Below are positions 1-64,000 of a stretch of DNA of 64,000 nucleotides, one piece after another. The notes beneath the pieces are model-generated. The model did no database searches and had not been told where the DNA came from. It saw only the letters and a program-made list of their open reading frames with translations. The position numbers and the translations under genes were made by a program. How positions within the stretch are numbered: position 1 is the first letter of the stretch; the number at the start of each line of letters is the position of its first letter. Source of the DNA: Bacteroidales bacterium (GTDB taxonomy: Bacteria; Bacteroidota; Bacteroidia; Bacteroidales; JAADGE01); the NCBI GenBank assembly GCA_021108035.1, contig JAIORQ010000055.1:1-64000 (forward strand), in the 5' to 3' direction.

Positions 1-89
1 TTTTTACTTTAAAAAATGCAACTTTTTCCCAGCACCTCAAAAAGAAATTTAGCCATTTTCATAAATACATCATGAAGGATGCAACTTTT

Positions 90-123
90 TTGATTATATT
101 TATGTCTTTTGATTATATATTTG
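90..123 (+). promoter_or_regulatory. Bacteroidota-type promoter of the SprB-repeat adhesin
   Basis: TTG at 90-92, a 23-nt spacer and TATATTTG at 116-123 fit the phylum consensus TTG-N17-23-TAnnTTTG. Transcription would start near 130, giving a leader of about 40 nt before the start codon. The short direct repeat ATGCAACTTTTT occurs at about 16 and again at about 79, just upstream. Confidence 0.55.
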
Positions 124-171
124 TAACTTTATATTTTACTGTTAAATTTTTGAACTTGAAATATTTAAAAA

Positions 172-3100
172 ATGAAATCTTCCAATAAAATAATCAGTAT
201 ATTACTTTTATTTTTTATTACTTTTTCTGTTAATGCACAATTCAAATTTGACAATATTGTATCAACAGATGTAACAGATTGTTACGGAGGTTCTGACGGA
301 ACAATTACTGTATTTGTTTCAGGAGGTACACCGCCTTATCAATATTCTCTTGACGGAACAACATTCCAACCCGGAAATGTTTTTAACGGTTTAACTTCAG
401 GAGCATATACTGTGTTTGCTAAAGACTTTTTTCAAACCATAATAAGTCCCGGTCCTGAATATATTGACCAACCTACTGAAATACATATTGACAGCGAAAA
501 TTATACTGATGTTACCGGTTGTTTTGGAGATACTGACGGAACTATTACTGTTGTTGCAACGGGAGGTACAGGAACGCTTTCATATTCAATTGATAACGGT
601 GGTTCATATCCATATACATGCGGAAATACAGTCGGAAGTTTAGGTGCCGGAACATATAATATAAAAGTAAGAGATGCCAATATGTGTATTAAAAACGGCT
701 CTGCTCTTACAATCGGTCAACCCCTTGAATTGCTGATTACCGGTGAAGATGTAACTGATGTTCTCGGTTGCTTTGGGGATGATAACGGAACCATTGATAT
801 TACAACTACAGGTGGTACTGCACCAATACAATACTCAATAGATAACGGAAGCACATTTCATTCCGGGCATTATTTTGCACCTTTGGCTCCGGGCAATTAT
901 CCGGTCGTTGTTATGGATGATAACAGTTGTATAACTAACGGAAGCACCCTGACAGTAAGCGGCCCTGATATTGTTACAATTGATTCTGAAAATTGGACAC
1001 ATGTAACTCTTTGTTTTGGTGATCATAACGGAACAATTACAATCGTTGCTTCCGGAGGTACAGGTCAATTATATTACTCAATTGACGGAGGAGTGAATTG
1101 GGAAAATAACGGTAATTTTAATAATCTTTTTGCAGGCACATATAATGTAGTTGTCAGAGATCAAAGTTTGTGTACTGTAACCGGAAGTACCATAATAATT
1201 GATGAACCGGCTCAAATAGTTATTGATTCTGAATTTAAAACAGATGTTACTACATGTTTCGGTGATGCTACAGGACAGATAATCATTAATGCACACGGAG
1301 GAATTGCCCCGCTTGAATACTCTATAACCGGAGGAGCTCCTTATTTTGCTAACGGAGGAGTTTTTAACGGAGTTGTTGCAGGCACATATAATACTCAAAT
1401 TATTGATGCTAATCTTTGTACGGTTAACGGTCAAAGTCATTTAATATCACAACCGATGCAATTATTAATTTCAGATGTTACAACAACAAATGTTTCAATT
1501 TGTTTTGGCGGTAGCAACGGAGAAATTCATTTTGAAACAAACGGAGGCGGAACCTCTCCGTATAATTTTTCAATTGACGGGGGTGTTACATATCCTCACG
1601 GATATGATGTTACAGGTTTATCTGCCGGAATTTATGATGTCTATGTCAGAGATTCACATAATTGTATTCATCACTATACAGACGAAGTTGTTGAAATAGG
1701 TGAACCCGAAGAAATTATTATAACATCAGAAGTTCCCACAGACCCGATTTGCTACGGTGACGAAAACGGATCAATAACAGTTACTGCAACAGGTGGTTCA
1801 GGAGAATTTGAATATTCTCCTAATGCAGGAGCAAATTATTATGAAGGAAATATTTTAGTCGAATTATCTGTCGCAGGAAACCCGCATATTATTTGGGTTA
1901 GAGATAAATATAATCACACTTGCGTTACTGTGGGTGGAAGTCATAATCTGGTACAACCTGATGAATTAGTTATTGATAGTCTTGATGTAGAAAATGTTAG
2001 TGATTGTTTTGGCGGTACGAACGGTTCTATTACTATTTATGCAAGCGGGGGTACTCTGCCGATTTTATATTCAATAACCGGAGGCAACACTTACACATCA
2101 ACTCATGTATTTAACAATTTGAGTATCGGTAATTACCCTGTTATCATTAAAGATGCAAATGATTGTACAACAGTTGGTGATATTGTTACAATATCACAAC
2201 CTGATATTTTAGAAGTAACTTTTCAATCTCATGTAGATATTCAAGGATGTCACGGAGATTTAATAGGAGAGATACATATTGATGCTATAGGCGGAACACC
2301 TTTTGAAGAACCCCCGTTTCCTTCTGTTGACGGTTATCAATATTCAGTTAACGGAGGTACTGATTATTATTATAACGACGGTGATTTTACCGGTCTGCCT
2401 GCCGGAACTTATAACATTGTTGTTCAGGATTCCATAGGATGCCTTGCATATGGTAATGATATTACAATTAAAGAGCCTGCTGTATTAATATTAGAACTTG
2501 ACACTGCAATTAATGTAAATTGTTATGGTAATGCCTCAGGCTATATAAGATTAAAACAACCAACAGGAGGACAACCTAATTTTGTTTATTCAATTGATGG
2601 CGGGGTAACATATAATGAAGACGGTTCTAATGTTTTTTACAATTTAATTGCCGGTGATTATGAAACTTATGTGAAAGACCTTTATGGTTGTGAAGTTGCC
2701 GGACCTTTGGTTACTATAACTCAACCTTATTTATTATCAATTGATGCAGTTAATGTTACTAATGTGGATGATTGTTATGGTGATAATGACGGAATAATTG
2801 AGATTTCTGTATCAGGAGGTGTTACGGATTATATGTATTCAATTGATAACGGTGATTCTTATTATGATAACAATGGTTTTTTCACAAATCTTGAACCCGG
2901 TAATTATTATGTAAGGGTATATGACAGTAATTATTGCGAAGCTTTTCTTGATCTTGACGGAAATTCATTAATTGACACAATAGAGATTACAGAACCGCCG
3001 AGATTAATAATTACTGATATAACAGAAACACATATTTCTTGTTTCGGTGATAATGACGGAACTATAGAGGTTACAGCATCAGGCGGAACAGGTGATTTCC

Positions 3101-4755
3101 ACTATTCAATTTATAATGGTGATGATAATTATCCTTCAGTATCAGGATATTTTACCGGCTTAGCACACGGAACTTATATGGTCAAAGTAAGAGATGACAG
3201 TTTATGCACAAGTGATGCTTATCCCGCTAATATATATGAACCTGATGAATTGATCATTGATACTGTATATGTTACAGACGAAGAATGCCCCGGTTATAAT
3301 AACGGTTCTGTAAACATATTTATTGAGGGTGGTACATCTCCCTTCCTTTATCGAGTATTGGAAGGAGAACCATATCAATCAAATAAAATTATTTCGGATT
3401 TGGCTCCCGGTGATTATACACCTGCAGTTTCAGATGCAAATGGCTGTACGGCAACTTATCCTGTCGTTACAATTGAAGCAGCTGAATATTCCGGTTTATT
3501 CACAACAGATGTTTCTGAAGGTTGCAGTCCGTTGGAAGTTTTATTTACAAGATTAAGCCCCGGTTTTACATATTTATGGGATTTTGGTGACGGAGAAACT
3601 TCAAATGCCGAAGATTCTGCCGTTCATGTTTTTTATAATACAACTTTAAATCCTGTAGTCTATACTGTTACAGTTTATTCTGCTTCACCAAACTATTGTT
3701 TAGATACGACTTATACCGATATAACTGTTTATCCGCAACCTCAATTAAATTTTACTTTAAATCCTGATACTGCTTATTACCCTGAATCTACAGTTACAAT
3801 TACTAATAACAGTCCGGCAGGATATGTTAATTACTATTGGGATTTAGGAGACGGAACAAGTTCAACTGCAGAAAATCCCGAAACTCATTATTATGATGAT
3901 TGCGGAGAATATACAATTGTTATGTCTGCTGATAATACTTGGTGTTCAGGTACTATTGAGCAAATTTATGTTGTAACAGCTCATCAACCTGAAGCTATGT
4001 TTGTAGTTGATACCATGCAATCTTGCGTACCTGTTACCATCAATTTTGAAAATCAGTCTGTATATTATAATACATTTGAATGGAATCTCGGCGATGGTAC
4101 TGTTACTGATGAAAATGTTTTTTCTCATACTTATGATACTCCCGGAACTTATAATGTAACTATAAATACAGTTGGTTATTGTGATACTTATGATTCTTAC
4201 ACTATACCAATAACTGTTTTTCAAAGCCCTGTTGTTGATTTTGATGTGTCACCTGATACGGTGATGCTTCCCGGACAGCCTATTCATTGTTATAATTCAA
4301 GTTCGGAAGATTCTGACCTGTTTTTTTGGGAATTTGGCGACGGAGGCACATCAAATGAAGAAAATCCAATTTATCAATATACTGAACCCGGCAGTTATTA
4401 TATCTCTTTAACTGTAACTTCTGTTAATAAATGTATAGATTCATTAATTATGTTTACTGAAGTTATTGTATTGCCTGCAGGTGAAGTAGTTTTCCCAAAT
4501 GCGTTTACACCTGACGGAGATGGTGATAATGATGAATTCAAACCTGCATACTACAATTCTGTTAAGACCTTTAAAATGGAAATATATAACCGTTGGGGTG
4601 AGCGCATGTTTCTTACTAATGATATTAATGTAGGATGGAACGGATACATTGACGGAGCAATTAGCTTGCAAGATGTTTATGTTTGGAGAGCAGAAGGTGT
4701 GTATCTTAACGGAACACCTTATATATTATCAGGTAGTTTGACATTATTAAGATAG
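172..4755 (+). CDS. giant SprB-repeat / PKD surface adhesin with type B T9SS sorting domain
   Basis: A 1527-residue secreted protein. Residues 1-22 form a signal peptide ending in VNAQ. Thirteen SprB repeats follow at about residues 35-1105; each opens with a C(F/Y)G(D/G)xxG(T/S)I motif and contains a YS(I/V)DGG-type turn. Four PKD domains lie at about 1115-1440, marked by WDFGDG, WDLGDG, WNLGDG and WEFGDG. The C-terminus (about 1441-1527, starting FPNAFTPDGDGDND and containing YNRWGE) is the gliding-associated CTD recognised by the type IX secretion system, with SprF-type (type B) handling. By family knowledge such proteins are exported to and anchored on the outer surface and act in gliding or adhesion. 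No PorP/SprF partner gene is adjacent, which is unusual because type B cargo genes are often paired with one. Antisense open frames within it are repeat-derived shadows. Confidence 0.93.
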   Translation: MKSSNKIISILLLFFITFSVNAQFKFDNIVSTDVTDCYGGSDGTITVFVSGGTPPYQYSLDGTTFQPGNVFNGLTSGAYTVFAKDFFQTIISPGPEYIDQPTEIHIDSENYTDVTGCFGDTDGTITVVATGGTGTLSYSIDNGGSYPYTCGNTVGSLGAGTYNIKVRDANMCIKNGSALTIGQPLELLITGEDVTDVLGCFGDDNGTIDITTTGGTAPIQYSIDNGSTFHSGHYFAPLAPGNYPVVVMDDNSCITNGSTLTVSGPDIVTIDSENWTHVTLCFGDHNGTITIVASGGTGQLYYSIDGGVNWENNGNFNNLFAGTYNVVVRDQSLCTVTGSTIIIDEPAQIVIDSEFKTDVTTCFGDATGQIIINAHGGIAPLEYSITGGAPYFANGGVFNGVVAGTYNTQIIDANLCTVNGQSHLISQPMQLLISDVTTTNVSICFGGSNGEIHFETNGGGTSPYNFSIDGGVTYPHGYDVTGLSAGIYDVYVRDSHNCIHHYTDEVVEIGEPEEIIITSEVPTDPICYGDENGSITVTATGGSGEFEYSPNAGANYYEGNILVELSVAGNPHIIWVRDKYNHTCVTVGGSHNLVQPDELVIDSLDVENVSDCFGGTNGSITIYASGGTLPILYSITGGNTYTSTHVFNNLSIGNYPVIIKDANDCTTVGDIVTISQPDILEVTFQSHVDIQGCHGDLIGEIHIDAIGGTPFEEPPFPSVDGYQYSVNGGTDYYYNDGDFTGLPAGTYNIVVQDSIGCLAYGNDITIKEPAVLILELDTAINVNCYGNASGYIRLKQPTGGQPNFVYSIDGGVTYNEDGSNVFYNLIAGDYETYVKDLYGCEVAGPLVTITQPYLLSIDAVNVTNVDDCYGDNDGIIEISVSGGVTDYMYSIDNGDSYYDNNGFFTNLEPGNYYVRVYDSNYCEAFLDLDGNSLIDTIEITEPPRLIITDITETHISCFGDNDGTIEVTASGGTGDFHYSIYNGDDNYPSVSGYFTGLAHGTYMVKVRDDSLCTSDAYPANIYEPDELIIDTVYVTDEECPGYNNGSVNIFIEGGTSPFLYRVLEGEPYQSNKIISDLAPGDYTPAVSDANGCTATYPVVTIEAAEYSGLFTTDVSEGCSPLEVLFTRLSPGFTYLWDFGDGETSNAEDSAVHVFYNTTLNPVVYTVTVYSASPNYCLDTTYTDITVYPQPQLNFTLNPDTAYYPESTVTITNNSPAGYVNYYWDLGDGTSSTAENPETHYYDDCGEYTIVMSADNTWCSGTIEQIYVVTAHQPEAMFVVDTMQSCVPVTINFENQSVYYNTFEWNLGDGTVTDENVFSHTYDTPGTYNVTINTVGYCDTYDSYTIPITVFQSPVVDFDVSPDTVMLPGQPIHCYNSSSEDSDLFFWEFGDGGTSNEENPIYQYTEPGSYYISLTVTSVNKCIDSLIMFTEVIVLPAGEVVFPNAFTPDGDGDNDEFKPAYYNSVKTFKMEIYNRWGERMFLTNDINVGWNGYIDGAISLQDVYVWRAEGVYLNGTPYILSGSLTLLR

Positions 4756-4821
4756 TTTTTATGTGTTAATAATTTTTTTAAAAAAATATTTATGAAAAAA
4801 AAATAAATCGAAATTATCTGA

Positions 4822-4829
4822 TATTTTTG
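4822..4829 (+). promoter_or_regulatory. -7 element of purM promoter
   Basis: TATTTTTG followed by C matches TAnnTTTG(C). It places the transcription start near 4836, downstream of an ATG at 4827 that is in frame with purM, so translation should begin at the ATG at 4860. No clear -33 TTG is visible. Confidence 0.45.
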
Positions 4830-4859
4830 CATTTTCTTAACAGAGTTTTAATAAAACTT

Positions 4860-5933
4860 ATGCAAAAAAAGAGCGGGGTTGACATAGACCTCGGAAACAA
4901 GTCGTCAAAAATTGCTTATGACTATGCAATTGACACTTTCCAAAATCGCAAAGGAAAGAGAGGAGCCGTCGCCTCAAAATCAAAGGGCGGATTTTCAAAC
5001 TTATTAATTTTCGGAAAAGAACGTATAGGCATCGGGTCCGACGGTATAGGCACAAAAGCTGAATTGGCGGAACGAACCGGCATATATGATACTTTAGGTT
5101 ACGATTTAGTTGCTATGGTTGCAGACGATTTAGCAGCAATGGGCTTTGAACCTACCAATCTTTCAAATGTCATTGATGTCGATTATTTGGATGCTAACAT
5201 CATTGATTTTTTAATGAAAGGCTTGCGTGATGCCTGTAATTTTTCAGGTATAACAATAACCGGCGGAGAAATTGCTGAACTCGGTAACAGAATTGCTGGC
5301 TACGGTGAAAAAATGCACTTTAATTGGAGTTCTACCGCAATCGGCATCCTCCCCGAAAATTTAAAAGACGGTATTGACGGAAGCAACATAAAAGAAGGAC
5401 AACTTATTTTTTCCTTAAAAAGCAGAGGGTTCAGAAGTAACGGTTTTTCATCAATACGAAGAATATTATCGGAAAAGTTCGGTAATGAATGGCATAATGA
5501 AGCCTACGATGACAAAACAACTTGGGGTGAGAAGATGTTAACTCCATCTTTAATATATTCTCCTGTTATTAATGAAATTATTTCATCAGGTTCAGAATTA
5601 ACAGGAGTGGTGCATATTACAGGCGGCGGAGTTTTTGATAATTTACGCAGAGCATTAAAGTTGAATAATGTCGGTGCAAAATTAGACAACTTGTTTGAGC
5701 CCTTGCCGGAAATGATTAAAATTCAGCAGATTGGAGAAGTAAGCAACGAAGATGCCTACTTGTGGTGGAACATGGGCAACGGAATGTTGATGACAGCTGA
5801 TAAGAAAGATGCCGATAATATCTTACAAAAAGCAAAGCAATTGAATTACGAATGTCGAATTGCCGGCACAGTAACCGCCGGCAGCAATATACAAGTCGTA
5901 TTCCCGACTTTTAAAATGAAGAAAAAATATTAG
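4860..5933 (+). CDS. purM: phosphoribosylformylglycinamidine cyclo-ligase (AIR synthetase)
   Basis: PurM closes FGAM to AIR using ATP, step 5 of IMP synthesis, in the cytosol. The AIR-synthetase fold is recognisable from the N-terminal ATP-binding segment with IGSDGIGTKAELA, the VAMVADDLAAMGFEP motif, and the C-terminal domain with HITGGGVFDNLRRAL and a MGNGM turn. About 357 residues from the ATG at 4860 is the usual length; the frame is open to an ATG at 4827, but a TAnnTTTG element overlaps that codon, so the shorter start is preferred. It is the first purine gene of the cluster. It is followed not by another pathway gene but by a repeat-bounded DUF559 element. Dozens of in-frame ATGs downstream would be too short for the family. 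Confidence 0.95.
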   Translation: MQKKSGVDIDLGNKSSKIAYDYAIDTFQNRKGKRGAVASKSKGGFSNLLIFGKERIGIGSDGIGTKAELAERTGIYDTLGYDLVAMVADDLAAMGFEPTNLSNVIDVDYLDANIIDFLMKGLRDACNFSGITITGGEIAELGNRIAGYGEKMHFNWSSTAIGILPENLKDGIDGSNIKEGQLIFSLKSRGFRSNGFSSIRRILSEKFGNEWHNEAYDDKTTWGEKMLTPSLIYSPVINEIISSGSELTGVVHITGGGVFDNLRRALKLNNVGAKLDNLFEPLPEMIKIQQIGEVSNEDAYLWWNMGNGMLMTADKKDADNILQKAKQLNYECRIAGTVTAGSNIQVVFPTFKMKKKY

Positions 5934-5987
5934 AAAGTTTGTCCTATACGGCAAACTTTTTTTATAAATAAATATAAAAACGAGAGA

Positions 5988-6150
5988 AATCCCCCTAACC
6001 CCCTTTAAAAGGGGGAATATGTCATCTTTGATGAAAAAGGGCGAAAATAAATAAACATTATCTGTCAATTTAAAAAAAAATTAAAATTAAGTAAGAAACA
6101 AAATAGATACCTGCGAAATTCCCCCTTTATAAAGGGGGTTAGGGGGATTT
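5988..6150. repeat. palindrome-ended repeat, copy 1 (CCCCCTAACCCCC family)
   Basis: Left end AATCCCCCTAACCCCC and right end with the complementary GGGGGTTAGGGGGATT form long inverted ends. The centre contains a small CATC/GATG hairpin near 6021-6033 and an A/T-rich stretch. The same sequence returns at 6514-6669 and a diverged half-copy lies inside the lipase gene at 45513-45546. Confidence 0.85.
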
Positions 6151-6153
6151 AAA

Positions 6154-6534
6154 ATGAAACACATTCCATACAACAAAAAATTAATAGACTTCTCACGAAA
6201 ATTGAGAAATAATTCTACATTATCAGAAGTTTTGTTGTGGAAACATCTCCGTGCCGGACAAATGAAAGAATATAAATTCAACAGACAAAAACCTTTACTA
6301 AACTATATCGTTGACTTTTATTGTAAACCTTTAAATCTAATTATTGAAATTGACGGCGAAAGTCATAATCATAAATATGAAGCAGATATAGAAAGGCAAA
6401 AGAATTTAGAAGAATACGGATTGCATTTTTTAAGATTTGATGATAAAGAAGTTAAGCAAGATATACCGAATGTTTTGAGAACTATTGAGATTTGGATTGA
6501 AAAACAGGAAAATAATCCCCCTAACCCCCTTTAA
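6154..6534 (+). CDS. DUF559 (Vsr/endonuclease-like fold) protein
   Basis: A 126-residue protein of the DUF559 family, a compact PD-(D/E)XK-like fold related to very-short-patch-repair endonucleases. Visible family signatures are LRNNSTLSEVLLWKHLR (about 17-33), NRQKPLLNYIVDFYC (about 43-57), LIIEIDGESH (about 62-71) and a closing LHFLRFDDKEV. The acidic residues of VDFYC and IEIDG are in the expected catalytic positions. The final residues NNPPNPL and the stop codon are encoded by the second repeat copy. An AGGGGG in the first repeat copy lies about 12 nt before the ATG and could serve as a ribosome-binding site. Biochemical role of the family is not established; a link to spread of the flanking repeats is inference. 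Confidence 0.85.
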   Translation: MKHIPYNKKLIDFSRKLRNNSTLSEVLLWKHLRAGQMKEYKFNRQKPLLNYIVDFYCKPLNLIIEIDGESHNHKYEADIERQKNLEEYGLHFLRFDDKEVKQDIPNVLRTIEIWIEKQENNPPNPL

Positions 6535-6669
6535 AAGGGGGAATGTGTCATCTTCGATGACAAAGGGCATAAATAAACATTACTGTAAATTAAAAAAAAT
6601 TAAAATTAAGTAAGAAACGAAACAGATGCCTGCGAAATTCCCCCTTTATAAAGGGGGTTAGGGGGATTT
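6514..6669. repeat. palindrome-ended repeat, copy 2 (CCCCCTAACCCCC family)
   Basis: Direct copy of 5988-6150 with a handful of substitutions and a slightly shorter centre. It supplies the C-terminus and stop codon of the DUF559 gene and ends 21 nt before the purL start codon, so it also forms the purL leader. Confidence 0.85.
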
Positions 6670-6690
6670 GAAAACGAAAAACAAAAACAA

Positions 6691-9684
6691 ATGAACAGCA
6701 TCCAAACACACATAAAGCCGGAATACAAAGACACAAAAGGCATCAGCATTCAAAAAAAATGCAAAGAGCAATTAAATATCAATACCGGCAACATTAAAAC
6801 TTCAAGTTTATATACCGTTGATTACGAGATAACAATAGAAGTTTTTCAAAGCTATGCCGAAAATTGCCTGAAAAACAAAATTACGGATGAAGTTCTTATT
6901 AATAAGGTACACGATGATGCAAAATATCAAAGCCTGATTGCCATAGCACAACTTCCCGGCGTTACTGATGATATCGGCATTTCTGCACAAATGGCATTGG
7001 CAGATTTTCTGAATAAGGATATTGATTTGAATGTTCAGCACATTTTTACACAAAACATATATTATATCGAAAACAAACTTTCGGAAGAAGATTTAATGAC
7101 AATAGCGAAATCATTTCTTGGTAACCCCTTAATTAATCATATTCAGGTATTTACAAAAGAAAATAATAAGTTCAATTTCATGCCTTATATTCCCAAAGTT
7201 GAAATGCAAATTGACGAAACAGTTGAACTTATTGATTTGAATTTACCTGACAATGAGCTGATTAAGCTTTCCGAAGACAAAGTTTTGGCTTTAAGTCTTG
7301 AAGAAATGAAAGCTATAAGAACTTATTTTGAAGATGATGAAATTAAGCAAGAAAGAATAAAAGTAGGTTTAACTGAAAATCTTACAGATGTTGAATTAGA
7401 AGTTTTTGCACAAACATGGTCAGAACATTGCAAACATAAAGAATTTAATGCTGAAATAAAATATGAAGACAAAGCAACAGGAGAAAAGAAAACAATAAAT
7501 TCACTTTTTAAAACATATATTAAAGGTTCAACGGATGTTATAAATAAGCATCTGAAAGATAATGATAATCATTGGCTTATAAAAGTTTTTGATGATAATG
7601 CCGGAACCGTAAGAGCAACAAAAGACAAGTTGTTTGTTTGGAAAGTTGAAACGCATAATTCACCATCGGCACTTGACCCGTATGGCGGAGCAATTACCGG
7701 TATTCTCGGTGTAAATCGTGATATTATGGGAACCGGCATCGGCGGTGCAGAACTTTTGTTTAACACGAATGTTCTTTGTTTCGGACCGCCTAATTATAAA
7801 AAGAAATTACTGAAAGGTCAGCTTCACCCTCGACGCATTATGGAAGGCGTTATTGACGGCATTGAAGACGGCGGAAATAAATCCGGAATTCCGACTGTTA
7901 ACGGCTCCGTTGTTTTTGACGACCGTTTTGCCGGCAAACCTTTGGTCTTTTGCGGAACAGGTGGTATTATGCCCGATAATTATCTTGGCAGAAATTCATG
8001 GGAGAAACCTATTGATGTTCAAGACAGAATAATAATGGCAGGCGGAAGAGTAGGGAAAGACGGTATTCACGGAGCAACTTTTTCTTCAACAGAAATAAAT
8101 GAAAAATCACCGCAATCTGCCGTGCAAATCGGAAGCCCAATTACACAAAAGAAACTGTCTGATTTTATGATAGTTGCAGCACGCAAAGGTTTGATAAAAA
8201 GCAGTACCGATAACGGAGCCGGCGGATTATCATCTTCCGTAGGAGAACTTGCTGAAATTACAAACGGAGCATTGGTTAATCTCGAAAAAGTGCCTTTAAA
8301 ATATTCAGGATTAAAACCTTGGGAAATTTTTGTTTCCGAGTCGCAGGAACGTATGACTTTGGTTGTAGAACCTGAAAACAGCAAAGCATTATTTGATTTG
8401 GCAAAAAATATGGAAGTTGAGATAACCGACATTGGTTATTTTACAAATTCAGGATTTTTGGACATTCGTTTCAAAGATAAAATAATACATTATGTAGATT
8501 TAGATTTCTTACACAACGGAGTTCCTCAAAAGAAAATGATTGCCGAATTGCAAGTTTCAAAATTTCAAGAGCCTGAAAATATTGAAGTTAAGGATTATAA
8601 TGAAGTTTTATTGCAACTGCTTTCAAGTTTGAATATAAGTTCGCGTGAAAATATTATCCGAAAATACGACCACGAAGTCAAAGGCAAAAGCATCATAAAA
8701 CCTCTCATGGGCGAAAAAGGAACAAGTCCGCAGGATGCCGCTGTGATGCGTTTGGAACATGATAGTTTTGAAGGAATTGCAGTCTCAAACGGAATTATGC
8801 CCAAGTTCGGCGATATTGATGCTTATGAAATGTCATGCGGTGCTTTTGATGAAGCTGTAAGACAGATAATTGCAGTCGGCGGAACTTTGCCCAATACAAA
8901 GAAAAACGATGATATTTTCTGGACGGTAAATGATAATTTCAGTGTACCTGACAGTTTATATCATGCTGAAAAAAATCCTGACGGAAAAGAAAAGTTAGCT
9001 AAACTTGTTCAAATGTGCGAAGCACTTTACGATATGTCAACTTTCTATGATATTCCGATGACTTCCGGCAAGGACAGTATGAAGAACGACTTTAAGGCGG
9101 AAGGTGTGAAGATTTCCGTGCCGCCTACGATTGTTTATTCAATGGCTTCAAAAATTAAAGATGTCAGAAATACAATAACATCGGATTTTAAAATGCCGGG
9201 TGATTTGATTTACCAATTAGGCACAACTTATAATGAACTCGGAGCATCCGAATTTTATAAACTGCACAATGAACTCGGAGCAAATGTTCCCAAAGTAAGA
9301 AAAGAACAAGCCAAAGAATTGTATTTGAAGATGATGCAAGCAAATAAAGAAACATTAATTGTATCAGCCCATGATATTTCAGACGGCGGAATGCTTACAG
9401 CTCTTGCAGAATGTGTAATAGGAACAGATTTCGGAGCAAAAATCACATTAGATAATTTGGATAATTTAAGCACAAATGCAAAATTATTTGCTGAAAGTCA
9501 TTCAAGATTTATTGTCAGCATAAAACCGGAAGATAAAGAAGCTTTTGAAAATATTTTTATGGATAAAGTATATTATCTCGGTGAAGTTACAGAAAATGAA
9601 AACTTGTCAGTGTCTGATAATCAGGATAATATAATTAATGAGCAGGCAATAAATTTAGAGAGTGCTTGGGGTGTGAAGTTGTAA
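6691..9684 (+). CDS. purL: phosphoribosylformylglycinamidine synthase, synthetase subunit (PurS-like N-terminus fused to PurL)
   Basis: PurL makes FGAM from FGAR, ATP and glutamine-derived ammonia (step 4). At 997 residues it is between the small PurL (about 740, needs separate PurS) and the large single-chain enzyme (about 1250, with its own glutaminase). The N-terminal 180 residues carry a PurS-like region including LPGVTDDIG. The synthetase core shows SEHCKHK (about 244-250), KVETHNSPSALDPYGGA, STDNGAGGLSSSVGELAE and a second AIR-synthetase-like half with TSGKDSMKND. No Cys-His-Glu glutaminase domain is present; that activity is encoded by purQ at 10709, separated from purL by a REP/transposase element. 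The chain is therefore the two-subunit PurSL + PurQ arrangement. The leader lies inside the upstream repeat, so that insertion probably replaced the native regulatory region. Confidence 0.93.
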   Translation: MNSIQTHIKPEYKDTKGISIQKKCKEQLNINTGNIKTSSLYTVDYEITIEVFQSYAENCLKNKITDEVLINKVHDDAKYQSLIAIAQLPGVTDDIGISAQMALADFLNKDIDLNVQHIFTQNIYYIENKLSEEDLMTIAKSFLGNPLINHIQVFTKENNKFNFMPYIPKVEMQIDETVELIDLNLPDNELIKLSEDKVLALSLEEMKAIRTYFEDDEIKQERIKVGLTENLTDVELEVFAQTWSEHCKHKEFNAEIKYEDKATGEKKTINSLFKTYIKGSTDVINKHLKDNDNHWLIKVFDDNAGTVRATKDKLFVWKVETHNSPSALDPYGGAITGILGVNRDIMGTGIGGAELLFNTNVLCFGPPNYKKKLLKGQLHPRRIMEGVIDGIEDGGNKSGIPTVNGSVVFDDRFAGKPLVFCGTGGIMPDNYLGRNSWEKPIDVQDRIIMAGGRVGKDGIHGATFSSTEINEKSPQSAVQIGSPITQKKLSDFMIVAARKGLIKSSTDNGAGGLSSSVGELAEITNGALVNLEKVPLKYSGLKPWEIFVSESQERMTLVVEPENSKALFDLAKNMEVEITDIGYFTNSGFLDIRFKDKIIHYVDLDFLHNGVPQKKMIAELQVSKFQEPENIEVKDYNEVLLQLLSSLNISSRENIIRKYDHEVKGKSIIKPLMGEKGTSPQDAAVMRLEHDSFEGIAVSNGIMPKFGDIDAYEMSCGAFDEAVRQIIAVGGTLPNTKKNDDIFWTVNDNFSVPDSLYHAEKNPDGKEKLAKLVQMCEALYDMSTFYDIPMTSGKDSMKNDFKAEGVKISVPPTIVYSMASKIKDVRNTITSDFKMPGDLIYQLGTTYNELGASEFYKLHNELGANVPKVRKEQAKELYLKMMQANKETLIVSAHDISDGGMLTALAECVIGTDFGAKITLDNLDNLSTNAKLFAESHSRFIVSIKPEDKEAFENIFMDKVYYLGEVTENENLSVSDNQDNIINEQAINLESAWGVKL

Positions 9685-9694
9685 ATTTGAATGT

Positions 9695-9860
9695 GCTTTT
9701 TAGCGGTTAGAACCGCTTAAAAGCTAAATATATTGAACATGAAAAAATCAATAAATAGAATAAAAGAACATAAAATTGACTAACTTTTAAGAGGATTAAA
9801 ACCGTTAAAAAATAAGATGGTTTGGAAATTACCTTTTAGCGGTTAGAACCGCTTAAAGGT
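9695..9860. repeat. three REP palindromes upstream of the transposase
   Basis: Copies at 9695-9724 and 9831-9860 have the core AGCGGTTAGAACCGCT with arms of 13-14 nt; the copy at 9784-9812 is a degenerate variant with the GGATTAAAACC centre. The rest of the 250-nt gap between purL and the transposase is featureless AT-rich sequence. Confidence 0.85.
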
Positions 9861-9933
9861 TAATAAAAGGATTCCATATAAATATATTATTAATCTTTAT
9901 AAATTATTAAAAAAAGAAAAAAGTAATTATTGA

Positions 9934-10545
9934 ATGCACATCGAAGAAAATCACATATACCATATTTATAACAGAAGTAATGAAACTGTTTTTTACAACA
10001 GAGAAAATTATCTATATTTTTTAAGAAAAGTAAATAAACAAATTAGACCGTTTTGTGAAATATTGTCTTGGTGTTTGATGCCTAATCATTTTCATTTTTT
10101 AGTGCTTGCTGATGCAATAAGTTCAGATAATACTAATGAAACTCACAGACCTAATCTGCAATTATTATCAAAAGGATTTGCAAACCTTACAAGTAGTTAC
10201 TCACAAGCAATAAATAAACAAGAAAACAGAAAAGGAAGTTTATGGATGCATACAACAAAAGCAAAAAAGTTATCAGGGCAGATATATTTTGGTGTTGAGA
10301 ATTTTCATAAAAATGATATAATATTTACTTGTTTCAATTATATTCATCAAAATCCTGTTGAAGCAAAATTAGTTGAAAAGTCGGAAGATTGGGAATTTTC
10401 ATCGTTTAAAGATTTTATGAATATCAGAAACGGAAAATTAGTTAATAAGATAGTGGCTTATGAAATAATAAATTTTGATAAAGATAATTTTTATGAACAA
10501 TCAAAGATAGTTTTGGATGAAAAGAAATTAAAACATATATTTTGA
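9934..10545 (+). CDS. REP-associated tyrosine transposase (RAYT, Y1_Tnp family)
   Basis: A 203-residue HUH single-strand nuclease of the TnpA-REP group, which cuts REP hairpins through a 5'-phosphotyrosine link. The HUH motif is HFH (His52 and His54) within LMPNHFHFLV, and the catalytic tyrosine is probably Tyr89 in SSYSQAINKQENRKGSLW, the form typical of RAYTs. The C-terminal FNYIHQNPVEAKLV is also characteristic. The gene looks complete. RAYTs are usually single-copy and domesticated, and the five flanking palindromes are the expected substrates. It sits between two genes of one enzyme complex (purL, purQ) in the same orientation. Confidence 0.9.
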   Translation: MHIEENHIYHIYNRSNETVFYNRENYLYFLRKVNKQIRPFCEILSWCLMPNHFHFLVLADAISSDNTNETHRPNLQLLSKGFANLTSSYSQAINKQENRKGSLWMHTTKAKKLSGQIYFGVENFHKNDIIFTCFNYIHQNPVEAKLVEKSEDWEFSSFKDFMNIRNGKLVNKIVAYEIINFDKDNFYEQSKIVLDEKKLKHIF

Positions 10546-10557
10546 ATTTGCAAGATT

Positions 10558-10676
10558 ACCTTTAAGCGGTTAGAACCGCTTAAAGGTTACTAAATAAAAG
10601 TTTTTTTTATTAGGTTTAATTCATTTATAAATCTGTAAAAGCATAACTTTTAAGCGGATTAAAACCGCTAAAAAGT
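10558..10676. repeat. pair of REP palindromes downstream of the transposase
   Basis: The copy at 10558-10587 is a perfect 14-bp-arm palindrome around a 2-nt AG loop; the copy at 10646-10676 is the GGATTAAAACC variant. They start 13 nt after the transposase stop and end about 30 nt before purQ. Confidence 0.85.
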
Positions 10677-10708
10677 ATTAAGTAACAAAAAAATAATCAA
10701 TCAAAAAC

Positions 10709-11524
10709 ATGGTAAAATCACTAATATTAACAGGTTTCGGAATAAACTGCGAAATAGAAATGGGAGCAGCATATAAAAATGCCGGAGCAGAAGTTACAAT
10801 CATACATTTCAACGAATTAATGAACGGCTCATATAATTTGCATGATTTTGATATACTGAATTTTCCCGGCGGATTTTCTTTCGGTGATGATATTGCTTCC
10901 GGAAAAGTGATGTCGAACAAAGTGAAATACAAGAAGATGCAAAACGGAAACGCTTTTATTGAAGAAATTAACAAATTCATAAAAGAAGGAAAATATATCA
11001 TGGGAGTTTGCAACGGCTTTCAAATATTAGTTCAATTAGGTTTATTGCCGAATTTAAAAAATGATTTTGAGCCTGAAACCGCATTAGTTCAAAACAATTC
11101 AAACAAGTATGAAGACAGGTGGGTTTATTGCAAAGTTAATCCGGAAGTAAAAACACCGTTTTTGAAAGGGATTGATTTATTGCCTGTTCCTGTTCGGCAC
11201 GGTGAAGGAAAATTAGTTATTAAAGACGATGCAACAAGGAAGCAAATTCTTGATAATGATTTAATTGCATTAAGTTATTCCGATAAAGACGGAACTATAA
11301 CAGACAAATACCCGAAAAATCCAAATGGTTCAGAATTTAATGCAGCCGGACTGACAGACCCGACAGGGCAAATATTTGGTTTAATGCCGCATCCGGAAGC
11401 ATATTTAAGTTTCTACAACAATCCTTCTTGGCCAAAATTAAAAAGAGAAGGAAAAGAAATTGAAAGAGAAAATACGGGGCAGGTGATTTTTGATAATATT
11501 GTTAAGCATATTGAAAGAAAATAG
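10709..11524 (+). CDS. purQ: phosphoribosylformylglycinamidine synthase, glutaminase subunit
   Basis: PurQ is a class I (triad) glutamine amidotransferase that releases ammonia from glutamine and channels it to PurL. FPGGFSFGDD (about 52-61) forms the oxyanion strand region, the nucleophile is Cys101 in MGVCNGFQIL, and the His-Glu pair is in LMPHPEAYLS near the C-terminus. At 271 residues it matches the PurQ-like C-terminal domain of large PurL rather than the 225-residue Bacillus PurQ. Its partner PurL lies upstream across the RAYT element; cotranscription through the REP hairpins would be needed unless there is a promoter in the short AT-rich gap. Confidence 0.94.
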   Translation: MVKSLILTGFGINCEIEMGAAYKNAGAEVTIIHFNELMNGSYNLHDFDILNFPGGFSFGDDIASGKVMSNKVKYKKMQNGNAFIEEINKFIKEGKYIMGVCNGFQILVQLGLLPNLKNDFEPETALVQNNSNKYEDRWVYCKVNPEVKTPFLKGIDLLPVPVRHGEGKLVIKDDATRKQILDNDLIALSYSDKDGTITDKYPKNPNGSEFNAAGLTDPTGQIFGLMPHPEAYLSFYNNPSWPKLKREGKEIERENTGQVIFDNIVKHIERK

Positions 11525-12118
11525 GACGCTGATTTTTATGATTACTTATGAAGAAAAACAAAAGATTGAATTATTTCTATGCAATTAAAAACAATTCAAA
11601 ACAAAATATACGAATTGAGAGGACAAAAAGTTATGTTAGATTTTGACCTTGCAGAATTATATGAAGTTGAAACAAGGATTTTAAATCAGGCTGTTAAACG
11701 AAATATTAACAGATTTCCAAAAAGGTTTATGTTTCAGTTGAATAAGAAAGAGTGGGAAACCATGTTATCACAAATTGTGATGACATATCCCAAAAAAAGA
11801 CCAAAAATAGCCTTACCTTATGCATTTACAGAACACGGGGTTACTATGTTAGCAAGTGTTTTGCGTAGCGAAAAAGCAATACAAATGAATATTGCAATTG
11901 TTGATGCATTTATTTCTCTCAAAGAATTTGCGTTAAATTATAAAGATATTGCAGACAAACTAAAAGAACTTGAAAGTAAATACGATAAAAATTTTAAAGA
12001 TGTTTACGAAGCTATAAATTATTTATTACAAAAAGACAAGAATGGAATAAAACAAAAGGAACGAAAACAAATTGGATTTAATAAAAATAAATCATAAAAA
12101 TCAACATTAATCAGCGTC
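11523..12118 (+). mobile_element. ORF6N gene between inverted half-sites of a palindromic repeat
   Basis: The left end AGGACGCTGATTTTTATG (starting 11523, immediately after the purQ stop) and the right end (12090-12118, containing AATCATAAAAATCA and AATCAGCGTC) are inverted copies of one sequence; the right one carries a 10-nt internal duplication. The ORF6N stop codon lies within the right end. A gene-less version of the same palindrome is found at 19646-19706 and a half-site at 13793-13814. Confidence 0.6.
11579..12097 (+). CDS. ORF6N domain protein (phage-antirepressor-like DNA-binding)
   Basis: A 172-residue protein. The N-terminal 90 residues match the ORF6N domain: LRGQKVMLDFDLAELYEVE, NQAVKRNINRFPKRFMFQLN and LPYAFTEHGVTMLASVLRS. 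This domain occurs in phage antirepressors and in many small stand-alone genes of Bacteroidota. The C-terminal third is a predicted coiled coil (KDIADKLKELESKYDKNFKDVYE) ending in a basic tail. It has nothing to do with purines; its position between inverted repeat halves indicates it came as cargo. Function unknown beyond DNA-binding expectation. Confidence 0.88.
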   Translation: MQLKTIQNKIYELRGQKVMLDFDLAELYEVETRILNQAVKRNINRFPKRFMFQLNKKEWETMLSQIVMTYPKKRPKIALPYAFTEHGVTMLASVLRSEKAIQMNIAIVDAFISLKEFALNYKDIADKLKELESKYDKNFKDVYEAINYLLQKDKNGIKQKERKQIGFNKNKS

Positions 12119-12130
12119 AAAAACAAAAAA

Positions 12131-13738
12131 ATGCAAATAAAAAAAGCCCTAATCAGCGTATCCGACAAAACCGGAATTGTTAAACTTGCAAAAAAGTTAA
12201 AAGAATATAATGTCGAAATTATCTCAACCGGAGGAACAAAAAAAACTTTGCAAGATGCAGGAATTAAAGTAACTGATATTTCAGATGTTACAAAAAATCC
12301 GGAAGCATTCGGCGGCAGAATGAAAACTATTTCTTTTAATATTGAAAGTGCATTATTATACGATAGAGAAAAAGATGCCGATGAAGCAAAAAAATTGAAT
12401 ATTGAACCGATTGATTTGGTTGTCTGTAATTTGTATCCGTTTGAGCAAGTATTATTGCAAAGAAAAGGTTTCAAAACCTTAATCGAAAATATCGACATAG
12501 GCGGGCCTACAATGATACGTGCAGCAGCAAAGAATTTTAAGTATGTCAATGTTATAACGCAAGTTGCAGATTATGAGGGTTTTATCGATGAGTTAGATGA
12601 GAATGCCGGAGCAACAACCTACGAATATCGTAAAGAACTAATGTGCAAAGCATTCAACCACACTGCTGATTATGATGCAATGATAGCACAAGCAATGGAT
12701 GCCCAAATTGATAAAATTTCTTTCAGATTAAACTTTAAAAAAGGTAAAACATTACGTTACGGCGAAAATTCACATCAAAAAGCATATTTTTTCAAAATGA
12801 AAGAAGCTGAAAACACATATCATGATATGAATATTTTGCACGGTAAAGAATTGTCTTTCAATAATATATTAGATATTTCAGGAGCTGTAAATTCTGTAAA
12901 AGATTTAAAAAGAACAGCCTGTTCAGTGGTAAAACATTCAAACCCGTGCGGATTGGCAGAAGGAGAAAATCAAAGAAAAGTTTTGGAAGATGCTTGGCAA
13001 GGCGACCCGATTTCTGCATTCGGCTCAATTATAGCCTTTAATACGATATTATCTAAACAAACAGTTGAGTTCTTCGAATTAACCAATATTGATAAATCAA
13101 AACGAAAATTTATTGAAGTCATTATAGCACCAAAAATTGAAAAAAATGCTTTAAAGTATTTGCAAAACCATAAAAACCTGCGTGTTATAGAATATGATGC
13201 AAATAAACTTCCCGAATATAAAGATTTACGATTTATTAACGGAACTTTGTTAAGTCAAGACCATGATAATAAGCTATATGAAAAATTAGAAAATGTAACA
13301 AAAACAGAGTTTGATACTGAAAAAAACAAATCAATTATTGAATTCGGCTTAAATGCAATTAAGAATATCAAATCAAATGCTATCACAATTGTAAGAGAAA
13401 AAGACGGCAATTTTCATTTAATGGGAATGGGAGCAGGTCAGCCTAACAGACTAATCTCAACTGAATTAGCACTGTCAAAAGCAAAAGATTTTATCAAGCA
13501 AGATTTCAAAGGAAAAGAAGAGGATTTTGCAGCATTTTATAAAGAAGAAATAAAAGATGCGTTTTTAATTTCAGATGCCTTTTTTCCTTTTGCAGATAAT
13601 GTTGAATTGGCAGCAGAACAAGGAATTAAAAACATCATTCAACCCGGTGGTTCAATCAGAGATAAATCTGTAATTGAGACTTGTAATAGGTTGGGAGTGA
13701 GCATGGTGTTTACCGGTATTCGACATTTTAAACATTAA
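12131..13738 (+). CDS. purH: bifunctional AICAR transformylase / IMP cyclohydrolase
   Basis: PurH carries out the last two steps to IMP using 10-formyl-THF. The MGS-like cyclohydrolase domain is at about 1-200 (LISVSDKTGI, STGGTKKTL, FGGRMKT, IDIGGPTMIRAAAKN); the transformylase domain follows at about 200-535, with the catalytic KHSNPCG motif near 275 and SDAFFPFADNVELAAEQGI near 485. Normal length and complete. Its ATG follows the ORF6N element by 12 nt, so the element has displaced any original leader. Confidence 0.95.
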   Translation: MQIKKALISVSDKTGIVKLAKKLKEYNVEIISTGGTKKTLQDAGIKVTDISDVTKNPEAFGGRMKTISFNIESALLYDREKDADEAKKLNIEPIDLVVCNLYPFEQVLLQRKGFKTLIENIDIGGPTMIRAAAKNFKYVNVITQVADYEGFIDELDENAGATTYEYRKELMCKAFNHTADYDAMIAQAMDAQIDKISFRLNFKKGKTLRYGENSHQKAYFFKMKEAENTYHDMNILHGKELSFNNILDISGAVNSVKDLKRTACSVVKHSNPCGLAEGENQRKVLEDAWQGDPISAFGSIIAFNTILSKQTVEFFELTNIDKSKRKFIEVIIAPKIEKNALKYLQNHKNLRVIEYDANKLPEYKDLRFINGTLLSQDHDNKLYEKLENVTKTEFDTEKNKSIIEFGLNAIKNIKSNAITIVREKDGNFHLMGMGAGQPNRLISTELALSKAKDFIKQDFKGKEEDFAAFYKEEIKDAFLISDAFFPFADNVELAAEQGIKNIIQPGGSIRDKSVIETCNRLGVSMVFTGIRHFKH

Positions 13739-13753
13739 TTTATTAAATTGTAG

Positions 13754-13814
13754 AGACAGTCTGCAGGCTGTCTTATCTAAATAAACCATAATAATCATAA
13801 AAAATCAGCGTCCT
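13754..13814. repeat. palindrome and AATCAGCGTCC half-site before purC
   Basis: The 76-nt gap between purH and purC holds a near-perfect palindrome AGACAGTCTGCAGGCTGTCT (13754-13773) and one arm of the AGGACGCTGATT repeat (13793-13814), which abuts the purC start codon directly. No T-tract follows the palindrome, so it is not an obvious intrinsic terminator. Confidence 0.65.
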
Positions 13815-15203
13815 ATGCAAAAAACATTAGAAAAATTTGAAAGCCCGCAATTAAAGAAACTTCATGCCGGCAAAGTGAGAGACAGCATACGTATTAATGA
13901 AAAAAGACGAATGATTGTTGTAACAGACAGAATTTCTGCTTTTAACAAGAATCTTGAGAACAGTGCCATTCCTTCAAAAGGCGGCGTTCTTAACAGTTTA
14001 ACAAACTTTTGGTTCAAGAAGACAGAAAATATCACCGGCAATCATTTAATTGAACAGATTGATGATAACATAAGTTTAGTAAAGGAAGCCGAACCTATCA
14101 GGGTAGAGATGATTGTGAGAGCATATCTTACAGGTTCTATGTGGCGAGGATATAAAGCAGGAAGCAGAATTTTCAGCGGTGTTGAAGTTGAAGACGGTTT
14201 AACAATGAATCAAAAGTTTCCGAAACCGATTTTAACACCAACAACTAAAGATGAATTTGATTCTGAAATTACGGAAAAAGAGATTATTAAATCCGGATTA
14301 GTCGATGAAAAGACCTATCAAAAGATGAAAGATATATCATTGAAGTTGTTTGATTACGGTTCTGATTATTTGTCTGAAAAAGGTATTATTTTGGTCGATA
14401 CTAAATATGAATTCGGTTTTTATGAAGGTGAACTGATATTGATTGATGAAATTCACACACCTGACTCTTCAAGATTTTGGAAAACAGAGGATTATAATAA
14501 ATCACCTGAAAATGTAGTTCAAGCAGATAAGGAGTTTGTAAGACAATGGATGTTGAAAAACAAAATTAAAGGGAAAACGCCGGATGTATTACCGAAAAAA
14601 GTTATTGAAGAAACCTCAAAAAGATACAAAGACATTTATAAAGATATAACAGGTGAAGATTTGCCACAGTCAAATATAGATGTAACAAGCAGAGTGTATC
14701 ATAATTTAGTAAACAAAGGTTTTATAAAAGCCGGATATGTAGCAATGATAATGGGCTCAAAATCAGACCTTAAACATGCAGAAAAAATAAAATCTCATTT
14801 AGAAAAATTTGATATTGATATTGAGATGCGAATAATTTCCGCACATAAAAACGGAGAACGATTGGTACAAGTTGCAGAGCAATTTAATCATAGTATTGAG
14901 CCGATTGCAGTAATAGCAATAGCCGGACGTTCCAACGGACTTGGCGGAGCATTAGCAGCAAACTTAAATATTCCCGTAATTAACTGTCCGCCTTTTACCG
15001 GAAAAGATGACATAATGTTGAATATCAACTCATCATTAATAATGCCCTCAAACACACCGGCAGTAACCGTTGTACATCCTGATAATGCAGCATTAGCGGC
15101 AATCAGAGCATTAAATATTCCGCAATTCAAACAACAAATGGCAAAAGATATTCATGATATGAAAGAAGGCTTGATTAAGGATGACGGGGAGATTAGGAAT
15201 TAA
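13815..15203 (+). CDS. purC: SAICAR synthetase fused to class II AIR carboxylase (PurC-PurE)
   Basis: A 462-residue fusion. Residues 1-300 are SAICAR synthetase (step 7): LHAGKVRDS, VVTDRISAF, RVEMIVRAYLTGSMW, LVDTKYEFGF and DEIHTPDSSRFW. Residues about 307-455 are PurE: MIMGSKSDLKHAEKI, IISAHKNGE, AIAGRSNGLGGALAAN and SSLIMPSNTPAVTVVHPDNA. The AGRSNGL signature and the SSL.MPS loop mark class II PurE, which carboxylates AIR directly with CO2; class I would have an AAHLPGM-type loop and need PurK. The C-order PurC-PurE is that of vertebrate PAICS. No purK is in the window, consistent with the class assignment. The fusion is in one uninterrupted frame. Confidence 0.92.
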   Translation: MQKTLEKFESPQLKKLHAGKVRDSIRINEKRRMIVVTDRISAFNKNLENSAIPSKGGVLNSLTNFWFKKTENITGNHLIEQIDDNISLVKEAEPIRVEMIVRAYLTGSMWRGYKAGSRIFSGVEVEDGLTMNQKFPKPILTPTTKDEFDSEITEKEIIKSGLVDEKTYQKMKDISLKLFDYGSDYLSEKGIILVDTKYEFGFYEGELILIDEIHTPDSSRFWKTEDYNKSPENVVQADKEFVRQWMLKNKIKGKTPDVLPKKVIEETSKRYKDIYKDITGEDLPQSNIDVTSRVYHNLVNKGFIKAGYVAMIMGSKSDLKHAEKIKSHLEKFDIDIEMRIISAHKNGERLVQVAEQFNHSIEPIAVIAIAGRSNGLGGALAANLNIPVINCPPFTGKDDIMLNINSSLIMPSNTPAVTVVHPDNAALAAIRALNIPQFKQQMAKDIHDMKEGLIKDDGEIRN

Positions 15204-15226
15204 TAACTACTTATAGATTCGAAAAA

Positions 15227-15679
15227 ATGAAAGTACTTGAAATAATATTAGCTGTAATTTTCGGAATTGGTTTATTTTTTAAATTTAATCATTGGCCGGG
15301 AGGTAATATGTTTATTACAATTTCTTTAACACTATTAGCGATGCAATATTTTTTATTAAGTTTTATCTTTTTTAATAAAATAAAACTTAAAAACATTTTT
15401 AAAAATGAAACATATAAAAATATACCTCCTGCAAAAATAATTGGAACTATTGGTTTCGGAATTGGTTTATCAACTTTATTATTGGGAACTTTATATGAAC
15501 TTCTTCATTGGCCGGGTGGTGAGATAAATTTATATACCGGAATAATTCTTATTTCAATAATTTTTATTATTTCAATTATTAAATATTTGAAAACAAAATC
15601 AAAATTTTATATCCCGATTTTTATAAGATTTTTTATTTGGACTTTAATAGGAATTATTTCATTAAATATAAATCTATGA
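15227..15679 (+). CDS. small membrane protein with two GldL-like HWPGG motifs
   Basis: A 150-residue integral membrane protein with about four hydrophobic segments (about 3-20, 28-48, 68-90, 97-118, possibly a fifth at 130-148). Two segments carry the same motif, FKFNHWPGG at 22-30 and YELLHWPGG at about 89-97, which resembles the K(F/I)xHWPG motif at the N-terminus of the T9SS motor protein GldL. It lacks the periplasmic half of GldL, so it is not GldL itself. The internal duplication suggests an ancestral two-helix unit. It starts 24 nt after purC-purE. Function unknown. Confidence 0.6.
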   Translation: MKVLEIILAVIFGIGLFFKFNHWPGGNMFITISLTLLAMQYFLLSFIFFNKIKLKNIFKNETYKNIPPAKIIGTIGFGIGLSTLLLGTLYELLHWPGGEINLYTGIILISIIFIISIIKYLKTKSKFYIPIFIRFFIWTLIGIISLNINL

Positions 15680-15765
15680 GACTATAAGTTAGGTGCTTGA
15701 ATAAGTGTAGAACGTTTGCTAATTTTAAGGATTTGATTAGTTTAAAAGGGGATGTTTTTGTAAAT

Positions 15766-16353
15766 AAAAACCTTATATTTTAGTTTTAACCTTAATAGAA
15801 AAATAAAACCAAACAATCAAAACCTTATTACCTTATAAAATTATGAAAATAGAATATTACAACCTATATACACATTTTGTTTTCACAACATTACACAGAG
15901 AACCTGTAATACCTGAAAAGAATAGAGAACGAATTGAGAAATTCATTACAGGAGTTGTTAAGAACTACAATTGCAGATTATATGCAATTTATGCAAATCC
16001 TGAACATGTTCATTTTCTTGTTTCACGTTCACCAAATATATCAGAAGAATATTTAGCCGAAATTATTGCAGAGAGTTCTGAAAAGTTCATAAATACAAAT
16101 AAGTTGGTAAAAGGAAGCTTTTCTTGGCAAGAAACAGCTTCTGCATTTTCTGTTTCGAAAAAAGATGTTGATAAGGTTTGTAAATATATTCTGAATCAAA
16201 AAGAACATCACAGAAAAGTTACATTTAAAGAAGAATATGATAAATTTATAGAGTTTTATGAGAAAACGTTGCAAATGCCTAAATAAGGTAATAAGGTTTT
16301 AGTTTCTCGTGATATTCTTTGTATTAAGGTTAAACAAAAATGATAAGGTTTTT
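15766..16353 (+). mobile_element. IS200-like transposase gene enclosed in long inverted repeats
   Basis: The inner arms AAAACCTTATTACCTTAT (15819-15836) and its exact complement (16283-16300) touch the start and stop of the transposase gene. Outer arms at 15766-15797 and 16322-16353 are also inverted copies with few mismatches. The total is 588 bp. True IS200/IS605 elements have subterminal hairpins, not long terminal inverted repeats, so the form is atypical. Confidence 0.65.
15843..16286 (+). CDS. IS200/IS605-type Y1 transposase (TnpA-like)
   Basis: A 147-residue HUH nuclease. The metal-binding motif is HVH (His55 and His57) in NPEHVHFLV; the catalytic tyrosine is probably Tyr115 in KVCKYILNQKEHHRK. 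Length and the closing FKEEYDKFIEFY fit the family, and it appears intact. No TnpB/IscB or other companion gene is present. Chemistry in the family is single-strand cut and paste via 5'-phosphotyrosine. The neighbouring inverted repeats at both ends suggest it moves as, or inside, a palindrome. Confidence 0.9.
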   Translation: MKIEYYNLYTHFVFTTLHREPVIPEKNRERIEKFITGVVKNYNCRLYAIYANPEHVHFLVSRSPNISEEYLAEIIAESSEKFINTNKLVKGSFSWQETASAFSVSKKDVDKVCKYILNQKEHHRKVTFKEEYDKFIEFYEKTLQMPK

Positions 16354-16453
16354 ATAATTAAAAACAACAATGAAAAAAAGTAAAATCAATAAAACAAAAA
16401 AAACTGAAATTGAATAACAATTCAGCAATGAAATAATGTAAAAATACAATAAT

Positions 16454-18088
16454 ATGAAATACAGAAAATTTATAATTACTCAAAAATGGTTTATTGATAA
16501 AAAACCATATAAACAAGCCGATGCATACGATAAATACTGGCTAAATTTAACAAAGAATGCTTTTGAAATATTAGAACCTCATAAAAAAAAGTATTTTAAA
16601 GATGAATTCGGTAATGAAGATATTGCTGAAATTGCTTATGCAATAACTTCCTATTTTGAAGACTTTATAAGTAATATTGGAATTTGGAAAGCTTTAAGAA
16701 AAAAACATATAGAATTATACGGAACACCTGTTCCTTTTCTTGTAAGAAATCAAGAAAACTACAATTATGAATATATCAACAAAGAAGACATAAAATTTCT
16801 TCTTTGGAGGTTTTTAAATATATATTCTGAATATTTAGAGCCATATAGATTAACGGATAAATATTTAGATGTATTGACAGATGATTTGTATAATTTATTT
16901 GATAAGGAATACGAAACAGCTTATGAGACAGATTATTATAATGATTTCTTTAAAGTATCCAAACAAGATGATTATTTTAAAATAAGAGACAAAATATTTT
17001 GGTTATCACATTCTTACCTGTTTGATAAAATAACAAATACATATATATTATCAAAAACAGATAATATTGAAATTAATGAGGAAGCTGACTTATTTGAATA
17101 TCAGATTTATTCAATAACAGCATCAGAAGATTCTGTATATAAGCAAACAACAGAGTTTTCAGCATTGACAGTTTTTGATATTTTTACAGAACTTGTAAAG
17201 GCAGATGATGAATGTAAGGAAAGATTAAAAGAAATTACCATAAAACATTCAGGTTATTTTATATTTATGTCAGAAGATGACAAATATTTGAATTTTGAAA
17301 ACTATGCAACTAAAAAAGAATATAAAGTATTAAAAGACAGTATGAATGAAAAAATGAAAACACCTGATGTCGGTACAATGATAATAGGCGGATTTATTTT
17401 ATGGAATAACGACTGGTGGCTTTCAGGAATTTTTGTTTCATTGCCGGATAAAACTACTTTAACAGACGAGGAAAAATCCAATTTTCAAAAAGAATTATAT
17501 GTGTATGATAAAGAATACAAAGAAAAAATGAATGAAATGCCTGAAATACAAGGAAAAGATTTTCAAATATTTTTCAAAAGCAAGGAAATTATTTATTATA
17601 ATTCAGGAGAAAAATTGGAAAAAGATTACAATGATTTTATTCAATTTACACGTAAACAAAGAACATCAAAAAGTAAAGAAGCAAGAAAATTTGCAAAAAA
17701 ACATAAATTTAACAAAGTTAAATTACCTGTTGAATTTGTAAAATCAGATGATATATGTATTTTTTTCGAGAAGAATACCGGATTAGCTATTATTCAAGAA
17801 GTTAAATATTTTTTAAGTATTTTAGATAATATAAATAATAACATAGTTTCGGATGTACAATTTGCTTGTGATTATTTTGCAAACGATACAATATCTTATC
17901 AATTCTTTTCTTTGCTTTCAAAAAGTTATGATTTAACTGTTCTCGGAGAAGTTTTTCATATACCCGATTTTAATATAAAGCAAGATTTAAAAGCTCTCGG
18001 CAGATTATATAAATTCAATGATTTCAAAGCAAATATTCCGACGGTTACATTATCAGAAGACGGCAAAATATTACCTCTTGATGATTGA
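16454..18088 (+). CDS. uncharacterised protein, DUF3843-like N-terminus
   Basis: A 544-residue soluble protein without a signal peptide or membrane segments. The N-terminal part (WFIDKKPYKQADAYDKYWLNLTKNAF, then GNEDIAEIAYAITSYFED) resembles DUF3843, a Bacteroidota family of unknown function. A central region has GTMIIGGFILWNNDWWLSGIF (about 305-325) and the C-terminal half has a Lys-rich stretch (TRKQRTSKSKEARKFAKKHKFNK). I do not recognise an enzymatic motif. It stands alone between an IS200-like element and a palindromic repeat, within the purine region; a link to purine metabolism is unlikely. Confidence 0.5.
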   Translation: MKYRKFIITQKWFIDKKPYKQADAYDKYWLNLTKNAFEILEPHKKKYFKDEFGNEDIAEIAYAITSYFEDFISNIGIWKALRKKHIELYGTPVPFLVRNQENYNYEYINKEDIKFLLWRFLNIYSEYLEPYRLTDKYLDVLTDDLYNLFDKEYETAYETDYYNDFFKVSKQDDYFKIRDKIFWLSHSYLFDKITNTYILSKTDNIEINEEADLFEYQIYSITASEDSVYKQTTEFSALTVFDIFTELVKADDECKERLKEITIKHSGYFIFMSEDDKYLNFENYATKKEYKVLKDSMNEKMKTPDVGTMIIGGFILWNNDWWLSGIFVSLPDKTTLTDEEKSNFQKELYVYDKEYKEKMNEMPEIQGKDFQIFFKSKEIIYYNSGEKLEKDYNDFIQFTRKQRTSKSKEARKFAKKHKFNKVKLPVEFVKSDDICIFFEKNTGLAIIQEVKYFLSILDNINNNIVSDVQFACDYFANDTISYQFFSLLSKSYDLTVLGEVFHIPDFNIKQDLKALGRLYKFNDFKANIPTVTLSEDGKILPLDD

Positions 18089-18225
18089 TTTATAATATAA
18101 TGAAATAGATGGGTTTAAAATTAAAATAATAAGAGGATTAGAAAAAAAAAAAATATGTGAGCTTTTTTTCCTTTAAGGAAAGATAAGACCGATAAATATA
18201 AGGTTTTAAAAATTATAATAACAAT

Positions 18226-18358
18226 GAGACCACTACGAAAACGAAGTTTTGGAGAATTAGAGTTAATTTAACAAAATGTAACCACCTGACTTAATGTATT
18301 TTAACATTTAATAAAATTCGTGCATTCGTGGCTTTTATACTTTTCGGAGTGGACTCAA
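18226..18358. repeat. 133-bp palindrome-ended repeat, GAGACNACT family, copy 1
   Basis: GAGACCACTACGAAAA at the left and TTTTCGGAGTGGACTC at the right are inverted ends with two mismatches. The interior includes ATTCGTGCATTCGTGGC. The remainder of the 298-nt gap before purD (18089-18225) is AT-rich with a long A run at about 18145 and nothing else recognisable. Confidence 0.7.
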
Positions 18359-18386
18359 CAATGAAACAATATTTAACAATGTAATT

Positions 18387-19640
18387 ATGAAAACAGCAAT
18401 AATTGGCTCCGGCGGCAGAGAACACGCATTAGCCCGGAAATTTGCCCAAACTCTGACATGGGACAATGTGTTTACACTTCCGGGTAACGGCGGTATTCCG
18501 AACAGTCATATGGTGAATGTGAATGATTTTGAGGAACTTGAGCGGTTTTGTATGTACAATTCTGTTGAAATGATTTTTGTCGGTCCCGAGCAGCCGTTGG
18601 CAGCCGGTATTGTGGATTATTTTAAGGAAAAAGATATTAAAGTCTTCGGACCGGATAAACATTCAGCAAAGCTTGAAGCATCAAAGATATTTGCAAAGCA
18701 ATTTATGCAAAAATACAATATTGCAACTGCCGGTTTCGAGATTTTCAATAATCTGAATGCTGCTAAATATACAATCGCAAATAAACTTGGTGATTTAGTT
18801 ATTAAATTTGACGGTTTGGCAGCCGGAAAAGGTGTTTTTGTTTGTTCAACCTCGGATGAAGCAAATGATGCTTTGCATGAATTAGAAACAGCTTACGGTA
18901 AAGAGCTTGATTTTATTATTGAAGATAAAATTTCCGGAGACGAGATATCCATTATCGGTTTTACTGACGGTAAGAGCATAAAACTGTTGCAAGCCTCACA
19001 AGACCACAAACAATTGTTAGACGGTGATAAGGGCCCGAATACCGGCGGAATGGGAGCATACAGTCCGATAAGCGGTATCAGTGATGAATTAATGCAAAAG
19101 ATACAAGATAAAATTGTTAATCCTACTTTGAAAGGTATTCAAGCAGAGCAAATGGATTACAAAGGAGTTATCTACTTTGGTATTATGGTGAAAGATGCCG
19201 AGCCTTATCTGCTTGAATATAATGTTCGCTTCGGCGACCCGGAAACAGAAGTGTTATTACCGGCTTTAAAAAATGATTTGTACGAAATTGTAACCGCTTG
19301 TTTATCAGGAGAATTAAACAAGATTGAGTTTGAATTTGAAAACGCTTATTTTGCAGATATTGTTTTAGCATCGGGAGGTTACCCGAAATCTTATGATAAA
19401 GGGTTTGAGATTAAGGGCTTGGATGATGTTTCAAAAGACACACTGATTTTCCATGCCGGAACTAAAAAAGAAGACGGAAAAATTTTCACAAACGGCGGAC
19501 GAGTTTTGAACATTGTATGCAAAGGTAAAACTTTAAATGAAGCATTGGAAAATGCTTATAATGAAGTAAATAAAATCAGTTTTAAAAACATGTATTTCAG
19601 AAAAGATATTGGGAAAAGAGTTAATAAATATTTTAAATAG
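18387..19640 (+). CDS. purD: phosphoribosylamine--glycine ligase (GAR synthetase)
   Basis: PurD joins phosphoribosylamine and glycine with ATP (step 2). ATP-grasp protein: N-terminal IGSGGREHALA, VGPEQPLAAGIVD, the ATP-binding KFDGLAAGKGV near 150, GPNTGGMGAYSP near 220 and EYNVRFGDPETE near 280 carrying Mg ligands; the C-terminal B-loop domain has VLASGGYP and GRVLNIV. At 417 residues it is full length. Leader contains AACAATGTAATT-type sequence also seen before purN. A gene-less AGGACGC palindrome follows the stop. Confidence 0.95.
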   Translation: MKTAIIGSGGREHALARKFAQTLTWDNVFTLPGNGGIPNSHMVNVNDFEELERFCMYNSVEMIFVGPEQPLAAGIVDYFKEKDIKVFGPDKHSAKLEASKIFAKQFMQKYNIATAGFEIFNNLNAAKYTIANKLGDLVIKFDGLAAGKGVFVCSTSDEANDALHELETAYGKELDFIIEDKISGDEISIIGFTDGKSIKLLQASQDHKQLLDGDKGPNTGGMGAYSPISGISDELMQKIQDKIVNPTLKGIQAEQMDYKGVIYFGIMVKDAEPYLLEYNVRFGDPETEVLLPALKNDLYEIVTACLSGELNKIEFEFENAYFADIVLASGGYPKSYDKGFEIKGLDDVSKDTLIFHAGTKKEDGKIFTNGGRVLNIVCKGKTLNEALENAYNEVNKISFKNMYFRKDIGKRVNKYFK

Positions 19641-19645
19641 TTTAC

Positions 19646-19706
19646 AGGACGCAGATTATTATGATTTAAGATAACAAATCATAACAATCATAAAAATCAG
19701 CGTCCT
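19646..19706. repeat. 61-bp AGGACGC palindrome (empty site of the ORF6N repeat family)
   Basis: AGGACGCAGATTATTATG and the inverse ending AAAATCAGCGTCCT enclose about 20 nt that include an AAATCAT/AATCAT repeat. This is the same sequence that flanks the ORF6N gene as separated halves at 11523 and 12090. Confidence 0.8.
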
Positions 19707-19726
19707 ATTTTTAACAATGTAATTCA

Positions 19727-20335
19727 ATGACAAAAATAATTATCTTCATATCCGGCAGAGGTTCTAATATGGAAGCCATTCTGAAAGAAATCCAAAACGG
19801 TATTCTTACCGGAATTGCTGAAACGGTTTTAGTATTTTCTGATAAAAAAGATGCAATAGGTTTGCAAACAGCAAAAACTTACGGCATTAAAACAGCATCA
19901 ATTTCTGCAAAAGGTAAGAATAGGAAAGCGTTTGATAATGAGGTGATTGATTTGTTAGAAAATTATAATTTTGATTACATTGTTCTTGCCGGTTATATGA
20001 GAATTTTATCCGAAAACTTTGTAAAAACATATAAAAATAAAATCATCAATATACATCCGGCTGATACGAATTTGCATCAAGGATTACATGCTTACGATTG
20101 GGCTTTTGAAAATAAGATGCAAAAAACAAAAATTACAGTTCACTATGTGAATGAAGGCGTTGACACCGGAAAGATAATAGCTCAAAAAGAAGTTGATTTA
20201 AAAGGAGCAAATACATTAGAAGAAGTTGAAAAAAGAGGATTAGCAGTTGAGCATAGCTTTTATTCAGAAACTTTAAGGAATATTTTTCAAAAGACTTTTC
20301 AACATCCGCAGGATTTGAAAACGTCAGGCAGATAA
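19727..20335 (+). CDS. purN: phosphoribosylglycinamide formyltransferase (GAR transformylase)
   Basis: PurN transfers formyl from 10-formyl-THF to GAR (step 3). FISGRGSNMEAIL at the N-terminus binds phosphate; LAGYMRIL near 88; the catalytic Asn-His pair is in INIHPADTNLHQGLHAY and the Asp in HYVNEGVDTGKII. The family usually has INIHPS(L/Y)LP(S/A)(F/Y)xG; here the loop reads HPADTNLHQG, a local divergence outside the catalytic residues. 202 residues, full length. The final residues PQDLKTSGR run into low-complexity intergenic sequence and may be an acquired tail. Confidence 0.92.
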   Translation: MTKIIIFISGRGSNMEAILKEIQNGILTGIAETVLVFSDKKDAIGLQTAKTYGIKTASISAKGKNRKAFDNEVIDLLENYNFDYIVLAGYMRILSENFVKTYKNKIINIHPADTNLHQGLHAYDWAFENKMQKTKITVHYVNEGVDTGKIIAQKEVDLKGANTLEEVEKRGLAVEHSFYSETLRNIFQKTFQHPQDLKTSGR

Positions 20336-20468
20336 CAGTTGGCAGTATTCAGTCAACAGTAGGCAGTCTGCCTTAAGGAACAGAATATCAGTTTTAAAAA
20401 TTTCAATAACCAAATTGACAAATGACAAATCTCAAAATACAATAACCAAAAATCAAACACTAAATAAT

Positions 20469-20619
20469 GAGACTACTCCGAAAAGGTAAAAAAGATGAAT
20501 ATGCCACTAAAACACAAAGTTACAAAATTCCACAAAGAGCTTATTACCGGCACTTTAAGTTTTGTGAATTTTTTTGTTTTCGTGTCTTTGTGGCAAAAAA
20601 AGACTTTCGGAGCGGATTC
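20469..20619. repeat. 151-bp palindrome-ended repeat, GAGACNACT family, copy 2
   Basis: GAGACTACTCCGAAAA and the inverse CTTTCGGAGCGGATTC bound an interior containing a second, nested inverted pair (GCCACTAAAACACAAAG and CGTGTCTTTGTGGC). It shares ends and outer spacing with 18226-18358. It occupies most of the 328-nt gap between purN and purF; the 130 nt before it is AT-rich with a TTGGCAGTATTCAGTC/AACAGTAGGCAG low-complexity stretch. Confidence 0.72.
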
Positions 20620-20663
20620 AATAATCAAATAAATAGTTAAACAAATAAACATTAAACAAAATT

Positions 20664-22103
20664 ATGTGCGGAATAGTAGGTTTCATAGGTGAAGAAAAAA
20701 TAGTTTACGATATTATGTCAGGTTTATTGACCTTGCAACACAGAGGGCAAGACTCTGCCGGTATCGTAACATTTAAAGATATTTTTCATACCAAAAAAGG
20801 TCTCGGATTAGTCAATGAAGTTTTTAATGAAAAACATGTTGACCGTCTGTGCGGAAATATCGGTCTCGGGCATGTGCGTTATACAACACACGGTACTGGT
20901 GATATTCAAAATGCACAACCTATTACAACGAATTATCCTTTCGGAATTTCAATGGTGCATAACGGCAATGTTACCAATTTCAAAAAAATGAATAAGGCTT
21001 TGTATAATGATTATCATGTATTGCCGACTTCATCCAATGATTTGGAAATTTTGCTTTATACATTTGCCGCAGAATTAAAGAGTAAAGATTTAAAAAAAAT
21101 AAAAGTTGAAGATATTTTTGATGCTGTAAAATTAACCCAAGAAAAAATTGAAGGAGCTTATGCAGTTATCTCTGTTATAGCAAATTACGGGTTGCTTGGT
21201 TTTATGGACCCTAACGGAATAAGACCTATGATACTCGGTAAAAAAGTTACAAAAAAAGGTGTTGTATATGGTCTCGCATCCGAAAGTATAACATTTGACC
21301 ATCTCGGTTATGAAATTGTCAGAAATTTAATGCCGGGAGAAATTATTTTTATAGATAATAATCATAAAGTACATTCTACAATAGGTTATGCAAAGAAACA
21401 ACATTTTTGCGTGTTTGAATACATTTATTTTGCAAGAGAAGATTCTGTTTTTTACAAAAAGAATGTTGCAGGAAGACGTGTCAGGATGGGAGAATATATT
21501 GCAAAGCAAATCAAAGAAGCCGGATTAACACCTGATGTTGTTATTGATGTTCCCGCTTCCGGATATTTTTCGGCATCAGGTTTAGCAGAAGCATTGGAAA
21601 TTCCGTATCACAGAGGTTTGGTTAAAAGCAATTATATAGGCAGAAGTTTTATTGCTCCCAAGCAAAGCGAAAGAGAAAATATTGTAAAACAGAAACTTAA
21701 CCCGATTAAAAAGGCAATTAACGGAAAGAAAATCGTTGTTGTTGACGACTCCATTGTCAGAGGAACAACTTCAAAACGAATTGTTCAAATTTTGAAAAAT
21801 GCAGGAGCAAAAGAAGTTTATTTTGTATCGGCAGCACCGCCGGTAATTAACCCCTGTGTGTATGGTATTGATATGTCTGCAAAAACAGAATTAATTGCTG
21901 CAAATTTGAATATAGAAGAAACCTGCTCATTTATTGGTGCTGATGCTCTGTTTTATTTCAAACCGGAAAATTTGAAAGATATTTTCGGTGATTTAACTAT
22001 ATGTGATGCATGTTTTACAGGCGAATATCCGGCAGGTAATGTTGAAGAAATGCTCGAAGACATTGAAAATGAAAAAAAACAGATGAGATTATCGTTTCAT
22101 TAA
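20664..22103 (+). CDS. purF: amidophosphoribosyltransferase
   Basis: PurF commits PRPP to purines by glutamine-dependent amination (step 1). The Ntn glutaminase starts MCGIVGFIG, so Cys2 becomes the N-terminal nucleophile after Met removal and there is no propeptide. HRGQDSAGI and HVRYTTHG are glutaminase motifs; the PRTase half has the PRPP loop KIVVVDDSIVRGTTS at about 353-367 and ICDACFTGEYPAGN near the end. 479 residues, full length. It is the last purine gene here and is followed by hairpins that may end transcription. Confidence 0.95.
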   Translation: MCGIVGFIGEEKIVYDIMSGLLTLQHRGQDSAGIVTFKDIFHTKKGLGLVNEVFNEKHVDRLCGNIGLGHVRYTTHGTGDIQNAQPITTNYPFGISMVHNGNVTNFKKMNKALYNDYHVLPTSSNDLEILLYTFAAELKSKDLKKIKVEDIFDAVKLTQEKIEGAYAVISVIANYGLLGFMDPNGIRPMILGKKVTKKGVVYGLASESITFDHLGYEIVRNLMPGEIIFIDNNHKVHSTIGYAKKQHFCVFEYIYFAREDSVFYKKNVAGRRVRMGEYIAKQIKEAGLTPDVVIDVPASGYFSASGLAEALEIPYHRGLVKSNYIGRSFIAPKQSERENIVKQKLNPIKKAINGKKIVVVDDSIVRGTTSKRIVQILKNAGAKEVYFVSAAPPVINPCVYGIDMSAKTELIAANLNIEETCSFIGADALFYFKPENLKDIFGDLTICDACFTGEYPAGNVEEMLEDIENEKKQMRLSFH

Positions 22104-22114
22104 CAGACTTTGCT

Positions 22115-22137
22115 CATTCGGATTTGCAATCCGAATG
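22115..22137. repeat. short palindrome after purF
   Basis: CATTCGGATT, TGC, AATCCGAATG: a perfect 9-10-bp inverted pair with a 3-nt loop, 12 nt after the purF stop. No T-run follows, so it is a REP-like palindrome or RNA-stabilising hairpin rather than a full terminator. Confidence 0.65.
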
Positions 22138-22145
22138 TAAACTTT

Positions 22146-22170
22146 AATAGATTTGTAATCTATTTTTTTG
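22146..22170 (+). terminator. probable intrinsic terminator of purF
   Basis: AATAGATT-TGT-AATCTATT followed by seven T. It overlaps the 3' end of the convergent FtsB-like gene. The stem is AT-only, so the strength is uncertain. Confidence 0.5.
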
Positions 22171-22471
22171 TTTTATCAACAATGATAAACACATCTTCAT
22201 TGTCTTTGCTCATATAATATTCTTCCCTTGCCAACCTTTCTTTAGTTTTCGGGTTTGTCTGAAGATCTTTGAAATATTTTTCATTCTTTTCAATCTTATC
22301 TTCATAATATTTCTTTCTTTTTTTCAAGAAATCAATTTCTTTATTAAGTTCTGATTTATAAATCAGGCTTGTTTGGTCCATAAATATTATCCAACCTACA
22401 AAAAAGACAATTGTAATAATATATTTATACTTTACAATAAATAACCACATATGTTTCAGATTATCTTTCAT
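22160..22471 (-). CDS. FtsB/DivIC-like cell division protein
   Basis: A 103-residue bitopic membrane protein: short cytoplasmic N-terminus, one transmembrane helix (about 17-31, YIITIVFFVGWIIFM), a coiled coil (about 38-75) and the family ending LAREEYYMSKDNEDVFIIV. This is the septum-formation-initiator family (FtsB/DivIC), which links FtsQ and FtsL in the divisome. It is convergent with purF and shares its 3' end with the terminator hairpin. About 200 nt of palindromic repeats separate it from the prohibitin gene upstream on the same strand. Confidence 0.85.
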   Translation of the reverse strand: MKDNLKHMWLFIVKYKYIITIVFFVGWIIFMDQTSLIYKSELNKEIDFLKKRKKYYEDKIEKNEKYFKDLQTNPKTKERLAREEYYMSKDNEDVFIIVDKTKK

Positions 22472-22484
22472 CTTTTTGTATAAA

Positions 22485-22555
22485 AATTCGTCTGACCACT
22501 TGGAGTGGTCTGACGAATTATTTGATTTTCTCTAAACCTGCCTGCCGCAGGCAGG
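22485..22555. repeat. two REP-like palindromes between the FtsB-like and prohibitin genes
   Basis: At 22485-22519, AATTCGTCTGACCACT, TGG and AGTGGTCTGACGAATT pair with one mismatch. At 22537-22555, CCTGCCTGC-C-GCAGGCAGG is a perfect palindrome, notable for high GC in an AT-rich genome. Both resemble dispersed palindromes of Bacteroidota intergenic regions. Confidence 0.75.
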
Positions 22556-22671
22556 CTTTGAACTTTGAACCCCGAAACAAGTGCGGGGCAGGCTTTTGAA
22601 CTTTAAACTTGCTGTTTACAGACTTATAGAAAAAACCTCAAAAATCTTAAATCTAACTTCAAAATTCTGTT

Positions 22672-23490
22672 TTACTGATTACCAAGAATCATAGGCATAC
22701 CGTCTTTACCACCTATTATTATAACTTTACTGTTAGGAGATTTTGATAATTCTAATGTAGCCTCAATTCCTCTCATTTTTAATAAGTTATTGGTTAACGA
22801 GCTGTTTATAATTTGATTTGCTCTTGCCTCACCCTGTGCAGCAATTTTTTTACGTTCAGCTTCCGATTCTTCTTTAACTAATTTGTATTGATAAGCCAAA
22901 GCTTCTTGCTCTTGTTTCAATTTATTTTCAATAGCTGTTTTAATCTGCGGTGGTAAGTTGATAGAACGAATCAACAGAGCAGTCATATGAATATTATTTG
23001 CAGGTAATTTTAATACTGCTTCAGATTCTTCAATAATTGATTTTTCAACTTCAGCTCTTTTTGTAGAATAGATTTCTTCAGCAGTATAACGCCCCATAAC
23101 TTGTCTTACAGTTGACCTTACTTCCGGTATTACCAACTTATCAACATAACCCATACCGAATTTTTCATGTAATTCACCAATTTCTTCATAAACAGGGTAG
23201 AATCTTATAGATACATCAACATGAATAGATAAACCGTTTTTATCTAAAACATCCATATTTTCATCCACTTTTTGTTCTTTCACATCATAAACAAGCATAT
23301 CATTCCAAGGAGCTATAATATGAAATCCTGCACCGTAAACATTATCTTTGTCCAGACCGCCGCTGAATTTTTTGAAAATAACGCCTTTTTCACCCGGTTG
23401 CAATGTAACAAATACAGCAGCACCGAAAATAATTAAAATAAATACTCCTACACCTACTAAAATTAATACTGATTTAATTTTTTTATCCAT
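22672..23490 (-). CDS. prohibitin / SPFH family membrane protein
   Basis: A 272-residue protein with one N-terminal transmembrane helix (about 7-29) followed by the SPFH/PHB domain: LQPGEKGVIFKKFSGGL, GAGFHIIAPWND, VDVSIRFYPV and RSTVRQVMGRYTAEEIYSTKR. A coiled coil at about 185-225 (LKQEQEALAYQYKLVKEESEAERKKI) precedes the C-terminal LLKMRGIEATLELSKSPNSKVIIIGG. Members form large ring or cage oligomers on membranes and often hold FtsH-type proteases. Complete; it is the normal length for bacterial prohibitins. Confidence 0.92.
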   Translation of the reverse strand: MDKKIKSVLILVGVGVFILIIFGAAVFVTLQPGEKGVIFKKFSGGLDKDNVYGAGFHIIAPWNDMLVYDVKEQKVDENMDVLDKNGLSIHVDVSIRFYPVYEEIGELHEKFGMGYVDKLVIPEVRSTVRQVMGRYTAEEIYSTKRAEVEKSIIEESEAVLKLPANNIHMTALLIRSINLPPQIKTAIENKLKQEQEALAYQYKLVKEESEAERKKIAAQGEARANQIINSSLTNNLLKMRGIEATLELSKSPNSKVIIIGGKDGMPMILGNQ

Positions 23491-23631
23491 TTTCTTATGT
23501 TTTTAGTTTTTAAATTTAATTATGCGAATTTAAGGCAATTTATTTTAAAAAGAAAATTATTTAGGATAAGTACTCAATCAATAAAATAATTGGAAAAAGA
23601 TTTTTTTTAACTCTTGTTTTATAATAAGTTG

Positions 23632-23639
23632 TATATTTG
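23632..23639 (+). promoter_or_regulatory. -7 element upstream of small lipoprotein gene
   Basis: TATATTTG fits TAnnTTTG and is 36-42 nt before the start codon. The nearest TTG (23614-23616) is spaced by only 15 nt, so the -33 match is weak. Confidence 0.4.
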
Positions 23640-23675
23640 ATAAATAATTCATTTACGATAATGAAAATTAATTAA

Positions 23676-24026
23676 ATGACTATGAAAACAATTTTGTATT
23701 TATTTCTTGTAATAATTATTATTTCATCATGTGAGTCCGGAAAAAACCCAAAATCAGGAGAATGGAAAGGTGAAGGTATTTCATTTACTGTTGATGATAA
23801 TAGTGAAACAATAATAAAATTAGAAGTAGTTATTCCTCACGGTGATGAATTTTTGGCTCAATGGTACGAAAATCTTAAGATTGATGAAGATAATAAGTTT
23901 TATTCATTTCAAGACGGGAATTCATATCTCGGAATACCTAAAAGAGATTTAAAAGGTGAGTTTATATCAAGTAAATTTGCTGAAGGTACTTTCAATGGTA
24001 TTGAGTGGGAGGCAAAATATGAGTAA
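23676..24026 (+). CDS. small lipoprotein of unknown function
   Basis: A 116-residue protein (114 if the ATG at 23682 is used, which gives a more standard MKT... signal). The hydrophobic segment LYLFLVIIIISSC ends in a lipobox with the cysteine at residue 19, so the mature protein should be a membrane-anchored lipoprotein of about 97 residues. The mature part is rich in beta-type sequence and aromatic residues (GEWKGEGISFTVDD, FEWEAKYE-like ending). No named domain is recognised. It has its own -7 element and no obvious partner. Confidence 0.65.
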   Translation: MTMKTILYLFLVIIIISSCESGKNPKSGEWKGEGISFTVDDNSETIIKLEVVIPHGDEFLAQWYENLKIDEDNKFYSFQDGNSYLGIPKRDLKGEFISSKFAEGTFNGIEWEAKYE

Positions 24027-24171
24027 TTTAAAAAATTAACTGATATTATTCTTTTCAGCATGGTATGTAAAAACGCTGTGTATAAAGGAGGTTAAGAAAG
24101 TAATACCAATTTTATAAGGACAGCAATCAGATGATTTGATTCTAATGATTTTAAAGCAAATTGATTAAAGT

Positions 24172-24978
24172 TTAAAATAAACTCAAAACAACCCGATGCA
24201 CACCAAACAAATAGCCTGTAAAAACAATAATCACAATCATTAATATCCATCGTAAAGGCTTTGCACCGTGTTTAATTGCAAATTTTGAAGCAACAATACC
24301 TCCAAGAGTATTTCCTATGGCAGAAATCAGTCCGATTGCATAATATATTTCTCCGTTAATCATAAAAACGGCAAGTGCAAAGGGTGTGTAAATGAAAACA
24401 ACGAAAATTTTAAGGCTGTTGGCATGTACCAAATTATATCCGGAAACCATTACTAATGCAATCAGTAAAAAGATACCTACACCAATATGAATAAATCCTC
24501 CGTATGTACCGATTAAGAAATACAATAAATAATGCCAAAATTTGGGTTTGATATTTAATTCGGTTTTACTGCCTCTTATCCATTTTTCAGGCTTTAAAAA
24601 AATAATAATAAGGAAGAAGATCATGGCAATACCGATAACTTTTTTAAATACCTCTTGATCAATGTTTACAGCGATTTCCGCTCCGAGAATAGAACCAAGT
24701 GTAATTGGAAGTGCAATTAAAACGGCATTTTTTAGATTCAGTAATTTATGTTTATAAAAATTAATGCCTGCAGCAAAGGTCTGTGGCAAAACTCCGATTC
24801 TGACAGTACCGTTTGCCCAACTCGGAGGTAAACCGAGGCTCATAAACACTGCATAACCAATTGCTGTTCCGCTTCCTGCAACAGTATTTACAACTCCTAT
24901 TAAAAAACCGCTGCCGATAAGCAAAGCAATAATTTCGGGTGACCAAATATCAATATCTTTTAAAAAATCAGGATGCAT
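24172..24978 (-). CDS. TSUP family (TauE/SafE) membrane permease
   Basis: A 268-residue integral membrane protein with about eight transmembrane helices in two similar halves. The N-terminal half has IGSGFLIGVVNTVAGSGTAIGYAVFMSLGLPP and the second half GTYGGFIHIGVGIFLLIALVM, the paired glycine-rich motifs of the TauE/SafE (DUF81) family. Family members export or import organosulfur compounds, sulfite or other small anions; the substrate cannot be inferred here because no sulfur genes are nearby. Divergent from the helicase gene downstream on the other strand. Confidence 0.88.
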   Translation of the reverse strand: MHPDFLKDIDIWSPEIIALLIGSGFLIGVVNTVAGSGTAIGYAVFMSLGLPPSWANGTVRIGVLPQTFAAGINFYKHKLLNLKNAVLIALPITLGSILGAEIAVNIDQEVFKKVIGIAMIFFLIIIFLKPEKWIRGSKTELNIKPKFWHYLLYFLIGTYGGFIHIGVGIFLLIALVMVSGYNLVHANSLKIFVVFIYTPFALAVFMINGEIYYAIGLISAIGNTLGGIVASKFAIKHGAKPLRWILMIVIIVFTGYLFGVHRVVLSLF

Positions 24979-25097
24979 TTGTTTTTTTATTACTTTTGGA
25001 ATAAATATATTGACAAAAATATATGTTTTTTACAAAATTCCTGAAAAAATATCATTGCCGGGAATTTTTCATTTATTAATTAAGATTATTGATTTGC

Positions 25098-25243
25098 AAC
25101 AATGCAACAAATGTTACAATACAACAATGTAACAATGCAACAAATGTTACAATACAACAATGTAACAATACAACAATGCAACAATGTAACAATGTAACAA
25201 TACAACAATGTAACAATGCAACAATGCAACAATAGAACAATGT
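25098..25243. repeat. 8-bp tandem repeat tract (AACAATGY) before the helicase gene
   Basis: About 18 units of AACAATGC/AACAATGT/variants run from 25098 to 25243 and end 13 nt before the ATG at 25257. The first part contains two direct copies of a 33-bp higher-order unit starting at 25098 and 25131. The rest of the 278-nt gap (24979-25097) is AT-rich intergenic DNA with no gene. Confidence 0.88.
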
Positions 25244-25256
25244 AACAGAATAGAAA

Positions 25257-28200
25257 ATGAGTAAATTACAAATATATAAAGCATCTGCCGGCTCCGGAAA
25301 AACATATTTACTGACAGAAAACTATTTAAAACTATCTTTTGAAAGTCCGGATAATTTCAGCAAAATACTTGCCGTAACCTTTACCAATAAAGCTGCTGAA
25401 GAAATGAAGAAACGCATTTTGAAAGAACTTAACAGCATTATAAATAAGGGAAAAAAAGCTAATCATTTTAAGTCAATTGCAAATCATTTAAATACTGATT
25501 CTGAACCGTTTATCCTTCAAAGAGCAACAGCTGTAAGAGATCAATTATTACATAATTATTCAATGTTCTTTGTAAGTACAATTGACAGTTTTGTACAAAA
25601 AGTTGTAAGATCTTTTGCTTACGAAATGAATCTTAATTCCGGCTATGATATTGAAATGGACAACGATAAGGTAATTAATGATCTTACAGAAATGCTTTAT
25701 AACAGTATTTCCGAAAATAAAGACTTGCAAAAGTGGTTAATAAAATTTGCAGAATTTAAGATTAATGAAGGTAAAAACTGGGATTTCAGAGCAGAGATAA
25801 ATGCATTATCGCAAGAAATTTTTAAAGAAAAGTTTCAATCACTATTTTTAGACAAAAAAGATGCAGACGATGAAAAAAAACTCATTTCCGACTTTTTAAA
25901 CTCCTTGTATTCAATAAAAAAGAGTTTTGAATCGAAGATGAACCAAATATCCGAACGCTATAAATCAATTCTTGTGAAGGAAGGTATTGATTTTAAAAAT
26001 TTGGGATTTAAGTTTCAATCAATTTCTAATCATTTTTATATAAAGATACCGGATAAAAAATATGAAGATTTATTTAAGACATTGATAAAAGCATTAGAAG
26101 GGATTGAAAATTGGTATAAAAAAACTGAAGAAATTGATATTGTCAATTCAATAAAACTTATTTATGATGATTTATATGAATGTATAGAAGACTTTTTTAA
26201 AACTATGGAAAAGGACAGTGAAAGCTATTATTCCGCAGAAGTTGTTATCAGCAACTTTTATTCTTTTGGTATTTTAAATGATGTCGCAAATTTTTTACCT
26301 GAATACAGAAGTAATAATAATATACTTTTAATTAGTGATACCAACCTGTTACTCCGACAGATAATAGGTAATAATGATGCCCCTTTTATATACGAAAAGT
26401 TCGGTAATCGTTTTAATAATATTTTAATTGACGAATTTCAGGATACTTCCGGTTTTCAATGGGCAAATTTTAAACCTATGATAGAGAATTCATTAAGCCA
26501 AGCTTTTTATGATCTTATTGTAGGTGATATTAAACAATCTATATACAGATGGAGAAGCGGAGACTGGAAACTGTTACTTTCCGGAGTTAAAGAAGATATT
26601 GGAAATAATTTTATTGATGAACAATCTTTAGATTACAATTGGAGAAGTAAAAAGAATATAATATTGTTTAACAATACAATATTTAAGATTATACCCGAAT
26701 TATTGCAAAATCAATTTAATAATGAGTTGCTTACAGTAAAAAATGAATCACTTAAAAATACATTAATTTCAGAAGATTATGACAAAATTATTACACAAGC
26801 ATATAAAGGACAAAAACAAAATGTTCCTGAAAAATCAGACAAGACAGGAGGTTCTGTAATGATTAAATTCTTTGAAAAGTCAAATAATGATAAATATAAT
26901 GAAAAAATATACGAACATTTTCCTGCAACTATTGATAATTTACTGAAAAGCGGAAAATATAAACCGAGTGATATCGGAATATTAGTCAGAAGAAACATTG
27001 AAGCAAAAGATATTTCAAATATCCTGATGAAGTATCAAGAAGAAAATACGGAAGCTGAAAAATATCAAATCGTTTCTCCCGATTCTCTATACATAAGCAG
27101 CTCATCTGCAATAAAATTACTCATTTGTGCAATGAGATTTATTTTTGATAAAAATAATGATATTAATACGGCACATTTAATATATGAATATCAGAGAATT
27201 ATTAACGGAAATGAAATTGATTATAATAAAATTTTCCTATCTGTAACAGATAAAACTTTTGAAAAATTGTTGCCCGGCAATTATATCAAAAGTTTAGATG
27301 CTCTTTCTCAAAAGTCTGTATATGAATTAAGTGAGAGTATTATAAATATATTTGAACTTTACAAATTACAAAAAGAATTTTCATATCTTAAAGCATTTCA
27401 AGATATTATATCAGATCAAATTCGCAGAAATAATTCAAATTTATCTGAATTTCTTGATTGGTGGGAAGAAAAAGGAATTACAAAATCAATTCAATTATCC
27501 GAAAAAACTGATGCTGTTCAAATAATGACTATTCATAAATCTAAAGGTCTGGCATTCAGGATTGTTATGCTGCCCTATGCAAATTGGAATATTGATCATT
27601 CAGGAATTAATTCGCCTCTGTTATGGGTTACCGGCAATAAACCGCCGTTTAATTCTTTTAAATATTTGCCTGTGAAATATTCCCGAAGATTAGCTCAAAC
27701 AATTTATGCGAAAGATTATTTTAATGAAAAACTATATGCAAATATTGATGCTTTAAATATGTTATACGTTGCTTTTACACGTGCGATTGATGAACTTTAC
27801 ATTTTTGCTCAATATGATGATAATAAAAAAAGCAATGAAATAAAAAACATCGGACAGTTGTTGTATGTTTCAGTATATCAGGATGATAGCGAATTGATAG
27901 GAGAGGAGAGAGGCTTTATTGATTTGAAGAATTTTACGAATCAAAATAATAAAATTTTTCTTTTTGATCATAAGCATAAACCGTCTGAACATTCAATACC
28001 TGAAGATGAGGATGATATAATTTCGAAATTATATTCTCCCGAACGTTATCCAAATAATATTACTGATGAAAAAATAAAGATCAAGTTCAGTTCGGAAGAA
28101 TTTTTTATTGAAAGTATTGATGAAATAGAACATAAAGTTAATTACGGTAATTTGATGCATCAAATCTTTTCGGAAATTAAAACCGGATACGATATAAACA

Positions 28201-28553
28201 ATGCATTGGAAAAGATGATATTTGAAGGCTATATTTCGAATTCAGAAAAATCGGAATTGAATGAAAAGATAAAAGAAATAATTTCACGTCCGACTGTAAA
28301 TCAATGGTTTACAGATGATTTTGAAGTGAAAAATGAAGAAGCTTTAATAACGTCAAAAGGAGATATCAGAATTCCCGACAGAGTATTAATTAATGATGAA
28401 CGTATTATTGTAATTGATTTTAAATTCGGAAAAAAGCATAAAAAATACAAAAGACAAATTGAAGAATATAAAAACTTATTAGAAGAGGTTTATGAACAAA
28501 AACCTGAAGCATATATTTTTTATGTTGAGGAGGATGTGATTGAAACTGTTTAA
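25257..28553 (+). CDS. UvrD/AddA-type helicase with C-terminal PD-(D/E)XK nuclease domain
   Basis: A 1098-residue SF1A helicase. Motifs in order: Walker A ASAGSGKTYLL (7-17), Ia AVTFTNKAAEEMKKRI (about 40-55), II LIDEFQDTSGFQW (about 389-401), III VGDIKQSIYRWRSGDW, IV LDYNWRS, V MTIHKSKGLAFRIV (about 757-770) and VI NMLYVAFTRAIDELYIF. The C-terminal DRVLINDERIIVIDFKFGKKHKKYKRQIEEYKNL holds the D...(D)xK and QxxxY residues of a RecB/AddA-like nuclease. By family it should process double-strand ends. The usual AddB-like partner is not next to it. The ATG is directly preceded by the 8-bp repeat tract. Confidence 0.9.
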   Translation: MSKLQIYKASAGSGKTYLLTENYLKLSFESPDNFSKILAVTFTNKAAEEMKKRILKELNSIINKGKKANHFKSIANHLNTDSEPFILQRATAVRDQLLHNYSMFFVSTIDSFVQKVVRSFAYEMNLNSGYDIEMDNDKVINDLTEMLYNSISENKDLQKWLIKFAEFKINEGKNWDFRAEINALSQEIFKEKFQSLFLDKKDADDEKKLISDFLNSLYSIKKSFESKMNQISERYKSILVKEGIDFKNLGFKFQSISNHFYIKIPDKKYEDLFKTLIKALEGIENWYKKTEEIDIVNSIKLIYDDLYECIEDFFKTMEKDSESYYSAEVVISNFYSFGILNDVANFLPEYRSNNNILLISDTNLLLRQIIGNNDAPFIYEKFGNRFNNILIDEFQDTSGFQWANFKPMIENSLSQAFYDLIVGDIKQSIYRWRSGDWKLLLSGVKEDIGNNFIDEQSLDYNWRSKKNIILFNNTIFKIIPELLQNQFNNELLTVKNESLKNTLISEDYDKIITQAYKGQKQNVPEKSDKTGGSVMIKFFEKSNNDKYNEKIYEHFPATIDNLLKSGKYKPSDIGILVRRNIEAKDISNILMKYQEENTEAEKYQIVSPDSLYISSSSAIKLLICAMRFIFDKNNDINTAHLIYEYQRIINGNEIDYNKIFLSVTDKTFEKLLPGNYIKSLDALSQKSVYELSESIINIFELYKLQKEFSYLKAFQDIISDQIRRNNSNLSEFLDWWEEKGITKSIQLSEKTDAVQIMTIHKSKGLAFRIVMLPYANWNIDHSGINSPLLWVTGNKPPFNSFKYLPVKYSRRLAQTIYAKDYFNEKLYANIDALNMLYVAFTRAIDELYIFAQYDDNKKSNEIKNIGQLLYVSVYQDDSELIGEERGFIDLKNFTNQNNKIFLFDHKHKPSEHSIPEDEDDIISKLYSPERYPNNITDEKIKIKFSSEEFFIESIDEIEHKVNYGNLMHQIFSEIKTGYDINNALEKMIFEGYISNSEKSELNEKIKEIISRPTVNQWFTDDFEVKNEEALITSKGDIRIPDRVLINDERIIVIDFKFGKKHKKYKRQIEEYKNLLEEVYEQKPEAYIFYVEEDVIETV

Positions 28554-28575
28554 ATTTGCAATTAAATTATCAGCT

Positions 28576-28598
28576 TATCACAATTTGTGATAGCTTTG
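28576..28598 (+). promoter_or_regulatory. palindromic operator overlapping the promoter of the MNT gene
   Basis: TATCACAATTTGTGATA (28576-28592) is a perfect palindrome with 8-bp arms; the flanking AGC/GCT extends it with a one-base bulge. Its last bases start TAGCTTTG (28591-28598), a match to TAnnTTTG, only 5 nt before the ATG at 28604, so the transcript may be leaderless or nearly so. A repressor bound here would occlude the promoter; autoregulation is inferred. Confidence 0.55.
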
Positions 28599-28603
28599 TA
28601 AAT

Positions 28604-28918
28604 ATGGAACTACAACAAATTCAAGATAAAAAAGACAAAATAAACAAGGCATGTAAAAAATACCATGTTTCATTATTATATATATTCGGTTCTGTTTTAA
28701 CAAAAAAATTTAACAAAGACAGTGATATAGATTTTATTGTTTATTTTGAACAAATACCTATTTTAGATTATGCAGATAATTTTTTTGATTTTATAATTGA
28801 ATTAGAAAAGATTCTAAACAGAAAGGTTGATTTAGTTTCAGGTAAAGCAATGAAAAATCCATATTTTATTGAAGAAGTGGAAAAAACAAAACAACTTGTA
28901 TATGGAAACAGGAATTAA
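28604..28918 (+). CDS. MNT-type minimal nucleotidyltransferase (HEPN-MNT antitoxin class)
   Basis: A 104-residue minimal nucleotidyltransferase. The signature IFGSVLTKKFNKDSDIDFIVYF holds GSx10DxD, and a third acidic residue is in VDLVSG. In complete HEPN-MNT pairs this protein adenylylates the HepT toxin and neutralises it. The ATG at 28604 is chosen because it follows the palindromic operator; an in-frame ATG at 28556 would place the operator inside the coding region. The toxin gene that should follow is reduced to a remnant starting right after this stop codon. Confidence 0.85.
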   Translation: MELQQIQDKKDKINKACKKYHVSLLYIFGSVLTKKFNKDSDIDFIVYFEQIPILDYADNFFDFIIELEKILNRKVDLVSGKAMKNPYFIEEVEKTKQLVYGNRN

Positions 28919-29119
28919 GAAATTATCGGAGAAGCAATAAACAGAATATTAAAGTTAAATCCTGATTTTGAACTGAATAATGCAAAGCATATTATCAGTT
29001 TAAGGAATTATATAATACATGCTTATGATAATGTTGATGATGAAACTATTTGGGCAATAATTAACAGACACATTCCGGAATTAGAAAAAGAAATCAACAA
29101 ATTGTTTGATGATTTTTAA
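28919..29119 (+). pseudogene. 5'-truncated HepT (HEPN, DUF86) toxin remnant
   Basis: Sixty-six codons starting directly after the MNT stop codon and in the same frame encode EIIGEAINRILKLNPDF and then ISLRNYIIHAYDNVDDETIW, with the HEPN RNase motif R-x4-H (RNYIIH) preserved. This is the C-terminal half of a HepT protein of about 115 residues. There is no in-frame start codon and the N-terminal 45-50 residues are absent. A deletion joined the MNT 3' end to the middle of hepT. The remnant would only be made by stop-codon readthrough, so it is probably inactive. Confidence 0.8.
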
Positions 29120-29180
29120 AAATCAAACAAAACGATAAAATTTACAAAACTGTAAAAATACTCGCTGCTTTATTTGCAAG

Positions 29181-29215
29181 TTTGTTAAAAATATCGCTAC
29201 TTTATTGTATATTTG
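29181..29215 (+). promoter_or_regulatory. Bacteroidota-type promoter of the DUF4143 ATPase gene
   Basis: TTTG (29181-29184), 23-nt spacer, TATATTTG (29208-29215). Leader to the ATG at 29234 would be about 12 nt. Confidence 0.55.
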
Positions 29216-29233
29216 TAAAAAATATTCATTTTT

Positions 29234-30490
29234 ATGATACAAAGAACAATATATTTAACAAAAATTGAGCAAGCATTAAAAACAAATCCTATAATTGCTT
29301 TAATAGGAGCAAGACAAGTCGGAAAGACTTCTTTAATGAATATGATTAATGTTTCGGGAGCAAAACTTTTTTTAAACGGTCAGAATCCTGAAATATCCGA
29401 AATTTTTCAATCTTTTTCTACTCTTGAAAAATACCTGCAAATAAATCTACACAAACAATTAGAAGCTACTCTTTTTATTGATGAATTTCAATTTATATCA
29501 GGCGTTTCTACAATGATGAAACTTCTTACAGATAAATATAATAAATTAAAAATTATAGTAAGCGGAAGTTCAAGCATTGATATTCATCAGCAAGTAAAAG
29601 AATCGCTTGCAGGTCGAATTCGTATAATTCCGGTTTATTCATTGTCTTTTGAAGAATATATACTCTTTAATAACAAACAACTTTATGAAAAATATCTGCA
29701 ATATTCTATTGAAGATAATCCGAAAATTATAGATAAACAAATTCAATTACTTTTAAATGAATATCTTATATATGGTGGTTTACCTAAAATTGCTTTAACA
29801 ACACAATATGAAGAAAAAATTAAATTATTGCAAGATATATTACAAACATATTTGTTACGAGATGTAAGAAGTTATATTAGAAATGAAGATTTTACAGGTT
29901 TCAATAAAATGTTACAATTACTTGCTGCCCAAATTGGCAATCAAGTAAATATCAATGAATTATCAAAATTGTCAAAGATTTCTTATCGTAAATGTGAAGA
30001 ATACATTTCTTTACTTGAACAAATGTATATCCTTAAACTTATATCACCTTTTTCTACTAATAAACGTAAAGAAATAACAAAAATGAAAAAGGTGTATTTT
30101 TATGATTTGGGTATGAGAAATATGATTTATAACAGTTTTAATGATATTGATATACGTGTGGATAAAGGTGCTGTGTTTGAGAATTTTACATTTCTTGAAT
30201 TGTCAAAGCATTTAATGCTGTCTGAAATTAAATATTATCGCACAAAAGACGGACTTGAAGTTGATTTTATCGTAAATGATTTTTTTAAGATTATTCCTGT
30301 AGAAGTGAAATACAAAGACTTTGAGAAAGCTCAAAGTTTAAAGAATATAAATGATTTTGAAAAAATACAATCATTTGAAAATGCTTATATCATTAACCTT
30401 ACAAACAATAAAAAAACAGGGAATCAAAATTACATACCGGCATATTTTATTTCAAAACTTAAAAATATTTTCGGAAAGAAGTTTTCATGA
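29234..30490 (+). CDS. AAA_14 / DUF4143 family ATPase
   Basis: A 418-residue ATPase of a family very common in Bacteroidota and archaea. Walker A is GARQVGKTS (about 25-33), Walker B LFIDEFQ (about 80-86), sensor 1 IIVSGSSS (about 106-113), and the C-terminal DUF4143 domain contains the restriction-like KYYRTKDGLEVDFIV and IPVEVKYKD (about 335-363). The last motif is the D-ExK nuclease-like core of DUF4143. The cellular role of the family is not known; members are frequently horizontally transferred, and here it follows a degraded toxin-antitoxin locus. It has its own promoter and looks intact. Confidence 0.88.
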   Translation: MIQRTIYLTKIEQALKTNPIIALIGARQVGKTSLMNMINVSGAKLFLNGQNPEISEIFQSFSTLEKYLQINLHKQLEATLFIDEFQFISGVSTMMKLLTDKYNKLKIIVSGSSSIDIHQQVKESLAGRIRIIPVYSLSFEEYILFNNKQLYEKYLQYSIEDNPKIIDKQIQLLLNEYLIYGGLPKIALTTQYEEKIKLLQDILQTYLLRDVRSYIRNEDFTGFNKMLQLLAAQIGNQVNINELSKLSKISYRKCEEYISLLEQMYILKLISPFSTNKRKEITKMKKVYFYDLGMRNMIYNSFNDIDIRVDKGAVFENFTFLELSKHLMLSEIKYYRTKDGLEVDFIVNDFFKIIPVEVKYKDFEKAQSLKNINDFEKIQSFENAYIINLTNNKKTGNQNYIPAYFISKLKNIFGKKFS

Positions 30491-30531
30491 TATATAAAAA
30501 AACAAAAGAATAAACAATAATTAGAACAACC

Positions 30532-31284
30532 ATGAAAGAAAAAAACGATCTAAAACTCGCAGTTCTTATTGATGCAGATAACATTCCCTATTCTAATATT
30601 AAAGGAATGCTTGATGAGATTGCAAAACTCGGAATACCTACAATTAAAAGAATATACGGTGACTGGACAAAACCAACTGTGTCAGGTTGGAAACCTGCAT
30701 TACTTGAACATGCAATAACTCCGATTCAACAATATAGTTATACTACAGGTAAAAATGCAACTGATTCCGCTATGATTATTGATGCTATGGATATTTTACA
30801 CAGCAAAAAAGTTGACGGATTTTGCCTTGTTTCAAGCGACAGCGATTTTACTCGATTAGCAACCAGATTAAGGGAATCCGGCATGTTGGTTATTGGGATA
30901 GGAGAAAAGAAAACACCAAACCCTTTTATAGTTGCCTGTGATAAGTTTATTTATATTGAAATTATTAGTGCTAAAGATATTCCGAAAACGAAAAAACAAA
31001 AAGCAACTTCATCAAATGTAACATCAAAAATAGCTTCAATTGACAAAAATTTTATTCAGTTATTAAAGTCGTCTGTTGAAGACTTATCTGAAGATAGAGG
31101 TTGGGTATCCCTTGCTGAAGTCGGATCATTGATTAATAAAAAGAAACCTGATTTTGATCCGAGAAATTACGGATTTCCTAAATTGACTCCATTGATAAAA
31201 TCATTACATAAACATTTTGATATTGAGGAAAGAGAAGTCGGTAAAACACATATGAAACAGATTTATGTAAAAAATAAAGAATAA
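30532..31284 (+). CDS. NYN domain (LabA/PIN-like) protein with C-terminal OST-HTH/LOTUS domain
   Basis: A 250-residue protein. The NYN ribonuclease-like domain is at about 8-145: VLIDADNIPY (acidic DxD), TDSAMIIDAMDIL and LVSSDSDFTRLATRLRE, together giving the four-acid active site of PIN-like nucleases. A linker rich in Lys/Ser (about 150-165) leads to an OST-HTH/LOTUS fold (about 168-248: VSLAEVGSLINKKKPDFDPRNYGFPKLTPLI), expected to bind RNA. This NYN-LOTUS pairing is known in bacteria and suggests RNA processing. A strong inverted repeat follows the stop codon. Confidence 0.9.
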   Translation: MKEKNDLKLAVLIDADNIPYSNIKGMLDEIAKLGIPTIKRIYGDWTKPTVSGWKPALLEHAITPIQQYSYTTGKNATDSAMIIDAMDILHSKKVDGFCLVSSDSDFTRLATRLRESGMLVIGIGEKKTPNPFIVACDKFIYIEIISAKDIPKTKKQKATSSNVTSKIASIDKNFIQLLKSSVEDLSEDRGWVSLAEVGSLINKKKPDFDPRNYGFPKLTPLIKSLHKHFDIEEREVGKTHMKQIYVKNKE

Positions 31285-31302
31285 TTATTGTAATGAGATA
31301 GG

Positions 31303-31326
31303 TTTTTTCGGAAGTTTCCGAAAAAA
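31303..31326. terminator. bidirectional hairpin after the NYN gene
   Basis: TTTTTTCGGAA-GT-TTCCGAAAAAA is a perfect 11-bp stem with a 2-nt loop, 19 nt after the stop codon. The 3' arm is A-rich on the + strand, so no T-tract follows in that orientation; it would be a better terminator for the minus strand, but it may also act by structure alone. Confidence 0.45.
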
Positions 31327-31964
31327 TTCGACAAAGTCGGGAATAATTAAAAGTAGGCAGTCAGCAAATACCGTAATGCGTACTGTCGACTGTAGACTGA
31401 TAACAAGAATATTGACAACATGTTTAGTTTCTATTTTTTAGCCTGCATTATGCACGCATTAAAATTTTGTTGTAATTGAGGCGTCAAACCTTGAAGCTGT
31501 ATATTAATACTGCGAAAGGTTTGCAACGAAAAGTACAGCAAAATTATAATGTGCCTTTGGTAAAAATTTTAAAATTCAGTTTTTATATAAAAAAATTGTA
31601 AAAGTGTGATAATCTGCAAAATAACTGATTTTTTTAAATTTTTATGAATAATGCAGGTTAGTAATGACATCAATATCTCTCTATGTTTTATTAACACACT
31701 ATTATACCTGTTCATACATCTTTATAAAATAATAAATATAATCACTTTATCACTGATAATTAACAAATTGCCTACCATCAATATGCTGCAACAATAGTAT
31801 CTGCAAATAAAAAATTTAGACTGATACCTTAAAATTGTTAAAACTTTCTTTTGCATTATTTTTTAATTATTATCTATTTCGCTGTTTGAATAAATATGCT
31901 TTGTTGCTTAACAGCATAAATAATAACAATGCAGCAATGCAATAATTTAACAATGAAATAAGAT
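31327..31964. other. gene-free interval upstream of parE
   Basis: About 640 nt with no credible gene. It holds a 216-bp inverted-repeat element (31442-31657, listed separately), an imperfect GTCGAC-type stretch near 31380, and AT-rich sequence. Just before parE lies AACAATGCAGCAATGCAATAATTTAACAATG, a degenerate version of the 8-bp AACAATG repeat found at 25098. Confidence 0.6.
31442..31657. repeat. 216-bp MITE-like inverted-repeat element
   Basis: Outer ends CCTGCATTAT (31442-31451) and ATAATGCAGG (31648-31657) are exact complements. Inside is a second, longer imperfect palindrome: a left arm at about 31452-31492 ending in CAAACCTT pairs with a right arm at about 31517-31554 beginning AAGGTTTGC. 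No open frame is present. Confidence 0.6.
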
Positions 31965-33800
31965 ATGTCAGCAGTTTATACAGAAGATACAATTAAAACG
32001 CTTGAATGGAAAGAACATATTCGTAAGCGTCCGGGTATGTATATCGGCAAGTTGGGTGACGGAACATCGCAAGATGACGGGATTTATGTTCTGTTAAAAG
32101 AAGTTCTCGATAATTCGGTTGATGAATATATGATGGGATTCGGTAAAAAAATTGAGATAAGTTCTGATCACGGTGAAATTTCTGTCAGGGATTACGGAAG
32201 AGGTATTCCGCTTACTAAAGTTTTAGATGTTTCATCAAAAATGAATACCGGAGCAAAATACGATTCTAAAGTCTTTAAGAAAACAGTAGGGCTGAACGGT
32301 GTCGGTATTAAAGCTGTTAATGCACTTTCTAATTCCTTTATTATCAGATCGTTTCGTGAGGGAGAGCTGAAAGAAATTGAATATTCCGAAGGAAATGTTA
32401 TTACAGATAATAAAATTCAAAAAACAAGCGAAAAAAACGGAACAGAAATAATATTTAGACCTGATACCGAGCTTTTTAAAAATTATCATTATTTGGATGA
32501 TTATATTGACCGAATGATGAAAAACTATGTTTACCTGAATTCGGGATTAACTATTCAATATAATGATAAATCATACTATTCAAAAAACGGTTTACTTGAT
32601 CTCTTAAGCGACAATATTAAAGAAGAACAAAGACGGTATCCTATTATTCATCTTAAAGGAGAAGATATTGAGATTACTTTAACTCATGCAAATCAGTATG
32701 GTGAAGAGTATTACACTTTTGTTAACGGTCAGCACACAACACAAGGCGGAACACATTTGTTGGCTTTCAGAGAAGCAATAGTAAAAACTATAAGAGATTA
32801 TTATAAAAAGAACTTAGACTTTTCAGATATCAGAACGGGAATTGTTGCGGCAGTGAGTATTAAGGTTGAAGAACCTGTTTTTGAATCTCAAACTAAAACC
32901 AAACTCGGTTCAAAGAACATAGCTCCGGGCGGATCGACAGTTCGATCATTCATAATGGATTTTGTTACAAAAGAACTTGAACTCTTTTTACACGAAAATA
33001 CTGAAATTTCTGACGGGATTTTAAGAAAAATTCAGGAAGCAGAAAAAGAACGAAAAGAGATTTCAGGAATTAAAAATTTAGCAAGAAAAAGAGCAAAATC
33101 TGTTAAAGTTCATAATAAAAAATTAAGAGATTGCAGAGCTCATTTTAACACCAATAAAGAAAGAGCTGATGAATCTACTCTTTTTATTACAGAGGGAGAT
33201 TCGGCAAGCGGGTCTATTACAAAATCGAGAGATGTTAATACACAAGCGGTATTCAGCCTAAAAGGGAAACCTTTAAATACCTATTCTAAATCGAAGAAAA
33301 TTGTATATGAAAATGAGGAATTTAACCTAATTCAAGCAGCACTTAATATTGAAGACGGTATGGACGGTTTACGATATAATAATATTGTTATTGCTACTGA
33401 TGCTGATGTTGACGGTATGCATATCAGATTATTGTTAATTACTTTCTTTTTAAAATTCTTTCCTGATGTAATAAAGAACAGACATTTATATATTCTGCAA
33501 ACACCTTTGTTCAGAGTAAGGAATAAGAAGAAAACTATATATTGCTATTCTGATAAAGAAAAAGAAAAAGCCCTGAAAGAATTAGGAGCAAATTCTGAAA
33601 TTACAAGATTTAAAGGACTTGGTGAAATATCACCGGATGAGTTTAAACACTTTATAGGTAAGAATATCAGATTAGACCCTGTTATTATAAACAAAGATGA
33701 ATCAATATCAGCAATGTTGGATTTTTATATGGGCAAGAACACCCCTGAAAGACAAGAATTTATAATTGAAAATTTACGGGAAGAAGAAGAAGTGTTGTAA
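31965..33800 (+). CDS. parE: DNA topoisomerase IV subunit B
   Basis: A 611-residue GyrB/ParE protein. The GHKL ATPase has [13 protein letters not shown] (Mg/ATP Asn), RDYGRGIPL and [14 protein letters not shown]; the transducer domain carries the QTKTKLGS segment near 300; the TOPRIM domain begins [10 protein letters not shown] (about 406-415) and has [12 protein letters not shown] (about 477-488). The short length and the sequence type are those of Bacteroidota ParE rather than GyrB. Its partner parC lies at 37449, separated by three genes, whereas the two are usually adjacent in this phylum; insertion is the likely cause. Confidence 0.94.
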
Positions 33801-33886
33801 AAGTTTGCATCAATAAAGACTTATGTGTTTTATATATATGTTGGCAGCTATGAAAAAATGAAATACGTGGTTTAAACTTATAAAAA

Positions 33887-34681
33887 ATGACTTGGAAAGA
33901 TACCCTGATAAAAATTTTAGAAGGAAATAACTTATGGATTAACACTGTATTTCTTTTGCTTGCTATACTTGGTATTTTAGCAACTATCATAACGTTTTTT
34001 AAAAATAAGAAAACTAAATCTTGTGTTTTTAACAAAGCAACATTTAACTTAATTGATGATAATATTAGTTCAATTAATAAATTAAATGTAAAATTTGACA
34101 ATAATGAAATTAAAAATCTTTCAATCAGTTACGTTGCAATTTGGAATAATGGTAATGACATAATTAATAAGAATGATTTTGCTACATTAGAACCTCTAAA
34201 ATTAGTTGTGAGTAATAATAATATCATATATGATTGTAAAATTTATTTCATAAATAACAAAGTAAATAACTTTTCAACGGATTTTATCAATAACGAGATA
34301 AAGATTAATTTTGATTACTTTGCAAACAATGAAGGAATTATTGTTCAAGTATATCATAGTGGTAGAAAAAATAAAGACATAAAAATTAATGGAATAATAA
34401 AAGGTGTAGGAACTATTAAACAAGGTGGGTTTGAAAAAGATAAGTTCAAAAATAAAGGTTTTGACATAATGTTTGGGTGGTTATTTAATATCTTTGGAAG
34501 AATAATCCCAAATAAAAAACTTAAAACGAGTATTTTGACTATAATCCTTATTCTACCTTATCTTATTACTTTTCCAATAACATTTATACTTTTGATTACT
34601 GATTCTTTTGGAAATTATTTTAATAAAGTCCCGAAAGAATACAAATTTGAAAATATCAACACAGCAGCCAACAACAGCTAA
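33887..34681 (+). CDS. hypothetical membrane protein, possible cassette-borne gene
   Basis: A 264-residue protein with one N-terminal transmembrane helix (about 17-38), a beta-rich central domain (about 50-190, many Asn and aromatic residues) and a second hydrophobic region (about 212-240). No family is recognised. The gene has very low GC even for this window. It is bounded by similar short sequences, GTTGGCAGC at 33840 and GTTGTGGTGC at 34846, and its stop codon lies at the edge of a long imperfect inverted repeat, an organisation like an integron gene cassette. Its insertion would explain part of the gap between parE and parC. Confidence 0.55.
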   Translation: MTWKDTLIKILEGNNLWINTVFLLLAILGILATIITFFKNKKTKSCVFNKATFNLIDDNISSINKLNVKFDNNEIKNLSISYVAIWNNGNDIINKNDFATLEPLKLVVSNNNIIYDCKIYFINNKVNNFSTDFINNEIKINFDYFANNEGIIVQVYHSGRKNKDIKINGIIKGVGTIKQGGFEKDKFKNKGFDIMFGWLFNIFGRIIPNKKLKTSILTIILILPYLITFPITFILLITDSFGNYFNKVPKEYKFENINTAANNS

Positions 34682-34849
34682 AACATCATGCAGGCAAAGT
34701 CTCAAATTGAGAGCAAGAATAAGAAACAAACACCGCAAAATATTTAATTTGATTTTGTAAATAATTTAAAAGGTAAAATTAAAAATTTGGCTGTCAAGCA
34801 AATTGAAAAGTCGCAGGTTTAACCCTGCACGCTGTTTAGCCAAACGTTG
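34672..34849. repeat. attC-like long imperfect inverted repeat
   Basis: CAACAGCTAAAACATCATGC at the left (from 34672) pairs with a right arm at 34824-34849 ending TTTAGCCAAACGTTG. Inner sequence includes the small hairpin TCTCAAATTGAGA at about 34700. Size (178 nt), position directly after a lone gene and end in CGTTG recall attC sites, but the strict GTTRRRY core is not met and no integrase is in the window. Confidence 0.35.
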
Positions 34850-34922
34850 TGGTGCATTGAAAAAAACACTTTTATTTTAAGATAAAATACAGAAGAAATA
34901 AATTTTACTAAGAACTTTTACA

Positions 34923-35954
34923 ATGAGCAATAAACTAAGCATACAAGACGAGTTTAGCGATTTTTTGCTTTACACCACGCCTAAGGGTGATGTAAAAGTT
35001 GAGATATTTTTTCATAATGAAAATGTTTGGCTTACTCAAAAACGAATGGCAGAGCTTTTTAATGTTAATATTCCAACAATTAGTAAGCATTTAAAAAATA
35101 TTTTTGAAAGTCAAGAACTCGAAGAGAAAGTGGTTGTTTCCATTTTGGAAATAACCACTCAACACGGTGCTGTAAAAGGGAAAACACAAATAAAGCCTAC
35201 TAAATATTACAATCTTGATGCAATAATTTCGGTTGGTTATCGAGTAAACTCGGCACAAGCAACGCAATTCAGAATTTGGGCAACCAATTTATTGCGTGAA
35301 TTTATGATTAAGGGTTTTATTATTGACGATGACAGACTGAAAAACGGAAAATACTTTGGTAAAGATTATTTTAGAGAGTTGTTGGAACGTGTGCGTTCTA
35401 TCCGTTCAAGCGAACGTAGAATTTACCAGCAAATAACCGATATTTTTGCTGAGTGTAGTATTGATTATGATAGAAATGCAAAAATAACAAAAGATTTTTA
35501 TGCAACAGTACAAAATAAGTTTCACTTTGCAATTTCAGGATTTACAGCAGGTGAAATAATCTACAAAAAAGCCGATGCCGATAAAGATTATATGGGTTTA
35601 ACAACTTGGAAAAGCTCGCCTGACGGCAGAATTTTAAAGTCGGACACTAATATTGCTAAAAATTATTTGACAGAAAAAGAAATTAAAAAGCTTGAACGTA
35701 CCATAACGGGCTTTTTCGATTATGTAGAAAACGTAATTGAAAACAAAAACACATTTACAATGCAAGTGTTTGTTAAAAGTGTAAATAAATTTCTTTCGTT
35801 TAACGAGTATGAAGTTTTATCCGGCAAAGGAACAATATCAGCCAAGCAAGCCAAAGAAAAAGCATATGAAGAGTACGATAAGTTTAATAAAACTCAAAAA
35901 ATAACATCAGATTTCGATAAAGTAATTAAAGCATTAAACAATGAAAAAAATTAA
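34923..35954 (+). CDS. RhuM family protein
   Basis: A 343-residue member of the RhuM family (named for a gene of the Salmonella SPI-3 island; function not known). Family signatures: VWLTQKRMAELFNVNIPTISKHLKNIF (about 36-62, helix-turn-helix-like), YYNLDAIISVGYRVNSAQATQFRIWA (about 98-123) and a C-terminal half with LERTITGFFDYVE. RhuM genes are typical cargo of genomic islands and are often linked with restriction or toxin genes. Here it lies between parE and parC beside the cassette-like gene. Its 3' end overlaps the next gene by 14 nt. Confidence 0.9.
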   Translation: MSNKLSIQDEFSDFLLYTTPKGDVKVEIFFHNENVWLTQKRMAELFNVNIPTISKHLKNIFESQELEEKVVVSILEITTQHGAVKGKTQIKPTKYYNLDAIISVGYRVNSAQATQFRIWATNLLREFMIKGFIIDDDRLKNGKYFGKDYFRELLERVRSIRSSERRIYQQITDIFAECSIDYDRNAKITKDFYATVQNKFHFAISGFTAGEIIYKKADADKDYMGLTTWKSSPDGRILKSDTNIAKNYLTEKEIKKLERTITGFFDYVENVIENKNTFTMQVFVKSVNKFLSFNEYEVLSGKGTISAKQAKEKAYEEYDKFNKTQKITSDFDKVIKALNNEKN

Positions 35955-36933
35955 ATTCATACTTATATCAATATTCCTAATTTCGTTATTTTCAACATGT
36001 ACCGAAAATATTAAAAGAAAAATCGGCTCTTGTTATTTGCATGAAGACGGGAAGATTAAATATTTAAGCAGAACCCAAACCGGAGAAATTGATACAATTA
36101 TTCTCAATGATGCTAATGCCGTTTTTTTTGAAATTATTTCAGATGAAATGCCGGGAGATGAATGTGTTAACGGGAGTATTTGGGCTAAAGACAAACTGAA
36201 TGTGTGGTATAAAGACAGGCTTATTAAAGGAGCAGATCCGGCAAGTTTTAAATTATTGGAAAACGGATACGCAACAGATAAAAATTATGCCTATTATTTT
36301 GATAAATTACTGGTAAATATCGAACTGAACAGCTTTAAAGTGTTGACTTATTTTTTTGCTAAAGATAAGAATATGGTAGTGTATCAAGGCAATGAAGTTT
36401 TCGGTATTGAAGATATTCACAATTTTGATATAATTGACGGATACTTTTCCGCTGACGGTAAATATATCTATTTTAATAATGATACATTATTATTGAAAAT
36501 TCCCGATTCCGACCCCGGAACGTTTAAATGTTTTGCCGGTAATGACGATTTGCAATTAAGCACACTAAAATATTATACCGATAAAGATAAAGTCTATTTT
36601 GTTGATACAGAGAAGAATGTAGGAGATGAAGATTTTTTGTATGTTTTTGATGCCTTTACGGAATCATTTGAAGTTTTGCCTTATAAATACTATTCAAGAG
36701 ATAACTTCAACATCTATTATAAAAACAGAATTATTGAAAATGCAGATATGCTTACTTTTAATCCTGAAGGTAAAAATTATGCAAAAGATAAGGCAAATAT
36801 CTTCTTTAAAAATAAAAAATTAAAAGGTGCAGATATTAATACATTCAGAGTTTTTGAAGATGATGAGAACTTTGATGCACGTGATTCTGAAAATTATTAT
36901 TTAAAAGGGAAGAAAGTTAGGATTGATAATTAA
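35941..36933 (+). CDS. DKNYY-repeat lipoprotein
   Basis: A 330-residue protein with a lipoprotein signal (residues 1-21, lipobox LFSTC). The rest is a series of DKNYY-type repeats of about 45 residues: WAKDKLNVWYKDRLIKGAD, YATDKNYAYYFDKLL, FAKDKNMVVYQGNEV, FSADGKYIYFNN, YTDKDKVYFVD, YSRDNFNIYYKN and YAKDKANIFFKNKKL. DKNYY proteins are predicted envelope proteins of unknown function. Translation may be coupled to rhuM through the 14-nt overlap, although the two products are unrelated. Confidence 0.85.
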   Translation: MKKIKFILISIFLISLFSTCTENIKRKIGSCYLHEDGKIKYLSRTQTGEIDTIILNDANAVFFEIISDEMPGDECVNGSIWAKDKLNVWYKDRLIKGADPASFKLLENGYATDKNYAYYFDKLLVNIELNSFKVLTYFFAKDKNMVVYQGNEVFGIEDIHNFDIIDGYFSADGKYIYFNNDTLLLKIPDSDPGTFKCFAGNDDLQLSTLKYYTDKDKVYFVDTEKNVGDEDFLYVFDAFTESFEVLPYKYYSRDNFNIYYKNRIIENADMLTFNPEGKNYAKDKANIFFKNKKLKGADINTFRVFEDDENFDARDSENYYLKGKKVRIDN

Positions 36934-37314
36934 GTAAAAGGTCTGAATTTGTATAAAAAAATTTCAATCAAATTATTAGAAGCCACTAATGCACGAATAA
37001 AAAAAGGTTCATCTATAATGCGTATTTTTATAACGAAATTAAAATTTGAATAAGTCACAAAAAAGCACAGTCCAAATATACTTTTGAAATTTAATATTTT
37101 ATGTCAATGATATTATTTTATACAACATAAAGTTTTAAAAAATCCGTAGGATTGTTCTATTTGTAACACGGTACGTCAGTGCCGTGACAAAAAACGATAT
37201 TAGATAATGAGTTCCGTAGGAACGTTCTTACATAACTCTTATTAATATTCTTTTAATCACGGCATGGCTGTCAAGATTTTTTTTACACGTCTGCTGTGTT
37301 ACAAATAGCGGTAT
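36934..37314. other. gene-free interval with palindromic repeat, upstream of parC
   Basis: No gene is seen in the roughly 410 nt from 36934 to the parC promoter. An inverted-repeat element occupies 37157-37308: CTATTTGTAACAC and GTGTTACAAATAG are exact complements, and the interior carries a GTAACACGG/GCCGTGAC pair and GTTCC-GTAGGAAC. The first 200 nt are AT-rich with no structure noted. Confidence 0.6.
37157..37308. repeat. 152-bp inverted-repeat element (CTATTTGTAACAC ends)
   Basis: Perfect 13-bp inverted ends with nested short palindromes (CACGG...CCGTG near 37167-37186, and GTTCCGTAGGAAC near 37211). It ends 7 nt before the parC -7 element, so it may contribute to the parC promoter region. 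Confidence 0.65.
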
Positions 37315-37322
37315 TACTTTTG
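37315..37322 (+). promoter_or_regulatory. -7 element of parC promoter
   Basis: TACTTTTG matches TAnnTTTG and is followed by C. A clear TTG at -33 is lacking because that position falls in the flanking palindrome. The leader to parC would be about 120 nt and contains a 20-codon open frame. Confidence 0.35.
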
Positions 37323-37345
37323 CAATTAATCAAAAGGGACAAATA

Positions 37346-37408
37346 ATGAGTTTAAAAGCAGAACAAATATTATTATATAATTTGGAAAACTTGATAGAAA
37401 ATGATTGA
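37346..37408 (+). CDS. possible 20-residue leader peptide before parC
   Basis: ATG to TGA encodes MSLKAEQILLYNLENLIEND, located between the putative parC promoter and parC. Amphipathic and Leu/Glu-rich; no family recognised. It may be chance in an AT-rich leader; recorded because of its position and lack of other explanation for the 120-nt leader. Confidence 0.15.
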   Translation: MSLKAEQILLYNLENLIEND

Positions 37409-37448
37409 ATAACATCATAATACCAACAACAAAACCACAAATAAAACA

Positions 37449-40265
37449 ATGGCAGAAAAAGATAATATACAAGAACTCCAAGACCAAAATAATAAGGAAT
37501 ATAAAGTAAAATATATCTCCGGAATGTTTAAAAATTGGTTTTTAGATTATGCATCATATGTAATTCTTGAAAGAGCAGTTCCGCATATTTCTGACGGACT
37601 TAAACCTGTTCAAAAACGTATTTTGCATTCAATGAAACGTATGGATGACGGCAGGTATAACAAAGTTGCAAATATTATCGGACATACCATGCAATTTCAT
37701 CCTCACGGCGATGCCTCTATCGGTGATGCACTTGTTCAACTCGGGCAGAAAGATTTACTGATTGATATGCAAGGAAACTGGGGAAATATCTTAACCGGCG
37801 ACAGTGCTGCCGCACCAAGATATATCGAAGCTCGCTTATCAAAATTTGCTCTTGATGTTGTTTTTAATCCGAAAACTACTGTATGGAAACAGTCTTATGA
37901 CGGCAGAAATAAAGAACCGGTTCATTTACCCGTTAAATTTCCTTTATTATTAGCCCAAGGTGTCGAAGGAATTGCTGTTGGTTTGGCTTCTAAAATAATG
38001 CCTCATAATTTTAATGAACTTATTGATGCTTCAATTAATCATTTAAAAGGTAAGGATTTTGAAATATTACCTGACTTCCAAACTGCCGGATTAGCAGATT
38101 TTTCTGATTATAATGACGGCAAAAGAGGAGGCAAAGTAAGAGTAAGAGCAAGAATTTCTAAACAGGATAACAAAACTTTAGTAATTTCTGAAATACCTTT
38201 CGGAAAAACAACTTCATCTCTCATTGAATCAATTGTTTATGCAAATGATAAAGGAAAAATAAAAATCAAGAAAATTGAAGATAATACATCAGACAAAGTT
38301 GAGATTTTAATACACCTGCCTCCGGATGTATCTTCAGATAAAATGATTGATGCCCTTTATGCGGTAACCGATTGCGAATTATCAATTTCGCCGAATACAA
38401 CAGTTATTATCGGTGAAAAACCAAGGTTCCTCGGTGTTTCGGAAATATTGAGATTCTCAACCGACAATACTTTAGATTTGTTGAAATCGGAACTTGAAAT
38501 AAGAATGTCGGAATTAGAAGAATCGTGGCATTTATCTTCATTAGAGAAAATATTTATTGAAAACAGAATTTACAATGATATTGAAGATTGCGAAACTTGG
38601 GATTGCATTATCGAAACCATTGATAAAGGTCTGAAACCGTTTACAAAGAAGTTGAAAAGAGAAGTTACCGTTGAAGACATCACACGTCTTACAGAAATAA
38701 AAATTAAAAGAATTTCGAAATACGATGCCTTTAAAGCCGACAGATATCTACAATCTGTTATTGAAGAAATTAAACAAATTAAATATAATCTTGAGCATAT
38801 AGTTGATTTTACAATTGATTATTTCAAAGATATTCAGAAAAAACACGGCAAAGGCAAAGAGCGAAAAACAGAAATAAGAAACTTTGAAGAAATTAAAGTG
38901 AGAAAAGTTGTTGTCAGAAATAAGAAGCTGTATGTCAATTATAAAGACGGTTTTGCCGGAATGTCTTTAAGGCAAGATGAATTTGTTGCAGATTGTTCTG
39001 ATATTGACTTGGTAATTGTTTTCAGAAAAGACGGAACTTATTTTGTTAAACAAGTTGACGAAAGAATTTATATTGGAAAAGATGTTATCCATATTGATGT
39101 ATGGAAAAAAGATGATGACAGAACAATTTATAATACCATACATTTTGACGGAAAATCCGGTTACTGTTATATGAAACGATTTAATGTAAAGAGCATTATA
39201 AGAGATAAAGAATATAACTTAACCAAAGGAAAAAAAGGTTCAAAAGTTTTATGGTTCACAGCAAATCCAAACGGAGAAGCCGAAACTGTTAAAATAACAC
39301 ACAGACCTCGTAAAAGGTTGAAAAATAAAGTAATAGAAATTGATTTTTCTGAATTGGCAATCAAAGGTAAGAAGTCAATGGGAAATATAGTTACTAAATA
39401 CGGTGTTCAAAAAATAACATTAAAAGAAGAAGGTATATCAACTCTCGGCGGACGAGAAATTTGGTTTGACCATGAAGTTTTTAAATTAAATCCTGACGGC
39501 AGAGGGGAGTATCTCGGTGAGTTTATTGCCGATGAAAAAATTCTGGTAATATATGATTCAGGAGAATTTCAAATAAAAACTTACGAACTTTCAAATCAAT
39601 TTAATTCAGGAGTAGTTAATATTGAAAAATACAATCCTGAAAAAATATGGACTGCCGTATTTTATGAAGGAGAGCAAAAATTTAATTATATAAAAAGATT
39701 TAAATTTGAAGGAATTAACGGTAAAAATTCATTTATTGGCGAACATAAAGAATCTGAATTTATATTAATATCTGATAAAACAGCTCCTGAAATTCTTGTT
39801 GAATTTGGAGGCAAGCATAAAAAAAGAGAAGATGAAATTATTGATGCAGAGGAATTTATATCAGAAAAAAGCGTTAAAGCACGAGGTAAAAGGCTGACTA
39901 CATACACTGTAAAAAAAATCACGGAAATAATTCAAGAAGAAGATGAAGATATGCAGGAAAATGAAATAAAGTCGGAACCGCCAATGAAAGTAATTTCAGA
40001 GGAAGATACAAAATATGATAAAGAAACGGTTGATAAAGAGGTAGTTAGTAAAGAAACAGTTAGCAAAGAAACCGCTAAAGAAACAGTCAGTAAAGAAATC
40101 GCTAAAGAAACAGCCGGTAAAGAAATCGCTAAAGAAACAGTCAGTAAAGAAATCGTTAAAGAAACAATCAGTAAAGAAACCGCTAAAGAAACAGTCAGTA
40201 AAGAACCTGAATTTGAAGTAATTAAAACAGACGCAAACGGTAAGCAGACAAAACTTGATATATAG
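37449..40265 (+). CDS. parC: DNA topoisomerase IV subunit A
   Basis: A 938-residue GyrA/ParC protein. The winged-helix core has AVPHISDGLKPVQKRIL (about 43-59), FHPHGDASIGDALVQL (quinolone-region segment, about 83-98) and the catalytic Tyr125 in SAAAPRYIEARLSKFA. A coiled coil at about 400-470 and a divergent C-terminal beta-propeller (about 490-790) follow. The last 85 residues are a charged, low-complexity tail of KET(V/A)SKE repeats encoded by a 27-bp tandem repeat. ParE is upstream at 31965. Family role: decatenation of daughter chromosomes and relaxation of supercoils. Confidence 0.93.
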   Translation: MAEKDNIQELQDQNNKEYKVKYISGMFKNWFLDYASYVILERAVPHISDGLKPVQKRILHSMKRMDDGRYNKVANIIGHTMQFHPHGDASIGDALVQLGQKDLLIDMQGNWGNILTGDSAAAPRYIEARLSKFALDVVFNPKTTVWKQSYDGRNKEPVHLPVKFPLLLAQGVEGIAVGLASKIMPHNFNELIDASINHLKGKDFEILPDFQTAGLADFSDYNDGKRGGKVRVRARISKQDNKTLVISEIPFGKTTSSLIESIVYANDKGKIKIKKIEDNTSDKVEILIHLPPDVSSDKMIDALYAVTDCELSISPNTTVIIGEKPRFLGVSEILRFSTDNTLDLLKSELEIRMSELEESWHLSSLEKIFIENRIYNDIEDCETWDCIIETIDKGLKPFTKKLKREVTVEDITRLTEIKIKRISKYDAFKADRYLQSVIEEIKQIKYNLEHIVDFTIDYFKDIQKKHGKGKERKTEIRNFEEIKVRKVVVRNKKLYVNYKDGFAGMSLRQDEFVADCSDIDLVIVFRKDGTYFVKQVDERIYIGKDVIHIDVWKKDDDRTIYNTIHFDGKSGYCYMKRFNVKSIIRDKEYNLTKGKKGSKVLWFTANPNGEAETVKITHRPRKRLKNKVIEIDFSELAIKGKKSMGNIVTKYGVQKITLKEEGISTLGGREIWFDHEVFKLNPDGRGEYLGEFIADEKILVIYDSGEFQIKTYELSNQFNSGVVNIEKYNPEKIWTAVFYEGEQKFNYIKRFKFEGINGKNSFIGEHKESEFILISDKTAPEILVEFGGKHKKREDEIIDAEEFISEKSVKARGKRLTTYTVKKITEIIQEEDEDMQENEIKSEPPMKVISEEDTKYDKETVDKEVVSKETVSKETAKETVSKEIAKETAGKEIAKETVSKEIVKETISKETAKETVSKEPEFEVIKTDANGKQTKLDI
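40065..40199 (+). repeat. 27-bp tandem repeat in the parC tail (five units)
   Basis: Five in-frame units of 27 nt (starts 40065, 40092, 40119, 40146, 40173) encode the nonapeptide KETAKETVS and variants; less regular KE-rich repeats extend to 40020 on the left and 40205 on the right. Units differ by one to five bases. Confidence 0.92.
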
Positions 40266-40273
40266 TTAATAAA

Positions 40274-40353
40274 GTGAAGGCTTGGTTAAGGAATTTAAAA
40301 TATTGACATTATAAAATTTTTATTTTCACCATTTTATATATCCAAGCCTTCAC
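40274..40353. repeat. 80-bp inverted-repeat element after parC
   Basis: GTGAAGGCTTGG (40274-40285) and CCAAGCCTTCAC (40342-40353) are perfect complements separated by 56 AT-rich nt. Could act as a parC 3' hairpin. The remaining gap to 40516 has no gene; it includes a duplicated AATCTGCATCAATC near 40468-40495. Confidence 0.65.
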
Positions 40354-40516
40354 AATTTCTGCAAAATGGCTGACATTACAGACAAACACTAATTCAGATG
40401 TATAAATATTAAACCTAAATAATTGAATATTAGAAGTATCCGTGCCGCGATTGTTAAACCTTTATCAATCTGCATCAATCCAATCTGCATCAATCTTATT
40501 CATATTATCAAAAAAA

Positions 40517-40549
40517 TTTGCATATTTTAAAAAGAGTTTATTATTTTAG
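40517..40549 (+). promoter_or_regulatory. Bacteroidota-type promoter of the surface protein / lipase operon
   Basis: TTTG (40517-40520), 21-nt spacer, TATTTTAG (40542-40549), one mismatch to TAnnTTTG. About 25 nt of leader before the ATG at 40583. Confidence 0.45.
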
Positions 40550-40582
40550 TAAGTTTAATTATTAAATCCAAAAACTCTCAAT

Positions 40583-43195
40583 ATGAAAATAAGAGAAATT
40601 ACACAAAAGAAAATGCCCCTTTCATTTATAATGCCAATAATCTTAGTTTTATGTTTTATTTTCAATGTTAATAGTGTGTACTCCCAAAACCTGCCCACAT
40701 CAGCAGATAATACAGTTACAGGCTTTGAAGACAATATTTATGTTTTCAGTGAAACTGACTTCCCTTATAATGATGCTGACGGGGATCCTTTTACGCAAGT
40801 AAGAATATATAATTCATCATCTTTAAATATGTTTTATGACGCAGACAATGATAATATTTTAGATGAAGGAGAAGGTATTACTAATATGGAAATTCTTACA
40901 GAAAATATTCCTTTATTAAAATATTTACCTCCGCAAGATTTATATGGAAACTATTATGGAGCAATTTGTTCTTTCCGAGTTCATGACGGAAATGACGGGT
41001 ATCAAAATGGATCTCAAAATATGTTTATTGACATAATCCCGATAAACGACGAACCCCTTTTCACGCTAGGAGCAAATCAATTTATCACCGAAAATGCAGG
41101 TGCACAAACAGTACCGGCTTGGGCAACACACATCAATCAGGGCGGAAGTTTTTATGAAGACGGACAAACATTAACATTTCATCTGTCAAACGATAACAAT
41201 TCTTTCTTTGCGGAACAACCTGCAGTAGATGTTACAAGCGGAAACTTAACTTATGCAACAGCATCGGATGCCTACGGAACTGTATATGTTGAAATATATT
41301 TGACCGACGACGGAGGAACAACAAACGGAGGTGATGATACAAGCCCTACATATACTTTTACCGTAACTGTAATAGGATCGTCCTTATGGAGCAGGCAAGA
41401 TGAAAATACAGTGTTATTGAACTTATCAGATAATGTTGGAATAGGAACAAATAACCCTAAAAAAAGTTTACATATTTATACATATATAGATGATATTGGT
41501 CCTATAAAAAAATCAACATTAAGACTTCAAAATTATTATGAAGTTTCGGGATCAGGGGAAGGAACAACACCTCCGATTCCTGTCGCAAAAAATAATTCTG
41601 TTTGGGATATTGAGAATAATAAGAATTATCTTAATTTTAAATACGGAAAAGGATCAGTTGAACATCCTGTTGTTACAAAAATCAGTTTTGATAAAACCGG
41701 TAGAATAGGTATAGGAACAAGCGAACCGCAAACGCAACTTCATATAAAAAATGATGATGCTTCAATAATTCGTTTAGAAACTATCTATGATAACGGAACA
41801 ACGCCCGGTAATGGCAACGGCAACGGTAATTCAAATAAAAGTATTGTACCTGCAAGCTGTGATTTAAGAATGGAAGAAACAACTTTACATTTTGATTTTA
41901 CACGAAACAGTTCTTATCTTCCCTCAAAATTTAAATTCTTAAGCAACGGAACATTAACAGCAACAAAATTTGTAGGTGACGGTTCGGGTTTAACTAATGT
42001 TGCAGGTGCATGGGATACAAACGGAGATAATATTTATTATGATGCGGGGAATGTTGGGATAAAAACTCCAAATCCGGAAGGACAATTACAAATAAATTCT
42101 ATTCGCCCTGTTATCATAAAAAATAACGGCGGAAGCGGTATTTACGGAAGTGAAATCGGATTTAATGCAGTATTAAATACACATGTATCACCAAATAAGT
42201 TTAAGAAACTCGGCGGTACCATACAAAAAGGCGGTGCTGTTATAGTAACCGATCAATATGGCAGTATGTATTTTCAAACATACAATGCAGGAACAGAAAA
42301 TGAATCTGTAATAAATTATGCTCCTCAAGTAACATTTAAGAACAACGGCAATGTAGGAATTGGGACAACAAGCCCCGGATCTAAACTGCATATTGATTAT
42401 AATTCAAACAGAGATATAAGCAAAAAAGCATTATACAGTATATTATCTACACAAACAACTGCAAATGTTACAAGTTATGATAAAGCTGTTTTTGCAAGAT
42501 TAACTTCATACAGTATTCCTTCAGGTATTACAGACTCCGGCTATAAAATTGCTTTGGATGCAAGTTCTTATTCTACAGAAACAAATTTTGCCGGAACATT
42601 AAACAGTAGTTACGGTGTTTGGGCAAGAGCAGGGATTTATAATGCTTCAAGCGGTGCCAAAATAAATAATGCTATAGCAGTTAATGCACAAGTATTAGAT
42701 AATGTAAGCGGTACAACAATTGAAAATGCTTATGGTGTTTATATTAATACAGGAGGTTACGGATTGACTACCGTGAATAACAGATATGACCTGTATGCAG
42801 GAACATCCTCTGCTAAAAATTATTTTGCGGGTAATGTAGGAATAGGAACTTCAAACCCGGATGAAAAATTAACTGTAAACGGAAATGTAACAATTAACAA
42901 CGACCTTTGGGTAAAACAAGATATTTGGGTACAGACAACTTCACCATGGGGCGATTATGTTTTTGATAAAGATTATAAACTGATGCCTTTATACAAACTT
43001 GAAAAATTTATCAAAAATTACAAACATTTACCCGGCATACCTTCTGCAAAAGATATTAAAGAAAAAGGGTTAAACCTTGCCGATACTGATGCTGCACAAA
43101 TGGTAAAAATTGAAGAACTTACGCTTTATATAATTGAGCAAAATAAACGCATCGAAAAATTAGAAAAACAAATTAAAGAACTTCAAATACAATAA
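40583..43195 (+). CDS. secreted tail-fibre-like surface protein with coiled-coil C-terminus
   Basis: An 870-residue exported protein; signal peptide about 1-35 (ending VYSQ). Residues about 38-270 form two cadherin/Ig-like segments (FEDNIYVFSETDFPYNDADGDPF; GDDTSPTYTFTVTV). The rest contains several VGIGT(N/S)NP(K/E)KSLHI-type units (about 288, 375, 495, 595, 755), typical of Bacteroidota proteins related to phage tail fibres. The end DYVFDKDYKLMPLYKLEKFI, KNYKHLPGIPSA and a coiled coil of about 30 residues resemble the trimerising chaperone region of such proteins. There is no recognisable T9SS sorting domain. It is 3 nt upstream of the lipase gene, so the two are probably cotranscribed. Confidence 0.8.
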   Translation: MKIREITQKKMPLSFIMPIILVLCFIFNVNSVYSQNLPTSADNTVTGFEDNIYVFSETDFPYNDADGDPFTQVRIYNSSSLNMFYDADNDNILDEGEGITNMEILTENIPLLKYLPPQDLYGNYYGAICSFRVHDGNDGYQNGSQNMFIDIIPINDEPLFTLGANQFITENAGAQTVPAWATHINQGGSFYEDGQTLTFHLSNDNNSFFAEQPAVDVTSGNLTYATASDAYGTVYVEIYLTDDGGTTNGGDDTSPTYTFTVTVIGSSLWSRQDENTVLLNLSDNVGIGTNNPKKSLHIYTYIDDIGPIKKSTLRLQNYYEVSGSGEGTTPPIPVAKNNSVWDIENNKNYLNFKYGKGSVEHPVVTKISFDKTGRIGIGTSEPQTQLHIKNDDASIIRLETIYDNGTTPGNGNGNGNSNKSIVPASCDLRMEETTLHFDFTRNSSYLPSKFKFLSNGTLTATKFVGDGSGLTNVAGAWDTNGDNIYYDAGNVGIKTPNPEGQLQINSIRPVIIKNNGGSGIYGSEIGFNAVLNTHVSPNKFKKLGGTIQKGGAVIVTDQYGSMYFQTYNAGTENESVINYAPQVTFKNNGNVGIGTTSPGSKLHIDYNSNRDISKKALYSILSTQTTANVTSYDKAVFARLTSYSIPSGITDSGYKIALDASSYSTETNFAGTLNSSYGVWARAGIYNASSGAKINNAIAVNAQVLDNVSGTTIENAYGVYINTGGYGLTTVNNRYDLYAGTSSAKNYFAGNVGIGTSNPDEKLTVNGNVTINNDLWVKQDIWVQTTSPWGDYVFDKDYKLMPLYKLEKFIKNYKHLPGIPSAKDIKEKGLNLADTDAAQMVKIEELTLYIIEQNKRIEKLEKQIKELQIQ

Positions 43196-43198
43196 ATT

Positions 43199-45700
43199 AT
43201 GAAGAAGTTATTTTTATTTTCAATATTGTTGATTTTGTTCGGTAATTCTTTTTCACAAATTGAAACAGTTGAAACATTAGAAGATCATCAAGCAATATTT
43301 TCCGAAATTGATATATCAAAAATTACAACAGGGATACTTTACGACAGAATTATTCCTCTATCCGAGATTGAAAAATATACCGGAGAAAATACAGATGCAA
43401 TTTGCACTAAAAACAAATGGAAACAAATGTATTTTGAATTGCAAAATGCAAGTTATGTTAAAGATACTGTAAATATGCCGGAATTAGATTTTATTTTCGG
43501 CAGAAAAAACAGATTTACAAACGGAAAATTGATACCGATATATTTGCTGAATTATAAATACAATAAAATCAAAGAAAATGCACTTGAAAATGAATTAATA
43601 ATTTTACAAAACAATAAAATTATTGAAAACCCCGCAAAAAGCGAAACACCATACGAAACAAAAAGAGTATTTGCTGCAACACCTTATAAAGCACGCACAT
43701 ACTACGGCAATGACTTTGCATTTATTTTTAACGATAATTTTTTATATACAAACACCGATGAAATAATAACAGATATTTATGTTGATTTTGACGACGGTTT
43801 CGGAGAAATAAAAGCAGCAAAAGATAAAACATTATTTGTAAGTTATGCAGAAACAGGAAAAAAAACAATTACAGTTAAAGCGATAACACAAAACAATGAT
43901 ACATTAAATTCAAAATTTGCATTTAATGTAAAAGCAAAAGATGTACCCGAATATACCATTACAAGATTTGAAACAGATGAAATTGTAGGGATAAGATATT
44001 TTTGCCCGTATTTCGGAGTATATGTACCTATTCCGTTTGCATGTCCGGATGATGTTGTTATTGAAAATGTTTGCAGAAAAGGCGGCAGTTTATATCATTT
44101 CAAATCACCTCACACACCAAGTGTTATTGAAAACAGTATTTTAATTGTTGAAGGTTTTGACTTAAATGATGACCATTTTGCCGAAAAACTTTATGAAATC
44201 TTTAACAAACAACAACTTGCTGATTGCATTTTAGATAATAATTATGATATTTTTATTGCAAACTTTGATGTTCCTTCTGATTATATTGCAAATAATGCAA
44301 TATTTATTGAAAACGTTATAAATCATATAAATAATATCAAAAGTAATAAAAATGAACTGATAATTGCAGGTGGAAGTATGGGAGGTTTAGTTTCAAGGTA
44401 TGCAATAACAAAAATGGAACAAAACAATGAAGATACAGAAACACGACTTTGGATTTCATTTGATGCTCCCCAAGAAGGAGCTAATATTCCTTTAGGAATA
44501 CAATATTGGTTTGAAGATTTAGCAGATTTTATAAGTTTTATTAATAGCGAGTATGAAAGTCCATTTGATGTACCTGCTGCAAAACAAATGTTAATTTATC
44601 ATCATAGCCATTATCCTTCAGCATCACCGGAACGAAGTGCATTTGTTGCCGATCTTAACAACAAAGGATGGCCTCAAACATGCCGTAATATAGGCATTAC
44701 AAACGGTGCATCTGACGGAACAGGACAAGGTTATTCACCCGGCAGTAAAATACTGGCTTATAATATAAATGCATTAGTTTGGCAAAGATATTTTACAGCA
44801 TGGGCAGTACCGGACGGCGGTAATAATTATGTTATTTTTCAAAGAAAAAAAAGAAATGAAATTATTCATGAAAAAAAAGTAACAAACACAGACCCGATCG
44901 ATACAGCACCCGGAGGTTTTAGTCCAACAATGAAAGCAATTGGAGAAGGTGATGATGCTTTTTGGGATTGGGTGCATGAACACACACCCTTTAATATTGA
45001 TATGTTAGTGAATTATCAAAACAACCACGCATTTATACCCGCAATTTCTGCTCTTGCTCTTGATGTAGATGATTATTATTATAAATTTGGTACTGTTCCA
45101 GAACAAATTCTTCTTAATAAAACTCCTTTTGATAAATTATATTTCCCAACTACGAATATATCAAATGAACCACACGTATGGGTATCAAATAAAACTGCAA
45201 TTAATATACTTGATGAATTTATACCCGATTATCTTGTACTTGACGGACACGATTGGACCCAAGGAGAAATATCGGCAGAAGTAAGCATAAGAATGACAAA
45301 CGGTTTTCATGCTTCAGCAAATGACCAAGTTCACTTATTCCTTGACGAAATTGATAAAAGCTTGCTTATTAATGAAGGGTGGAGCAAAAGCAATAATAAG
45401 AACATTGTTCAAGAAAACAACTATAAACAAAACAATCTTGTAAATATAAATGAAGATGATTTTATAATTTATCCCAATCCCACAAACGGCGTTTTTACAA
45501 TCAGCTGTGAAAATTCTCCCTTTAAAAAGGAGATTAGGGAGATTTTGATTACCGATATAACAGGAAAAATTGTATATTCAAAAAATCATATTGATAACAA
45601 TGAAATTACAATAAATATTTCATCAGAAAAATCAGGTATTTATTTTTTAAAATTTATTTCGAATAATAAAATAATAAACAGTAAAATTATCAAGCTATGA
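43199..45700 (+). CDS. secreted lipase/esterase-like alpha/beta hydrolase with type A T9SS sorting domain
   Basis: An 833-residue protein: signal peptide (1-19, ending SFSQ), an N-terminal beta-rich region (to about 250), an alpha/beta-hydrolase domain (about 310-640) with nucleophile Ser393 in AGGSMGGLVSRYA (GxSxG), and a C-terminal T9SS type A domain (about 750-833: IYPNPTNGVFTIS ... SGIYFLKF). The hydrolase part resembles PGAP1/lipase-like proteins. Within the sorting domain, residues SPFKKEIREI are encoded by a copy of the CCCCCTAACCCCC palindrome (45513-45546). The stop codon overlaps the next start as ATGA. Two fragments of duplicated copies lie downstream at 47153 and 48241. Confidence 0.85.
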   Translation: MKKLFLFSILLILFGNSFSQIETVETLEDHQAIFSEIDISKITTGILYDRIIPLSEIEKYTGENTDAICTKNKWKQMYFELQNASYVKDTVNMPELDFIFGRKNRFTNGKLIPIYLLNYKYNKIKENALENELIILQNNKIIENPAKSETPYETKRVFAATPYKARTYYGNDFAFIFNDNFLYTNTDEIITDIYVDFDDGFGEIKAAKDKTLFVSYAETGKKTITVKAITQNNDTLNSKFAFNVKAKDVPEYTITRFETDEIVGIRYFCPYFGVYVPIPFACPDDVVIENVCRKGGSLYHFKSPHTPSVIENSILIVEGFDLNDDHFAEKLYEIFNKQQLADCILDNNYDIFIANFDVPSDYIANNAIFIENVINHINNIKSNKNELIIAGGSMGGLVSRYAITKMEQNNEDTETRLWISFDAPQEGANIPLGIQYWFEDLADFISFINSEYESPFDVPAAKQMLIYHHSHYPSASPERSAFVADLNNKGWPQTCRNIGITNGASDGTGQGYSPGSKILAYNINALVWQRYFTAWAVPDGGNNYVIFQRKKRNEIIHEKKVTNTDPIDTAPGGFSPTMKAIGEGDDAFWDWVHEHTPFNIDMLVNYQNNHAFIPAISALALDVDDYYYKFGTVPEQILLNKTPFDKLYFPTTNISNEPHVWVSNKTAINILDEFIPDYLVLDGHDWTQGEISAEVSIRMTNGFHASANDQVHLFLDEIDKSLLINEGWSKSNNKNIVQENNYKQNNLVNINEDDFIIYPNPTNGVFTISCENSPFKKEIREILITDITGKIVYSKNHIDNNEITINISSEKSGIYFLKFISNNKIINSKIIKL
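45513..45546 (+). repeat. palindromic repeat half-copy inside the lipase coding sequence
   Basis: Thirty-four bases match 6117-6150 of the DUF559-flanking repeat with five substitutions, including ATTC-CCC-TTTA-AAAGG and TTAGGG-GATTT blocks. It is in frame and adds a few residues relative to the paralogous sorting domain at 47320-47527. Confidence 0.7.
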
Positions 45701-46389
45701 AATTATATAAACTATTAACACTAATTATTTTAAGTACATTATTTCTGCAATCTTGTGAAAGATTATTAACAGGCAGAAGCAATAAAAATAAAGTTCACGG
45801 AACTGTTACAGATAAAGAAACAGGTGAAGCAATAAAAGATGTAAAACTTACAATATACATAGAAGATTTTGACCGCACAAACGGAGAAGATGAAGTAACA
45901 GAACATTTTGCATATACAGATGATAACGGAGATTATGACTTAAAATTTAAAAGAGAAGACGGAACACATTACTATATTAAACCAACACATGAAGATTATG
46001 TTTATGGTATAAAAAACGGATGGTATCCGAATTTAGAAAATGGTCTTGAAAATGAAATAAATTTTGAAATGGAGGAAATAGATATTGTAAAGATTTCCGG
46101 TTCTGTTATAGGTCCTTATGATAATATTGAGAATGCAAAAGTTTCTGTTCTTAAAAGAAATAACGACAATACAAATTACCCGCAAACAACCGGAACAGAA
46201 GTCTTTTCAAACACATCAGGTGAATTTTATATTGAATTTGAAGGAGATGAAAACTATGAATTTTTCTTAAAACCTGAAAAAGAAGGATATTATTTTGAAA
46301 ATTATGATGGTTTGGATTATGTAGAAGTTGATAATTTAAATCCGGGATATATAATTAGTATATATTTCCATATGAGTGAAAATGATTAA
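45697..46389 (+). CDS. lipoprotein paralogue A (carboxypeptidase-regulatory-like domain)
   Basis: A 230-residue lipoprotein, lipobox LFLQSC with Cys20. Residues about 33-125 are a CarboxypepD_reg-like beta-sandwich (VHGTVTDKETGEAIKDVKLTIY ... YTDDNGDYDLKF); residues about 130-230 form a second, related sandwich (VKISGSVIGPYDNIENAKVSVLKR). Overlaps the lipase stop by ATGA, implying coupled translation and a functional link: perhaps a surface receptor or tether for the hydrolase (inference). Paralogues B (46404) and C (47524) share the first 125 residues almost exactly but differ afterwards. Confidence 0.8.
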   Translation: MKLYKLLTLIILSTLFLQSCERLLTGRSNKNKVHGTVTDKETGEAIKDVKLTIYIEDFDRTNGEDEVTEHFAYTDDNGDYDLKFKREDGTHYYIKPTHEDYVYGIKNGWYPNLENGLENEINFEMEEIDIVKISGSVIGPYDNIENAKVSVLKRNNDNTNYPQTTGTEVFSNTSGEFYIEFEGDENYEFFLKPEKEGYYFENYDGLDYVEVDNLNPGYIISIYFHMSEND

Positions 46390-46403
46390 AATATTATCAA
46401 GCT

Positions 46404-47105
46404 ATGAAAGCATATAAACTATTAACACTAATTATTTTAAGTGCATTATTTCTGCAATCTTGTGAAAGATTATTAACAGGCAGAAGCAATAAAAATAAAG
46501 TTCACGGAACTGTTACAGATAAAGAAACAGGTGAAGCAATAAAAGATGTAAAACTTACAATATACATAGAAGATTTTGACCGCACAAACGGAGAAGATGA
46601 AGTAACAGAACATTTTGCATATACAGATGATAACGGAGATTATGACTTAAAATTTAAAAGAGAAGACGGAACACATTACTATATTAAACCAACACATGAA
46701 GATTATGTTTATGGTATAAAAAACGGATGGTATCCGAATTTAGAAAATGGTCTTGAAAATGAAATAAATTTTGAAATGGAAAAAAGGGGAGTTGTAAAAA
46801 TTAAAGGAGACGCAAGATTTGAGTTTGATGATACTTTTGTTTGGTTAGAGAATGTTAGGATATTTGTTTTAAAAAGAGTTATCGGAAATACAAACTATCC
46901 TGAATCAATTGGGATAGAGACATATACAAATAATTTAGGAGAATTTAATATTGAGTTTGAAGGGGATGAAGAATTTGAGTTTTTCTTAAAACCGGAAAAA
47001 ACCGGTTATTATTATGAATGGAATGAATTAGATTATTTACAAGTTAATAATGTCAATCCCGGATATGAAATTAGTGTAACAATTGTTATGAAAATACATA
47101 ATTAA
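46404..47105 (+). CDS. lipoprotein paralogue B
   Basis: A 233-residue lipoprotein, tandem duplicate of the gene at 45697. The first 375 or so nucleotides, together with the preceding ATCAAGCTATGAA, are nearly identical to copy A (a few changes in codons 2-3 and 14). At NEINFEM the identity stops abruptly, and the C-terminal domain is diverged (VKIKGDARFEFDDTFVWLENVRIFVLKR) although of the same fold. This sharp border suggests recent duplication or gene conversion limited to the 5' half. It lacks an adjacent lipase copy on its 5' side. Confidence 0.8.
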   Translation: MKAYKLLTLIILSALFLQSCERLLTGRSNKNKVHGTVTDKETGEAIKDVKLTIYIEDFDRTNGEDEVTEHFAYTDDNGDYDLKFKREDGTHYYIKPTHEDYVYGIKNGWYPNLENGLENEINFEMEKRGVVKIKGDARFEFDDTFVWLENVRIFVLKRVIGNTNYPESIGIETYTNNLGEFNIEFEGDEEFEFFLKPEKTGYYYEWNELDYLQVNNVNPGYEISVTIVMKIHN

Positions 47106-47152
47106 AATCAATTAATTAAAACCCATGAATTATAGTTGCTTATGCAATCTGC

Positions 47153-47527
47153 CAAGTTCATTTTTTTCACCTTAACGAAATTGATAAAAGCTTGCTTCAA
47201 TCGGAAGAATGGGAAACGGATAATAAAGAAAATAAGAATATTGTAAATAATAAAACAGGAAGTACTACAAATTTTGTTTTTAACGAAAATATTACGATAT
47301 ATCCTAATCCCTCTGACGGAATATATACCGTAAATCTCAATACTCAAAACTCAAATCTAAAAACCAAAATAACAATTACCGATTTAACCGGAGAAATCGT
47401 ATATTCGGAAAATTATATTGATAACAATGAAATTACAATAAATATTTCAACAGAAAAATCGGGTATTTACTTTTTAAAATTTATTTCGGATAATAAAATA
47501 ATTATTAAAAAAATAATTAAGCTATGA
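47153..47527 (+). pseudogene. 3' fragment of a duplicated lipase gene (sorting domain only)
   Basis: The frame encodes QVHFFHLNEIDKSLL, corresponding to QVHLFLDEIDKSLL of the intact lipase (about residue 718 onward), and runs through an intact type A T9SS domain (YPNPSDGIYTVN ... SGIYFLKFISDNKIIIKKIIKL) to a stop that overlaps paralogue C as ATGA. There is no signal peptide, no hydrolase domain and only an internal ATG at 47192, so it cannot be secreted. Its sorting domain lacks the palindrome-encoded residues of the intact gene and so shows the ancestral form. Confidence 0.85.
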
Positions 47528-48240
47528 AACCATATAAACTTTTAACACTCATCTTTTTAAGCACATTATTTTTGCAATCTTGCGAAAGATTACTCACCGG
47601 CAGAAGCAATAAAAATAAAGTTCACGGAACGGTTACTGATAAAGAAACAGGAGAAGCAATAAAAGATGTAAAACTTACAATATACATTGAAGATTTCGAC
47701 CGTACAAACGGTGAAGACGAAGTTACGGAACATACTGCATATACAGATGATAACGGAGATTATGACTTAAAATTTAAAAGAGAAGACGGAACTCATTATT
47801 ATATTAAACCTACACATGATAATTATACATTAGTAATATTAAACGGTTGGTATCCGAATTTAGAGAACGGATTGGAAAATGAAATAAATTTTGAAATGAC
47901 AAAGATAGGTCCTGCTAAAATAAATATTGTAACTTATCTTATAAACCCGGTCAACTCTCATGATTACAGTAATAGAATACCTGATGTTAAAATTACCGTT
48001 TTGGAAAGACATGAAGAAGATAATGATACTTATCCCATTTCTGTTGACACTATAAAATATACTGATAATACAGGTGAATGCTATATTGAATATTGGGAAA
48101 AAGAAGCTTTTCATTATTTCTTAAAACCTGAAAAAGAAGGTTATACTTATGATAAATGGGGCTATGATTATTATATGTTAGGATCTTATACACAAGGACA
48201 TCCAAAAAATATTGAATTGGGAATGAGACAAGAAAAATAA
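47524..48240 (+). CDS. lipoprotein paralogue C
   Basis: A 238-residue lipoprotein with the same signal (LFLQSC) and the same first domain as A and B. Here the protein sequence is conserved but many codons differ synonymously, so this is the older copy. The C-terminal domain is different again (AKINIVTYLINPVNSHDYSNRIPDVKITVLERHEE) and longer. Start overlaps the lipase fragment as ATGA, repeating the gene junction at 45697. The stop is followed in the same frame by another lipase fragment. Confidence 0.8.
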   Translation: MKPYKLLTLIFLSTLFLQSCERLLTGRSNKNKVHGTVTDKETGEAIKDVKLTIYIEDFDRTNGEDEVTEHTAYTDDNGDYDLKFKREDGTHYYIKPTHDNYTLVILNGWYPNLENGLENEINFEMTKIGPAKINIVTYLINPVNSHDYSNRIPDVKITVLERHEEDNDTYPISVDTIKYTDNTGECYIEYWEKEAFHYFLKPEKEGYTYDKWGYDYYMLGSYTQGHPKNIELGMRQEK

Positions 48241-48441
48241 ACTAATGAATTTATCCCCGATTATCTTGTACTTGACGGACACGATTGGAACCAAGGAGAA
48301 ATTTCAGCAGAAGTAAGCATAAGAATGACAAACGGTTTTCATGCATCAGCAGATGACCAAGTTCACTTGTATCTTGACGAGATAGACAAAAGTCTTCTTA
48401 TAAATGAAGGGTGGAGTAATAATAAGAACAATTATTCTTAA
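48241..48441 (+). pseudogene. internal fragment of a duplicated lipase gene
   Basis: Directly after the stop of paralogue C and in its frame, 66 codons encode NEFIPDYLVLDGHDWNQGE and then a stretch through HASADDQVHLYLDEIDKSLLINEGWS, matching lipase residues about 676-735, then stop before the sorting domain. It has no start codon. The match is close at nucleotide level to the intact gene (45213-45400), so it was duplicated recently. Confidence 0.85.
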
Positions 48442-48869
48442 AAAAACAACAAGTGATGCTTTAACCACCAAATATTTTTCAGAGAACCGGAACCTTCAAA
48501 AATGAAACTACTCTTCGATTTCGAATATTTTTATATTTTACTTATTATCTGATTGTTACGGCAATTTTGTTTGTAAAAATATAATATTGCTGTTCGATTT
48601 TAACAATACTTACTGTAATAATAATTTCCTTGATATATTATAAATAACTGTATTTTTGTGAGTTAAATGTTTTGGTATATATATTGACTTATTGTTTGCA
48701 GCATTGCTCGGTAAGAATTTATTAATTAAAGATTGAGAAAGTTGCATGGTTTGTACCAATCTATTTCAATCTAATTATGTTATCTCAAACAGGTCTGAAA
48801 TGTATTTTTATCAGTACCTAATAATGAGATTTAACCGAAGTTTTAGCAGAAATACAGAAAAATAAAAAA
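48442..48869. other. gene-free interval after the lipoprotein array
   Basis: About 430 nt, AT-rich, no credible gene, no clear inverted repeat. The promoter of the next gene begins at its end. Confidence 0.5.
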
Positions 48870-48901
48870 TTTGCAACAAATGCATATAAAAGCTATATTT
48901 G
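48870..48901 (+). promoter_or_regulatory. Bacteroidota-type promoter of the 714-residue surface protein
   Basis: TTTG (48870-48873), 20-nt spacer, TATATTTG (48894-48901): an excellent consensus match, about 65 nt before the ATG. Confidence 0.65.
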
Positions 48902-48971
48902 CAAGATTATTCATTATGTTAAACCAAACAGAACACCAAAAAACTAAATTGTTTAACTTAATTTAAAATTT

Positions 48972-51116
48972 TTGGCTATGAAAAATAAAATTTTTACAAC
49001 AAGAAATTTATTCAGACTAATATTTATTGCTTTATTTATAACTGCAATAAATATTAATAATGCTGCAGCACAAGCAGTAAGTATTAACACAACAGGAAAT
49101 GCTCCTGATGCAAGTGCAATGCTGGATATTGTTTCAACAAGCAGCGGAATATTAATTCCGAGAATGACAGAAGCAGAACGCGGAACAATTGATGTAACAG
49201 GTTCACCCACAGGTGTTATGGTGTATCAAACTGACGGAGCAGTCCCCGGTTATTATTATTATGACGGAACTGAATGGCAAAATTTGTTCAGTGGTGATAT
49301 TCCTGTAATCCCCGGAGAAAGTGAATATTGGCTTCGTCCGGATGCTGACCCAACATACATCTATCCGGAGGGAAATACAATGATAAAAGTTTATGACGCA
49401 GGAGAAACTTACGGTATTCATTATGACGGTGGTACAAACCAATACGGTATTTGGGCAAGAACAACAGATGTAACAAACCCGACAGCAGCTGTTGCCGGTT
49501 TTTCTGATGTTGCCGGAAATCAGACTACCGGTTATTTAGGATATAACGGAAATTGGACTGCAACTGCACCGGCTACAACTTTCGGAACTGTATCCGGAAG
49601 CGGGGCATATGCAATTGCTGAAGATCCCGGCAGAACTGCTGTTTTCGGCAGATCAACAGGTAATGCCACTTTTGCGGCTACTATTAGTTATTCTGATGTT
49701 TGGATGGCAAATTATAATTATGTAGATAACTCATCTGATACTTATAATCCATCAACTGTTTATGCACAGTTGAACAATACAGATGTTACACTTGCAGGAG
49801 ATCATAAAGCATATACCGGTGTAAGTGTTTATGAAGGTGCTACTGATGGAGCAGGTACAACTATGGGGGCATATTTTCAAGGATGGGGATACAATAATGC
49901 CGGAACAGCAGGACAGCCTGCAGTAGGTGTTACCGGTGAAGGTCTTGGTACAATTTCGGGTTTATATGATTATGCAGCCGGAGTCAGAGCATCATCTAAC
50001 TCACCCGGAACTATTTATGCTCATCCTAACGGTTTAGGTGCTGCTGTTGAAGGAACAGGACGATACGGTGGAGCTTATTTTGATTTATTATATGATGCAG
50101 GACCGGGTGTAGGCTATTACCTTGGTGAAACTTGGAATGGTTTAGTTGCAGATGCTTGGCCTGCTAACGGGTCAATGAATAGTGATATGTGGTTTTTTGG
50201 TGTACATGGTGCTCTTTTTAATGTAGATGCAAATAGCAGAATAAACAGACGTTCAGGAGGTGTTCTTGGATCTCATGAAGATGGCGGTGCTCAAAATGCA
50301 TGGGGTTCACTTGGATATCATGCAAATAATAATAGTTATTATGGTGTATATGGTTCAACTCCATATGCTTCCGGCGGCGGAAAAAATAAAGTTTATAACG
50401 GAACGGGAGTTGCAGGTTCCGGAAGTTTATTTGGTGCTTGGTTTAACGGTGAAACATATGGTATGGCAGTCAAAGGAGAAAGATTTGGATTGTATGTATC
50501 AGGAAAACAATATACGAATGAAGTAATTACTCAATTAAATGATAACGGAACAAATGAAAGAATTGCCACATATGTTCCAACTTCAATGACTGTTGATATT
50601 TATATGAAAGGAACCGGACAATTAGAAAATGGTAAAGCAACAATTAATTTCGACAAAGAATATATAAATCTTATTTCTGATTCAGAACCTGTTATTGTAA
50701 CAGTAACACCTATGGGACAAACTAATGGTGTTTATTTAGAATCTGTAAAATCAACCGGTTTCAGTATTGCAGAAAACAATGCCGGAAAATCAAATACTTC
50801 TTTCTCATGGATAGCTGTTGCTACAAGAAGAGGTTATGAAAATCCTGAAAACCCTAAAGAAGTTTTATCGTATGATTATGATAAAAATCTTTCTGATCAT
50901 ATGTTTAATGACAGTGATTTAGAAAATGAGGGAAAACCAATGTGGTTTGACGGTGAAAAGATTAATTTTACAGAAGTTCCGAATGTAGTAAGAATGGATA
51001 ATAAAAAAGAAAGGAAAATTAGAGTTGATTCAAAAATAAAAATTATAGAAGAAGATATAAAAGTTAATAATGAAATTTTAAAACAATCATTCAAAAAAAC
51101 GAAAGTAATAAAATAA
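48972..51116 (+). CDS. secreted surface protein, tail-fibre-like
   Basis: A 714-residue exported protein with a signal peptide (about 1-34, ending NAAAQ). The opening AVSINTTGNAPDASAMLDIVSTSSGILIPRMT and GVMVYQTDGAVPGYYYYDGTEW is a widespread N-terminal signature of Bacteroidota surface proteins that resemble phage tail collar/fibre proteins. The centre (about 130-520) is Gly/Ala/Tyr-rich beta sequence; the C-terminal 200 residues (TSMTVDIYMKGTGQLENGKATINFDKEY) form a distinct domain found at the end of such proteins, with a basic tail. No T9SS domain of type A or B. It has its own strong promoter. Confidence 0.75.
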   Translation: MAMKNKIFTTRNLFRLIFIALFITAININNAAAQAVSINTTGNAPDASAMLDIVSTSSGILIPRMTEAERGTIDVTGSPTGVMVYQTDGAVPGYYYYDGTEWQNLFSGDIPVIPGESEYWLRPDADPTYIYPEGNTMIKVYDAGETYGIHYDGGTNQYGIWARTTDVTNPTAAVAGFSDVAGNQTTGYLGYNGNWTATAPATTFGTVSGSGAYAIAEDPGRTAVFGRSTGNATFAATISYSDVWMANYNYVDNSSDTYNPSTVYAQLNNTDVTLAGDHKAYTGVSVYEGATDGAGTTMGAYFQGWGYNNAGTAGQPAVGVTGEGLGTISGLYDYAAGVRASSNSPGTIYAHPNGLGAAVEGTGRYGGAYFDLLYDAGPGVGYYLGETWNGLVADAWPANGSMNSDMWFFGVHGALFNVDANSRINRRSGGVLGSHEDGGAQNAWGSLGYHANNNSYYGVYGSTPYASGGGKNKVYNGTGVAGSGSLFGAWFNGETYGMAVKGERFGLYVSGKQYTNEVITQLNDNGTNERIATYVPTSMTVDIYMKGTGQLENGKATINFDKEYINLISDSEPVIVTVTPMGQTNGVYLESVKSTGFSIAENNAGKSNTSFSWIAVATRRGYENPENPKEVLSYDYDKNLSDHMFNDSDLENEGKPMWFDGEKINFTEVPNVVRMDNKKERKIRVDSKIKIIEEDIKVNNEILKQSFKKTKVIK

Positions 51117-51154
51117 TATTTGAAAGATTATTATTATTATTTCATCAAAAAAAC

Positions 51155-51185
51155 TTGATAAATTAAAAAATATAACATATATTTA
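51155..51185 (+). promoter_or_regulatory. probable promoter of T9SS surface protein gene
   Basis: TTG (51155-51157), 20-nt spacer, TATATTTA (51178-51185), one mismatch to TAnnTTTG; 56 nt before the ATG at 51242. Confidence 0.4.
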
Positions 51186-51241
51186 AGCAAAATATAACAA
51201 GCTAATTTAATTATTGTATAAATAATTTTTAAATAATTATT

Positions 51242-53182
51242 ATGAAAAACAGACTTTTATTAATCTTATTTATTCTTGTAAGCTTTAGTTTCGGTGCTTT
51301 TGCTCAAGGTATTACCAACAACGGAGCTGTGATTGTGATAGAATCCGGAACAACTGTTTCGGTTACAAACGGAGGCGGTTATTATAACTTAACCAACGGT
51401 ACAGCTCACGGACAAATTGATCTTGACGGTACTTTGGATATTGAGGGAGATTTTGAAAACAATGTTACTGATGTAACTGAAAATGTATTTATTAACGTAA
51501 ATACTGACGGAACAGTAGTCTTTACCGGTACCGCTGATCAGAGTATAAGTAATTCAACGGCAAATGCTTATATTGATTTTGAAAATGTTACAGTTGATAA
51601 AACTTCAAATACTGTATTTTTAGATGCAGGAAGTGCTGCAACTGTAAATGGTGTTTTAAACGTAAATGCCGGTACTTTCAGATTATCTTCACCTGCCGAC
51701 GGAGAAGCCCCTTCAGGTTCTTTAATTACAAATACCGGTGCTGCGGGAAATGTAACAGGAGCCGGAGCATTGTGGGTTGACAGGCATTTTGAAACAAACG
51801 GAAGATGGGTATATTTCAGTGTACCTGTAAGTAACGGAAGTGATGATGATTTTGATAATACAAATAATTCTCATCCTTTTAATGCTAATTTATATACTTA
51901 TGATGAAAGCTATAATGCTCCCGGAACTCCGCCTAATACAAATTACACAAACTGGACAGAGCCTGCTTATGCATTTTATAATTCTTGGTACAACAATCAA
52001 ATTGCAGATGAATTTAGTGATGTAACAATGGATGGCGGTGATGCATTAGGATATGCTACTTATAATGAGCTTGAAATTGATGTTGAATTTGGAGGAAGCC
52101 CTTCGAGTTTAAATAATGCAGCTTCATACGGACCGGCAGTATCATATACATTCAATGACGGAAACAGTGGTTATTATGACGGATGGAATTTTGTAGGTAA
52201 TCCTTATCCTGTTGCATTGGATTGGGATAATATAAATTGGACTAAAACCGGTATATCAAATACAGTTTATATGTGGGACGGAGATAACGGTAATTATGTA
52301 TATTATAATGACGGTTCTCCTGATGATCATGAAAACAGTCCGGGATCAAGTTTAAACGGAGATGCAAGATATATTCCTGCAATGCAAGGATTCTTTGTGA
52401 AAGCAAGTGCTGCACCTACTTTAACTATTCCTGATGATGCCAGATTGCACTATCAAAAAGATATGTATAAAAACGGAAGCGGTGAAACTACAGAGTTTGA
52501 ATATATTATGTTAAGAACTGAACATGAAGGTTTTTCAGATGAAACTATTGTAAGATTTTTTGAAGATGCAACAACTGCAGTTGATGATGCTTTTGATGCA
52601 TATAAAATGTTTCCGTGGAGCACACCGGCAATGATTTATTCACTAGCTCTTAACCCGATTGAAATTCCGGTTGCAATTAACAGTCTGCCTGTCAGCACTA
52701 TCGGAACAACAGTTCCTCTCGGTTTCTTAACAGAAGAAGCCGGAAGTTATTCAATTTCAGTTAATGAATATAACTTTGAGTTGAGTACCGAAGTTAAATT
52801 AATTGATACTTATCTTGAGACAGAAACATTATTAGATGAAGGTATTGAATATTTTTTTACATTTGACGGCGGAGAAAACAGAGACAGATTTTTTCTTTTT
52901 GTAGCTCCCGAAGCTGTTGATATTGAAGATCCTCAAGAAGAATTTGAAACAAATGTTAATGTTTGGTCAAACGGGAATAATGTTCATATAACAATTTCAT
53001 CTTATGAATTAATTGATGCAAGAGTTGAAATATTTGATGTTCTCGGTAAATCTGTTATTCAAAAAAGATTAATCGGAACATATAATGTAGTAAATGTTCC
53101 CGGATCAAGCGGTACTTATTTTGTTAAGTTAAGAACAAAAGACGGTACAGTAAGAACAGATAAAGTTTTTATTCAAAAATAA
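51242..53182 (+). CDS. secreted beta-rich protein with type A T9SS sorting domain
   Basis: A 646-residue protein: signal peptide 1-22 (ending AFAQ), a beta-helix-like N-terminal region (about 25-170, repeated LDGTLDIEGDF, GTVVFTGTADQSI, GVLNVNAGTF), a middle domain beginning WVDRHFETNGRWVYFSVPVS, and a C-terminal T9SS domain (about 570-646: NVHITISSYELIDARVEIFDVLGKSV ... TYFVKLRTKDGTVRTDKVFIQK). Predicted exported and attached at the cell surface; binding or structural role, no catalytic motif seen. Ends in a strong intrinsic terminator. Confidence 0.85.
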   Translation: MKNRLLLILFILVSFSFGAFAQGITNNGAVIVIESGTTVSVTNGGGYYNLTNGTAHGQIDLDGTLDIEGDFENNVTDVTENVFINVNTDGTVVFTGTADQSISNSTANAYIDFENVTVDKTSNTVFLDAGSAATVNGVLNVNAGTFRLSSPADGEAPSGSLITNTGAAGNVTGAGALWVDRHFETNGRWVYFSVPVSNGSDDDFDNTNNSHPFNANLYTYDESYNAPGTPPNTNYTNWTEPAYAFYNSWYNNQIADEFSDVTMDGGDALGYATYNELEIDVEFGGSPSSLNNAASYGPAVSYTFNDGNSGYYDGWNFVGNPYPVALDWDNINWTKTGISNTVYMWDGDNGNYVYYNDGSPDDHENSPGSSLNGDARYIPAMQGFFVKASAAPTLTIPDDARLHYQKDMYKNGSGETTEFEYIMLRTEHEGFSDETIVRFFEDATTAVDDAFDAYKMFPWSTPAMIYSLALNPIEIPVAINSLPVSTIGTTVPLGFLTEEAGSYSISVNEYNFELSTEVKLIDTYLETETLLDEGIEYFFTFDGGENRDRFFLFVAPEAVDIEDPQEEFETNVNVWSNGNNVHITISSYELIDARVEIFDVLGKSVIQKRLIGTYNVVNVPGSSGTYFVKLRTKDGTVRTDKVFIQK

Positions 53183-53211
53183 ACAAGGTCTTGTTTTTCA
53201 TAATAAATCAG

Positions 53212-53237
53212 CCCGTAAGTTTTCTTGCGGGTTTTTT
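53212..53237 (+). terminator. intrinsic terminator after the T9SS protein gene
   Basis: CCCGTAAG-TTTT-CTTGCGGG followed by TTTTTT. The GC-rich stem plus T-tract is the clearest terminator of the window. Between it and aroK (53247-53303) is a degenerate ATGATTGA repeat, another 8-bp tandem motif. Confidence 0.88.
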
Positions 53238-53327
53238 AATGGTAAAATGCTTTTGATGCTTTAATGATTGAATGATTGAATGCTTTAATGATTGAATAAT
53301 TGATATAACATCTAAATTAAAACTATA

Positions 53328-53837
53328 ATGAAAATCATCTTAACAGGTATGCCGGGAAGCGGTAAAACAACTGTTGCAAAGAAATTTGCAGAGCATAAAA
53401 TGATTGAATTTATTGATTCTGATTTATATATTGAGAATAAATATAATATGCCGGTCAGCCGGATATTCAGCGAGTCAGGGGAGAGTAAATTCAGAGAATA
53501 TGAGCATATTGCTCTCATAGAGCTGTTGCGGAAAGATAAGTTTATTCTTGCTGCAGGCGGAGGACTGCCGTGTTTTTTTGATAATATGAATCTGATTAAA
53601 GAAAATTTTGTTTCAGTTTATTTAAATTTACCTGCCAAAATGCTGGTTGAGAGGATAATACAAACAGAAAAGGGTAGGAGCAGGCCCTTAATTCAAAACA
53701 AGACAAAAAGTGAAATTCTTCATTATATTACAAAAACCTTGGAAAATCGAAAAAGATTTTACGAAATGGCAGATTACCAAATAGATGCAGCAGTATCTGT
53801 TGAAGATATCTTAAGAAATGATCCTTTCAATCTTTAA
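53328..53837 (+). CDS. aroK: shikimate kinase
   Basis: Shikimate kinase phosphorylates shikimate at C3 in the chorismate pathway. Walker A is GMPGSGKTT (7-15); the DSD shikimate-binding motif is at about 31-33 (FIDSDLYI); FREYEH supplies the substrate-binding Arg; AAGGGLP (about 75-81) is the Walker-B-region loop; the LID has GRSRPL. 169 residues, complete. It is alone: no other aromatic pathway gene is in the window. Its last 27 nt overlap the convergent tilS gene. Confidence 0.93.
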   Translation: MKIILTGMPGSGKTTVAKKFAEHKMIEFIDSDLYIENKYNMPVSRIFSESGESKFREYEHIALIELLRKDKFILAAGGGLPCFFDNMNLIKENFVSVYLNLPAKMLVERIIQTEKGRSRPLIQNKTKSEILHYITKTLENRKRFYEMADYQIDAAVSVEDILRNDPFNL

Positions 53838-55154
53838 AATATTTTTTGTTTTATTCGTAATTTTAAACCTGTCATCAATTCTGTGTCCTGTTATCCAAAC
53901 AATCTTATTATCTGAAATAAGAAGATATGTTTTGTCTTTTTCAATCCGATTTAGTTTAATATCCGTAAAGAAATCACTTATTAACTTTTTGCCTGACATA
54001 CCGAGAGGACAGAAGTAATCACCTTCTTTTCGTGTTCTTAAAGTTAAAGGATATTTAATTTTATCGGCATCTAAAAGTGCAATATTATTATCATTGCTGA
54101 AATTAACTTCTTCTGAACTTTTTTTAATTCTTTCAAAAATTAATTTTATGGGTTCATTAACAAATTTTATATTTGATGTAATTATGCAGTTTTTATTTGT
54201 TTTATTTTCAATTTTGCTGATTATAAGATCATTTCTGTCTTTTAAAATTTTATAAGTTCTTGATAAAAAGACTTTTCCGGTTTGAAGATGCGGTAATGAT
54301 GATAAAATATCTTTAGTTTGGCTTGAATTAAAGCCGTAGGGTGCAATAATCTCAAATAGTAACGTCATAGATGCTTGGTTTCTCAAAAGTTTCTCAATAT
54401 TGATAAAAACGTGGTTACCAACAGATTTTACTATCTTCTTTATGTTGTTATTGATGTAATTTATATAAATTTCTTCCAAATCATTCAAAATGTCAAAATT
54501 ACTTGACATTGTATCGCTTATATTCGGATTAATTTCCTTTAAACGAGGAATTATTTCATGTCTTATCTTGTTTCTTACAAAGTTTGTGTCAAGGTTTGAT
54601 TTGTCAATGCGATATGAGATATTGTTTTCTTTACAATAAGACTTTATTTCATTTTGTTCTGCAAATAATAAAGGTCTGATAATGTAACCGTTTTTTGCTT
54701 GAATACTTCTCAAGCCTCTTATTCCTGTTCCGGCAATCAGATTAATGAAAAATGTTTCAATTTTATCATTCAGATGATGAGCTGTTAATATATAGTCTGT
54801 GTTATGTTTCTTTCTTAAGCTTTCAAACCAATCATATCTTAATATTCTGGCAGCCTCTTCAACGGAATATTTATTTTTTTCGGCAAAACTGCTTGTGTCA
54901 AAACTTGTTACAAATAATTCTAAGTTAAGATTTGAAGCAATATCTCTTACAAAAGCTTCATCCTTATCAGATTCTTCAGCTCTTAGTTTAAAGTTACAAT
55001 GAGCAAGTTTAATGTTATATCCCGATTCGTGTAACAAATAAGTAAGAGCAGTTGAATCACATCCGCCGCTTATTGCAATAAGAAGTTTATGGTCTTTATT
55101 GAAAAGCTTATTTTCAATTATATATTTTTCCGGGTTTATTAATATCGGGTGCAT
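53811..55154 (-). CDS. tilS: tRNA(Ile)-lysidine synthase
   Basis: TilS converts C34 of tRNA-Ile(CAU) to lysidine, so it is needed to decode AUA. The PP-loop ISGGCDSTALTYLL is near residues 28-41 of the product, with HCNFKLRAEESDKDE, LTAHHLNDKIETFFINLIAGTGIRGL and a C-terminal TilS domain including PLTLRTRKEGDYFCPLGMSGKK. The frame is open to an ATG at 55214, but MHPILINPEKYI at 55154 is the usual N-terminus; the longer start would overlap the upstream regulator gene. It lies downstream of and in line with that regulator. The 3' ends of tilS and aroK overlap by 27 nt. Confidence 0.92.
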   Translation of the reverse strand: MHPILINPEKYIIENKLFNKDHKLLIAISGGCDSTALTYLLHESGYNIKLAHCNFKLRAEESDKDEAFVRDIASNLNLELFVTSFDTSSFAEKNKYSVEEAARILRYDWFESLRKKHNTDYILTAHHLNDKIETFFINLIAGTGIRGLRSIQAKNGYIIRPLLFAEQNEIKSYCKENNISYRIDKSNLDTNFVRNKIRHEIIPRLKEINPNISDTMSSNFDILNDLEEIYINYINNNIKKIVKSVGNHVFINIEKLLRNQASMTLLFEIIAPYGFNSSQTKDILSSLPHLQTGKVFLSRTYKILKDRNDLIISKIENKTNKNCIITSNIKFVNEPIKLIFERIKKSSEEVNFSNDNNIALLDADKIKYPLTLRTRKEGDYFCPLGMSGKKLISDFFTDIKLNRIEKDKTYLLISDNKIVWITGHRIDDRFKITNKTKNILKIERIIS

Positions 55155-55210
55155 GATTAATAAATGAACCTCAAATATATTAAATTTATTTAAAACAAAG
55201 TTTAACTTGA

Positions 55211-55717
55211 TCAATCCGGATGATATTCTTTAAATGTATTGTTATTAAAAAAAATTACAATTCTTTCTACTTTCTCTGTGCTGTTTTTTTCTTCATTCTT
55301 TGTAATTTCTTTTTCAATTTCATTTGAACTGATTTTTTCCGGTTCATGTTTTCTGATTTTATCTTCTGCAGAATGAAATATTTGATCATCATCTTTATCC
55401 TTTTCAGAATAATCATCGGATTTTGAGTTTATTTCTTCTGTATTTTCTTTTTTTTCAGTAATTATCGGATTATCAGGTGATTCGTTAAATAGTATTCCTT
55501 GTTTTTCGTATTTTTTCATTTCTCCTTTACCGAATAGGAGCCAGTCAGTATTCAAATATTCAAAAGATTCCAATATTTTTTGTACGACTTCAAGGCTGGG
55601 ATTGTTTCTTCCGCTTAAGATATGAGACACACCTGATCTTTGAATTCCGATGATATCTGCAAATTTACTGTAGGATATGTTCTCAAGTTCAATAATTTTT
55701 TTAATTCGGTCTTTCAT
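55211..55717 (-). CDS. XRE family transcriptional regulator with acidic linker
   Basis: A 168-residue protein from the ATG at 55717 (an in-frame ATG at 55738 would add MYILVTI). The helix-turn-helix is residues about 1-60: MKDRIKKIIELENISYSKFADIIGIQRSGVSHILSGRNNPSLEVVQKIL, ending NTDWLLFGKGEM, the form found in many Bacteroidota stand-alone regulators. A long acidic, disordered segment follows (about 75-140) and the C-terminus VERIVIFFNNNTFKEYHPD is a short conserved tail seen in this type. The tilS gene begins just downstream and is probably cotranscribed. Target unknown. Confidence 0.82.
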   Translation of the reverse strand: MKDRIKKIIELENISYSKFADIIGIQRSGVSHILSGRNNPSLEVVQKILESFEYLNTDWLLFGKGEMKKYEKQGILFNESPDNPIITEKKENTEEINSKSDDYSEKDKDDDQIFHSAEDKIRKHEPEKISSNEIEKEITKNEEKNSTEKVERIVIFFNNNTFKEYHPD

Positions 55718-55738
55718 GATAGTTACAAGTATATACAA

Positions 55739-56327
55739 TAATTTACATTAGTTATATTTACAATTATAAACAAGATAAAGATAATTGATAAATAAAGCAT
55801 TATGTAAATATAACACTATTTAATAAGTTTACAAAAGGAAATTTTAAAATAATCTGGAATATACAAATGTAAACATTAATAGTTATAAATGTAACTTCTG
55901 TGTTACTTTTGTAACTTAATTTGTAAGGTTGTAATTAGTTGTGTATCATATACTTGAATTTCTGTTTACAATCATCACTATTTATTTGTTTCTCACACTA
56001 TATTTATATTTAATAATAAGTAAATTATTGTGTAAACAACAACTTCATAAAAATAACGTATTTTACAGGTATAGAACCGGATACGTACATATTAAACGCT
56101 TTAATATTGTTATATTGACGAATTATTTGCCTGTTATATAAATATATACTTGATATAGCTGTGCTAAAATACAGGATTTCAAGTGTATAACTTAATATGA
56201 AATCTATTAAAATTAATAAATATTAGATAATTTTTTGTTGTTCACAGATGTAAACATATGTTTTTACCATATTCTTAAGAAAGATACTACAGAATTCATA
56301 AAATTTGTATATTTTTACTTGCTTAAG
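55739..56327. other. gene-free interval upstream of the XRE regulator
   Basis: About 590 nt of very AT-rich DNA. It contains several GTAAC/GTTAC words between 55855 and 55930, including GTAACTTCTGTGTTAC, which could be operator-like sites for the divergent regulator. A 66-codon open frame at 55941-56141 has no start signal or recognisable protein character and is not called. Confidence 0.45.
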
Positions 56328-56588
56328 GTAACCTCTAATAATTAATTTGCATCAAGATTTTCAGAGTTTTTTATAGACGATTGAAATTTATGAAGCACTA
56401 TCGGGATAATGCAAGAAAATTTCAAGAAGTATATGGAAAACTCTGAAAACCCTTTGGGAACAAATATAATAAACAATCTGACTTCGTTAAAATTTTTTGA
56501 AATAGCTACGGCTATTACATAAAATTTGTGCCTCGCATCTTATTCATTATATTTGTTTCTTGAAAGAAATTAATTATTAGAGGTTGCC
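56328..56588. mobile_element. 261-bp MITE with 22-bp terminal inverted repeats and TTAA flanks
   Basis: Terminal repeats at 56328-56349 (GGTAACCTCTAATAATTAAT...) and 56567-56588 are complementary with one mismatch. TTAA is present immediately outside both ends (56324-56327 and 56589-56592), consistent with a 4-bp target duplication. Inside are two further hairpins: TTTTCAGAGTTTT pairs with AAAACTCTGAAAA (about 56360/56432), and AACAAATATAAT with ATTATATTTGTT. There is no open reading frame, so movement would need a transposase in trans. Confidence 0.75.
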
Positions 56589-56606
56589 TTAATTAAATCG
56601 CTTACT

Positions 56607-57071
56607 GTGTTCAGAAATTTTATTGTAATATTAATATTGATTTTTTCTTTTTCCGATTCATTTTCACAATTTGATGACAATAATACGATATTTAAATGTG
56701 CGCAGATATTTGGAGACAGTATTACTTTTTTAAATGATTTTAGTCTGAATCTGCCTAAAAGGAAAATTTCTGAAGACCCAAACGGCAAAGAATGGGATGT
56801 ATATTTAATGAAAGGAACTGAATACAGATTTGCTTTATGCTGTTCTGACGGAATAAACGATATAATTATGAGATTGTTTAACGAAGAATTTACTGAAGAA
56901 AGTCCTATAGGAAGCACAGGTTCAGAAAGGAAAACTAATCCATATTTTGACTTTATATGCCGAAAATCCGGTATTTATAAGGTTTCTGTAAGATTTAAAA
57001 AAGAAAATGTAATTGGCGTACAATTAACAGCAACAGGGCTGTTAGGATTTGTAAGAAAGATTAATCTGTAG
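56607..57071 (+). CDS. secreted protein of unknown function, start disturbed by MITE
   Basis: A 154-residue protein with a signal peptide (MFRNFIVILILIFSFSDSFSQ). The only usable start is GTG at 56607, 19 nt after the MITE end; the frame upstream runs a few codons into the MITE arm and then meets a stop. The MITE has therefore replaced the native promoter and perhaps the original start. The mature protein (about 133 residues) has DDNNTIFKCAQIFGDS, a WDVYLMKGTEYRFALCCSDG core and a beta-rich end SGIYKVSVRFKKENVIGVQLT, reminiscent of pre-peptidase-type beta-sandwiches; no named family is assigned. Expression may be lost. Confidence 0.6.
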   Translation: MFRNFIVILILIFSFSDSFSQFDDNNTIFKCAQIFGDSITFLNDFSLNLPKRKISEDPNGKEWDVYLMKGTEYRFALCCSDGINDIIMRLFNEEFTEESPIGSTGSERKTNPYFDFICRKSGIYKVSVRFKKENVIGVQLTATGLLGFVRKINL

Positions 57072-57474
57072 TGTTATAGGATTTTAGTGTTATAGGATTA
57101 TAGAATTTAATCATTTTAGCATTGAAGCATTTATAATTAAAGCAATGTGTCCGCCTTAGGCCGGGGTGTGTGAAATCTCTATTATTTTCGTTCCACTCTT
57201 AATTATTATACTGAATTTCAGGATTATATTAATATGTATGAATATAGTAATACTTCTTAAATCAAAAATCGTTAATCCTTGTTCTTAAATCAAATAGCAA
57301 TTATCAACATTTAACAATAAATTGAACGAAATAAAAAAATTTAACAATCGTGATTTCAGTTACCCCGGCATTAGGCGTGATTTGTTGATGTTTTACAAAA
57401 TTTTTGGCAGTTTTGCGATTTGACCCTTATTTTTTTTATACATTTGTTACTTGCTTTTTCTTTTCTATTTATTC
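57072..57474. other. gene-free convergent interval
   Basis: About 400 nt between the 3' ends of the + strand secreted protein and the minus-strand DUF7003-like gene. It begins with a short tandem GTGTTATAGGATT repeat (57071-57100) and holds GTCCGCCTTAGGCCGG near 57149. No gene, and no convincing terminator, is seen. Confidence 0.5.
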
Positions 57475-58452
57475 CTACAAACTTCCGGAATTTAACCAAT
57501 ATTTCCAGTGTGTATTTGGTTTCAATGTTGGTTTGTAAAGTTCCGGATTATTTGTAATTATAACTTCGGCAATTTGTTGCCATGTTTCATATGTGCTTGG
57601 TCTATTATTGTCCCACATTTCTCTGTTCCAATCATCATTCATTATAGATTGCTTTCTGTGTGAAATAACAAATTCCTTAAAGCTCATATCATTAAGTCCA
57701 GTCAGATTTTTATTAAATTCATAAGTCTGTTTTAAATGTTCCTCTGTCATTGCCGGTGAAATCTGTAATGAAAAATCTTTGTGATACCACTCGTTTAGCA
57801 CCAAAATTTTGTCAAGGTCTTTTGGAATAGATTTATAAATTTCATTGTCTGTTGCTCGAAATAAGTCCCTATTCTCTATAACAACAAGTCGTCCTGCCTC
57901 CTCTACACTTATTTCATTTGGTTCATATTCTTTCAATTCAATTTCTGCGTCAAAATAGTCTTGCTTGTTGTGGCTTAACGAAACTTTTTGACCTCGTACC
58001 AACCAAAATTTTGCATCAGTTTTTAAACTTTCAATCACAATAGTCTCATTGAAATTGTTATTGTCAATAGGGTAAACACTATAATAATTTGAAGGTCTAT
58101 TGTTGTAGCTTTCTAAATTAATCAAACAATTACCAAAGTAAAAAATATCTAGAATTATTGCATCTGCTCTTGGGTTGTAACCTAATCTTTCAACAGCAAT
58201 TGCCCAGTGGTCTTTCTTGCCTCTAAAAACATTCAGTCTTGTGTCTATTAAATATGAATAACCAAAGTCAAGTTCAACAAATGTACAGTAAAATCCGTCA
58301 TGACTATTATCAAGAGTTTTTAATATTTCTTGTTCAGTTAGCTTATTATCTCCAATGTTTTTCATTACTTGTTTTAGATATTTACAATTAGTTAGACCAG
58401 AAATAATGATGAAAATAAAAAACATATTCAATCTAAACATTGTCGTTTTCAT
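57475..58452 (-). CDS. DUF7003-like lipoprotein
   Basis: A 325-residue protein with a lipoprotein-type signal (hydrophobic FFIFIIISGL, lipobox ending in Cys23 of GLTNC). The body matches what I recall of DUF7003: LDNSHDGFYCTFVELDFGYSY, WAIAVERLGYNPRADAIILDIFYFGNC, ENRDLFRATDNEIYKSIPKDL and the C-terminal YETWQQIAEVIITNN, KPTLKPNTHWKYW. Function unknown. It is the last gene of a minus-strand run, 21 nt after ppk1, so it is probably in the same transcript as ppk1 and the channel. Attaching a lipid anchor to this domain is unusual to my knowledge. Confidence 0.65.
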   Translation of the reverse strand: MKTTMFRLNMFFIFIIISGLTNCKYLKQVMKNIGDNKLTEQEILKTLDNSHDGFYCTFVELDFGYSYLIDTRLNVFRGKKDHWAIAVERLGYNPRADAIILDIFYFGNCLINLESYNNRPSNYYSVYPIDNNNFNETIVIESLKTDAKFWLVRGQKVSLSHNKQDYFDAEIELKEYEPNEISVEEAGRLVVIENRDLFRATDNEIYKSIPKDLDKILVLNEWYHKDFSLQISPAMTEEHLKQTYEFNKNLTGLNDMSFKEFVISHRKQSIMNDDWNREMWDNNRPSTYETWQQIAEVIITNNPELYKPTLKPNTHWKYWLNSGSL

Positions 58453-58473
58453 TGGTTATAATTGCAGGTAACA

Positions 58474-60555
58474 TTAATGTAAACCCATTAATGTTTTCTT
58501 TTGTAAATATAAGTAAGTATCAATTTGCGCCCTGTATAAATTGTCTCCATCTTTAAAATTTTTATCAATATTGTTTATATCTATATCAAGAAATTTTGCT
58601 TTTGTGTTGTCTTTTAATTGAATTTTCAGGATTGAAATTATTTCATTAATGAGTTGTTTATCATAAATCGGTATTATAGATTCAACTCTTCTTCTTATAT
58701 TTCTTGTAAGAAGATCTGATGATGAAATATATACCTCCCAATTACCGTCATTATAAAAAGCATATATTCTGGCATGTTCCAGAAATCTGTCAACTATTCT
58801 TGTTATTTGTATATTTTTACTGTATGGTTTTCCCGGTCTTAATTTGCATATTCCTCTGACAATCAAATCAATATTAACATTTTTTTCTCCGGCATTATAC
58901 AACATATCAATCATTTCTTTATCGCCGAGTCCGTTCATTTTAAAAATTAAATATGCTTTTTTCCCTTCTTCGGCATTCCGGATTTCTCTGTTGATTTTCT
59001 CTTTGAAAACATCAAGCATATTAAATCTCGGAACAAGAATATCTTTGAAGTTGTATCTTTCAATAGGTGTTTCCAGATACAGAAATAATTTTTTAAGATC
59101 TTTTATGATATTAGTATTTGCTGTAAAAAAACCTTCATCTGAATATTGTGTAGCGGTTTTTTCGTTAAAATTTCCGGTACTTAAGAATGCATATCCGGTT
59201 TTTTTGTTTTTTTTCTTATCTGATTTTTTTATTACCAATGCTGCTTTTGCATGCACTTTTAATCCCGGTATTCCGGCAATTACATTAATGCCTGCTTCTT
59301 TCATTTTTTCAGCAAAATAAATATTTGCTGCTTCATCAAATCTTGCTTTAACTTCTACAAATACAGTAACATCTTTACCGTTTCGGGAAGCTGTTATTAA
59401 TGCATTTACAATTGCTGAGTTTGTTGCAACTCTGTATTGTGTTGTTTTTATTTCTTCTACATCGGGATCAACTGCAGCTTCGCTGAAAAATCGTAATACA
59501 TAATCATACGTATGGTATGGAAAATGTAATAAAATATCATGTTTTTCAACTGCTTTCAGAATTGAATCATATTGGTCAAGTATAGGATGATTAAGTTGTT
59601 TTAAAGGTTCTAATTCGTATTTTGGAGATAAAGGATTTTTAAAATTAAAAAAATCACTGAAGTTTAAATATCTTCCTACAGAAACAAAATCGTTATCAGT
59701 TAAATTAAATGCAAGTTTTAATACTTCGATTAAATCTTTCGGCATTTCTTTATCGTAAAGGAATCGTGCAGGAATGCCTGTTTTTCTTTGTTTAAGACTT
59801 TTTCTGAGTTTATTTAATAAATTACCCGAAAACTCATCTTCTATCATTAAATCGGCATTTCTCGACAATTTAATACTATATGTTGAATCAATATCATAAC
59901 CGGGAAAAATAACAGGTAAATATTTTCTGATAATATCTTCAAGAAACATAATTAAATATTTACCTTTTAATTTCGGAAGATATATAAAACGTCCCATTGT
60001 GTCCGACGGAACTTGAATAACCGCATAATTAGCCTTTTTTTCATTAATCCTTTTCTTTTTCCATAATTTTATGGCTATATATATTTTATTATCCTTTAAG
60101 AACGATAAAACATCTCCTGAACTTGATAATAAAACCGGCTGAATTTCCGGTAAAAGTTCTTTGAAAAAGAAGTCTTTTAAAAAAGTCAGATGCAGTTCTT
60201 CCAATTCTTGATCTCTGTACAGAATAATTCCGCAATCATCAAGCTCCGGAATTATTTGATTATAGAACTCATTTTCATATTCTTTTTGCCTTTCTGAAAC
60301 TTCTTTTTTTATATATGTTAAAACTTTTTCAGGTGAATATTCAAGTTTCTTAAAGTTTTTCTTTGGAAGATCTATAAGGCTCCTGTGATAAGCAACTCTT
60401 ACGCGATAAAATTCATCTAAGTTTGATGAATAAATAGCGAGAAATTTGATTCTTTCAAACAAGGGCAGGTTTCTGTCTTTAATTTGCTCCAATACCAATC
60501 TGTTGAATGACAGCCAACTTAATTCTCTGTTATAATATTTGTTTTCATTGCTCAT
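58474..60555 (-). CDS. ppk1: polyphosphate kinase 1
   Basis: Ppk1 reversibly polymerises the gamma-phosphate of ATP into polyphosphate at the membrane. Visible: N-terminal YYNRELSWLSFNRLVLEQ and FLAIYSSNLDEFYRVRV; the head domain; then the two PLD-like catalytic domains with the autophosphorylated histidine in GLKVHAKAALVIKK (about 433) and the second active-site histidine in FLEHARIYAFYNDG (about 591), plus EVKARFDEAANI and TGNFNEKTATQYSD. 693 residues, full length. Its start overlaps the stop of the solenoid-channel gene by 4 nt, so the two are translationally coupled. No exopolyphosphatase (ppx) is next to it. Confidence 0.94.
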   Translation of the reverse strand: MSNENKYYNRELSWLSFNRLVLEQIKDRNLPLFERIKFLAIYSSNLDEFYRVRVAYHRSLIDLPKKNFKKLEYSPEKVLTYIKKEVSERQKEYENEFYNQIIPELDDCGIILYRDQELEELHLTFLKDFFFKELLPEIQPVLLSSSGDVLSFLKDNKIYIAIKLWKKKRINEKKANYAVIQVPSDTMGRFIYLPKLKGKYLIMFLEDIIRKYLPVIFPGYDIDSTYSIKLSRNADLMIEDEFSGNLLNKLRKSLKQRKTGIPARFLYDKEMPKDLIEVLKLAFNLTDNDFVSVGRYLNFSDFFNFKNPLSPKYELEPLKQLNHPILDQYDSILKAVEKHDILLHFPYHTYDYVLRFFSEAAVDPDVEEIKTTQYRVATNSAIVNALITASRNGKDVTVFVEVKARFDEAANIYFAEKMKEAGINVIAGIPGLKVHAKAALVIKKSDKKKNKKTGYAFLSTGNFNEKTATQYSDEGFFTANTNIIKDLKKLFLYLETPIERYNFKDILVPRFNMLDVFKEKINREIRNAEEGKKAYLIFKMNGLGDKEMIDMLYNAGEKNVNIDLIVRGICKLRPGKPYSKNIQITRIVDRFLEHARIYAFYNDGNWEVYISSSDLLTRNIRRRVESIIPIYDKQLINEIISILKIQLKDNTKAKFLDIDINNIDKNFKDGDNLYRAQIDTYLYLQKKTLMGLH

Positions 60556-62546
60556 CTTAATATTTTTCGTACAAATGCAACGGTGAAGTATGACATTAAA
60601 AACAATCCTACAAAGCCTTCAATTGAAGAAATCCATCTTGCAATACCGTCAGGATAATAATCTCCGTATCCGATTGTAAGAAAGGTTATGGCACTGTGAT
60701 AAAATGCCTTTCCTATTGATCCTAATGCTTTGGGATCATTTGGTTCAAATATTGATGAAACTATATGAACATCTCCTAATTTACCGAGAATAATATATAT
60801 TAAGGTAAACAGGATATATGTTATAAGCATGGTAAATAAAACTCTTAAAGGATCTGTGGCAAATTTTCCCATCTTATCAAAAATAAGCCATTTAAAAGCA
60901 TATTTTGTATATGCCCAAAATTTTAATTTAGGTTTTTTAACGATATCATTTCTTAAATGTGAAATTGCTTCTGCTCTTTTAAACTCTACATATGCTTCAT
61001 CTTCATAAGAATATTGTCCTGTTAAATTAAAATTCTCTTTTAGTATTCTGAATTGCTCTTCTTTGCTTTTGTCGGCAGTATCTTGATTATATATTAATTG
61101 CTTGAGATTTGTTCTTCTCCAATCAATATAAATTCTTCCGAGAAGTCTCATTCCGGAAAGATCAATTGCTTTAATTTCAGGATCGAAACCGGGAGGATTT
61201 ATATCGAGAATATCTTTAACAACCGTATTTGAAAGATCAAGCATTTCGCATGAAGTAATCCGAAGGTCAAAATAGTTATCAAGTTGTGAACCTCTTAAAG
61301 ACAGGGTTCTGAATACAGATTTATTAAAAGAGATTTTTCCGATTCCGAAGTCAACATTATTAATTTCTACATCGGCATTTTTATAATTTGATTCTTTGAA
61401 ATTAAATTCACCGTTTCCGAAAACGGAATCTTTCATCAAAAATTCACCAATTAAGGTTGTTCCTTCTAAATTAATATCACCTTCTCCAAGATATGTTTTA
61501 TTAAAACTAACTTTTCCTTCACCAAAGTTAACTGCTTTCAGGTCTATTCCTCCGCTTATGAATTTAGCTCTGTCAAATTGGACATTTCCTTTTCCGAACT
61601 CGCAAAAATGAAAGTCAACAATACCTTGCCCGAAAACTGATAATCTGAATGATACAGTTCCGTCGCCGAAATTTGCATTTTTGAAATATATGCTGCCGTC
61701 TCCGAAATTGGTATTGATAAAAGATTTTTTTCCTTTGCCGAAAATTGCACTTGTAAAACTGACTTTACCGGTTTGAAAATCGGCAGATCTGAATGATATA
61801 TCACCGTCTCCAAAAGTAACTTTTTCAAAAGAAGTATCAATTTTCCCGAACTGAACTCTTGAGAAATCTACTCTGCCTTCTCCGAAGTTTGCTACTTTAA
61901 ATGAAATATGATTTGAATTAAATTTTGTATCTGTAAATAAAACATCACCTTCAATAAAATCTGCATTCACAAAGATTATTTTACCTCCGTGAAATTCCAT
62001 ATTCTGAAAGTCTTTCAAGCCGGATGAGAAGATTGCATTTTTAAAAGATACTTCAGCTTCTGAAAATTTTGCTTTATAAAAAATCAGATTATCACATTTG
62101 AATTTAGTATTACTAAAGTCAACAAAATCAGCATAAAATGCTGATCTTGAAAAGTTTACATCCTTACCAATAAAACATGTATTACTAAAATCTACATTGT
62201 TACTTTCAAATAATACATCTGAAAGATCTATATTATTATTTTTATTGTAAAATATTGAATGTGAGGCAGAAAAGTTGGAAAGTATTATTTTTTCAGAATA
62301 GATTTTCGGTTTTAAAAAACTTATATTAAAGTTTTCAATAAAACAATAATCTAATTGAAGTTCACTGTTCTTACTAATGTATTCTTTTATGTAATCTTCA
62401 TTTGCATAACCATAAGATTCTTCATTAATTTTTGTTTTATTTTTATCAAAGAAACTTACAATTGCTGTTTTGGGATAACTTGAGTTTTCTTTTTCAAATT
62501 TTTTATCAAGTATTTCTACTTCAATCTTTTTGAAATATCTTTGCAT
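60552..62546 (-). CDS. potassium channel with an N-terminal 12-residue-repeat beta-solenoid
   Basis: A 664-residue protein in three parts. Residues about 115-410 form at least 20 consecutive repeats, nearly all exactly 12 residues, with consensus FGxGxVSFxxAx (examples FGDGDISFRSAD, FGKGNVQFDRAK, FGNGEFNFKESN): a pentapeptide-like parallel beta-solenoid with an unusual period. Residues about 410-540 hold a short cytoplasmic alpha region (EEQFRILKENFNLTGQYSYEDEAYVEFKRAEA). Residues about 565-660 are a two-helix ion channel: TM1 LFTMLITYILFTLIYIIL, the K+ selectivity filter T624-IGYGD-629, and TM2 ending SYFTVAFVRKI. It is translationally coupled to ppk1 (ATGA overlap). A polyphosphate- or volume-linked potassium role is inference. 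Confidence 0.88.
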   Translation of the reverse strand: MQRYFKKIEVEILDKKFEKENSSYPKTAIVSFFDKNKTKINEESYGYANEDYIKEYISKNSELQLDYCFIENFNISFLKPKIYSEKIILSNFSASHSIFYNKNNNIDLSDVLFESNNVDFSNTCFIGKDVNFSRSAFYADFVDFSNTKFKCDNLIFYKAKFSEAEVSFKNAIFSSGLKDFQNMEFHGGKIIFVNADFIEGDVLFTDTKFNSNHISFKVANFGEGRVDFSRVQFGKIDTSFEKVTFGDGDISFRSADFQTGKVSFTSAIFGKGKKSFINTNFGDGSIYFKNANFGDGTVSFRLSVFGQGIVDFHFCEFGKGNVQFDRAKFISGGIDLKAVNFGEGKVSFNKTYLGEGDINLEGTTLIGEFLMKDSVFGNGEFNFKESNYKNADVEINNVDFGIGKISFNKSVFRTLSLRGSQLDNYFDLRITSCEMLDLSNTVVKDILDINPPGFDPEIKAIDLSGMRLLGRIYIDWRRTNLKQLIYNQDTADKSKEEQFRILKENFNLTGQYSYEDEAYVEFKRAEAISHLRNDIVKKPKLKFWAYTKYAFKWLIFDKMGKFATDPLRVLFTMLITYILFTLIYIILGKLGDVHIVSSIFEPNDPKALGSIGKAFYHSAITFLTIGYGDYYPDGIARWISSIEGFVGLFLMSYFTVAFVRKILR

Positions 62547-62790
62547 ATGTAAAAATTAAAGAAACCTGCAATCAAGAATTAATTTAGTGCTTGTATGTAA
62601 AGTTAGTTTTAATTTATATGAAGCACCAAATAACAAATTATTTAAAAATATCAATTATCAAATTACTGAAATAGTTTAGTTTATTGAGTTTTTGAACATT
62701 TTGATTTATTTGTAATTTGGTGTTTGTAATTTGATATTTAATATTCATCTGAGTTTTCAGATTTTGCAGACAGACACTAAATTAATAATA

Positions 62791-64000
62791 TCAAATAAGA
62801 TCTTCATCATCTTCATCTACTAATTCAATAATCTCTACATTAATATCAATAAGTTCTTTAAATTTTTTGCCGTCATTAAGCATTGAGATATCTCCGGTAT
62901 TATAAAACCATTCAACATCAACTCTATTATTTTTTGAAATTTCTTCAAGAATTAATAAAATTTTTACTAATTGCCTGTCTGTAGCCGTATTATAATAGTC
63001 GAACTCAAATGATACTTTAGTTTGATCAGCAGGTTCATCTTTATAAATATTCAGCCAATCAATAATTGGTTTAAAAAAACTAACTGCATTTTCGGGTATA
63101 GATTTCCCTTTAAATCTTATAACACCTTCTTTTGAATCAAGAAATATTTCAGGAGTATCATCCTCTTCTTGAATTATGTATTTTTCTAATCCGTCTTTCA
63201 TTTTATTTATATAAATTTTTAATGTAAAGAATGAGAATTTATCATTTATTTTATAAAAATCAAAGTTGAAAGGAGTTTTACTTTTCAATTTAATATCAAG
63301 TAATCCTAATCCCGGGTTTTCATCAGATTCATTATCAAAATTTAATAATGTTTCATTGTAAACATCAGACAGTTGGTCTTCAGTCATGCTGTTAACATTT
63401 TCAAGCTTTTCTTTAAAATCGGTAATTTTATGATTTAATATGTAATTGCCGGAAGTAAATACAAGTTTTTCATCTGTTTCTCTTATATAAAAAATTGCAT
63501 GTTTACCTTTTATATTATTAAATACAAACTCATCAGCGTGATTTACAATATTTTGCAATATTTCAACCATTAGATTAAAAACTTTCATTTTTAAAATAAC
63601 AGTTCCTTGCAATTGGTTTTCAGTGATAGATAAAAGATTTACTAATGTATCTTGAGTAAAGGCACCGATAAAATTTAAAAGAATATTTTCTTGTTCAAGA
63701 ATTTTATGCCTTTTTATTATCCTTTTAATTGATTCTGTATCTTCTACAGCTTCTTTACCGATAAAATCAATTATTTTTGTATGTAAATAGAAAAATGAAA
63801 ATTCATCATTAACCTTTTCAAAATCATATACCAAATTACAACCTGATTTTCGGGCAATTTCAATTAATCCTAAACCGGCACCGCCTTTATCAGAAAATTC
63901 ACCTTCATCCAGAACTTTAAGTGAATATTTTTTCAGTTCTTCTTTATCAAGATCATTTATTTTATCAATCTGTTCCTTTATAGTATCTTGATGAGAATTT
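62791..64000 (-). CDS. partial: tandem SiaB-like kinase modules fused to a SiaC-like (DUF1987) domain
   Basis: The frame is open to the window edge (55 codons beyond a TTG at 63834), so the 5' end is missing; 402 residues are visible. Residues 1-75: the G-box end of one GHKL-type kinase (FSDKGGAGLGLIEIARKSG). Residues about 75-270: a second, complete-looking SiaB/DUF6272-type module with the N-box LQNIVNHADEFVF and G-box ENPGLGLLDIKLKSKTPFNF. Residues about 272-402: SiaC/DUF1987 domain (EDDTPEIFLDSKEGVIRFKGKSIPEN, IDWLNIY, FDYYNTATDRQLVKIL, VEWFYNTGD). In Pseudomonas, SiaB phosphorylates SiaC to control the diguanylate cyclase SiaD; here kinase and substrate would be on one chain. The phospho-acceptor is probably in NTATD by analogy. 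The 244-nt gap to the channel gene is AT-rich and empty. Confidence 0.75.
   Translation of the reverse strand, partial: NSHQDTIKEQIDKINDLDKEELKKYSLKVLDEGEFSDKGGAGLGLIEIARKSGCNLVYDFEKVNDEFSFFYLHTKIIDFIGKEAVEDTESIKRIIKRHKILEQENILLNFIGAFTQDTLVNLLSITENQLQGTVILKMKVFNLMVEILQNIVNHADEFVFNNIKGKHAIFYIRETDEKLVFTSGNYILNHKITDFKEKLENVNSMTEDQLSDVYNETLLNFDNESDENPGLGLLDIKLKSKTPFNFDFYKINDKFSFFTLKIYINKMKDGLEKYIIQEEDDTPEIFLDSKEGVIRFKGKSIPENAVSFFKPIIDWLNIYKDEPADQTKVSFEFDYYNTATDRQLVKILLILEEISKNNRVDVEWFYNTGDISMLNDGKKFKELIDINVEIIELVDEDDEDLI

Follow-up and report, generated by a model that had tools for sequence, protein, structure and literature searches.

The window—the whole stretch of 64,000 nt that was analyzed—covers the first 64,000 bases of the 92,002-nt contig C55 of a draft genome (4.96 Mb, 116 contigs, 95% complete) and ends inside a minus-strand gene that joins two SiaB-type kinase modules to a SiaC-type domain. 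The frame is open from position 62,791 to the end of the window. Upon extension of the contig past position 64,000, it runs on without interruption to its first ATG at contig position 64,329, giving a complete ORF of 512 aa (C55:62791–64329, minus strand). The domain order in this chain is SiaB/DUF6272, SiaB/DUF6272, and SiaC/DUF1987. Pfam finds DUF6272 (PF19788) twice (2e-67; 225 bits against a cut-off of 26.6) and SiaC (PF09345) once, at residues 386–502 (5.1e-31; 107 bits against a cut-off of 24.5), and the NCBIfam model SiaB_fam_kinase (NF038262) likewise matches twice (1.8e-73; 246 bits against a cut-off of 85). The equivalog models of the biofilm system stay below their cut-offs: NF038264 for SiaB with 110 of 225 bits and NF038265 for SiaC with 64.6 of 150 bits. 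Domains other than SiaB, SiaB, and SiaC are not seen in the chain; PAS and PP2C domains are absent from it as judged by Pfam. The domain identities, the duplication, and the single-chain fusion had been claimed in the initial annotation of this DNA, and they are borne out by matches far above the cut-offs—with both N-terminal modules falling inside the SiaB family by NF038262 and DUF6272. A promoter scan at the locus returned nothing exceeding shuffled sequence, and a terminator scan returned a single weak hairpin within the gene. The features of the locus are collected in Table 1.

Table 1. Features of the fused gene and of the two genes downstream of it, in window positions; residues are numbered along the 512-aa chain.
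Feature	Position	Strand	Basis or remark
Fusion gene, window part (residues 111–512 and stop)	62791..64000	-	ORF and Pfam/NCBIfam matches
Kinase module 1 (SiaB/DUF6272), window part	63790..64000	-	whole Pfam match C55:63790-64185
Kinase 1 N-box VEGLQN	residues 67–72 (E68, N72)	-	beyond window edge
Kinase 1 G-box GGAGLGL, residues 149–155	63865..63885	-	nearly invariant, fused and split relatives alike
Kinase module 2 (SiaB/DUF6272)	63226..63594	-	profile match, 103.6 bits
Kinase 2 N-box VEILQN, residues 255–260	63550..63567	-	E256 and N260 invariant
Kinase 2 reduced G-box PGLG, residues 339–342	63304..63315	-	GLG alone conserved, preceding GGA lost
Short linker, about residues 375–386	63172..63207	-	site of stop and SiaC start codon in split relatives
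SiaC/DUF1987 domain (PF09345)	62824..63174	-	profile match, 110 bits
T448, equivalent of P. aeruginosa SiaC phosphosite T68	62986..62988	-	NTAT vs NTSS; PMC7647112
Pentapeptide-type repeat protein with C-terminal Ion_trans_2 (K+-type) channel	60552..62546	-	directly downstream; candidate output
Polyphosphate kinase (PPK1)	58474..60555	-	4-nt overlap with channel gene; candidate output

Two SiaB-type kinases and a SiaC domain in one conserved polypeptide

The fusion gene is present in 20 of the 21 genomes of the window's family (f1): 18 copies are intact, one is cut by a contig end, and one is frameshifted; the single genome without the gene is 70% complete. Each of the 18 intact orthologues is one uninterrupted frame, with identities of 52 to 96%. 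The dN/dS ratios in close pairs lie mostly between 0.01 and 0.16 in all three domains—indicating purifying selection—and a single ratio of 0.49 is based on hardly any synonymous change. A search for the same architecture in other genomes, proposed along with the initial annotation, found it beyond this family as well: among 393 genomes sampled across the order, fused forms turned up in f17, f37, f180, f188, f184, f163, f11, and f175, which makes at least six further families in the order plus a second fused lineage. The carriers of the conserved fusion are a group of mostly uncultured Bacteroidota. In one 71%-complete genome (G017; L020/L041), the fused gene has a frame break inside its SiaC domain; the break is either real or an assembly error.

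Two SiaB-family GHKL modules and a SiaC-type STAS-like domain with a phospho-acceptor Thr lie together in one conserved polypeptide. Each kinase module keeps, without exception across 69 fused and split proteins, the catalytic Glu equivalent to E61 of P. aeruginosa SiaB (PMC7647112) and the Asn of the N-box (E68/N72 in kinase 1, E256/N260 in kinase 2). The motifs named in the initial annotation are all present—GGAGLGLIEIA at residues 149–159, NIVNHADE at 260–267, and PGLGLLDIK at 339–347—but the N-box it had placed between the two G-boxes belongs to kinase 2, and kinase 1 has one of its own. Its ranking of the first G-box as the more canonical of the two holds across the compared proteins, and the two kinases are asymmetric as it had proposed: kinase 1 always has GGAGLG, whereas of the GxGLG ATP-lid box kinase 2 keeps GLG, with varying residues before it (69 proteins). 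Since the G-box of kinase 2 is reduced in the split relatives too, this asymmetry predates the fusion. Kinase 2 also diverges faster, with a mean pairwise identity of 38% compared with 47% for kinase 1 over the whole comparison set, and has 7 nearly invariant columns compared with 20. Given the retained Glu and Asn, kinase 2 may nevertheless be active. In the SiaC domain, T448 fits the motif N-T-x-[ST], and 31 of the 32 fused proteins have a Thr at this position; the counterpart of T448 in P. aeruginosa SiaC is the phosphosite T68 (PMC7647112). A long-branch fused protein of f163 (L123/L141, G790) carries a Lys in place of this Thr and is possibly a degenerate or locked form.

The AF2 model of the orthologue L007, which is 96% identical (pLDDT 75), matches SiaB of PDB entry 6kko with a TMt of 0.83 and SiaC of the same entry with a TMt of 0.88, the latter with a VIA-align Z of 19 to 6kko_D. 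Either kinase module of this model aligns with SpoIIAB/RsbW chains at VIA-align Z values of 10 to 12. Sequence comparison found no solved relatives other than P. aeruginosa SiaB and SiaC (PDB 6kko, 6kkp, 6k4f, and 7e6g). The tandem kinase modelled alone, from 15 sequences, reaches a pTM of 0.76 compared with 0.61 when SiaC is attached. These confidence values suggest a defined packing of the two kinases and a mobile SiaC domain, and they would fit a tandem that corresponds to a covalently joined SiaB dimer—P. aeruginosa SiaB being a dimer (PMC7278518).

Split relatives and the origin of the fusion

The split form, in which a tandem kinase is followed directly by a separate SiaC gene, is common elsewhere in the class, and the kinase stop and the SiaC start codon are then −1 to 21 nt apart. 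The large number of in-frame pairs is partly a selection effect, as the search reads through stops, and out-of-frame pairs also occur; stop-codon readthrough in the split relatives was not upheld for these reasons. In the tandem-kinase tree, 28 fused proteins form one clade together with the frame-broken and the contig-end-cut protein (support 100/99), and four fused proteins of f11 and f175 form a second group. Three fusion/split label changes are needed on this tree, one of them being the frame-broken L041 scored as split. Two fused groups and few changes indicate that the fusion arose once or twice and was then kept in several families. Since other members of the class have the tandem kinase immediately ahead of a SiaC gene of its own, the fusion, which descends from a two-gene operon of tandem SiaB and SiaC, probably came about via loss of a stop codon. 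The fused SiaC domains cluster with the SiaCs of tandem-kinase operons, apart from the genome's solo SiaCs, in a tree that is weakly resolved. A Met at residue 377, from which a free SiaC product might start internally, occurs in 17 of the 18 intact fusions of the family (L040 being the exception) and is missing from most other fused lineages.

The genome of the window (G000) encodes a very large Sia/PP2C network: SiaC domains number 19 and SiaB domains 11, and there are about 36 SpoIIE/PP2C genes, none of which lies on contig C55. The linked PP2C phosphatase that the initial annotation had proposed to look for is therefore lacking, and its suggestion of possibly "opposing" kinase roles is not supported: both modules are SiaB kinases, the chain has no phosphatase domain, and the contig has no SpoIIE/PP2C gene. 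The Sia genes of this genome form a series. C72 and C68 carry a single SiaB and SiaC, C65 has two separate SiaBs and SiaC, C33 combines the tandem SiaB with three SiaCs, C17 combines it with a divergent SiaC, and C55 has the full fusion. The two separate SiaB genes on C65 overlap slightly and lie upstream of one SiaC (L169:6595–8087), an arrangement that is a possible step toward the tandem kinase. The three SiaC genes behind the tandem SiaB on C33 (L005:4576–6956) all carry a Ser (NSSS) for the phosphosite Thr. The operon that most resembles SiaABC in this genome is a row on C68 of a GAF/PAS-SpoIIE phosphatase, SiaB, SiaC, and an ABC-transporter-like gene (L006:2576–9531). Apart from the Sia genes, an ORF on C52 (L174:9947–10999) has a Cas9-like RuvC-I start (MAKILGLDLGTNSIGWAV) and is incomplete at the end of its stretch.

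A proposed single-chain switch and its candidate output

The fused protein is read here, with moderate confidence, as a single-chain SiaB/SiaC partner switch. The two kinase modules would pack as a covalent SiaB dimer, in which kinase 1, with its ATP box intact, would phosphorylate Thr448 of the tethered SiaC. Kinase 2, whose ATP box is reduced, would be a partly degenerate partner that mainly stabilizes or regulates kinase 1 and docks SiaC. Unlinked PP2C phosphatases would reverse the reaction by taking the phosphate off SiaC, and unphosphorylated SiaC would then bind an output protein other than a diguanylate cyclase. The cis phosphorylation of the SiaC domain is plausible, considering the conserved phospho-Thr and catalytic Glu residues. 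However, the linker between the last strand of kinase 2 and the first strand of SiaC is short—about 8 residues—and phosphorylation in trans within a dimer is therefore as possible as in cis.

The fusion could also work like the split operon, the loss of the stop codon having fixed the stoichiometry only, with phosphorylation taking place between chains and no new cis switch. The widespread occurrence in the class of the same tandem kinase with the SiaC start codon so close to its stop, the few fusion/split changes that the tree needs, and the identical motifs in fused and split proteins all agree with this account. Its weak point is that at least seven families, in a clade supported at 100/99, have kept the fusion with almost no reversion; such retention suggests that the link is useful. 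The account is less likely than the single-chain switch. A role as hub kinase for the other SiaCs of the cell, with the protein's own SiaC acting as an autoinhibitory pseudosubstrate or a localizer, would draw on the surplus of SiaC over SiaB domains in the genome, which leaves some SiaCs without an adjacent kinase. It is improbable in view of the phospho-Thr retained in all but one of the 32 fused SiaCs and of the fused SiaC tracking the partners of tandem-kinase operons rather than the solo SiaCs.

The diguanylate cyclase SiaD of P. aeruginosa is switched on by SiaC in its unphosphorylated state, an effect that SiaB blocks by phosphorylating SiaC (PMC8457831, PMC7278518). The kinship to SiaB and SiaC in sequence and fold speaks for a c-di-GMP switch of the SiaABCD type, the system that the initial annotation had invoked. 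However, a profile search for the GGDEF domain comes up empty in the 95%-complete genome itself and throughout the 21 genomes of its family—leaving no GGDEF partner—whereas the same search finds the domain in 8 of 14 control genomes. At this search sensitivity, the missing GGDEF rules out a c-di-GMP output, a diguanylate cyclase of another fold aside, and leaves such a switch very improbable; with many SiaC, SiaB, and SpoIIE genes present, the output must be something else. A frameshift or assembly artefact joining two genes, which the initial annotation had named as one possible refutation, is of negligible probability: the assembly is a draft and L041/L020 has its frame break in the SiaC part, but the open frame is conserved in the 18 family orthologues from separate assemblies and in further families, under purifying selection on all domains, which rules the artefact out.

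For the single-chain switch, the best output candidate—a guess—is the co-oriented downstream K+-type channel or the polyphosphate kinase. That the switch, by phosphorylating its own SiaC, gates the adjacent pentapeptide-repeat channel or PPK1 in these GGDEF-less bacteria is a doubtful proposal. The channel is the next gene in 13 of the 14 loci of f1 that have downstream sequence and in three loci of f180, and in f1 PPK1 comes after it where sequence allows. Beside the fusion, the channel is absent in f17, f37, f188, f163, f184, and f11. The channel was rejected as a general partner, being adjacent in f1 and f180 only; several fused lineages without it at the locus encode it elsewhere, which makes the channel link a lead, not a demonstration. 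In f175, the fusion has neighbours of the MORN-caspase and C1-peptidase families, both of which also flank it in the window's genus. In a single genome of f17 (G036), a response-regulator–adenylate/guanylate cyclase gene lies downstream of the fused gene (L128:4137–5300).

Relation to known kinase–substrate switches

In the literature found, SiaC is characterized only as a diguanylate cyclase activator. A conserved kinase–kinase–SiaC fusion in genomes without GGDEF shows SiaB/SiaC switching to be a more general signaling module with other outputs. The fused gene with the channel and PPK1 genes downstream is a concrete place to seek the output of SiaC, and the repeated split and fused forms offer a natural series for the effect of tethering a kinase to its substrate. 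A literature search for DUF6272, SiaC in Bacteroidetes, and the names SiaB and SiaC returned no paper on a SiaB–SiaC fusion, which is weak evidence from a limited search. The principle of the fusion is not new, as the joining of a GHKL kinase to a STAS domain is already known from Rv1364c of M. tuberculosis.

SiaB and SiaC of P. aeruginosa (PDB 6kko; PMC7647112, PMC8457831, PMC7278518) belong to the same kinase and substrate families as the fused protein and share their folds, with the equivalents of Glu61 and Thr68 conserved. Compared with SiaABCD, the fusion unites two kinase modules with their substrate family in a single chain, lacks SiaD/GGDEF and an adjacent SiaA-type phosphatase, and stays below the NCBIfam equivalog cut-offs. 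The Bacteroidia operons of tandem SiaB and SiaC (for instance L045, L118, and L126; G000:C33) feature the same tandem kinase and the same order, but their SiaC is a separate polypeptide; they are the apparent ancestor of the fusion.

Rv1364c (PDB 3ke6) joins a GHKL kinase of the RsbW type to its STAS substrate, in which the kinase domain phosphorylates Ser600 (PMC9138534), and resembles the fusion in having both partners in a single chain. It differs in its families (RsbW/RsbV), its one kinase module, the PAS and PP2C domains in the chain, and its sigma-F output; without PAS and PP2C in the chain, the fusion is not a member of the Rv1364c-type switches. In SpoIIAB/SpoIIAA and RsbW/RsbV, a GHKL kinase likewise phosphorylates a STAS protein, and the fold matches 1tid, 1th8, and 6m37. 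Unlike the fusion, these systems consist of separate proteins, have a sigma-factor output, and are distant in sequence.
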